Position numbers and translations under genes: made by a program. DNA of 43,609 nt from an uncultured Pseudomonadota bacterium (GTDB lineage Bacteria; Pseudomonadota; Gammaproteobacteria; Ga0077536). The notes under the pieces were generated by a model. That model was not told where the DNA came from. It worked only from the letters and a program-made list of their open reading frames with translations, and made no database searches. Where the stretch lies: positions 1-43,609 of the forward strand of contig CAJWTO010000007.1 of NCBI GenBank assembly GCA_913047675.1, given 5' to 3'. Position 1 is the stretch's first letter. Each line of letters opens with the position of its first letter. Shown piece after piece: positions 1 through 43,609 of the stretch.

Positions 1-725
1 TGCTAATGTCGGTGATCGTGACGCCATTTGGTGTGATCGCGGCGATTTATTTGCATGAGTACGCCTATCAAGGCAAAGTTACAAGAATTATAAGAATAGC
101 CGTTAATAATCTCGCTGGAGTTCCTTCTATTGTGTATGGAGTTTTTGGGCTAGGTTTTTTTGTTTACATTGTAGGCGGCTCGATAGATAAATTGCTGTTT
201 CCCGCGCTTCTCCCCGCGCCTACATTTGGAACGCCCGGTTTGCTTTGGTCCTCGTTAACCTTAGCGTTGTTAACGGTGCCAGTGGTTATTGTGGCGACGG
301 AGGAAGGCCTGTCTCGGATCCCCAAAAATATAAGAGAGGGTAGCTTAGCGCTCGGTGCGACCAAAGCCGAGACATTATGGAGAACAGTGTTACCTATGGC
401 TACGCCTGCGATGATTACCGGGCTAATTCTGGCGGTTGCTCGCGCTGCAGGAGAAGTGGCGCCGCTAATGATGGTTGGGGTCGTTAAGTTAGCCCCTTCC
501 CTCCCACTGGACGGAAATTTTCCATATTTACACTTGGATCAGAAGTTTATGCATTTAGGATTTCATATCTATGATGTGGGATTTCAAAGTCCTAACGTTG
601 AGGCCGCAAGGCCGTTAGTTTACGCCACCTCGTTGTTATTGATTGTGATAATCGTCGTGCTTAACCTAACTGCTATAGTTGTTCGAAATCGCCTTCGTGA
701 CAAATACGACGGCATCGATACCTGA
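1..725 (+). CDS. pstA: Phosphate ABC transporter permease PstA, 5' end cut by window edge
   Basis: Translation shows the PstA permease pattern ([58 protein letters not shown]) and is followed by pstB and phoU. The frame is open to the left edge, so the listed ATG at 6 is probably internal. Confidence 0.93.
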
Positions 726-736
726 GGAATTTTAGT

Positions 737-1594
737 ATGAATGTCGAAAGTGAGATAAGACAAGAGGAACCAAAGGTAGCTGTTGACGTCAGTTCTATCC
801 GGTCGGATTCAACCGATGACTCGGAGCAAACAGGCGAATCACCGATCTCTATCGAAGTTAATGATTTGAGTCTGTTTTATGGCGAAGCGCAGGCCCTAAA
901 CCAAATTAACTTGAGAGTTCCTCAGAAAAAGGTAACAGCCTTTATCGGACCTTCAGGCTGCGGTAAATCGACGTTGCTACGGTGCTTTAATAGGATGAAC
1001 GATCTGATAAACACGGTAAGGATAACTGGGAAAATAAAGCTTCTGGGCGAAGATATATTTGACCCGGCGGTAAACGTTGCGCTTTTGCGCAGAAGGGTTG
1101 GCATGGTATTTCAAAAGCCAAACCCATTCCCTAAGTCGATTTACGACAATGTCGCTTATGGCTTACGTATTCAAGGGTCTTATTCGAAAACAGTTTTAGA
1201 CGAAGCTGTAGAAAAAGCGTTGAAGGCGTCCGCCCTATGGGAAGAAGTTAAGGACAGGTTGAATGAATCTGCACTTGGCCTATCGGGTGGGCAGCAGCAA
1301 AGATTAGTAATTGCGCGAGCGATCGCGATAGAGCCAGAGGTGCTTTTGCTTGATGAACCCGCATCCGCATTGGATCCGATATCTACTCTTAAAATTGAAG
1401 AATTAATTTTTGAATTGAAGAAGGACTACACGATAGTTATAGTTACTCATAATATGCAGCAGGCGGCGCGTGTTTCGGACTATACGGCGTTCATGTATCT
1501 TGGTGACTTAGTAGAGTTTGGTGATACAAAAAATCTTTTCACTACGCCTGAGAAAAAGCAGACTGAAGATTATATCACCGGCCGTTATGGCTAG
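737..1594 (+). CDS. pstB: Phosphate ABC transporter ATP-binding protein PstB
   Basis: Walker [10 protein letters not shown], signature LSGGQQQR, Walker [14 protein letters not shown]; pst operon context. Confidence 0.97.
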
Positions 1595-1656
1595 AGCCAT
1601 AGTATCCCCGGATTTTAGGGTTACTGATTCCCATTTCTAAATAGAGGAGAAAGCGT

Positions 1657-2376
1657 GTGACCAGTTCAAGACTACCCAATCATATTTCTCAACAGTTCGA
1701 CAATGAGTTGGAAGACATTCGCTCCAAAGTACTCGCAATGGGCGGTCTCATTGAACAGCATTTAGCAAAAGTCTTAGCCTACTTTTCAAAGGGAGAAGTC
1801 GAGGGGGTCGAGTATGTGGCAGTGAGCGACTATTTAGTTAACGCACTCGAAGTTGAAATTGATAATGACTGCACCGATATTTTGGCGCGGAGGCAACCAG
1901 CTGCAGGCGATCTCAGACTAGTTTTGGCTGTAAGTAAGACTATTACAGATTTGGAGCGGATGGGCGATGAGGCCGAAAAGATTGCACGTCTAATTTTGCA
2001 CGAAGATGATATCTTGGTTACCGGAAGTTACTATCACGGCGCAGCTGCGCTTGGTAAACACGTCGCAAGTATGGTGAGAAGTGCGTTGGATTCGTTTGCT
2101 AGAATGGATTCAGAGGCAGCTTTTAAAGTCGCTTTTGAGGATCGAGCGATCGATGCTGAAACAGGTGCTATCATGAGACAGTTGATGACTTATATGATGG
2201 AAGATCCGAGGACGATTTCGCCCTGCCTTGATACGATATTAGCTGTGAGGGCCTTGGAGAGAATTGGCGACCATGCTAATAATATTGCTGAAAACGTGAT
2301 CTACTTAGTCGAAGGAAAGAATGTACGGCACGTATCCTTGGAACAAGTTCAGGCAGAAATTGGATCGTCAGAATAA
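1657..2376 (+). CDS. phoU: Phosphate signalling regulator PhoU
   Basis: PhoU repeats (ISQQFDNELEDIRSKVLAMGGLIEQHL; RMGDEAEKIARL; ERIGDHANNIAENVIYLVEGKNVRH). GTG start after an AGAGGAGAAAG ribosome-binding site. Confidence 0.96.
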   Translation: MTSSRLPNHISQQFDNELEDIRSKVLAMGGLIEQHLAKVLAYFSKGEVEGVEYVAVSDYLVNALEVEIDNDCTDILARRQPAAGDLRLVLAVSKTITDLERMGDEAEKIARLILHEDDILVTGSYYHGAAALGKHVASMVRSALDSFARMDSEAAFKVAFEDRAIDAETGAIMRQLMTYMMEDPRTISPCLDTILAVRALERIGDHANNIAENVIYLVEGKNVRHVSLEQVQAEIGSSE

Positions 2377-2415
2377 AGCGGGAATTAGAGACGGTCTATC
2401 AGAGACACGAATCGA

Positions 2416-3696
2416 CTATTGTTTGAACTTAATTGAGAAGCAACTCCCTTTGCCTAGTTCACTAGTAATATCCAGCAGTCCGCTGTGTCTTCTGACGACA
2501 TGTTTTACAATCGCTAAACCTAGGCCGTTTTTGGAGCCCTGCTCGGTTCTCGTGCGAGAGCTATCAACTCGGTAGAACCTTTCTGTGATACGCGATAGGT
2601 GCTCCTCAGCAATTCCTATGCCATTGTCTTTCACCTCCAGGACTAGGTAGGGATCTTGTTGATACCATCGTATTGAAATCGTCCCATTGTCTGGCGTGTA
2701 ATGCGCAGCGTTAAAAGTAAGATTCGACACAGCGCTATAAAGTTCCACTCTTGATCCGGTTAATTTTTTTTGAGAATCAACATGAATCGTTAGTACGTGA
2801 TTTTTTTCTCTATAAATTTGACTGGTCGCGGTGACGATTTCTTCAATAAGCAGTTTTAAATCAACTGCTTCTGAGTCAGCTGGTATTTGACTTTCTTCGA
2901 GATGCGATAAGTTGAGTAACGTATCTACAAGACTGTTCATTTCTACCGCGTGTTCGGTCATCTGTTGTAAAGCGGGCTGCCATGTTGGCGGACAGATATC
3001 TGACTGCATGGTTAGCGCTTCTAAATAGCCACGAAATACTGTAAGAGGTGTTTTCAACTCGTGCGATACGTTTGCGACGAAGTCACTTCTCACTTTTATC
3101 GCTCGGTAAATTTCTGTGACGTCTCTTGCCGTGAGAATTTTATGTGTTTTACTGTAGGGCACCATTAGTGCACTTAGATGTAGATCTGGCTTTAGCGGAC
3201 TAATTATATCGACAGTCTGTTGTTCAGTATTGCCAGTTGAACTAATGAATTCTCGAAGTGCCGGAAAGCGTATTATGTTAGTGATTCGTTGTTTTTTATC
3301 TTCAGGCCATCTGACATCGAGCAGATTTCTGGCTGCGGGATTAGCCCATTCAATATCGTCAGTCTCATTGAGTATCACAATTGCGTCGGGCCAAGCTTTA
3401 GTAGCTTGCTCGAATTGTCTTAGTACGGCTGTTAACTGTTGTCTGCGGTCTTTATGCCTGTCAAACAATTTACTTATTGAATAATTGACCTCCTCAAATA
3501 TTCCCGATTCTTTAGGGCTTATGTCATTACTTGCTCCATTTACCTGGTTCAGAAGATCGAGTAGGTTGTGATATAAATTCCAAATATAGGCCAGTAACGA
3601 TAAGGTTACTCCTAAAAGTATATGTCCTCCAATTGCCCCTAGGGCAATCCCTAATACTACGTAAAGGAGCAGGCGCCAGAAGTCAGAAATTTTCAT
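2416..3696 (-). CDS. phoR: Phosphate regulon sensor histidine kinase PhoR
   Basis: H-box FVANVSHELKTPLTVFRGYLE, N/G boxes (VKDNGIGIAEEHL, GSKNGLGLAIVKHVV), PAS-like segment; adjacent to phoB. Confidence 0.95.
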   Translation of the reverse strand: MKISDFWRLLLYVVLGIALGAIGGHILLGVTLSLLAYIWNLYHNLLDLLNQVNGASNDISPKESGIFEEVNYSISKLFDRHKDRRQQLTAVLRQFEQATKAWPDAIVILNETDDIEWANPAARNLLDVRWPEDKKQRITNIIRFPALREFISSTGNTEQQTVDIISPLKPDLHLSALMVPYSKTHKILTARDVTEIYRAIKVRSDFVANVSHELKTPLTVFRGYLEALTMQSDICPPTWQPALQQMTEHAVEMNSLVDTLLNLSHLEESQIPADSEAVDLKLLIEEIVTATSQIYREKNHVLTIHVDSQKKLTGSRVELYSAVSNLTFNAAHYTPDNGTISIRWYQQDPYLVLEVKDNGIGIAEEHLSRITERFYRVDSSRTRTEQGSKNGLGLAIVKHVVRRHSGLLDITSELGKGSCFSIKFKQ

Positions 3697-3750
3697 GATA
3701 AATAGAGATATTAGCCATACCTATCAGTATGGCTGTTTTTAGGCATTAAG

Positions 3751-4446
3751 TCAGGCGACGGTTTCGGTAAATAGGTAGCCGGAGCCTCTTACGGTCTGAA
3801 TGTAGTCGGAGCACTCGTGACCGCTTAAAACTTTTCGCAGTCTGCGTATGTGCACATCGACAGTTCTATCCTCTATAAATGTGTTAGTGCCCCAAACTTG
3901 ATCGAGCAATTGTGCGCGCGTGTAGCACCTTTCTGGATGACTGACAAAAAATTCTAATAATTTGAACTCGAGTGGGCTAAGATTTAATTTGTCGCCTTCG
4001 CAAAACGCACGACGGGATTTTAAGTCCATTTTTATGTTCCCAGCATTAAGGACCTCGTCATCGCTACTGGAGAGCCTGACTCGCCTTAATACAGCTTTAA
4101 CCCGTGCTACTAATTCAGCCGGGGAGAATGGTTTGGTAATATAGTCATCTGCACCCGAATTTAGCGCCGCTATTTTATCGGGTTCTTGGCTTTTTGCGGT
4201 TAACAGAATGATAGGTATTTGTTTAGTTCTACTTGATTTTTTAATTCTTTTCGTAAACTCCAAGCCGCTTAAACCGGGCATCATCCAGTCTAGAATGATG
4301 AGATCAGGTAACATGATTGCTAGCGATTCGAGTGCTCTAGTTACGTTATCTGCCTCTATTGTCTCAAAACCCTCGTTAGACATAGTCATCGCGACTATTT
4401 GTCGTATAGCGATTTCATCTTCTACTATTAGAATTTTTGCGGTCAT
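3751..4446 (-). CDS. phoB: Phosphate regulon response regulator PhoB
   Basis: Receiver domain (ILIVEDEIAIRQIV, LILDWMMPGLSG) plus winged-helix output domain (RTVDVHIRRLRKVL, VRGSGYLF). Confidence 0.96.
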   Translation of the reverse strand: MTAKILIVEDEIAIRQIVAMTMSNEGFETIEADNVTRALESLAIMLPDLIILDWMMPGLSGLEFTKRIKKSSRTKQIPIILLTAKSQEPDKIAALNSGADDYITKPFSPAELVARVKAVLRRVRLSSSDDEVLNAGNIKMDLKSRRAFCEGDKLNLSPLEFKLLEFFVSHPERCYTRAQLLDQVWGTNTFIEDRTVDVHIRRLRKVLSGHECSDYIQTVRGSGYLFTETVA

Positions 4447-4495
4447 TGTTTAGCATATGTATATTTTGCTTGCACGTAATTATATTAACTAAATA

Positions 4496-4513
4496 ATGAC
4501 AGTTTTGTTACAA
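4496..4513 (-). promoter_or_regulatory. Candidate Pho box upstream of phoB
   Basis: Minus strand reads TTGTAAC-AAAA-CTGTCAT: two 7-bp repeats of the PhoB half-site type (CTGTCAT consensus) with a 4-bp spacer, about 50 bp upstream of the phoB start. Confidence 0.7.
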
Positions 4514-4743
4514 TTTAGGCGGAATTAATTTTCTGAATGTACATATACGAGCAGCATTTGTTTTTCTGTGATCACGCTAAGTAGCATTGCAGTTTTGTGT
4601 GCCCGGCTTTTGGTTGTTTGCACGATAATCTTGTATGCTTTGGGGCGAGACTCTTTCTCTTCGCTCTCGCATTGGCGGCCTACTTAATTATAGTAATCTT
4701 TCGGCAGAGTGCAGTTTATGTCGATAAAATATGAGACTTTTAT

Positions 4744-7338
4744 ATGCAAGATTTTTTAACTGAACGATACGATCCCACGTTAATAGAGGAGGCTTTTCAG
4801 AGCGATTGGGAAGCCAGAGGCGCGTATAGGGCGCAGGAGGATCCGGATCGAGAGAAGTTTTATTGCTTGTGTATGTTTCCCTACCCTAGCGGGCGGCTGC
4901 ATATGGGTCATGTTCGGAATTATACAATAGGTGACGTGATCGCACGATTTCAGAGAATGAATGGAAAAAACGTGATGCAGCCTATGGGTTGGGACGCATT
5001 TGGTTTGCCGGCGGAGAATGCGGCCATAGAGAATGGAGTACATCCGGCTAAGTGGACGGATCAAAATATAGCGTACATGAGGTCTCAATTGCAGCGACTA
5101 GGTTTCGGTTACGATTGGCAACGAGAATTAGCAACTTGTAAAACCGAATACTATCGTTGGGAGCAGTGGTTTTTTTTGAGGCTTTATGAGAAAGGTTTAG
5201 TATACCGAAGTATCGCGACCGTTAATTGGGATCCAGTAGATGAGACTGTTCTCGCCAATGAGCAGGTAATTGATGGCAGGGGTTGGCGATCGGGAGCATT
5301 AGTCGAGAGGAAAGAGATCCCCCAGTGGTTTCTTAAAATAACCGCGTATGCAGAAGAATTATTAAATGAGCTAGATAATCTCGAGGATTGGCCGGATGCG
5401 GTAAAGACCATGCAACGGAATTGGATAGGTCGGTCGGAAGGTTTGGAACTGAAATTCGCTTTGATTGGGTTGGATGACTCGCTCGAGGTTTTCACGACGC
5501 GGCCAGATACTTTGTATGGTGTCAGTTACATGGCAGTTGCACCCGAGCATCCACTCGCTTTGTCTGCAGCGGCGGCTGATGATACGGTCGCAGAGTTTCT
5601 TAATGAATGTAAACTGCAGTCTACAACAGAGGCTGCCCTAGAAAAGATGGAGAAAAAAGGCATTCCATTAGGCATAAATGCTCGACACCCCCTTACTGAC
5701 GAGTCTATTCCTGTTTACGTGGCAAACTTTGTGTTGATGAGCTATGGGACCGGCGCAGTGATGGCAGTGCCGGCTCACGACCAAAGAGATTGGGATTTTG
5801 CTAAAAAATACGATTTACCTATTAGGCCCGTCATATCTTGCGGGAATGGTGAAATACCTGATGTTTCTGACCGGGCGTATCTTGAAAAAGGGGAGCTTGT
5901 ACAAAGTGGCGTCCACTCAGGATTAAGTTTTGAAGATGCCTGTGAGTCGATTATTCAGTTCATGGAGTCGAATGGGACTGGCGTTCGTCGGGTACAGTAC
6001 CGTCTGCGCGACTGGTTGGTTTCCAGGCAACGCTATTGGGGTTGTCCTATACCCGTGATGTATAGCGAAGATGGAACGGAAATCCCAGTCTCGGACGAGA
6101 TGTTGCCTGTAGCCCTTCCAGATGATGGGCAGGGGACCCCACTATCTAATATCAAAGAGTTTGTTGAGACGGTTTTACCTGATGGGACTATTGGACGCAG
6201 AGAGACGGATACGTTCGATACTTTCTTCGAATCTTCGTGGTACTTTTCTAGATTTTGTTCGCCAGATCAAGCGAATATGATGTTAGATGACAGAGTAGAT
6301 TATTGGATGCCCGTCGATATTTATATTGGCGGAGTGGAGCATGCTGTGCTACATCTTCTGTACGCCCGTTTTTTCCACAAAACAATGCGAGATGCTGGGC
6401 TGGTCAGGTCAGATGAACCTTTTAAGAAACTTTTAACTCAAGGCATGGTTTGCAAAGAGACATATTACCGAGAAATGGGTAATAGCCGAAGGCAGTATTT
6501 TTCGCCTGAAGAGGTGGAGATAAAAACTGATTCCAAAGGTGTTGCGCTAAGTGGTGTTTTAAAGGCTGATGGCCGCGAGGTAGACATTGGCCCGATAGAA
6601 AAAATGTCCAAATCTAAAAATAACGGAGTTGATCCGCAAGCCCTAATAGAAAAATATGGCGCTGATACGGTCAGATTATATACGATGTTTGCTGCGCCCC
6701 CAGAGCAAACATTAGAATGGTCCGATACCGCGGTGGAGGGTTCTTTTAGATTTTTAAAGTCTCTCTGGAGAATGATTTTTGAACATGTCAAATCTGCTAC
6801 TCAAAATAGAAGAACTTATAAGAAGGATGAGCTAGATCCTGTGTTAGTAGAATTACGAAGACATATTCATCGAACTATCGTAAAGGTAACAGATGATATT
6901 GGTCGACGTTATAAGTTTAATACAGCTATAGCGGCCGTGATGGAACTGGTAAACCATTTAAGCAGAGTGAATGCCGATGATAGTGACACACTTGCTATTA
7001 AACAGGAGGGATTTGAAACGGTATGTAAACTTATCGCACCGGTAGTCCCTCACATAGCAGCCGCAATTTGGCGTAATTTAGGTTCTAAGGAAGATCTTTT
7101 GTTAGCAGGTTGGCCAGAAGCCGATCAGAAAGCTCTAGTAACGTCGGAGATTAATATAGTTGTTCAAGTTAATGGCCGTAAGCGAGCAATCATTAGTGTT
7201 CCTACTGACGCGACGAAAGAAGTTTATGAATCGATGGCTCTTGAAGATGATAATGTAAAGCGCTTTACTAAAGACCAAACTATTCGCAAAATGATTGTTG
7301 TGCCTAGTAAACTGGTAAATATTGTAGCGAGCGACTAA
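4744..7338 (+). CDS. leuS: Leucyl-tRNA synthetase
   Basis: HMGH signature ([24 protein letters not shown]), [16 protein letters not shown] motif, editing domain. Confidence 0.98.
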
Positions 7339-7340
7339 CG

Positions 7341-7853
7341 ATGTTCAATCTGAGACATATTTTGGTGACGCTAGTAATCTGCGCATTACTTAGTGCCTGC
7401 GGCGGTTGGCGTCTTCGTGGGACAACAACCTACGATAACATGGACGTTTCAGTCTATGTTAAGCAAAAAAATGCTCTTAATGTTTCAAATTCATTGAGTA
7501 GGCAATTAGCGCTCTATGATATTGATCTTGTGGGCCGAGCAAAGGCAGATTTTATCCTGACTATTGCAAATGAAAGTTACGAACGAAGACTATTGTCAGT
7601 ATCGACCCAAACGGGAAAGGCTCGCGAGATCGAGTTGATAATTAAGGTAGATTTTGATTTACGTACCGCCTCTGGCGCATTAGTGCTACCGATCGAAACT
7701 TATACAACCCGAAAAGATTTCATATTTGATGAGACATCGATTTACGGTACGAACGAAAATGAGAAAGTGCTGAAACGCTCTATGTCAGAGGAAATCGCTA
7801 CTATGCTAATTTCACGAGTAGTCTCTGCACTCAAATCTTATCAGGCGCGCTGA
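7341..7853 (+). CDS. lptE: LPS assembly lipoprotein LptE
   Basis: Lipobox LLSAC followed by the LptE-like GGWRLRGT; position between leuS and holA. Confidence 0.9.
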   Translation: MFNLRHILVTLVICALLSACGGWRLRGTTTYDNMDVSVYVKQKNALNVSNSLSRQLALYDIDLVGRAKADFILTIANESYERRLLSVSTQTGKAREIELIIKVDFDLRTASGALVLPIETYTTRKDFIFDETSIYGTNENEKVLKRSMSEEIATMLISRVVSALKSYQAR

Positions 7854-7858
7854 GCGAC

Positions 7859-8896
7859 ATGAAAATGTCTGTCACCACCCTAAAGCAGCGTCTTTCTAGT
7901 ACTCAGCTCGAGAAGCTTTACTTTTTATGCGGTGACGAGCCTATTCAGTTAATGAAATGTCTAGATGTCATTAGAAACAAGGCTAAGGAAGAGGGCGTCA
8001 CTGAGCGACTAGTTTTTCATGTCTCCGGCCTGTCTGATTGGGAATCCCTTGGTGCTGAAATTAACTCAATGTCTCTATTTGCTGAAAAAAGATTAATAGA
8101 GGTTCGGATGGGCTCAAAAAAACCAGATAAGCTGGGGATATCTGTTCTTAATCAAATTACTCTGAGTGATAATTTTGATGATCGGTTTGTTATTGTTTTA
8201 GAAAATAATGAGTCTTCGATAAAAAAAACCAAATGGTTTAAAGCACTTCAGTCCAGTGGTGTTTTTTTTGAATCGAAAATGCTAGATAGTTCTGCGTTAT
8301 CGCATTGGATTGTCACCACCGGTAAAGAGCTTGGGGTGGAATTTTCACAAATGGCCCTTCAGCTTTTTTGCGAACGGGTTGAGGGTAATCTACTTGTTGC
8401 CTCGCAGGAGCTAGAAAAACTGGCTTTGGCAACATCCGGGGAAAGAATTGAGGAAGACGAGATCGTCAGTTCAATGAATGATAGTGGAAGTTTTGATATA
8501 TATGATCTAACAAATACTTTATTACGAGGCGATTTGTATCGGACGTTAAGAGTTGTTCGGCGGTTGAGGGAGATTGGTGTCGAACCAGTATTAATTATCT
8601 GGGCTATTGTAAGAGAATTGCGTTTGCTAGCTACTATTATTGCAGAGGTAGAAAACGGTAGTTCTGTCGCGAAACTTATCGATAGCGCTAGAATCTGGGG
8701 CCCGCGAAAAGGTGCGTTTGAAATATTTATACAGAAGGCCACGGTCGCACAAGTACTGAAGTTACTTCTGCATGCCAATTATATTGATACCGTGATAAAA
8801 GGAGCGCGTCTAGGTAGTGTATGGGATGAGATCGAAATCCTTTCGTTAAACATCTGCGATATTATGTCGTTTTCAAAGTTAATGGTTAAAGATTGA
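7859..8896 (+). CDS. holA: DNA polymerase III subunit delta
   Basis: HolA-like sequence (LYFLCGDEPIQLMKCLDVIRNKA; VEGNLLVASQELEKLAL) and conserved leuS-lptE-holA order. Confidence 0.93.
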   Translation: MKMSVTTLKQRLSSTQLEKLYFLCGDEPIQLMKCLDVIRNKAKEEGVTERLVFHVSGLSDWESLGAEINSMSLFAEKRLIEVRMGSKKPDKLGISVLNQITLSDNFDDRFVIVLENNESSIKKTKWFKALQSSGVFFESKMLDSSALSHWIVTTGKELGVEFSQMALQLFCERVEGNLLVASQELEKLALATSGERIEEDEIVSSMNDSGSFDIYDLTNTLLRGDLYRTLRVVRRLREIGVEPVLIIWAIVRELRLLATIIAEVENGSSVAKLIDSARIWGPRKGAFEIFIQKATVAQVLKLLLHANYIDTVIKGARLGSVWDEIEILSLNICDIMSFSKLMVKD

Positions 8897-8901
8897 TTAT
8901 T

Positions 8902-10185
8902 ATGAATAAGCGAGATGTTACGGGTAGGAATGACGATTCTTTGGCAGCCTATTTACTGGGTCTGGGCCAGCAGGGTAAGTCCGCGGCGAGCGTATTGTCT
9001 ATTGCATCTACCGAAAATAAAAATAACGCTCTCCGACTTATGGCTGAGGCGTTGGGTGATGCGGAATCAATTATCTTGGAAGCGAATGAGTGCGATATTG
9101 AAACGGCATCTGAGCTAGATGATGCGCTGATAGATAGACTTAAGTTAAGCCCTCAAAGAGTGAGTGACATGGTGTCGGGAGTGCTTTCCGTGGCTGCACT
9201 ACCAGATCCTGTAGGATTTGTAACCGATTTAGTTTCAAGACCTTCAGGAATCGATGTGGGAAGAATGCGAGTACCTCTGGGCGTGGTAGGCGTGGTTTAT
9301 GAGTCACGCCCAAATGTGACTGCTGATGTCGCGGCATTATGTATCAAATCTGGGAACGCAGTAATCTTAAAAGGTGGGTCAGAGGCGTTTGCCTCAAACA
9401 AAGTTATTGCTGAGGTAACCTCTTCGGCTATTGTAGCTGCCGGGCTTCCTAAAGGTGCGGTACAACTCGTTGAGAGTAAAGATAGAAGCGCGGTTAATGC
9501 CATGCTGAATCTCTCTGAGCATATAGATGTGGTGATTCCCCGAGGAGGAAAGGGGTTAGTCGAGCTTGTGAGCACTGAGGCAAAAATGCCAGTGATTAAG
9601 CATCTCGATGGGATCTGTCATGTATTCTTGGATGACTCCGCCGATGAAAAAAAGGCGTATGATATCGCGCTGAATGCTAAAACGCAGCGATTCGGGACTT
9701 GCAATACCATGGAAACTTTGTTGGCCACGCCAGTCGCTGCTAAAAATATTTTTCCGAGATTGATAGAGTCTTATAGCAATCTAGCGGTAGAACTACGGGG
9801 TTGCGACAGGACTAGAAAATTCTCACCAAAGATTTTAGAAGCCAGTTCTGCTGACTGGGGTACAGAATATCTAGGCCCGATTTTATCTATTAAAATTGTG
9901 GACGATCTAGATACTGCGATCAGTCACATCGCGGAGTATGGCTCGAGACATACCGACGCGATAGTCACCGAAGATAGGAAAAATGCTCGTGACTTTATTC
10001 GGAAAGTAGATTCTAGTTCGGTCGTGGTAAACGCCTCCACACGATTTGCTGATGGGTTTGAATATGGCCTGGGGGCGGAGATAGGTATAAGCACTGATAA
10101 GTTTCATGCGCGGGGTCCTGTGGGGTTAGAAGGACTCACGAGTCAAAAATGGGTCGTGATCGGAGATGGTGATGTTCGTCGGTAG
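8902..10185 (+). CDS. proA: Gamma-glutamyl phosphate reductase
   Basis: PLGVVGVVYESRPNVTADVAALCIKSGNAVILKGGSEA; QRFGTCNTMETLL. ATG at 8902 follows the overlap with the holA stop. Confidence 0.97.
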   Translation: MNKRDVTGRNDDSLAAYLLGLGQQGKSAASVLSIASTENKNNALRLMAEALGDAESIILEANECDIETASELDDALIDRLKLSPQRVSDMVSGVLSVAALPDPVGFVTDLVSRPSGIDVGRMRVPLGVVGVVYESRPNVTADVAALCIKSGNAVILKGGSEAFASNKVIAEVTSSAIVAAGLPKGAVQLVESKDRSAVNAMLNLSEHIDVVIPRGGKGLVELVSTEAKMPVIKHLDGICHVFLDDSADEKKAYDIALNAKTQRFGTCNTMETLLATPVAAKNIFPRLIESYSNLAVELRGCDRTRKFSPKILEASSADWGTEYLGPILSIKIVDDLDTAISHIAEYGSRHTDAIVTEDRKNARDFIRKVDSSSVVVNASTRFADGFEYGLGAEIGISTDKFHARGPVGLEGLTSQKWVVIGDGDVRR

Positions 10186-10215
10186 TCATGTTTGCGTTTA
10201 TAAGAGACGATTAGA

Positions 10216-10857
10216 TTGACTAGTTCCTTAAAGCCTATCGGCTTATTCGGAGGTAGCTTCGATCCCGTACATCTAGGTCATATTAATTTAGCTGAAAGTG
10301 CGGTTGATTTAATCGGGCTTGAGCAGGTGCGGTTTATTCCTCTGAACGCGCCTGTGCACAGGGAGGCTAGTTTGACAAGATTAGAGGACAGGCTAAAAAT
10401 GCTTCATAGCGTATTGCGGCCCCCATTTTTTTTAGACGAAACAGAAATTAATAGGGGCGGGGTGAGTTATACCGTAGACACGCTTCGGTCGTTTCGCGAT
10501 GAATATCCAACAAGATCATTGTGTTTACTTTTGGGGAAAGATTCATTTGATCAGTTGGATAGCTGGAGGTCGTATGACGAATTACTAAGCATTGCCAATA
10601 TTGTAGTGGCTGGCCGCTCGAATTCATATAATGGTATTCCCGCGCACCTAAAGTCTATCTTTGAGAGCGCGCTTTCGGAGAGTGTGGCCAGTTTACATTC
10701 TAAAAAGTGTGGAGTGCTTTATTTTTTGGAAGCTCCCTTAACGGATGTTTCCTCCACTAAAATCCGTTGTAATATTTTAAAAGGTGAATCATTAATAGGT
10801 TTGGTACCAGACGAGGTGGCGTTTTTTATTGAGCAAAATAAATTGTATCGAACATGA
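10216..10857 (+). CDS. nadD: Nicotinate-nucleotide adenylyltransferase
   Basis: GLFGGSFDPVHLGHI nucleotidyltransferase motif; SSTKIR near the C-terminus; TTG start. Confidence 0.95.
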   Translation: MTSSLKPIGLFGGSFDPVHLGHINLAESAVDLIGLEQVRFIPLNAPVHREASLTRLEDRLKMLHSVLRPPFFLDETEINRGGVSYTVDTLRSFRDEYPTRSLCLLLGKDSFDQLDSWRSYDELLSIANIVVAGRSNSYNGIPAHLKSIFESALSESVASLHSKKCGVLYFLEAPLTDVSSTKIRCNILKGESLIGLVPDEVAFFIEQNKLYRT

Positions 10858-11204
10858 CTAATTTAGCTGCGAAAAATGCTGATAATCTTCGTGAAATTAT
10901 TTTAGAAGGCTTAACTGATGGTAAGGCCTCAGACCTAAAAGTTTTCGAAGTAAGAGACCTGACAACTATTGCTGACTATATGGTGATTGCGACAGGCACT
11001 TCTACTCGCCAAGTTAAGGCCTTAAGCCAAAGGGTGTCGACCCTAGTGAAAGACGCCGGCTATTTAGTTCATGGAATAGAGGGCGAGATAGGTTACGAGT
11101 GGGTTTTGGTAGATGTCGGAGACGTATTGGTTCACATCATGCATCCTGACACGAGGGCTTTCTATCAATTGGAACGCCTTTGGGAGAGTCATGTCGGCAC
11201 ATAG
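10854..11204 (+). CDS. rsfS: Ribosomal silencing factor RsfS
   Basis: RsfS/Iojap pattern (TTIADYMVIATGTSTRQVKAL, GYEWVLVDVGDVLVHIMHPDTRAFYQLERLW); overlaps nadD by 4 nt. Confidence 0.96.
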   Translation: MTNLAAKNADNLREIILEGLTDGKASDLKVFEVRDLTTIADYMVIATGTSTRQVKALSQRVSTLVKDAGYLVHGIEGEIGYEWVLVDVGDVLVHIMHPDTRAFYQLERLWESHVGT

Positions 11205-11226
11205 GGCAGTTTAGGCCGACTAGATT

Positions 11227-11691
11227 ATGACGTTAGATATACTCGCCGTTTGTCGACGCCCCTCGGAATCAATCCTAGTACTTTGTAGGGATTATGAAAA
11301 AAGATTGCCGAAGAATTTTTCTCTTCGGTTTACTTACCTTGCACCTTCATCTAATAAGCAGAATGTGGAGCATAGGAAAGCTGAAGAAGGAACGAGGCTA
11401 CTAAAGAGCATACCTAAAAATTGTTACTTAATCTGTTTAGATAGCCGCGGTAGCCATATGACGAGCGCGTCACTGGCCAAAAAGTTACAGGTACTGAGAG
11501 ATGACGGAAGGAAGATAACAATAGTGGTTGGGGGCGCTGATGGGATAGACGAGAGAGTTTTATCTAGATCTGAAGAAAAGTGGTCTCTATCCAAGTTAAC
11601 GTTTCCGCATAAATTGGTACAAATTATTTTATCTGAACAGATTTATCGCGCATGGTCTATTTCCGAGGGACTGCCCTATCATCGAGGGTAA
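11227..11691 (+). CDS. rlmH: 23S rRNA pseudouridine1915 N3-methyltransferase RlmH
   Basis: C-terminal VVGGADGIDERVL...LTFPHKLVQIILSEQIYRAWSISEGLPYHRG is typical of RlmH; follows rsfS. Confidence 0.93.
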   Translation: MTLDILAVCRRPSESILVLCRDYEKRLPKNFSLRFTYLAPSSNKQNVEHRKAEEGTRLLKSIPKNCYLICLDSRGSHMTSASLAKKLQVLRDDGRKITIVVGGADGIDERVLSRSEEKWSLSKLTFPHKLVQIILSEQIYRAWSISEGLPYHRG

Positions 11692-11720
11692 TGAATATTT
11701 CTTGAGAACAATGTGTTGGT

Positions 11721-11753
11721 CAAAAAAAAGCCCCAGCAGGAAAACTGGGGCTT
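11721..11753 (-). terminator. Rho-independent terminator of hppA
   Basis: Minus strand AAGCCCCAG-TTTTCCTG-CTGGGGCTT followed by a T-run (TTTTTT); lies just past the hppA stop. Confidence 0.9.
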
Positions 11754-11777
11754 CATGTGAAACAAGTAATTATTTCA

Positions 11778-13820
11778 TTAGGTTGAAAGCAACGGAATAA
11801 TAAGCAGCGCAACTATATTAATGATTTTAATTAGTGGGTTAATCGCTGGCCCCGCCGTATCTTTATATGGATCGCCTACAGTGTCACCTGTGACCGCGGC
11901 TTTATGCGCCTCGGATCCTTTTCCACCACAATTTCCGTCTTCGATATATTTCTTCGCGTTATCCCAAGCTCCCCCACCGGTAGTCATGGAGATCGCGACA
12001 AAAAGGCCCGTAATTATCGTCCCTAGGAGTAACCCACCCAGAGCTTTAGGACCAAGCAGCAGTCCGACTAAGACCGGTACGATGACTGGTAGCAGTGAGG
12101 GTATTATCATTTCTTTGATCGCAGCCTTGGTCAGAAGATCGACAGCTCGAGAGTAGTCAGGTTTTCCAGTTCCTTCCATAATGCCTGGGATCTCTTTAAA
12201 TTGTCGACGCACTTCTAGAACGACCGATCCTGCAGCTCTTCCTACTGCTTCCATTCCCATTGCTGCAAACAAGAACGGCACCATTCCTCCAAGAAACAGT
12301 CCTATTACCACTTCATGGTCAGAAAGTAGGAATATAACCTCTAAGTTAGCGTCTTTAAGTCCCGCGGTGTAGTCAGCAAATAAGACTAGCGCAGCTAACG
12401 CTGCTGAACCAATCGCATAACCTTTTGTTACGGCTTTTGTTGTATTACCGACCGCATCGAGCTTATCAGTAATGACTCGGATTTCAGCGGGTAGTTCTGC
12501 CATTTCAGCAATACCGCCAGCATTATCAGTAATTGGGCCAAACGCGTCTAAAGCTACGATTATTCCAGTCATTGACAGCATTGACGTTGCTGCAATAGCT
12601 ATACCGTAAAGTCCGGCCCATGCGTGCGCGTAATAAATACTTGCACAGATGACTATTACTGGCAAAGCACAAGCCTTCATTGAAACACCTATGCCAGCAA
12701 TAATGTTGGTAGCGTGTCCAGTTTCAGAAGCCTCGGCGATATGCTTCACAGGGTGGTAGTCTGTACCAGTATAGTACTCTGTGATCCAAACCAACGCTGC
12801 GGTAAGCGCGAGGCCAATTAGCGCACAACCGTAGAGACCGTTCGCACTGACAGCATCAGTACCCATCAAAGATTGCGTGATAGGATAAAAGGCAGCCGCA
12901 GCTAAGATGCCAGCTGCGACAAGTCCCTTGTAGAGAGCTCCCATAACGCTACCATCTTCCTTAGCACTTACAAAGAAGCATCCAATTATGGAGGCAATTA
13001 TAGAGACGCCTCCTAAAACTAATGGATAAATAATGCCATTGGCTCCTACCGTATCAGCCATTAGGAATCCCAAAAGCATGGTAGCGATGACAGTCACCGC
13101 GTAGGTTTCGAAGAGATCGGCGGCCATACCGGCACAGTCACCAACGTTATCTCCCACGTTATCTGCAATAACTGCAGGATTTCGGGGGTCGTCTTCGGGT
13201 ATCCCAGCTTCAACTTTGCCTACCAAGTCTGCCCCTACATCCGCTCCTTTAGTGAAGATTCCTCCCCCAAGCCGAGCGAAAATAGATATTAAGGAGCCTC
13301 CGAAACCAAGTCCAATCAGGGCGTGTAGGGCATGTTTACCGCCTTCAGTCCCACCCAAGTAAGCGTAGTAGCCAGCTACTCCTAGTAGCCCAAGTCCCAC
13401 AACAAGCAGCCCGGTTATTGCACCTCCGCGAAATGCTACCTGCAGTGCTCCGTTCATACTTTCTTTAGCAGCCTCCGCGGTACGCAAGTTTGAACGAACG
13501 GATATATTCATTCCGATATAGCCTGCAGCACCAGACAACAATGCTCCGATCAGGAAGCCGACGGCCGTGGCCGAATCTAGCGCGAGCCAGAGCGCCACAA
13601 AAAGAACAACTCCCACCACACTGATAGCTGTGTACTGCCTATTTAAGTATGCGCTAGCGCCTTCTTGAATAGCTGAGGCGATTTCTCGCATGCGCTCGTT
13701 ACCTTCGGGCTGAGCAAGAATCCATTTGACGGAGATAGCACCGTAGATTACAGCTCCCAAGCCACATAGTATGGCGAATGTTAACGGTTCGGATGAGATA
13801 TATGATAAAAATGCCGACAT
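11778..13820 (-). CDS. hppA: Membrane-bound H+-translocating pyrophosphatase
   Basis: Multi-pass protein with [52 protein letters not shown] and [22 protein letters not shown]. Confidence 0.97.
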
Positions 13821-13942
13821 TGGTAGAGGCCCCTATCTAAAGTTGATTGTTGGATGTAACCACAATTATTTTAAAAATTGGTGAAAATTAGTGTTTTTTA
13901 TTTCATTCACGCCGCACGATTGTACTTTTTATCTCGCTCAGG

Positions 13943-15199
13943 TCAAAATTCTTTCAGTTTTTTTTCGACTGAGACATTTTTTAGGCGCACGTAGTCTGGA
14001 ATCCCATTGATATACGGAGGGTAATCTTCACCCATGATTAGTGGTTCAAGATATGTTCTGCAGGCATCTGTAATAGAGAAGTTGTCTTGGCTTATAAAAT
14101 TGTCCGGCATCGTTTTTTCCACGTTAGCTACATCCGATAAATTAGCTTTCCCGATACGCCACTCGTAGGGCTCATCAGATATTCTTTCTATAATAGGCAT
14201 GACTGCGTTTTCTCCTGAAAGCGCCATTTTAATTGCCGCTTCTCCAAGCGCATATGCTTGCTCAACATCTGTTTTAGACGCAATATGACGCGCTGCTCGT
14301 TGCAGGTAGTCGGCTACCGCCCAGTGGTATTTGAGGTTGAGATTCTCTTTTATCAAGTTAGCGATCACAGGAGCAGTGCCGCCTAACTGAGCGTGGCCAA
14401 ACGCATCTGTTGTTCCGCTATCCGCTAGAAAGGCCCCCGACTGGTCGCGCACTCCTTCGGACACTACGATAGTGCAATATCCGTAGGCATCTTCACATTC
14501 TTTCACGCGTTTTAAAAAAGCCTTTTCATCGAATGCGCGTTCGGGAAATAAGATTATGTGAGGCGCTTCGCTTTCATGGTTGCTTGCTAGACCACTTGCG
14601 GCGGCGATCCAGCCAGCGTGCCGACCCATAACCTCCAGTACAAAAATTTTGGTGGAAGTTTTCGCCATGGAAGCGACATCAAATCCGGCCTCTTTTATTG
14701 AAATAGCAACATATTTAGCTACTGAGCCGAATCCTGGACAATTGTCGGTGATAGGTAGGTCGTTATCTATTGTTTTAGGTATACCGATGCACACCAAAGG
14801 ATAGTCGTTCTCTACACTAAACTGCGCTATTTTGTTTGTAGTATCTTGTGAATCACCGCCGCCATTATAAAAAAAATATTTTATGTCATGTGCCTTGAAG
14901 ACTTCTATTAATCTAAGATATTCCTTTTCGTTTTCTGCTGGATCTGAAAGTTTATGGCGACAGGAACCAAATGCACCTGCAGGCGTATGCTTGAGCTTAC
15001 TAATTATTAAGTCACTCTCTTTGGACGTATCAATTAAATCCTCGGTGAGCGCTCCAATTATTCCATTTCTCCCCGCATAGATTTTACCAATATTAGGTTC
15101 CTTGCGCGCCGTTTCGATTAGACCGCAGGCTGACGCATTAATGACTGCCGTAACTCCTCCCGACTGAGCATAGAAAGCATTAAATATTTTTTGTGCCAT
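13943..15199 (-). CDS. Pyrophosphate-dependent 6-phosphofructokinase
   Basis: PFK fold motifs GGGDSQDT and GIPKTIDNDLPITDNCPGFGS. The PKTIDND and GGGDS variants are characteristic of PPi-dependent rather than ATP-dependent PFKs. Confidence 0.9.
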   Translation of the reverse strand: MAQKIFNAFYAQSGGVTAVINASACGLIETARKEPNIGKIYAGRNGIIGALTEDLIDTSKESDLIISKLKHTPAGAFGSCRHKLSDPAENEKEYLRLIEVFKAHDIKYFFYNGGGDSQDTTNKIAQFSVENDYPLVCIGIPKTIDNDLPITDNCPGFGSVAKYVAISIKEAGFDVASMAKTSTKIFVLEVMGRHAGWIAAASGLASNHESEAPHIILFPERAFDEKAFLKRVKECEDAYGYCTIVVSEGVRDQSGAFLADSGTTDAFGHAQLGGTAPVIANLIKENLNLKYHWAVADYLQRAARHIASKTDVEQAYALGEAAIKMALSGENAVMPIIERISDEPYEWRIGKANLSDVANVEKTMPDNFISQDNFSITDACRTYLEPLIMGEDYPPYINGIPDYVRLKNVSVEKKLKEF

Positions 15200-15317
15200 A
15201 TTTTATAGTTCTCGGAATTTTTCGAATAATTTTAGTTATATAACTGGATTACATTATTTTAATTAAGCTATCTTTTTTCCATGTTAATCTGTTAGCAGAA
15301 AATTTAATATATAAGGT

Positions 15318-16784
15318 TTGGAATTGTCTTTGATTCGTCGTCATTTTTTGCTACTCACGGGGTTGCTTTTTGCCTCAATTGGGCTCCATAGCCAAGAGAA
15401 TATCGAATTGCCCGATTTTGGTGATTCTTCCGGAGCGATTATTTCGCCAGCACAGGAGCGCAAGCTCGGTGAAAATTTCGTACGACAACTGCGAAAATTA
15501 GCACCTTTGGTGACGGATCCTGAGGTAGAAGACTATATACAGCAATTAGGACGGAGTCTCTCGGATCATACTGACTATCACAATGAATTTGAGTTTTTTG
15601 TTATAGACAGCAACGTTGTAAATGCGTTTGCTGTCCCAGGTGGGTTTGTTGCTTTTCATACAGGCCTCATTTTACGTACAGAGAATGAATCTGAACTCGC
15701 CTCTGTTATGGGCCACGAGATAGTTCATGTAACACAACGCCATGGTGCTAGGGGTATTGAAGCTGGTAGGAGAATGAATATGCCGGCTATGGCGGCAATG
15801 TTTGCTGCAATTGCCTTGACAGCGATAGATCCAGAGGCAGGAGCTGCTGCGATTATGGCGACACAGGCTGCAGCTCAACAATTCCAAATTAATTTCACGC
15901 GGTCGAATGAAAAGGAGGCTGACGCGTTAGGGATACGATTGGTAGCCGCTGCGGGCTACGACACTAGAAAAATGGCTGATTTTTTCGAGAAAATGCAAAG
16001 AGCGAGTCGATTCACGGATCCTGGTTTAATCCCAGAGTATTTGAGGACCCATCCAATAACCGTTAATCGGATAGCCGAAGCTCGGGGAAGGGCAGAGAGG
16101 ATCCGTCCGAGTGTGATTAGAGAAGACAGCTATCAGTACCATCTTGTTAAGGCTAAATTAGAGGTTCGTGCGCAGTTTGATCCCGCAGAAGCCGTGAGTA
16201 TTTTTGAGTACAAGCTGAAAAATAAGGATTACGTACATCGTGAGGTAGCGCGCTATGGATATGCGCTTGCCTTAAGTGAGGCTGGGCACTTTAAGAAAGC
16301 TCAAAGTGAAATATCTGATCTTATTCAGGACTACCCGACGGTTGTACCATTTCATTTAGCGGCCGGTACTATTGAGAGCAAGGTAAGGAAATACGATCAG
16401 GCGATTACCCATTTTCGGAAAGCTTATACTTTGGAACCCGAAAATCGAGCTGCTGTTTACGGGTATGTAGATTCTTTACTGAATATCAAAAGTTCAGCTA
16501 ATGCAAAGAAAGTTCTTTCAAATTATGGTTTGTCAGATCGTAGAGATCCTAAATATTATAATTTGTTAGCGAAGGCTGAGAGTGGACTCGGAGATGAGGT
16601 GAATTCTTTTACGGCGACAGCCGAGTATTATTTGAGTGTCGGTGAATATGCCCATGCTGCTGAGCAACTTCGTTTGGCGCGCCGTACTAAGACCTTGAGT
16701 AATTATCAAAGACAAAAAATCATTTACCGGTTAGGACAAATAGAAAAACTTATTTTGGAAATGGAGCAAGATAAACTTCGATAG
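15318..16784 (+). CDS. M48-family metalloprotease with TPR repeats (BepA-like)
   Basis: HEIVHVTQRH (HExxH), FTRSNEKEADALGIRLVAAAGYD, C-terminal TPR-like repeats, N-terminal signal-like segment. Confidence 0.9.
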   Translation: MELSLIRRHFLLLTGLLFASIGLHSQENIELPDFGDSSGAIISPAQERKLGENFVRQLRKLAPLVTDPEVEDYIQQLGRSLSDHTDYHNEFEFFVIDSNVVNAFAVPGGFVAFHTGLILRTENESELASVMGHEIVHVTQRHGARGIEAGRRMNMPAMAAMFAAIALTAIDPEAGAAAIMATQAAAQQFQINFTRSNEKEADALGIRLVAAAGYDTRKMADFFEKMQRASRFTDPGLIPEYLRTHPITVNRIAEARGRAERIRPSVIREDSYQYHLVKAKLEVRAQFDPAEAVSIFEYKLKNKDYVHREVARYGYALALSEAGHFKKAQSEISDLIQDYPTVVPFHLAAGTIESKVRKYDQAITHFRKAYTLEPENRAAVYGYVDSLLNIKSSANAKKVLSNYGLSDRRDPKYYNLLAKAESGLGDEVNSFTATAEYYLSVGEYAHAAEQLRLARRTKTLSNYQRQKIIYRLGQIEKLILEMEQDKLR

Positions 16785-16883
16785 TTCATTGTGTCACATG
16801 ACGTAACAGTCGTGCGGACAAACGACGGGCCCCGCAGAATTGAATCTGAGATCATTTAGCTAAAGACTTGCGTAGTAGAAAAA

Positions 16884-16959
16884 TGGTGGGCCGTGTAGGG
16901 ATCGAACCTACGACCATCGGATTAAAAGTCCGGTGCTCTACCAGCTGAGCTAACGGCCC
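16884..16959 (-). tRNA. tRNA-Lys (anticodon TTT), CCA encoded
   Basis: Minus strand GGGCCGTTAGCTCAGCTGGTAGAGCACCGGACTTTTAATCCGATGGTCGTAGGTTCGATCCCTACACGGCCCACCA folds as a full cloverleaf. Confidence 0.97.
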
Positions 16960-17072
16960 CAAGTGATTGATTGTAAATGGAAATATTTTATTATTTGCCA
17001 GTTATTATTCTTAATTCTTTGGGTGTTTAAGAAAAAGTATGCATATAGTATGCAAAACTTTAACTCGCGCGC

Positions 17073-17101
17073 ATTATAAACGCCTACTGTTCCCTAGTAA
17101 A
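17073..17101 (-). promoter_or_regulatory. Sigma70-type promoter for tRNA-Lys with GC-rich discriminator
   Basis: Minus strand TTTACT - 17 bp - TATAAT followed by GCGCGCGAG, upstream of the tRNA. Confidence 0.65.
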
Positions 17102-17212
17102 CACAATGTAAATTATGCTAGTAACCACCTTTGCGCCTAAGGCTTAGTCTTCTCATCTACTACGCTCAGCATACAAATAGAGATTAACAGCGCGCATCAC
17201 AGAGCTTTCTAA

Positions 17213-17515
17213 ACCTGGTTTTGGAGCGCTACCTTGCCGCCCGAAACAATTTTCCGGTGCCCGTTACCGGGCTGGGACAAAGTTGAAACTCACATTGCCG
17301 TTCAGAGCGGGCAAGATGGGCTTGGCGCATGGCATAGCCACACGCGCAATATCTACGATGATTACGAAAAAGGGGTTGGCGGCGAGATGCCCGGCAAAAT
17401 TGTTGGCGTCTGGGTTATCGGCAACGCCGTTTTTGGGCGACGCCAAGCTGATGCCGAGTTTGCAGATGTGACAATCAAAAACGCTCAGGTCACCAAAGAT
17501 ATATTTACAGATTAA
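17213..17515 (+). pseudogene. 5'-truncated DUF3047-family remnant
   Basis: The frame TWFWSATLPPETIFRCPLPGWDKVETHIAVQSGQDGLGAWHSHTRNIYDDYEKGVGGEMPGKIVGVWVIGNAVFGRRQADAEFADVTI resembles the DUF3047 C-terminal region. An in-frame TAA at 17210 cuts off the N-terminal part. Confidence 0.6.
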
Positions 17516-17648
17516 TCATCGGTTCATTATCTAATCAAACCAGACGGGTTAGATGACACTGGTTAGGCCTGCTTATCGAGTGTCACAAAACAATATTCTC
17601 CATGAGATATAATTTTATAATAAATTCTTGGACGAGAAATATCCCTCA

Positions 17649-18287
17649 ATGTTTATTAAGATTTTAAAGACTTGTGTTCCACCGGTTTTAATCATTGCGA
17701 TTAGAAGATTAAGTTCCATCTTTACAAATAAGTTATTCGATGGCGATGACATTTTATTTAGGGATGAAGTTACAAAAGTGGATGTGTATGGCGAGTATGG
17801 TTGTGGAAAATCAACTAAGTGGGTGCTCAACAACACAGTCGCCGATGTGATAGCCGTTGATACAGCAAGCGAATGGGTTGGTGCTGTAAAAAATGATAAT
17901 CAAAGCAACAACAATAGGCTAAATATTCACCATTCTAACTTAGGCGATGTTGGTGGATGGGGATACCCATTAAGTTATGAAAAGATAGGCTCTTTTTCTG
18001 ACTACACTGATTATATTTGGAAGCAAAAAAAGACTCCAAAACTTGTATTGGTTGATGGCAGATTTAGAGTTTGCTGTTTTCTTACAAGCCTAAAGTTTGC
18101 TAAAGAAGGAACAAAGATTCTTTTTGATGATTACACTAGTCGTCCTCATTATCACTTCGTAGAGAAATACGTCAGCCGTTTTAAAGAATATAGGCGGCAA
18201 TGTATGTTTGTGGTGCCTTCAAAGGCTGAGATTGATATGGTTGAGTTAGAAAAAGATATTGTTTCTTTTAGAAATGTTTTTGATTGA
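17649..18287 (+). CDS. Putative class I SAM-dependent methyltransferase-like protein (orphan)
   Basis: VDVYGEYGCGKSTKWVLNNTVADVIAVDTASEWV followed by GGWGYPLSYE, LVLVDGRFRVCCFLTSLKFAKEGTKILFDDYTSRPHYHFVEKYV matches the E(Y)GxGxST-W ... VDGRFR ... DDY layout of a methyltransferase-like family. Start could be TTG 17628 or ATG 17649. Confidence 0.6.
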   Translation: MFIKILKTCVPPVLIIAIRRLSSIFTNKLFDGDDILFRDEVTKVDVYGEYGCGKSTKWVLNNTVADVIAVDTASEWVGAVKNDNQSNNNRLNIHHSNLGDVGGWGYPLSYEKIGSFSDYTDYIWKQKKTPKLVLVDGRFRVCCFLTSLKFAKEGTKILFDDYTSRPHYHFVEKYVSRFKEYRRQCMFVVPSKAEIDMVELEKDIVSFRNVFD

Positions 18288-18334
18288 AACCTACCAATCA
18301 CCTTTTCTCTGACTTACAAAAGGATACAAAGACA

Positions 18335-18553
18335 ATGAAAGCTGAAATTACATATTGTGGATTATGAAACTATAAGCCGGAAGCACTCCGTGTGGGCGCT
18401 CGACTGACGGCGTTGGGGTGTAGCCTAGCCCTAGTGGAAAGTGGAGGAGGGATATTTGATATCACTATAGATGGGATGTTGAAGTTTTCAAAAGATAAAA
18501 ATAAATGTACCGGTTTCCCTTCAACCAACGAAATTGACGAAATGATTGCTTGA
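18335..18553 (+). CDS. SelW/Rdx-family selenoprotein with in-frame TGA (Sec) at 18365-18367; absent from the ORF track
   Basis: Read-through translation MKAEITYCGLUNYKPEALRVGARLTALGCSLALVESGGGIFDITIDGMLKFSKDKNKCTGFPSTNEIDEMIA*. It has the N-terminal beta strand plus CxxU redox motif, and the Rdx C-terminal GGGIFDITIDGxLxFSK...GFP. AGGA precedes the ATG. Confidence 0.85.
18382..18400 (+). promoter_or_regulatory. Candidate bacterial SECIS hairpin
   Basis: AGC-A-CTC-[CGTGT]-GGG-C-GCT: stem-loop with a 1x1 internal loop (C-U-C/G-G-G pairing includes a U-G wobble), 5-nt loop with G at its second position. The loop starts about 21 nt after the TGA. Confidence 0.45.
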
Positions 18554-18620
18554 GGCAAATTCTTTTCACAGGAGAAGTAATTGGGAAAGGAACATTTAAT
18601 TACCGAAGGGGCGGCGTTCC

Positions 18621-19298
18621 TTATTCAACTTTGGACTGTCCTTGGGGGAGGGACTGCATATAATAAAACGCAAGTAAAGCCCCTAAAATTTGGGCCGAGA
18701 TAAAAATTGGTACAGAAATGAAGTTTATTCCCGTAAAAGTGTCGGTAAACACCCTAGCAATAGTGACCGCGGGGTTAGCGAAAGATGTCGATGCGGTAAA
18801 CCAGTAACCTGCCGTGATATACAACCCTACCGCGGGGGCAACAAGGTATCTATTTACCTGTATGGTCCGGATGATGACAAATACCAAGCCAAAAGTAGCT
18901 ATAGCCTCAGACAGGAAAAAATTGTTATTGTCGCGAATATTTTGCGAGAGTTCCCAAGCGGGTAGGTCAAACATTATGTTTGCTATCCAAGTCCCTACAA
19001 TACCACCAAGTATTTGACACCCGACATATAAGGCCAGCTGACGCTTGCTTATCGTACCATGCATCCACATGACTAGGCTCACCACCGGGTTAAAATGTGC
19101 GCCAGAAATCCCTTGGAATGTCCAGATTAAGACGACGAGGCCAGCTCCGGTCGCCAAAGTGTTCGCTAATAAAATTATGGCTTGATCATTAGATAACCTT
19201 TCGCCCATTATGCCGGAACCAACAACTATCATCACCAAAAAGCACGTGCCAATGAGTTCCGATGACCCGTGAGCCCAAAATGTTAAATTGCACGACAC
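18621..19298 (-). CDS. MIP-family aquaporin, AqpS-like
   Basis: GTCFLVMIVVGSGIMGERLSNDQAIILLANTLATGAGLVVLIWTFQGISGAHFNPVVSL and AGYWFTASTSFANPAVTIAR. NPV and NPA half-motifs; overall resembles AqpS-type (arsenic-associated) aquaglyceroporins. Confidence 0.85.
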   Translation of the reverse strand: MSCNLTFWAHGSSELIGTCFLVMIVVGSGIMGERLSNDQAIILLANTLATGAGLVVLIWTFQGISGAHFNPVVSLVMWMHGTISKRQLALYVGCQILGGIVGTWIANIMFDLPAWELSQNIRDNNNFFLSEAIATFGLVFVIIRTIQVNRYLVAPAVGLYITAGYWFTASTSFANPAVTIARVFTDTFTGINFISVPIFISAQILGALLAFYYMQSLPQGQSKVE

Positions 19299-19683
19299 GA
19301 AGACAATTCTCTACTCTATTGGAAAATTACAACATACTCTTGGAAAGTTTCGTCTTTATGACATGTTTGCTATCAGATATGTGAGGTAGCTATCGCGAAA
19401 AAGGGAGCGCGGGCCTTATGTTCGGCGACATATATATAATCACCCACTCGTGTACTTGAGAGACGGACTTAGTTTCTATCGGCTAAAAAGTTGTTAATCA
19501 AGGGACGATTCGACGAGCGAGACGGTTCCTACCTAATACTTCACCCTATGTACACGCATTATTATATAATACCCAACGTATTGTATTTCCTACATGTGTG
19601 ATTTGCCTATCTATCGTGACAGGGCCGTGAATTTTTTGCGTAGAGGCAAAATTCGGCGAGTAATTTTTTGGAGATGACGACAA

Positions 19684-20016
19684 ATGCCTATTTATGAATA
19701 TCAGTGTCAATCATGCGGACACAAACAGGAGATTATGCATCGTATTAGTGAGACGCCGTCGCTAAAGTGTGCCGCTTGTGGGGCGAACGAATTGAAAAAA
19801 TTAATTTCTGCAGTAGGCTTTCAGCTAAAAGGAACCGGTTGGTACGAGACAGATTTTAAAAATAAGGGCGGAGCAAAAAGTGAGCGTACTCCGGGAGAGT
19901 CAAATTCTGAGAAAGCGGCGTCTGACAAAAAAGATTCCAATGCTGAGAAAAAAAGTGCTGTCAGTGAATCGAAGCCGGCGAGTAAGAAGTCGGATGCGGC
20001 TAAATCAGATAACTAA
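19684..20016 (+). CDS. FmdB-type zinc ribbon protein
   Basis: MPIYEYQCQSCGHKQEIMHRISE...CAACG zinc ribbon with Lys/Ser/Ala-rich low-complexity tail; upstream of aspS. Confidence 0.93.
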   Translation: MPIYEYQCQSCGHKQEIMHRISETPSLKCAACGANELKKLISAVGFQLKGTGWYETDFKNKGGAKSERTPGESNSEKAASDKKDSNAEKKSAVSESKPASKKSDAAKSDN

Positions 20017-20100
20017 AGTAGGCGTCCCGTTGCGGGCCATGGGCGGAATACGTATCATGCTCGACCTACATAAACTATCTGCTCTATCGTTAGGGAAGTC

Positions 20101-21879
20101 ATGAGAACTCATAATTGCGGCGTTATAAATGAAGATTTGGTTGATAATGAAGTTACGCTTTGCGGCTGGGTGCACAGGCGCCGTGATCATGGAGGTGTGA
20201 TTTTTATCGATTTAAGGGACGTAAAGGGAATCGCACAGGTAGTAATAGACCCTGATACGCCCAGTAGCTTCTCTCTAGCTGAAACTGTCAGAAGTGAATA
20301 CGTTCTGAGAATTACGGGGAGGGTGCGACTGCGTCCAGAGGGAACCATAAATGAAGATATGGTTACTGGTCGCGTGGAGGTCTTGGTTAAGGATCTGACC
20401 ATTTTGAATGAAGCCAAGACTCCGCCGTTTCAGTTAGATGATCAGCATATTCATGATGACACTAGACTGAAGTATCGATATATAGATTTGCGTACCGAAA
20501 GGATGCAAAACAATCTAAAAATGCGTGCGAAGACGGTTAGCCAGCTTCGACAGTTTTTGGAGAATCATGAGTTTCTAGAGATCGAAACTCCGATGTTAAC
20601 TAAAGCTACTCCCGAAGGAGCGAGGGATTATTTGGTTCCTAGCAGGACTTATCCAGGTCAATTTTTTGCGTTACCTCAGTCGCCGCAACTTTTTAAACAG
20701 CTTCTTATGATGTCTGGTATGGACCGATACTACCAAATTGTAAAATGTTTTAGGGATGAAGATCTTCGAGCGGATAGACAACCTGAATTTACGCAATTAG
20801 ATATAGAGATGTCGTTCGTTGATGAGTTTCAAATAATTGAGCGAATGGAAGAAATGATTCGAGCTGTGTTCAAGAATATTTTAGAGGTGGATTTGCCGAA
20901 TCCATTCCCTCGGATATCCTATGAGGAAGCCATGACTCAATTTGGTTCAGATCGCCCAGATCTCAGAAACCCATTAAGGCTAGTCGAGTTAGGGGATCTG
21001 ATGGTGCAGAGTGAATTCAAGGTCTTTTCGGGTCCCGCAGCTAGCCAAAATGGAAGAGTTGTGGGCTTATGTGTCCCGAATGGTGCCTCTATTAGCCGAA
21101 AGCAAATTGATGACTACACAAATTTCGTCGCGCGTTACGGTGCAAAAGGTTTAGCCTACATAAAAGTGAACTGTTTAAGCGACGGTGCAGATGGCTTGCA
21201 ATCTCCTATACTAAAATTTCTTGATGCAACGATAATTGAGGGAATTTTGTCTCGGACTAATTGTAAAGATGGAGATCTAATATTTTTTGGTGCCGACAGC
21301 GCCAGTGTGGTTAATGCTTCGTTAGGCGCCTTACGGGATTTAGTAGGAGAGGATTTAGGACTTTTAGAGGGAGATTGGCGACCGGTCTGGGTGATAGATT
21401 TTCCCATGTTTGATTGGGATGAAAGAGAAAAACGTTGGACAGCTTTACATCACCCATTTACCGCGGCGCAGCAAGACATAGAGACCGTAGCTGCTGATCC
21501 GGGCGTGGCAATTTCTAAAGCCTATGACATGGTGTTAAACGGTACTGAGATAGGCGGTGGCTCAATACGAGTAAACGATTCAGTAGAACAAAAGAAAATA
21601 TTTGAGCTATTAGGCATTGGTGAAGAGGAAGCGAATAGTAAGTTTGGATTTTTGCTAGATGCTCTCGAACATGGTTGCCCACCACATGGCGGGATAGCGT
21701 TTGGCGTTGATCGCCTACTTATGCTCATGTTGGGAGAGCAATCTATTAGAGACGTTATAGCTTTTCCTAAGACACAGACGGCAAGTTGTCCGCTGACAGC
21801 GGCACCTAGCGAGGCTGCTGAAAGTCAATTACGCGACTTATCAATAAAGGTTAGGCAAGCCAAAAATACTTCGGTGTAA
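20101..21879 (+). CDS. aspS: Aspartyl-tRNA synthetase
   Basis: [59 protein letters not shown]. Confidence 0.98.
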
Positions 21880-21976
21880 CTTTCGCTATACCAAAAATCT
21901 CGTGTTCTAGCGTTCCTGCGACGGTATGATATGTTAGAGGCAATCACTTTTTAGTAACGTACTGGAGGTATTAGTA

Positions 21977-23044
21977 ATGGAAGTAAAAGATATTACTATT
22001 GCCGGCGCTCAGGGGAACGTGCCTCCGGTTGTGCATGAGGTTTTAAATCCAGACGAGAAAAAGAGTCTCAAAGCTGAGATTAAGTCGTTGCTCGTAGAGA
22101 AAGACGCAGTTTTAGTTGCGCATTACTACACTGATAGCGAAATCCAAATATTGGCCGATGAGACGGGCGGCTACGTCTCTGATTCACTCGATATGGCTCG
22201 ATTTGGTCGAGAGCATGCGGCATCAACGTTAGTAGTTGCAGGGGTCCGTTTTATGGGCGAAACAGCTAAAATTTTAAGCCCTGAGAAGCGTATATTAGTT
22301 CCAGATTTAGGGGCTAATTGCTCACTAGATCTGGGTTGCGATATAGATGAATTCAGTCAATTTTGTGATGTCCATTCTGAGCGAACTATAGTGGTCTACG
22401 CGAACACGAGCGCGAGTGTCAAAGCACGTGCAGACTGGATGGTTACTTCGGGCAGTGCTTTGGACATTGTTAGATACTTAGACGAAAAGGGGGAGAAAAT
22501 ACTGTGGGCGCCGGATCAACATTTGGGCAAATATATTCAAAATGAAACCGGTGCAGACATGATTATGTGGCAAGGTGCTTGCGTTGTGCACGACGAGTTT
22601 AAAAGCACCGAGTTACGGGAGTTGAAAGAGAGGCACCCGGACGCCCGAATTTTAGTTCATCCCGAATCTCCAGAGCAGGTGATTTTACAGGCAGATTATG
22701 TTGGGTCTACTTCTGGATTAATAAATGAGGTGGTAAAGTCGACAGCAAAGAAGTTTATAGTGGCGACCGATAAAGGTATTTTCCATAAAATGATGGAAGC
22801 AGCCCCTGAAAAAGAATTATTAGCGGCTCCGACAGCTGGGAAAGGAGCGACTTGCACAAGTTGTGCTGAGTGCCCCTGGATGGCAATGAATGGTTTGAAA
22901 AAGATAAGAGATGTGCTGCTAAATACCCGAAATGAAATTGATGTGCCGTTAGATATTGCTGCTAAGGCGAGGGCACCTATAAATCGCCTGCTAAAATTTG
23001 CAGATGATCGCGATAAAGTAGTGTACGGTAATAATGATGCGTAA
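21977..23044 (+). CDS. nadA: Quinolinate synthase NadA
   Basis: [44 protein letters not shown]. Confidence 0.96.
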
Positions 23045-23100
23045 CCTAGACGAGTATAAATTTGTTATAAAAGTATATATCGGGGTCGTGGACTAAAAGT

Positions 23101-23853
23101 ATGGCAGGTCATAGTAAGTGGGCGAATATACGCCATAAAAAAGGAAAGACGGACGCGAAGCGGGGTAAATTGTTTACACGTCTGATCAGAGAAGTCACCG
23201 TAGCTGCTCGTCTGGGAGGCGCAGATGCTGCATCTAATCCTAGGTTGCGGGCCGCTATAGACACAGCACTTTCCGCAAATATGCCCAAAGATACTATTGA
23301 AAGGGCGGCTGCCAGGGGCGCTGGAAATTTAGATTCCGATAGTTATGAAGAGCTCCGCTATGAAGGCTATGGGCCTAATGGGGTAGCGATAGTTGTCGAC
23401 TGTATGACGGATAATCGCAATCGTACTGTTGCAGATGTAAGGCACGCCTTCACTAAGCATGGAGGTAATTTAGGAACGGACGGCTCTGTTTCATATTTAT
23501 TTAAGAAAGTCGGTTTAATAAATGTTGAAGGAAATGTCGAAGAAGAGGCCTTAATGGAGGTCGCGATTGATGCCGGCGCAGAGGATGTGGTACAGAATGA
23601 AGATGGATCTTATGAGATCACCACAGCTTGGGAAGAAATTTCATCGGTGAATGATGTTTTGGTTTCAGCGGGATATGATTTAGCTACCTCCGAAGTAACG
23701 ATGCAAGCCGAGACTACAGTATCTCTAGGTCAGGAAGCGGCTGAGTCAATGTTAAAATTTTTAGATGCCCTTGAAGAAATTGATGACGTTCAAAAAGTTT
23801 ATTCTAACGCTGCAATCTCGGTAGATGTTTTGACGTTATTGAATGAATATTAG
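23101..23853 (+). CDS. YebC/PmpR-family transcriptional/translational regulator
   Basis: MAGHSKWANIRHKKGKTDAKRGKLFTRLIREVTVAAR, upstream of ruvC. Confidence 0.97.
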   Translation: MAGHSKWANIRHKKGKTDAKRGKLFTRLIREVTVAARLGGADAASNPRLRAAIDTALSANMPKDTIERAAARGAGNLDSDSYEELRYEGYGPNGVAIVVDCMTDNRNRTVADVRHAFTKHGGNLGTDGSVSYLFKKVGLINVEGNVEEEALMEVAIDAGAEDVVQNEDGSYEITTAWEEISSVNDVLVSAGYDLATSEVTMQAETTVSLGQEAAESMLKFLDALEEIDDVQKVYSNAAISVDVLTLLNEY

Positions 23854-23867
23854 GAGCCTTTACTAAA

Positions 23868-24371
23868 TTGGCGATCATATTAGGTATTGATCCAGGATCT
23901 CGCGTTACAGGATATGGTTTGGTAGATTTTGATCGATCTGGGGTGAGACATTTAGAGAATGGTTGCGTCGCCCTAGGTACTGGGGCCATAGAAGGGAGGC
24001 TAGCGACTTTATTTGATGAACTTTCGAGTCTGATAAATCGCTATGACCCTACTATGATGGCTGTTGAAAAGGTTTTTGTGGGGAAGAACGCGCAATCTGC
24101 ATTGAAACTCGGTCAAGCCCGTGGCGTAGCTCTGGCGTTGGCAGGAATCAATAGCATGACTGTTTTTGAACATAGCGCGACTCAGGTAAAAAAAGCGATA
24201 GTGGGGCGAGGCCATGCGGATAAGCAGCAAATACAGCATATGGTGAAGATGCTGTTAGGACTTGCTGAGATGCCTCGAACCGACGCAGCAGACGCGTTAG
24301 CCGTAGCTATTTGCCATGCCCATATCTCGAGCCATGAGTTAACTATGAAAGCGCTCGGTGAAAGATCGTGA
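23868..24371 (+). CDS. ruvC: Holliday junction resolvase RuvC
   Basis: ILGIDPGSRVTGYGLVD; AVEKVFVGKNAQSALKLGQARGVAL; TDAADALAVAICH; TTG start. Confidence 0.97.
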   Translation: MAIILGIDPGSRVTGYGLVDFDRSGVRHLENGCVALGTGAIEGRLATLFDELSSLINRYDPTMMAVEKVFVGKNAQSALKLGQARGVALALAGINSMTVFEHSATQVKKAIVGRGHADKQQIQHMVKMLLGLAEMPRTDAADALAVAICHAHISSHELTMKALGERS

Positions 24372-24970
24372 TCGGTCGTATTACCGGAGTTTTAATCGAG
24401 AAAGATGACTCTTTTTTAGTCATTGATTGTGGTGGAGTTGGTTATGAGTTGGAAGCATCGAAAACTACTATCGAGAGTTTGCCAACTCTCGGCGGTGAGG
24501 TTTCAGTTTTCACTCATTTAACGATTAGAGACGATGCTCATTTGCTTTATGCATTTTCAAGTTTGCAGGAGCGAAGTTTGTTTAGAAGCCTTTTGAAGGT
24601 TAATGGTGTCGGGACAAAAATGGCGTTAGTGATATTGTCAGGTATGGACGTGATAAGTTTTGTTCGTTGCGTACAGACCGAAGATAGCGGAGCGTTGAGC
24701 GCCTTGCCGGGGCTTGGGAAAAAAACTGCTGAGCGCCTGATAGTTGAGATGAGGGATAAAGTTTTAAACTTTGTCGGAGAGACTACGCCAGATCGTGAGC
24801 GCCCACTAGGCGGGGATGCAATTGGTAGTATTGATGATGCTATAAGTGGTTTAATCGCGTTAGGTTACAAACCACAAAATGCTAGTAAGTATGTTAGGCA
24901 GATCGAGACGAAAGGATTAACTAGCGAAGGTATAATCAGAGAAGTCCTAAGAGCGTTGGCCAGCAGGTGA
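24368..24970 (+). CDS. ruvA: Holliday junction DNA helicase RuvA
   Basis: MIGRITGVLIEKDDSFLVIDCGGVGYE; LPGLGKKTAERLIVEMRDK; overlaps ruvC stop. Confidence 0.97.
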   Translation: MIGRITGVLIEKDDSFLVIDCGGVGYELEASKTTIESLPTLGGEVSVFTHLTIRDDAHLLYAFSSLQERSLFRSLLKVNGVGTKMALVILSGMDVISFVRCVQTEDSGALSALPGLGKKTAERLIVEMRDKVLNFVGETTPDRERPLGGDAIGSIDDAISGLIALGYKPQNASKYVRQIETKGLTSEGIIREVLRALASR

Positions 24971-25000
24971 GCTATAGATGACACGAGTACGGTATGAGTT

Positions 25001-26020
25001 ATGACAGATGATGATCGACTAGTAGAGCCGATTGAGCTCCCAGAAGACAAGTCAGAAGACTTATCGATAAGGCCGAGGTTATTGCGTGATTATGTAGGCC
25101 AGAAAAGCGTGCATGAGCAGTTAGAAGTTTTTATCGCTGCGGCCAAAAATCGTGGAGAGGCTTTAGATCATGTATTGATTTCAGGTCCCCCCGGCCTGGG
25201 CAAGACAACATTGGCCAACATCATTGCTAATGAAATGGGCGTACAGATGCGACAAACCTCAGGTCCTATTCTGGAAAAAGCGGGTGACCTAGCTGCTTTG
25301 CTCACTAACCTTGAGCCTCATGACGTGTTGTTTATAGATGAGATACATAGGTTAAGTCCCGTAGTCGAGGAAGTACTTTATCCAGCTATGGAGGATTATC
25401 AGTTGGATATTATGATCGGAGAGGGGCCATCCGCGAAAGCTATAAAGCTTGATCTTCCCAGATTTACACTTATTGGTGCTACAACCAGAGCAGGTCTGCT
25501 GACGTCTCCATTTCGGGACCGTTTTGGTATTGCGCAGCGCCTGGATTTTTACACGGTATCTGAGTTGTCGGAAATAGTAAAAAGATCGGCAAAAATTTTG
25601 GATGTCACGATAGACACAAGTGGTACCGAAGAACTGGCTAGACGCTCGCGAGGTACCCCTAGAATCGCTAATAGACTTCTGCGAAGAGCGCGGGATTATG
25701 CAGAAATAAAAAGTGACGGGGCGCTAGATAAAACTGTGACTGGTAAAGCCCTTGATATGTTAGAGGTCGACGCCAGAGGTTTGGATACAATGGACAGGAA
25801 ATTGTTAATAACACTTATGAAAAATTTTGATGGTGGTCCAGTTGGGATTGATAGTCTTTCGGCGGCGATAAGTGAAGAGCGGGGTACTATCGAAGATGTG
25901 ATTGAGCCTTATCTAATTCAGCAAGGCTTTTTAGCTAGATCCCCGCGAGGCCGCGTAGTGACGGCTTTGGCTTGGCAGCACTTTGACTTAGAAAATCCTT
26001 TGTCAAGTAGTGCTGATTAA
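25001..26020 (+). CDS. ruvB: Holliday junction DNA helicase RuvB
   Basis: [66 protein letters not shown]. Confidence 0.98.
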
Positions 26021-26055
26021 GTCCTCAAGATGCGAAGTTTATTATAGTTGTAACA

Positions 26056-26463
26056 ATGGAGTATTCTAATAAGTCTACTTATCGTGTTTATTATGAGGAC
26101 ACCGACGCAGCCGGAGTCGTCTATCACGCAAATTATTTGAAATTCATGGAGAGAGGGCGCACCGATTGGTTGAGAGCCTTAAATATCGAACAAAGCGATC
26201 TGCAAAAGCAACATGGAATTGTTTTTGTGATGGTAGCTTCTGAAATATTTTTTAGGAAGCCAGCAAAGTTCGACGACCAAGTAACTGTCAAAACTGATTT
26301 ACTTGATTTAAGAGGTGCGAGTGTGCGATTTAAGCAAGAAATTTCGGTATCTAATGTATCAGTTTGTAGTGCGGTAAATATTGTAGGGTGTGTTGATATG
26401 ATAACGTTTGTACCAAAACGAATACCCCACTCAGTCAGGAGGGTTTTTCAAGGTGGAAAGTGA
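26056..26463 (+). CDS. ybgC: Acyl-CoA thioesterase YbgC (Tol-Pal cluster)
   Basis: YRVYYEDTDAAGVVYHANYLKFMERGRTDWLR; upstream of tolQ. Confidence 0.95.
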   Translation: MEYSNKSTYRVYYEDTDAAGVVYHANYLKFMERGRTDWLRALNIEQSDLQKQHGIVFVMVASEIFFRKPAKFDDQVTVKTDLLDLRGASVRFKQEISVSNVSVCSAVNIVGCVDMITFVPKRIPHSVRRVFQGGK

Positions 26464-27130
26464 CTTATCTATAGGCAGCTTGATACTGGGCGCGAGCTTT
26501 TTAGTAAAGCTTGTCATGGTTTTACTTTTTGCTGCATCCGTCATTTCTTGGGGCGTAATTTTTTCTAAACGAAGCTACTTAAAAAAAGTACGGGAACAGA
26601 TTGCCGTTTTTGAGAATGAGTTTTGGTCGTGTAAAGATCTTACGGTTTTGTATGAGAGAGTGACCGCAAATGATCTGCCGAAGACAGCCGGTCTCGCTTC
26701 GATTTTTGAGGCCGGCTTTGGTGAATTTGTGCGCCTGCGTAAACAAGGCGGTATAGAGGCGGTTGAGATACTGGACGGTTGTGAACGCTCGATGAAAATT
26801 AGTTTGAGCAAAGAGCTGGAAACGCTTGAGTCTGACTTACCTACGCTCGCTACAATTGGTTCAGTAAGTCCGTATGTAGGTTTGTTGGGAACTGTTTGGG
26901 GCATCATGAACTCGTTTCAAGCTTTGGGAAATGTGCATCAGGCGACCTTAGCAATGGTTGCACCTGGGATCTCAGAAGCACTCGTTGCGACCGCAATGGG
27001 ACTATTTGCAGCCATACCAGCAGTTGTTGCTTTCAATAGATACTCTACGGCCATCGATCAAATCTACGGTCGTTCAGAACTTTTCATCGAAGAATTTCTT
27101 GCCATTATTCGGCGGCAAGCGAAAGAATAG
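26453..27130 (+). CDS. tolQ: Tol-Pal system protein TolQ
   Basis: SLILGASFLVKLVMVLLFAASVISW...GTVWGIMNSFQALGNVHQATLAMVAPGISEALVATAMGLFAAIPAVVAFNR. GTG start at 26453 follows AGGAGGG, giving a short overlap with ybgC. Confidence 0.95.
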   Translation: MESDLSIGSLILGASFLVKLVMVLLFAASVISWGVIFSKRSYLKKVREQIAVFENEFWSCKDLTVLYERVTANDLPKTAGLASIFEAGFGEFVRLRKQGGIEAVEILDGCERSMKISLSKELETLESDLPTLATIGSVSPYVGLLGTVWGIMNSFQALGNVHQATLAMVAPGISEALVATAMGLFAAIPAVVAFNRYSTAIDQIYGRSELFIEEFLAIIRRQAKE

Positions 27131-27140
27131 GGCTAGCTCA

Positions 27141-27575
27141 ATGAGAACGTACCGGGGCCGTCAACGTAAAATAATTTCTGAAATAAATGTTGTGCCATAT
27201 ATCGACGTGATGCTTGTCTTGTTGATTATATTTATGATCACCGCTCCGTTAATAACTCAGGGTGTTAAGATCAGTCTGCCGCTAGCCCCGTCGGAAATAA
27301 TTTCTCCAGGACAGCATGAGCCCATAGTGGTTTCAGTAGATTTTGAGGGCAATATTTTTGTAGATATCGGAGAGCATCCGGAGCAACCCATCACCGATCA
27401 AGTATTAATTAATCGTATTGCCGCAGTAATGAAATATCGTCCTGATACCGATATTCTAGTCGCGGGCGATAGTCGCAGTGATTACGGCCAAGTGGTAAGG
27501 GTGATGACTCTAATTCAGCGCGCGGGAGTAAAAGATGTGGGTTTAATAACTGAACCCTATTCTATGCCTAAATAA
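27141..27575 (+). CDS. tolR: Tol-Pal system protein TolR
   Basis: ISEINVVPYIDVMLVLLIIFMITAPLITQGVKISLP. The ORF track extends upstream to 26958, inside tolQ; ATG 27141 is the natural start. Confidence 0.94.
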   Translation: MRTYRGRQRKIISEINVVPYIDVMLVLLIIFMITAPLITQGVKISLPLAPSEIISPGQHEPIVVSVDFEGNIFVDIGEHPEQPITDQVLINRIAAVMKYRPDTDILVAGDSRSDYGQVVRVMTLIQRAGVKDVGLITEPYSMPK

Positions 27576-27579
27576 AGCG

Positions 27580-28398
27580 ATGATACGGCGAAAAATTAAA
27601 AAAATTTTTCTGAAGCCAACCCCGCTTTTACTATCAGCGATAGTTCATTCTGGCGGGGTATTACTTATGATTGTAATTTCGGCGAGTGAGCCAGATTTAA
27701 TTACGCCCGTTCCGATCCAGACGGAAATAGTTAGTGCAGTGGCGATTGATAAATTCGCTCTGGAAAGAGAGATGGATGGGATCCGTTCTGCAGAAGCGAA
27801 AAAAGAAAAAGTGTTGCAACAAAAGCTTGATTTAGCAATGCAAAAGAGAAACGAGGCGATACGAAAGAGAAAAGACGAAGAGAAGCGTTTGCAAGAAATT
27901 AAAAAGCGTAAAAAAGAGCTAGAACTTGCCACGAAGAAGGCCGCCTCTGATAAGGCTAGGGCTGATGAGAAAGCAGCAATAGCGGAACAAAAAGCTCAAA
28001 GAGAGAAGAAGCTGGCAATTGAGGCAGAGCGCGCGAGAAAGGAGGCTGAGAAAAGAAAGAGCGAAGTTGAAGCTGCGAGGAAGATAGCCCAGGCAGAAGC
28101 ACAGAGGGTGGCAGACGAAAGTGAACTTGATAGTATAAAAAGAGCGATCAAAACCCGCGTTATGCGTTCTTTCAATATTTTGCCAAATTTCGAACGATTG
28201 TCGTGCACCCTCGCTATTCGTCTGCTGCCAGATGGAAACGTCGCTAGCGTGGCTGTTGCTCAATCTAGCGGCAATGAAATATTTGACCGCCATGCAAAAA
28301 ATGCTGTGCAGAAGGCTTCGCCATTACCGGTACCCGAGTCGATGCGCCTTTTTCGAAAAATGAGGAGTATATCTTTTGTCTTCGACCCGATGTTATAG
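27580..28398 (+). CDS. tolA: Tol-Pal system protein TolA
   Basis: N-terminal TM, long Lys/Ala/Glu coiled coil, C-terminal TonB/TolA-type domain (LPDGNVASVAVAQSSGNEIFDRHAKNAVQKASPLPVPE). Confidence 0.93.
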   Translation: MIRRKIKKIFLKPTPLLLSAIVHSGGVLLMIVISASEPDLITPVPIQTEIVSAVAIDKFALEREMDGIRSAEAKKEKVLQQKLDLAMQKRNEAIRKRKDEEKRLQEIKKRKKELELATKKAASDKARADEKAAIAEQKAQREKKLAIEAERARKEAEKRKSEVEAARKIAQAEAQRVADESELDSIKRAIKTRVMRSFNILPNFERLSCTLAIRLLPDGNVASVAVAQSSGNEIFDRHAKNAVQKASPLPVPESMRLFRKMRSISFVFDPML

Positions 28399-29704
28399 CA
28401 GTCGTTTTAACTGGATAGCTGCGCTAATGGTCTCTGTGTGCGGTTTATTTTCTTTTGAGACGATTGCCGAAGGCTTAGTTATAAAAATTGAAAAAGGAGT
28501 CTCTACCGCATTACCTATTGCTATAGTGCCATTTGAGAATAATACGGGTAAGTCTGTAATTGATGTGGCTGCGATTATTCGCAATAACTTAGCGAGATCT
28601 GGTTTATTTAGGACACTACCCGTGAACGATATGCCCGCCCTACCCACCGCTTTGGAAAACGTTCGAACGAAAAATTGGACGAGTCTAGGAATAGAAAATC
28701 TAGTTATCGGCAAACTCGCTAAGAAGAACGCTGGAACAATTGACATCCATTTTAGATTGATTGATGTATACAGTGGCAAACAATTACTCGGCTACAGAAT
28801 ACCTGTACAAAGTGATGATTTACGCTTTGGTAGTCACAAAGTGAGCGATTTTATATATGAAAAGCTTCTTGATAAGCCTGGTGCGTACACTAGCTTACTG
28901 GCATATATCACTGTCGATCAGGATTCGGCGACAGGAAAGGTTTATAGACTACAAGTTTCTGATTCTGATGGTCATAATGCGCGAACTATCTTGCAGTCTA
29001 CTGAACCTATTTTGTCGCCTGCTTGGTCACCGGACGGAAAACGCATAGCCTACGTCTCGTTCGAGGGACGTAATTCGGCCATTTACCTACAGGACTTAGC
29101 TACCGGGCGGCGAGAAAGGATAATTCATGGTGAAGGTATTAACAGTTCTCCTACATTTTCTAGAGATGGTAAAAAGCTGGCTGTTACTTTATCCCGTGAT
29201 GGGAACCCAGAAATTTATTTGTATGATCTTAAGAGAAAAAGTTTAACGCGTGTTACGCGGCATGGTGCAATCGACACTGAGCCTGCGTGGGCGCCAGATG
29301 GTAGAGGATTAGTTTTCACTTCGGATAGGGGGGACGGCCCGCAAATTTATTATTTTAATCTGGCTGAGAATTCTATAAAGCGAATTACCTATAATATGGG
29401 CCGATATAATACGAGAGCCCGCTATTCACCCGATGGGAGGAAGCTAGTTTTGGTGAATGGAATTGAAGGGATCTATCGCATAGTTTTGCTAGATCTGCGG
29501 ACAAAAATTTATGAGGCAGTTACGATCGGTGAGCTAGATGAATCGCCCAGCTTCTCGCCTAACGGGGCTATGGTTATTTATGCGACCGTAACTGAAAATG
29601 GAAGCCAACTAGCGGCAGTTTCCGCTGACGGTTTCACTAAGCAAAAGTTAGTGGCTCAGCGTGGCGAAGTTAGGGAACCTGTTTGGGGACCATTAATTCG
29701 TTGA
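28376..29704 (+). CDS. tolB: Tol-Pal system beta-propeller protein TolB
   Basis: Repeated SPAWSPDGKRIAYVSFE, SRDGKKLAVTLSRDGNPEIYLYDL, PAWAPDGRGLVFTSDRGDGPQIY blades. Confidence 0.96.
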   Translation: MSSTRCYSSRFNWIAALMVSVCGLFSFETIAEGLVIKIEKGVSTALPIAIVPFENNTGKSVIDVAAIIRNNLARSGLFRTLPVNDMPALPTALENVRTKNWTSLGIENLVIGKLAKKNAGTIDIHFRLIDVYSGKQLLGYRIPVQSDDLRFGSHKVSDFIYEKLLDKPGAYTSLLAYITVDQDSATGKVYRLQVSDSDGHNARTILQSTEPILSPAWSPDGKRIAYVSFEGRNSAIYLQDLATGRRERIIHGEGINSSPTFSRDGKKLAVTLSRDGNPEIYLYDLKRKSLTRVTRHGAIDTEPAWAPDGRGLVFTSDRGDGPQIYYFNLAENSIKRITYNMGRYNTRARYSPDGRKLVLVNGIEGIYRIVLLDLRTKIYEAVTIGELDESPSFSPNGAMVIYATVTENGSQLAAVSADGFTKQKLVAQRGEVREPVWGPLIR

Positions 29705-29748
29705 GAAGTAGGTTATTATTTGGACATACATTATAGAAGGATTATTCA

Positions 29749-30309
29749 ATGAGACAACTTGGACGCATAGCTACAATATTTATTATCTTATTATCTGGAA
29801 CCTCCTGTAGTATGTTTTCCGGGGGGGGATCAGAGGGAGTAGTCGAAAAAAGTTTATCACCAGTGGCTGTCTCTGAAGCTTCAGTAGAAACAATGGGGTT
29901 AGCTAATGCACGAGAAGTATCACCGGAAGCTTTAGATGGACGATTGTCGGATAACTACAACGGTGAGGTGGCGTCTTTGCTAGATATTCGAGTAGTTCAG
30001 TTTGCTTACGATAGTTCTGAAATTTTAGAAAAATATATCCCCGTTATTGAGGCGCATGCTGGGTATCTGTCCGAAAACTCAACTACTAGAGTTGTCTTAG
30101 AAGGACATACTGATGAAAGAGGGTCTCGAGAGTACAATTTGGCATTAGGGGAAAGACGCGCTCAGTCATTGCAAAGACGCCTGAGTTTGCTAGGTGTGCC
30201 TGAGTCACAGGTGTCAGTTGTAACATATGGAGAGGAACGTCCAATAGAGTTGATGCATGACGAAGCGGCTTATGCGGTTAACAGGCGAGTTGAACTTGTC
30301 TATCGATAG
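29749..30309 (+). CDS. pal: Peptidoglycan-associated lipoprotein Pal
   Basis: Lipobox LSGTSCS; OmpA-like VVLEGHTDERGSREYNLALGERRAQSLQRRLSLLGV. Confidence 0.95.
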   Translation: MRQLGRIATIFIILLSGTSCSMFSGGGSEGVVEKSLSPVAVSEASVETMGLANAREVSPEALDGRLSDNYNGEVASLLDIRVVQFAYDSSEILEKYIPVIEAHAGYLSENSTTRVVLEGHTDERGSREYNLALGERRAQSLQRRLSLLGVPESQVSVVTYGEERPIELMHDEAAYAVNRRVELVYR

Positions 30310-31156
30310 TCTTTTCTCTTGCAGTGCCCCCCGGTTGTTGGTGAAAAGACCTTACTTCCAGTTACTTATTTTATGTGTGCTGATCAACCCACTAAAAAGT
30401 TTGGCAGAGGGTATTGATGACACGTTGGATACAAGACTAAATAAGATCGAAACAATATTAGCGAGTAAAGCTCTAATAGATCTATCTTCGCAAGTTGATA
30501 GGTTAGAGCAGGAGGTTAGAATCCTGCGTGGGGCAATTGAAAATCAGAATTTTGCTACCGAAACTTTTGTAGCGGAATTTAAAAAAAGTATCGAGATAGC
30601 GTCGCGCCGAATTGACGCGATAGAACCTGATCAGGAAATTAAAGTTGCGCAGGCTGAGATACCCGAGCCAAGAGCCGAAGAGTCGGTTTCGATTAGCGAA
30701 GAGTCTATCATTGAAAATAGAGGGCTTGATTCCTCCAAAGATCAAGAAATAATTGTAGCGCCTGAACTAGTATTGGATCCTAAGACGATGTTTGACGACG
30801 CTGTAGACTTACTAAAGTCCGCTGACTACATTGCTGCGACTAAATCGTTTAGTACATTCTATACTCTGTACAGCAATCATGATTTTGCTGATGATGCTCT
30901 GTTTAGGGCGGCTGAAGCGTGCTATCTCAGAAGGGACTTTACTGAAGCTATAATAGCCTATGATAGGATGATAAAAATTTTCCCGGAAAGTGTGCATCGA
31001 GCGGCGGCCATGTTGAAACTGGCTTATTCGTATCATGAGCTGGGGGACGACAAGGCGGCAATTCGGGTGGTTAGAGAGCTCAAGTCACTCTATCCAGCCT
31101 CACTTTCGGCACAATTGGCGGATGATAGAATGAGTCGGATTGGTACTTCCGACTAG
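30257..31156 (+). CDS. cpoB: Tol-Pal-associated CpoB/YbgF (start uncertain)
   Basis: N-terminal coiled coil and C-terminal TPRs (FDDAVDLLKSADYIAATKSFSTFY; EAIIAYDRMIKIFPES); follows pal. A later TTG/GTG start near 30338, before a signal-like KRPYFQLLILCVLINPLKSLAEG, is more likely than ATG 30257. Confidence 0.9.
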   Translation: MTKRLMRLTGELNLSIDSLFSCSAPRLLVKRPYFQLLILCVLINPLKSLAEGIDDTLDTRLNKIETILASKALIDLSSQVDRLEQEVRILRGAIENQNFATETFVAEFKKSIEIASRRIDAIEPDQEIKVAQAEIPEPRAEESVSISEESIIENRGLDSSKDQEIIVAPELVLDPKTMFDDAVDLLKSADYIAATKSFSTFYTLYSNHDFADDALFRAAEACYLRRDFTEAIIAYDRMIKIFPESVHRAAAMLKLAYSYHELGDDKAAIRVVRELKSLYPASLSAQLADDRMSRIGTSD

Positions 31157-31197
31157 GCGGTTAGGGGAGGCCGGAGGTGATAGTTTATATTTAGTGT

Positions 31198-31851
31198 CTA
31201 GTAATTTAGTTGGTTTACGGCTCTTAATCTCTCGGCTGTTCCAATGTCGTGCCAAACCCCCTTGTATATTTCCCCTGTAATTTGCTTTTTATTCACTTTT
31301 TGCCGAAGAATTTGGCCTAGCGCTATCTTGCCATCTGGAATTTCCGAAAAGAAAGCGGGACTATAAACTCCGATACCACAATAAGTATACGGCGAAGGCC
31401 TTTCGTTGGTTAAAAGATTTTCTCTTAGATTGAAATCACCACTATGGCTTTCGGGATTAGGCACCAAAACTAAATGGGCCTCCTCGACTTTTTTAGGCAA
31501 GTGGTCGAAGGTGAAATCTGTTAGTATGTCAGCATTCAGTACCAGAAAGGGTTGGTTCCCTAGCATAGGCAATGCCTGTTTTATCCCTCCAGCAGTTTCC
31601 AGCTCTTTGCCATATTCTTTTGAATATGAGATTTTGAGACCATACTGCGCGCCATCTTTTAATTTCTGTTCGATCAATTCTCCTAGATGGCACAAATTGA
31701 CTATTACCTCTCGATAACCGGCTAGTTTTAATGCGCGAAGATGTTTCTCTATGAGGCTCTCACCGTTCACACAGATCAATGCTTTTGGTGTGTGGTTGGT
31801 TATAGGCTTTAGCCTAGTTCCTTTTCCTGCAGCTAAAATTATTGCCTTCAA
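31198..31851 (-). CDS. Sugar nucleotidyltransferase, MurU-like
   Basis: MKAIILAAGKGTRLKPITNHTPKALICVNGESLIEKHL; FLVLNADILTDF; GVWHDIGTAERLRAVN. Confidence 0.88.
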   Translation of the reverse strand: MKAIILAAGKGTRLKPITNHTPKALICVNGESLIEKHLRALKLAGYREVIVNLCHLGELIEQKLKDGAQYGLKISYSKEYGKELETAGGIKQALPMLGNQPFLVLNADILTDFTFDHLPKKVEEAHLVLVPNPESHSGDFNLRENLLTNERPSPYTYCGIGVYSPAFFSEIPDGKIALGQILRQKVNKKQITGEIYKGVWHDIGTAERLRAVNQLNY

Positions 31852-31975
31852 TGCTATTCATTCTTAATTTTATTTTGTTTGAGAATACTATAACTCGCGT
31901 ATGGAGTGTATTAAGAATATTAAGTGTCGACTTTATCTGGCATTATTAAGATATGATTTTAACGTTTCATTTCTC

Positions 31976-32932
31976 ATGCTGACTATCCTTACTTTTATTC
32001 TGGGTGGTTTGTTAATTTTGGTGTACGGCGCAGATCGCTTTGTGATCGGGGCATTAGGTACAGCAAAGTATCTTGGTATTTCCCCCTTATTGTGTGGGAT
32101 TCTGATAGTAGGGTTGGCAACGTCACTCCCCGAGGCGCTAGTATCTGCTTCTGCAGCCTTAGAGGGTAGTCCTTTACTGGGAGTTGCTAACGCCTTAGGG
32201 TCAAATATTGCCAATATTGGTCTAGTCTTGGGTGTAACGCTGCTGGTTGCAACTAATCGTGTAGCTTGCCCTCCTATGGGTCGAGATCTTGCCCTAATGT
32301 TAGCTTCGATGTTGGCTGTATGTTTTGTGCTGATAGATTTAAATCTAAGTCTAGGAGACGGTATCCTTTTATTAATTTCCTTAGTCGCAGTTCTTCTTTT
32401 TATGATTTATCGTGGACAAGTTAACGCCGATGATAGTTTAGTGGTCAATAAGGAATCCTGTCGTAATCCAGCTATATTTTTGCCACTAGTCAACTTATTC
32501 CTTGGTTTTGTTGCCCTGATTGGAGGGTCAAAACTTTTGGTTTTGGGAGCGATAGATCTGGCGAGATTATGGGAAATAAGTGAGGCGGTTATAGGACTTA
32601 CTATCGTGGCTATTGGAACCAGCCTTCCAGAATTAGCTGCGTCGTTAATGAGCGTGATAAAAGGTAAAAGTGACATGGCGATAGGAAATATTATTGGTTC
32701 GAATATTTTCAATAGCTTAGGTGTTTTAGCTATGCCCGCATTACTGGCCCCCAATTTTTTGATGCCGCCAGAGATACTATTTCGCGATGTGATTAGTATG
32801 GTGCTGATTAGTGTGATATTGATTGTTATTTTGTTGACCCGAAGTACTAGCGGCTTTTTGACCCGTTCTAATGGTTTCGTCCTGACTTTTATTTTTGTGG
32901 GTTATCAATTTTTACTATTCACGGGTATTTAG
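31976..32932 (+). CDS. CaCA-family Na+/Ca2+ exchanger (YrbG-like)
   Basis: Duplicated motifs VGLATSLPEALVSASAALEGSPLLGVANALGSNIANIGLVLG and VAIGTSLPELAASLMSVIKGKSDMAIGNIIGSNIFNSLGVLA. ATG 31976 is the more natural start; the ORF track uses 31901. Confidence 0.92.
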   Translation: MLTILTFILGGLLILVYGADRFVIGALGTAKYLGISPLLCGILIVGLATSLPEALVSASAALEGSPLLGVANALGSNIANIGLVLGVTLLVATNRVACPPMGRDLALMLASMLAVCFVLIDLNLSLGDGILLLISLVAVLLFMIYRGQVNADDSLVVNKESCRNPAIFLPLVNLFLGFVALIGGSKLLVLGAIDLARLWEISEAVIGLTIVAIGTSLPELAASLMSVIKGKSDMAIGNIIGSNIFNSLGVLAMPALLAPNFLMPPEILFRDVISMVLISVILIVILLTRSTSGFLTRSNGFVLTFIFVGYQFLLFTGI

Positions 32933-32975
32933 TCACTAGAATTGTATAATCACTGGTAGGAGATGGTTAACTACT

Positions 32976-33980
32976 ATGACAGAGAAACGAATTACTGACT
33001 CTGAAAGCCTCAGCAAGGTATCTTATGTTTCGATTGGTCAGAAAGTACTACAAGCTGAAGCTCAGGCACTAACTGCGATTGCTAAAGATTTAGGCAGAAA
33101 TTTCCATGATGCAGTTGGCTGCATTTTGGAATGTAAGGGAAGGTTGGTAGTCATCGGTGTGGGGAAATCAGGCCACATCGGGAGGAAAATTTCGGCTACT
33201 CTGGCGAGTACGGGCACACCGTCATTCTTTGTTCACGCTGGCGAAGCAAGTCATGGTGACGTCGGCATGATAGTTGAGCAGGATACCGTATTGGCACTGT
33301 CAAATTCTGGTGAGACTCAGGAACTGGTTGTTTTAATTCCTGTTCTGAAAAGACTCGGTATCCCGTTAATAGCGTTTACGGGCGATACTTCATCAACTTT
33401 AGCAAAAAGTGCCGATATCCATGTTTTTACTGGGGCGGACGAGGAGGCTTGTCCACTAGGTCTTGCCCCGACGTCCAGTACAACTGTTGCTTTGGCGGTT
33501 GGTGATGCATTGGCTGTGACACTGCTCGAATCTCGTGGATTCACTGAGAAAGACTTTGCAATGGTTCATCCCGGCGGTAGCCTAGGTAGACGATTGCTGC
33601 TCACCGTAGAAGATATTATGCACTCAGGGACAGATATGCCTACGATTTCATTAGACTCGTCTATTAGTGAGGGTTTGCGCGAAATTAGTAGATGTGGACT
33701 AGGTTTGGTGGTCGTGATAAATGACTCGGGTAATGTGCTGGGGATCTTTACGGACGGAGATTTGAGGCGAATGATAGAAATAGGTTTAGATGTCAGAACC
33801 ACCAGATTAGATGCAGGGATGACCAGAGAGTGTAAGACTTTAAACTCTAGTGCTCTTGCTGCGGAAGCTTTAAAACTTATGCAAGAAGAAAAAATTAACG
33901 CCCTTCCAATTATCAGCAAAAACAATCAATTAATTGGAGTAATAAATATGCATGACTTATTGATAGCGAAAGTATTTTAA
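32976..33980 (+). CDS. kdsD: Arabinose-5-phosphate isomerase
   Basis: SIS domain (VVIGVGKSGHIGRKISATLASTGTPSFFVHAGEASHGDVGM) plus two CBS domains; yrbG-kdsD context. Confidence 0.95.
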   Translation: MTEKRITDSESLSKVSYVSIGQKVLQAEAQALTAIAKDLGRNFHDAVGCILECKGRLVVIGVGKSGHIGRKISATLASTGTPSFFVHAGEASHGDVGMIVEQDTVLALSNSGETQELVVLIPVLKRLGIPLIAFTGDTSSTLAKSADIHVFTGADEEACPLGLAPTSSTTVALAVGDALAVTLLESRGFTEKDFAMVHPGGSLGRRLLLTVEDIMHSGTDMPTISLDSSISEGLREISRCGLGLVVVINDSGNVLGIFTDGDLRRMIEIGLDVRTTRLDAGMTRECKTLNSSALAAEALKLMQEEKINALPIISKNNQLIGVINMHDLLIAKVF

Positions 33981-34025
33981 AATGGTAGCTCATTTATATG
34001 TCGTATCAGTGAAAAATATAACGCC

Positions 34026-34592
34026 ATGAAAATCTGGATCATTTCAGTATCGGTGTTCTGTGGGATGATCTACAGCCTATGGCTTTCCATGGGGATAGAA
34101 GATGCCGGAATTATCTCTTCAAAGCGAGACCTAGAGGATCCAGATTATTATATAGAGAACATGGTTCGTCGCACGATGGACGAAAGTGGCGAAGTACGCA
34201 CGATTTTATATGCAGATTTGGTAGAACATTTTCCGAGCGATGATTCAATGGATCTACAAAGACCTTATTTACAATTATATAATACTGCCGGCCAACCCTG
34301 GCATGTCAAATCTGAGACGGGATGGGTGAGCTCAGGAAATGAAGTTATTCTGTTACATGGAGAGGTAGAGATTTGGCGCTTAGATTCTGAACAAAAAAGG
34401 ATAATTCAAGCCCTAACCTCGGAATTACGAGTACTGCCGGATGACGAATATGCTGAAAGTAATGAGCCCTCCATCATTGTCCATCCATCTGCCGTGACCC
34501 ATTCCGTAGGACTCCGTGCGAATTTTTCTCACAATCACCTTGAGTTAGTTCGTGAAGTTAGGAGTAAGCATAAAAATAAAACGTCTGGATAA
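34026..34592 (+). CDS. lptC: LPS export protein LptC
   Basis: Single N-terminal TM, DPDYYIENMVRRTMDESGEVRTILYADLVEHFPSDDSMDL; located between kdsD and lptA. Confidence 0.88.
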   Translation: MKIWIISVSVFCGMIYSLWLSMGIEDAGIISSKRDLEDPDYYIENMVRRTMDESGEVRTILYADLVEHFPSDDSMDLQRPYLQLYNTAGQPWHVKSETGWVSSGNEVILLHGEVEIWRLDSEQKRIIQALTSELRVLPDDEYAESNEPSIIVHPSAVTHSVGLRANFSHNHLELVREVRSKHKNKTSG

Positions 34593-34616
34593 TATTACCG
34601 GCTGGAGATTTTTCTC

Positions 34617-35168
34617 GTGGATTTTACAAGAGTTTTTTCAATTATGTTAAGTTTGAGTAGTCTCACGGTTTTATCATTTCCTTTATTTGGCCTTTCGACT
34701 GATTTTGAACAACCGATTGAAATAGAGGCAGATTTTGCAGAATTAGATGATCAGGCGGGCACTACTGTATATATTGGTAATGTAGTATTGGTGCAGGGTT
34801 CGATAGTTATGACTGGCGATAAATTAACCGCAACTTTCACACCCGAGAGAGATTTAGAGGAAGCGATCTTAGAGGGTCGACTAGCTACTTTTAGGCAGAC
34901 GCCAGATAAGGGCGAGGATATTGAAGGTGAGGGGGCAATAATTGAGATGCATGCTTTTGATAATATGTTCTTTTTGACCGGCAAGGCCAAGGTTACGCAA
35001 GGATTAAGATTAACCCAAGGTTACCGCATAAGTTATGATACAGAAAAAAGTATAGCCACGGTTCGAACCTCACGTTCCTCCAATGCTTCGGCTAATACTA
35101 ACGATCGACCTAAAGATCGTGTACGTATTGTCATACCTCCTAAAGAAAAGGAGCCAGGTAAAAACTAA
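34617..35168 (+). CDS. lptA: LPS transport periplasmic protein LptA
   Basis: QPIEIEADFAELDDQAGTTVYIGNVVLVQGSIVMTGDKLTA OstA/LptA pattern. Confidence 0.92.
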   Translation: MDFTRVFSIMLSLSSLTVLSFPLFGLSTDFEQPIEIEADFAELDDQAGTTVYIGNVVLVQGSIVMTGDKLTATFTPERDLEEAILEGRLATFRQTPDKGEDIEGEGAIIEMHAFDNMFFLTGKAKVTQGLRLTQGYRISYDTEKSIATVRTSRSSNASANTNDRPKDRVRIVIPPKEKEPGKN

Positions 35169-35216
35169 TGAAAGACGAATTAGATAACATTGATAGGTGT
35201 AAGGAGTCTTTTGCCT

Positions 35217-35942
35217 ATGAGTAGTCTTGTAGTAAGCAATCTCAGCAAGGCTTTTAGCAGTAGAAAAGTAGTAAAAAGTGTGAGTCTGAATGTGGATAGT
35301 GGTGAAGTAGTGGGATTGCTCGGACCTAATGGCGCGGGAAAGACGACCAGTTTCTATATGATTGTGGGACTGATTAAAAACGACGGTGGGTCTATTAAGC
35401 TTGATTTAGAAGATATAACTGGACTACCTATGGACGAAAGAGCCCGCAAGGGCATCGGATACTTGCCACAAGAAGCTTCTATTTTCCGGAAACTAACCGT
35501 GGAGGAAAATATTTTAGGAGTTCTAGAGATAGCGGGTGTTGCTAGCGCAGAGCAGAGACTAATAAAACTCGATTCGTTATTGAACGAATTTCATATTTCT
35601 CACATCAGGCATAGCATAGGTATGTCGTTATCTGGTGGTGAAAGAAGACGTGTAGAAATTGCACGAGCTTTAGCCACCGAGCCGAGATTTATATTACTTG
35701 ATGAACCCTTCGCGGGTGTAGACCCTATTTCTGTCGGTGATATTCAATCCATCGTAGCCCACTTAAAAAACGTAGGTATTGGCGTTCTGATAACCGATCA
35801 CAATGTACAAGAGACGCTGAGAATATGTGATCGTGCATATATCGTAAATGAAGGTACTATCATTGCGTCGGGTGATCCTACTGGGATATTGGAAAATGAC
35901 ACTGTCAGGCGCGTATATTTAGGTGATAGCTTTAGCATTTGA
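35217..35942 (+). CDS. lptB: LPS export ABC transporter ATP-binding protein LptB
   Basis: [56 protein letters not shown] 35217 after AAGGAGT. Confidence 0.96.
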
Positions 35943-36005
35943 TGGGCTCATGTTCTTACCAAATTTCCGGATTACCATTTTGAATTTCTTTAAGTATCGT
36001 GATCT

Positions 36006-37418
36006 ATGAAGACGCTCCTCCAATTAAAAACTAGTCAGCAGTTAAAGATGACGCCTCAACTACAGCAGGCGATCAGGCTCCTCCAGCTTTCCACGGCAGA
36101 GCTGAATCTTGAGATACGCGAGGCGCTTGAGTCGAATATGATGCTAGAAATTGACGAGCCAGATGTTGATGTTACTGATCGGGGAGTTGATTTAGAGATT
36201 GAGGATAAAACACCCGAGATAGAAATTAGTCCATCCCACGCTCTTGAGGGTAACCAAGCATACGACGAGTACGCGTCTTCTTTTACCCATAGCGGTGATA
36301 TATCTGATATAGAGGGGGCGCACCTAGGTTCTCTTAAGTCTCATCTGCTGTGGCAATTAAATCTCCTCAATTTAAGTGATACAGATTATGTGGTAGCTGT
36401 TTCTATAATAGATGCTATAGATAATACGGGCAGGCTAAGCTGCTCGTTAGACGAAATTAAAGAAACCTTGTGCGGTTCGATTGAGCCTATACCAGAGCTA
36501 GATGAAATTAATTTAGTTTTAAAAATTATTCAAGAATTTGATCCAATAGGTGTTGGTGCTCGCAATCTTTCGGAATGTCTCCTTTTGCAACTGGCAGAAT
36601 TACCGGAAGATACTCCACTTTTGAACGAAGCTCGCCTATGCGTAGAGCAATATATGAGTTTATTAGGAGCGAGAAATTACCAAGATCTTTTGGATAATTT
36701 AGGTATTAAGAGAGACGAATTAGTACATATGCTTAGGTTAATTAAAGATCTTAATCCTAGACCAGGAGAACAGTATGATAGTGTTTCTAAAGATTATATC
36801 GTTCCAGACGTTTTTGTATTTTGGGAAAAAGGAGGCTGGAGTATCGAGTTGAATAATGAAGCGGTGCCCAGGGTTAGAGTGAATTCATCATACTCAAATC
36901 TTGTTAGAAAGATTGAAAAAAAAGAAGATCAGCTGACCATTAAATCTCATTTACAGGAGGCACGTTGGCTAATTAAAAGTATAGAAAGCCGAAACGACAC
37001 TTTGTCTAGAGTCGCCAATGCTATTGTTGAACATCAAAGTGCATTTTTAGCATTTGGCGAAGAAGCGATGAGGCCTCTAGTCTTAAATGAAATTGCCAGC
37101 TCTTTGGATATGCATGAATCCACTATTTCACGAATTACTACCCAAAAATATATGCATACCCCGAGAGGAATTTTTGAACTGAAGTATTTTTTCTCTAGCC
37201 ACGTTAGCGGATCTTCTGGCACCACTATTTCATCCACAGCAATACGCGCAATAATTAAAAAATTAATTGCATCGGAAAATAAAGAGAAGCCACTCAGTGA
37301 TAGTAAATTATCTACTATTTTGTCAGATCAAGGTGTTAAGGTCGCTAGACGAACAGTAGCTAAGTACCGAGAGTCATTATTAATCCCAGCTTCGATAGAG
37401 AGAAAAGAGCTGAGTTGA
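36006..37418 (+). CDS. rpoN: RNA polymerase sigma-54 factor
   Basis: Q-rich N-terminus MKTLLQLKTSQQLKMTPQLQQAIRLLQLSTAEL; RpoN box ARRTVAKYRESLLIPAS. Confidence 0.97.
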   Translation: MKTLLQLKTSQQLKMTPQLQQAIRLLQLSTAELNLEIREALESNMMLEIDEPDVDVTDRGVDLEIEDKTPEIEISPSHALEGNQAYDEYASSFTHSGDISDIEGAHLGSLKSHLLWQLNLLNLSDTDYVVAVSIIDAIDNTGRLSCSLDEIKETLCGSIEPIPELDEINLVLKIIQEFDPIGVGARNLSECLLLQLAELPEDTPLLNEARLCVEQYMSLLGARNYQDLLDNLGIKRDELVHMLRLIKDLNPRPGEQYDSVSKDYIVPDVFVFWEKGGWSIELNNEAVPRVRVNSSYSNLVRKIEKKEDQLTIKSHLQEARWLIKSIESRNDTLSRVANAIVEHQSAFLAFGEEAMRPLVLNEIASSLDMHESTISRITTQKYMHTPRGIFELKYFFSSHVSGSSGTTISSTAIRAIIKKLIASENKEKPLSDSKLSTILSDQGVKVARRTVAKYRESLLIPASIERKELS

Positions 37419-37652
37419 CTAGCAGATATTGTGACAATGGTTTAAATTTATTTTTTTATTTGAGTTGTAGTAACGGTCGGCGCTAGCGGTACAAGAAGAT
37501 ACTTTTAGAGAAGTCGTTTAATACGTGCATGCATAATCTATTTGCGATCAGTAAAGCCGAAATATGAATAGAGTTCGATTACGAGACAACTCAAGAATTG
37601 GTTCTAATAGACTTGTGCTGAGAGAGATTTAACCACTAATATCAAAGAACTT

Positions 37653-38519
37653 ATGCTAATGGAAAGACGTCTTGTAATTATCTCAGGTTTGTCAGGTGCC
37701 GGTAAGACAGCTGCTCTTCATGCTTTAGAAGATATAGGATTCTATTGCATTGATAATCTACCATTAGGAATTTTGCTACATTTTTCAGATTATCTGACTC
37801 AGCAGGATGACGGTGTCCTCAGCAAGGTTGCAGTAGTTATAGATTCTAGGAATGACGTTCCGCCTACGATTAAAGATCTTCCAGGCTTCATAAGTATATT
37901 GAATGATAAAGGAGTAAAACCAGAATTATTTTTTATCGATGCTACAACTGAAACTTTACTCCGGCGATATAGCGCAACGAGAAGAAAGCATCCTGCGTCT
38001 TCAAAGAACTTAGCTATTAGTGAGGCTATAGAGTATGAACGAGGCTTGATGGACACTTTGTTCGCGCAAAGTGATTTGTATTTAGATACATCGGATTTGA
38101 ATGTCCATCAACTGAGAGAGCGGTTTAAAAAAATTGTAACGGGGAGACGAGATAGTGTATTAACCTTGCAGTTCTACTCCTTTGGATATAAACACGGAAT
38201 TCCCAAGGATACAGATTTTGTTTTTGACGTTAGAAACCTTCCAAACCCATATTGGGAAGAAGGCCTGAGAGAACTTACGGGTCTTGATATGGCGGTGAAA
38301 ATTTTTTTAGATAATGAAGATATGGCTAATAAAATGTTTAGAGATATAGCAGGATTTTTAGTTAATTGGTTGGAAAATTTTGAATTGGATGATCGTAATT
38401 ATGTGACCGTGGCGATCGGGTGTACCGGTGGTAGACATCGTTCAGTTTACATGGCCGAAAAGTTAGCAGATCACTTTAAGCATAAAACAGTTTTAGTTAG
38501 CCACAGAGACTGCCAATAA
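37653..38519 (+). CDS. rapZ: RNase adapter protein RapZ
   Basis: IISGLSGAGKTAALHALEDIGFYCIDNLP; FSFGYKHGIPxDxDFVFDVRxLPNPYW-type segment; VAIGCTGGRHRSVYMAEKLA. Confidence 0.96.
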   Translation: MLMERRLVIISGLSGAGKTAALHALEDIGFYCIDNLPLGILLHFSDYLTQQDDGVLSKVAVVIDSRNDVPPTIKDLPGFISILNDKGVKPELFFIDATTETLLRRYSATRRKHPASSKNLAISEAIEYERGLMDTLFAQSDLYLDTSDLNVHQLRERFKKIVTGRRDSVLTLQFYSFGYKHGIPKDTDFVFDVRNLPNPYWEEGLRELTGLDMAVKIFLDNEDMANKMFRDIAGFLVNWLENFELDDRNYVTVAIGCTGGRHRSVYMAEKLADHFKHKTVLVSHRDCQ

Positions 38520-38753
38520 CGGGAAATAAGATTATTTTTCGATTGTGTAGTGAACGTTCGCGAAATTACTTCGGTTTCATTACATACTTTGTCATGCCAC
38601 TAAGTTATCCTTAAATTTGAGGAGTAGGAGGTTATGTGGTTAGTACGCGGACCTTATGAACTATTGCGATACCTCTTTTAATTAACGTTAACAATTCTCG
38701 CTTGAAGGTTGCATATTAGGATTATTGAAACGCTTTTTGGTGATTTATTTGAG

Positions 38754-40106
38754 ATGTCTGAGAAAAATAATAAGAATCAAGAGCTTTTAAAGCTTATACA
38801 TAATTATCTAGACTCCAATAATGTTTTAGCGTTAAAGAGTTGTTTGTCGAAGGTGCATCCTTCCGAGATAGCTGATGTACTTGAATCATCGACTGAGAGC
38901 GAAAGGCGACAATTGTGGAGTCATATCAACTCCAGTATAGAGGGTGACGTGCTCTCTAATTGTAATGCGGTTGTGCGAAATAGCCTGCTTCAACATATGG
39001 AGCCCTCCAGGGTAGCTAGCGCCACGAATCATCTTGAGTTAGATGACGTGGCAGATATCCTTCAAGATTTACCTCATGAGCTGGCTGATGAAATTTTACT
39101 ATCAATGGACGAGCAGAATCGCTTACGACTGGGCGCTGTACTTAATTACTCTGCTGATACGGCTGGCGGTTTGATGAACGTTGATGCTGTCACCGTAAGG
39201 TCTGACGTGGATGTAGATGTAGTACTGAGGTATATGCGCCAAACTAAGCATATACCGGAAAATTTTGATCAGTTGTTCGTGGTAGATCGCGGTGATGTGT
39301 TTTTAGGTGCCTTGCCTCTTACCACGCTAGTGTTGGCGAGCTCGGATGCCAAAATCTCAGACATTATGGATGTTAATCATCCTGCCATATTCGCCGATAC
39401 ACCAGCGCATGAGGTCGCTATTTTATTTGAGCAGCGAGATCTTGTTTCATCACCCGTTATTGATGAGAGTGGGAGGCTGATAGGTCGAATTATGATAGAT
39501 GATGTGGTCGATGTCATAAGACAAGAAGGAGATCATTCGTTAATGCTTTCGGCGGGTTTAGATGAAGAGCATGATATTTTTGCGCCGGTGCTAGTAAGTA
39601 CCAGGCAACGGTCATTATGGCTGGCGGTGAACTTAGCTACAGCATTTGCGGCCGCATGGGTCATAGGGTTATTTGAAGGCACGATTGAGCAATTAGTGGC
39701 ATTAGCAGTTTTGATGCCTATAGTAGCTAGTATGGGTGGGATCGCGGGGAATCAAACTTTGACTATTGTTTTGAGAGGCTTAGCTCTGGGGAATGTGGGC
39801 GATGCAAACTCGAGAACAGTGGTACGCAAAGAAGTTGCGGTAGGCCTGGCCAATGGTTGTATATGGTCAGTTGTGGTGGCTTTTGTTGCCGGGTTTTGGT
39901 TTGAAGATGCCGGTTTAGGTGCCGTTATAGGTTTTGCGATGGTACTCAATTTGCTGACCGCGGGTCTCGCAGGAGCCGCAATTCCTTTATTGTTACAGAA
40001 AATCAATATCGATCCAGCTCTAGCTGGAGGAGTAGTGCTTACCACCGTGACTGATATAGTAGGATTTGTAGCGTTTTTAGGCTTAGCTACAATGTTCCTT
40101 ATTTAG
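38754..40106 (+). CDS. mgtE: Magnesium transporter MgtE
   Basis: MgtE N domain, CBS pair, and C-terminal TM domain (LMPIVASMGGIAGNQTLTIVLRGLALG). ATG 38754 is likelier than 38709. Confidence 0.95.
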   Translation: MSEKNNKNQELLKLIHNYLDSNNVLALKSCLSKVHPSEIADVLESSTESERRQLWSHINSSIEGDVLSNCNAVVRNSLLQHMEPSRVASATNHLELDDVADILQDLPHELADEILLSMDEQNRLRLGAVLNYSADTAGGLMNVDAVTVRSDVDVDVVLRYMRQTKHIPENFDQLFVVDRGDVFLGALPLTTLVLASSDAKISDIMDVNHPAIFADTPAHEVAILFEQRDLVSSPVIDESGRLIGRIMIDDVVDVIRQEGDHSLMLSAGLDEEHDIFAPVLVSTRQRSLWLAVNLATAFAAAWVIGLFEGTIEQLVALAVLMPIVASMGGIAGNQTLTIVLRGLALGNVGDANSRTVVRKEVAVGLANGCIWSVVVAFVAGFWFEDAGLGAVIGFAMVLNLLTAGLAGAAIPLLLQKINIDPALAGGVVLTTVTDIVGFVAFLGLATMFLI

Positions 40107-40358
40107 CGGTTAGTATAAGAAACGCTAGAATTATCGGATTTATGTGTTAGTATTTATACGAGCAACTAAGTGTTGTTTTAATGCAACAAAAAATTTAGTT
40201 TGACATATCCTGCTTCTGATTTACGCTTAGCGTCTAGGGTAGGGGGAATAGTTTAAAACCTTAAAGTCGCGTATGTGACCTCAAGTGTGTTAAACTTATA
40301 TAAAATAAGGGTGCCTACCAAATAGGTAAATTATAAAAGTGCGTGGGAGACATGGATA

Positions 40359-40589
40359 ATGAACAAAATTTCAAGATTGTCAGCAGTACTAGTGCTGGGA
40401 TTACTGATAAGTGGCTGTGCTAGTAAAAATATTAAACCTGCCGATATTCTCTGCCCAGTATTGGGTGGTACTTTAGGTGCTGGTGTTGTTGCTGGAGGAT
40501 TAGACGGTGACGATAAAGGCGCTATGATGCTTGGTGCTGCAGTAGGTGCTGGTTTAGGGCACTTTCTATGTAATGCTGGTGACGATTAA
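40359..40589 (+). CDS. Small glycine-rich lipoprotein of unknown function
   Basis: Signal peptide with lipobox LLISGCAS followed by a Gly/Ala-rich glycine-zipper-like stretch. Confidence 0.75.
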   Translation: MNKISRLSAVLVLGLLISGCASKNIKPADILCPVLGGTLGAGVVAGGLDGDDKGAMMLGAAVGAGLGHFLCNAGDD

Positions 40590-40607
40590 ATAGAATTTTT
40601 AGTTTCT

Positions 40608-40632
40608 GGAAGGGCGGAGTCTCCGCCCTTCC
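40608..40632 (+). terminator. Strong hairpin terminator after the small lipoprotein gene
   Basis: GGAAGGGCGGAG-T-CTCCGCCCTTCC, a near-perfect inverted repeat 18 nt after the stop, followed by AT-rich sequence. Confidence 0.75.
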
Positions 40633-40714
40633 ATTATTAATATTCAATTTTTTTATTCTCCGTCGCTAAGTAGCTGACTACTGGCTCAGAATTTCTATCG
40701 CCGCGACGATCATA

Positions 40715-41062
40715 TTACCATTTGAATAAAACCCATTGAGGTACAGTCGGCTCTGGCTTGCCATCTAACCTTGTTTCTAAGAGACCATCACCATCGTGGT
40801 CTAAAAAGAAGTAAGGAATCCCTCGAATGGGTGTAACCTTTATCATATATAGGCGGCCGTTTAGCCTGTGCTCTTCGTGTATGGCGTTTTTCTTTTGTAC
40901 GATAGTTATTTCAGGTTCAAGTTCCTCGTGCATATAGGCGTCATCTGGGACTATTACAATCGGAGGCGGAGGTGCATCGATAAATTGTTGCTCTTCAGCT
41001 TGTAATACTGCCGTAAATATAGAAACTGATGCAATTACAGCAAGGTGGTAGTTTAGTTTCAT
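40715..41062 (-). CDS. DUF2782-family protein
   Basis: Signal peptide MKLNYHLAVIASVSIFTAVLQA; PPPPIVIVPDD...LEPEITIVQKKNAIHEEHRLNGRLYMIKVTPIRGIPYFFLDHDGDGLLE. Divergent from polA, a common location for this family. Confidence 0.85.
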   Translation of the reverse strand: MKLNYHLAVIASVSIFTAVLQAEEQQFIDAPPPPIVIVPDDAYMHEELEPEITIVQKKNAIHEEHRLNGRLYMIKVTPIRGIPYFFLDHDGDGLLETRLDGKPEPTVPQWVLFKW

Positions 41063-41174
41063 AGGATATCGATCTCTCTTCGAAATGTTTGCTGGTATCA
41101 TTAACCTTAAGAATAGCATTGAAAACAGAATAAAACATTGCTTACTCAAAAATTGCTTATTATTTTGGATTTAA

Positions 41175-43609
41175 ATGGAAAATAAACAGCTTTTAATTTT
41201 AGTTGACGGGTCGTCCTATCTATATAGGGCATTTTACGCTCTACCAGAGTTGACTAACTCAAAAGGACACCCGACTGGAGCTATGCACGGCGTATTGAAT
41301 ATGTTGTCTAAGCTAAAGCAGCAATATCCAGCAGCTAATTTCGCGGTGGTTTTTGACCCTCGTGGTGCGACTATTCGTAGCAACTGGTACCCGGAATACA
41401 AAGCAAACCGAGCCAAAATGCCCTTGGAATTATCTAGTCAGATAGCGCCTCTGCATGAAATGATTCGCGCGTTAGGATACCCGATATTACAGGTTGACGG
41501 TATTGAAGCGGATGATGTGATTGGTACAGTTGCGACGAAAGCGGTTGAAGAGGGTTATGACGTTATAATTTCCACCGGCGATAAAGATTTCGCCCAGTTG
41601 GTGGAAAGAAATATCTCTCTGATTAATACGATGGATGGTTCTTTTCTTGATGAGGATGGAGTAAAGGATAAGTTTGGTGTTAGGCCCGACCAAATAGTGG
41701 ACTATTTAACTTTGGTCGGCGATGCGGTTGACAATATCCCCGGAGTTCCTAAGGTTGGCCCAAAGACAGCGGTAAAATGGATACAAACCTATGATGGTTT
41801 GGATGGGATCGCTCTCAACGCTCACGTAATAAAAGGTAAGGTAGGGGATAACCTCAGGGATTTTTTGGGGCAATTGCCATTGTCCCGAAAACTAGTGACT
41901 ATCATCCGTGATATTGAGGTGGGAGTGGAGACAAAGGATTTAGTTCACGCGCCTGTTGATACTAATAAGTTATTAGGACTCTATGAAGAGTACGAGTTTA
42001 AAACTGCTTTGTCTCAATTGAGTGAGCAAGGTTTAGAATCAGCTATTACCGAGGAAGTGCCGATTCGACAAGAGGTACAGATCTCCGAGGCGCTAGATAT
42101 TGAAATAATTCTCAATATTTCCGATCTAGATCGTTGGGTCGAAAAGTTGATGACTACTGACTACTTTGCTTTTGATACCGAGACTACCTCTCTAGATTAT
42201 ATGGATGCTGAGTTAGTTGGAATATCATTTTGTTGCGAAAAGGGTGGCGCTGCTTATTTGCCGCTAGGTCACGATTATCATGACGCGCCGGAACAAATTT
42301 GCCTTAAAACGGCTCTTTCTAAGCTAAAAAAAGTATTAGAATCTAAAACTATTTTCAAACTTGGTCATAATTTAAAGTACGACCGTAATGTATTACTAAA
42401 TTATGGAATTGATGTTCAAGGCATATTGTTCGATTCAATGCTGGAATCATATGTTCTTGATAGTACAGGTTCTAGGCACGGTTTAGATAAATTAGCGTTT
42501 AAGTACCTAGATGGTAGGACTACCACTAAATACGAAGAAGTGGTGGGAAAAGGTGCTAAACAGATAAATTTCTCGCAGGTTTCTTTGGATGTTGCAGCGG
42601 ATTACGCCGCGGAGGACGCGGAAGTTTCTTATCAGCTCCATGCTTTTTTTCAAGAGGAGCTAATGAAAGATGATAATTTAACAAACATCTATACGAATAT
42701 AGAGATCCCGTTAGTACCGGTACTATCTGATATGGAGCGAGCGGGAGTTAATGTGGACCCATATATGCTTAAGCAACATAGCACGGAACTAGCTGCGAGT
42801 CTTAAAAGGTTAGAGCTCGAGGCCCATGAACTTGCAGGTGAATCTTTCAATATCTCTTCTCCTAAACAACTACAGAATATTTTGTTTGAGAAGCTTGGCC
42901 TACCCGTAGTCTCTAAGACACCTAAAGGTCAACCCTCTACTGCAGAGTCAGTATTGCAAGAATTGTCTAATGAGTTCACGTTACCGCGTGTGATCCTGCA
43001 ATACCGATCTTTGAGTAAATTAAAGTCTACATACACCGATAAACTGCCTTTAAGGATCAATAAGGTTACTGGTAGAGTCCACACTAATTACCATCAAGCG
43101 GTTACTGCAACTGGTCGTCTGTCCTCCTCAGAGCCTAATTTACAAAATATCCCGATCAAATCACCTGAGGGTAGGCGCATCAGGAAGGCCTTCAAAGCAG
43201 CCAAAGGGAAAAGTATTGTAGCAGCGGACTATTCACAAATAGAGTTGCGAATTATGGCGCACCTGTCGGGTGATAATGGGTTGATAACTGCCTTCAGTAG
43301 TGGATTAGATGTTCATAATGCCACGGCTTCGGAAGTCTTTTCTGTTCCGATAGATCAGATTTCTAATGAACAAAGAAGGGCGGCAAAGGCCATAAATTTT
43401 GGACTAATTTATGGTATGTCTGCGTTTGGTTTGGCTCGACAGCTAGAGGTTGATCGAGGCAGTGCGCAAGCCTATATAGATACCTATTTCTCTAGATACC
43501 CGAGCGTTCTTGAGTTTATGGATCATACCAAAGAAGAGGCGAAGAAGCGTGGATTTGTAGAAACGATTTTTGGGCGGAGACTTAATTTACCCGATATCAA
43601 TGCAAAGCG
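41175..43609 (+). CDS. polA: DNA polymerase I, 3' end cut by window edge (not in ORF track)
   Basis: ATG 41175: MENKQLLILVDGSSYLYRAFYALPELTNSKGHPTGAMHGVLNML; 3'-5' exonuclease FDTETTSLDYMDAELVG; polymerase VAADYSQIELRIMAHLSGD and RRAAKAINFGLIYGMSAFGLA. Confidence 0.97.
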   Translation, partial: MENKQLLILVDGSSYLYRAFYALPELTNSKGHPTGAMHGVLNMLSKLKQQYPAANFAVVFDPRGATIRSNWYPEYKANRAKMPLELSSQIAPLHEMIRALGYPILQVDGIEADDVIGTVATKAVEEGYDVIISTGDKDFAQLVERNISLINTMDGSFLDEDGVKDKFGVRPDQIVDYLTLVGDAVDNIPGVPKVGPKTAVKWIQTYDGLDGIALNAHVIKGKVGDNLRDFLGQLPLSRKLVTIIRDIEVGVETKDLVHAPVDTNKLLGLYEEYEFKTALSQLSEQGLESAITEEVPIRQEVQISEALDIEIILNISDLDRWVEKLMTTDYFAFDTETTSLDYMDAELVGISFCCEKGGAAYLPLGHDYHDAPEQICLKTALSKLKKVLESKTIFKLGHNLKYDRNVLLNYGIDVQGILFDSMLESYVLDSTGSRHGLDKLAFKYLDGRTTTKYEEVVGKGAKQINFSQVSLDVAADYAAEDAEVSYQLHAFFQEELMKDDNLTNIYTNIEIPLVPVLSDMERAGVNVDPYMLKQHSTELAASLKRLELEAHELAGESFNISSPKQLQNILFEKLGLPVVSKTPKGQPSTAESVLQELSNEFTLPRVILQYRSLSKLKSTYTDKLPLRINKVTGRVHTNYHQAVTATGRLSSSEPNLQNIPIKSPEGRRIRKAFKAAKGKSIVAADYSQIELRIMAHLSGDNGLITAFSSGLDVHNATASEVFSVPIDQISNEQRRAAKAINFGLIYGMSAFGLARQLEVDRGSAQAYIDTYFSRYPSVLEFMDHTKEEAKKRGFVETIFGRRLNLPDINAK

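Follow-up and report, generated by a model that had tools for sequence, protein, structure and literature searches.

The window analysed here, a stretch of 43,609 nucleotides, holds no standard ORF in the ORF list on its plus strand at 18335-18553, where a frame of 72 codons contains a single in-frame TGA. The question is whether this TGA ends translation, marks a gene in decay, or is read as selenocysteine (Sec). We approached it by computation, through the frame, its homology and conservation, the fold of its product, the Sec machinery of the genome and the constraint on silent sites. The locus is almost certainly a functional SelW-like (Rdx family) selenoprotein gene, in which SelB and Sec-tRNA would insert Sec at residue 11 by way of a hairpin in the mRNA.

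The reading frame and the SelW/Rdx family

When the sequence was re-read, the predicted coordinates and the 72-codon frame proved exact, with the ATG at 18335, the TGA as the codon of residue 11 and a final TGA stop at 18551-18553 (Table 1). The in-frame TGA is the codon of the second redox residue in a CxxC/CxxU motif. As had been claimed, this motif is a redox motif of the form Cys8-x-x-TGA11; according to the sequence and an AlphaFold model, it is located close to the N terminus, in the loop that joins strand 1 to helix 1. The original prediction had also seen homology on both sides of the TGA and had proposed an alignment to Rdx families. The Pfam Rdx profile matched residues 4-71 of the read-through product (E 3.4e-9) with 37.2 bits, above the curated gathering score of 22.6. 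The part after residue 11 includes the segment FSKDK...GFPSTNEIDEMIA.

In searches of the family profile against known structures, 2fa8 was matched with an E-value of 2.6e-12 and mouse SelW with 2.3e-6. The AlphaFold model (pLDDT 92.3) has the order strand-helix-three strands-helix, with the first strand at residues 2-8 and the first helix at 14-26. A Foldseek search of the PDB with this model returned SelW/Rdx family chains as the top 23 matches, followed by thioredoxins, and the TM-scores to bacterial SelW/Rdx chains were about 0.8. The product is thus predicted, on the basis of the model, to have the thioredoxin-like SelW/Rdx fold. The same fold is shared with the Cys-type Rdx structures 2fa8 (Atu0228), 2oka, 2obk, 2ojl and 2p0g at this TM-score, but these proteins have Cys where the window gene would have Sec, and the motif context in their group is YCTQCRWLLRA instead of YCGLUNYKPEALR. 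Mammalian selenoprotein W (2npb) and MIEN1/C17orf37 (2ljk) also belong to the Rdx family and have the thioredoxin-like fold in common with the product; they are distant, however, and their vertebrate binding partners are not transferable to the window protein.

That the family is not new, as the original prediction held, agrees with the GOS marine survey, in which SelW-like proteins form the largest prokaryotic selenoprotein family (427 sequences, CxxU; PMC2398784). In a later marine survey, they account for 11.3% of the selenoprotein genes (PMC9402790). The product has in common with the GOS SelW-like proteins (Pfam PF10262 Rdx) the CxxU motif, the Rdx fold, the length, the marine occurrence and the predicted TGA-encoded Sec. 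No essential difference from SelW-like prokaryotic selenoproteins was found, and the window copy is a divergent one, its identity to the copies of other genera and of most of its own genus being 40-54%. The locus genuinely belongs to a marine selenoprotein family that is already known and abundant; the result is a sound re-annotation, and the kind of gene is not new.

The scores against the NCBI models were lower. The subfamily model TIGR02174 (CXXU_selWTH) gave 31.5 bits against a cut-off of 34.2, while two sister copies exceed it, L015 with 49 bits and L018 with 52. The best NCBIfam model was the equivalog NF041051 (SelTWH_Campy, E 8.4e-16), but since its 58 bits are below the cut-off of 88, the window copy is not a member of this equivalog. 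Because both SelW scores are below their cut-offs, annotation would probably miss the gene even if the TGA were allowed. The expectation that standard gene callers miss the locus was borne out by the missing plus-strand ORF, and pipelines would probably lose the gene twice, by the in-frame stop codon and by a score just under the curated SelW cut-off. The locus shows why such genes would be lost. The Campylobacter jejuni SelW (CJnc60), which corresponds to NF041051, is likewise a short SelW of Sec type that was initially unannotated, and it is translated past its UGA according to Ribo-seq and proteomics (PMC11955535), which makes it a direct precedent for the window gene.

Table 1. Positions of the gene, its proposed elements and neighbours, and of Sec-related genes elsewhere in the genome (genes with an in-frame TGA are candidates)
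Feature	Location	Strand	Remarks
SelW-like selenoprotein gene (predicted)	window 18335..18553	+	72 codons, single in-frame TGA, TGA stop; Pfam Rdx, dN/dS, fold
Shine-Dalgarno-like AAGGA	window 18320..18324	+	10 nt 5' of ATG; from sequence
CGLU, CxxU redox motif (Cys8 to Sec11)	window 18356..18367	+	strand 1-helix 1 loop; Cys8 and TGA position invariant
TGA, predicted selenocysteine codon	window 18365..18367	+	TGA in 42/42 homologous loci, no Cys; full Sec machinery in genome
Putative bacterial SECIS hairpin GC(A)CUC[CGUGU]GGG(C)GC	window 18383..18399	+	silent-site freeze, pair counts, energies
DUF3047 C-terminal fragment	window 17234-17512		in variable stretch
Orphan ORF	window 17628-18287		in variable stretch; no Pfam match; TGA stop
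Aquaporin-family gene	window 18621-19298	minus	in variable stretch
Second SelW-like gene (L055)	C2:52228-52428		one TGA; between cinA and amidase; ~40% identical to window copy
AhpC/TSA-type gene, TGGU (L065)	C48		single TGA at redox motif
AhpC/TSA-type gene, WUPYC (L066)	C17		single TGA at redox motif; adjoins SelD fusion gene
AhpC/TSA-type gene, WUPYC (L067)	C23		single TGA at redox motif
AhpC/TSA-type gene, WUPPC (L073)	C14		single TGA at redox motif
AhpD-like gene, CHYU (L078)	C5		single TGA at redox motif
AhpD-related selenoprotein, CFYU	C58 (L010) 6956-8059		NF041238 AhpD_rel_CFYUT, E 1.7e-96
tRNA-Sec (selC)	C58 12705-12798		anticodon TCA
Oxidoreductase-SelD fusion	L012 1399-3630, contig C17	minus	744 aa

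Conservation of the TGA and selection on the frame

Of the homologs, 15 genome loci came from a single collection, and a search of the order gave 27 matches; each locus was counted once. All 42 loci, which comprise 35 distinct sequences, have their TGA at this codon, and none has Cys there. Each homolog, those of Burkholderiales included, has exactly this one TGA. Of the two kinds of homolog that the original prediction had expected here, with Sec or with Cys, only the Sec kind occurs within the clade (42/42). Few or no Cys homologs of SelW-like proteins in Sec-using organisms were already known (PMC1794560).

In the wider class sample, 38 Rdx genes without a stop were found, all outside the SelW-TGA family. 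The nine of these that were read share the context YCTQCRWLLRA, and because this context differs from that of the window gene, the Cys-type Rdx proteins are assigned, from their sequences, to another subgroup with a different CxxC surrounding. Within the order, selA was detected in 31 of 36 genomes and a SelW-like gene in 26 of 36. The sole near-complete genome without selA (G018, 100% complete) also has no SelW-like gene. Three genomes have a SelW-like gene and no selA match, with a completeness of 81-87%.

The selection on the frame was analyzed by comparison with L014, whose protein is 97% identical. The two genes differ by 9 changes in 219 nt, all of them 3' of the TGA; seven are synonymous and two non-synonymous, giving a dS of 0.19 and a dN of 0.014 for the part after the TGA. 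The other two reading frames show no such synonymous excess. Judged from these substitutions, the part after the TGA is under purifying selection. Together with the Rdx match and the shared TGA, this puts the signal far outside what chance would give.

These facts bear on the possibility that the locus is a decayed pseudogene of a Cys-type Rdx protein, in which a chance TGA has taken the place of a Cys codon. Such a history would be in line with the Cys forms without a stop that make up most Rdx proteins of the class sample, and with the position of the gene in a strain-variable stretch. However, a decayed gene would not be expected to share its TGA with every homologous locus, nor to keep a frame whose dN is far under its dS after the TGA and which has no other stop or frameshift, nor to stand in a genome with the full Sec machinery. 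The original prediction had argued that a random stop would rarely fall on this codon, and had named frameshifts or other stops in sister strains as evidence to the contrary; in sister homologs as in distant ones, the frame is intact and has this single TGA. The pseudogene reading is refuted by this conservation as far as the sequences tell, and we regard it as highly improbable.

Selenocysteine machinery and the candidate SECIS

The genome (G000; 2.15 Mb, 138 contigs, 87.9% complete) was searched for selA, selB, selC and selD, as had been proposed, and all four are present. A tRNA-Sec with anticodon TCA was identified by both Rfam and ARAGORN on contig C58, which also carries selA (565 bits) and selB (419 bits), both above their cut-offs. 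A second Rfam match to tRNA-Sec, on C106, was dismissed as a tRNA-Ser(TGA) by ARAGORN. The SelD domain (288 bits, above cut-off) is the C-terminal half of an oxidoreductase-SelD fusion. This fusion has a pyridine nucleotide-disulfide oxidoreductase domain and is seemingly a Cys form; among SelD fusions, those of this type, with an N-terminal NADH-dehydrogenase-like part, are the commonest and nearly always have Cys (PMC4561486).

Besides the two SelW-like genes, six Prx-like and AhpD-like genes contain an in-frame TGA, in every case at the redox site. The CFYU AhpD-related gene lies immediately upstream of selA-selB, and the tRNA-Sec farther along the same contig. By these sequences, the genome would encode at least eight selenoprotein genes, a lower bound since the selenoproteome was sampled through family searches. 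The analysis thereby adds a SelW-like selenoprotein, its paralog and this selenoproteome to an uncultured marine gammaproteobacterial lineage.

There is another conceivable interpretation of the TGA: it could be a true stop that separates a ten-codon leader from an internally started C-terminal part, or it could be read without selenium by a near-cognate Trp or Cys tRNA. TGA is indeed read as Trp in some bacteria. Here, TGA also terminates the frame itself at 18551 and other genes of the window, such as that at 17628-18287, and because of this use as a stop it is not reassigned. Moreover, the spacing between Cys8 and the TGA is that of CxxU, and the TGAs of the Prx-like and AhpD-like genes all fall on redox sites as well. 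We consider this interpretation very unlikely, and the reading of the TGA as Sec is followed below.

Silent sites after the TGA were analyzed in 26 non-redundant sequences. Codon +7 is CTC in all 26, codon +8 is CGT in 24 and CGG in two, codon +9 is GTG or GCG throughout, and codon +10 is mostly AGG. The pairwise codon identity from +7 to +9 was 0.85-1.0, whereas 0.23-0.35 was predicted from usage. Codons +7 to +10 were the best run of four in the region, and 0 of 1000 synonymous-codon redraws were as extreme, a figure that serves as a guide and not as a strict probability, as the redraw test ignores relatedness.

The frozen block would form the apex CUC[CGUGY]GAG, whose 5-nt loop begins 21 nt past the UGA and has G at its second position and U (or G) at its third. 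The loop of the window copy, CGUGU, occupies nt 25-29 counted from the UGA. In the published bacterial SECIS model, a small apical loop opens with G then G/U at a distance of 16-37 nt from the UGA (PMC13188914), and the 21-nt spacing and the GU found here agree with it; the two CGG-for-CGT exceptions retain GG, which the model also allows. The stem of the window copy, GC(A)CUC/GGG(C)GC, has 3+2 bp around an A-C mismatch, where the model asks for an upper stem of 4-16 bp. Its hairpin alone reaches -2.5 kcal/mol (other members alone, -5 to -8), where the model asks for -7.5 kcal/mol or lower. With outer pairs the energy is -8.4 to -11.8 kcal/mol, which is not the free minimum: the best hairpin-containing fold of 56 nt has -11.8 kcal/mol against -13.4 kcal/mol for the free fold, with pair probabilities of 0.06-0.11.

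When the sequence 3' of the TGA was folded locally, its energies were not better than those of shuffles, and RNAalifold found no consensus structure over all homologs and a 3-bp stem in a family-only run. Since these analyses gave no support, the claim of a SECIS is based on the silent-site conservation. The share of paired cells was 81.7% in the proposed register against at most 59.1% when the register was slid by up to 3 columns. There were few compensatory changes (one pair) and little true covariation, and covariation is therefore not claimed. The predicted position of the SECIS is well supported by the aligned sequences, while the exact stem in the window copy is proposed only tentatively. 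At the sequence level, the CTC-CGT-GYG-AGG block provides a handle on the SECIS of this SelW clade.

We infer from the family how the gene would work. SelB with Sec-tRNA would recognise the mRNA hairpin just 3' of the UGA, and Sec would be put in at residue 11. The 72-residue product would be a minimal thioredoxin-like Rdx protein, in which the pair Cys8-x-x-Sec11 probably alternates between a selenylsulfide and the reduced form; its predicted role, by this analogy, is that of a small thiol/selenol oxidoreductase engaged in redox catalysis. A 2026 review lists SelW-like proteins as a family predicted with high confidence whose functions are not yet known (PMC13188914). Missing Sec machinery, lack of an Rdx match and a broken frame had been named in advance as findings against a selenoprotein; instead the machinery is present, Rdx is matched and the frame is kept.

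Genomic setting and origin of the window copy

The nearest genome at the locus (G033) is 89% identical in DNA up to window position 17212, just past a tRNA-Lys, and is unrelated beyond it. In another genome (G034), the tRNA-Lys directly precedes fmdB and aspS, which begin at 19684 and 20101 in the window. As the first genome diverges past 17212 and the second has tRNA-Lys and fmdB side by side, the stretch that holds the window gene, about 2.5 kb long, is variable. The homology to the L014 locus (genome G032) covers 300 bp (18303-18603) at 92%, with unrelated flanks. The cinA-amidase locus houses the second SelW-like gene of this genome as well as the SelW of G033 and G031, and looks like the standing SelW locus of the genus.

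Searches for a phage- or plasmid-like carrier gave no phage match and no relative in viral contigs. Flanking direct repeats were not found, and inspection by eye of the edges of the 300-bp block showed no attC core site (GTTRRRY) of an integron. In the family tree, the window copy groups with that of G032; a looser grouping takes in the cinA-locus copies of G030, G031 and G034, and its own paralog is in neither. The tree has too few columns to separate duplication from transfer. The copy could possibly have arisen by duplication with divergence or by transfer. A tentative proposal, to which we give somewhat less than even chances, is that the genome has acquired in it a second SelW that is accessory, mobile or duplicated. 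The window copy and its closest relative have only 300 bp in common, and the surroundings there are different; small genes decoded with Sec may thus move among these bacteria as stand-alone units, each with its own SECIS.

The strain-variable stretch itself spans 17212-19680, between the tRNA-Lys and fmdB-aspS, and contains the selW gene together with the three neighbours listed in Table 1.
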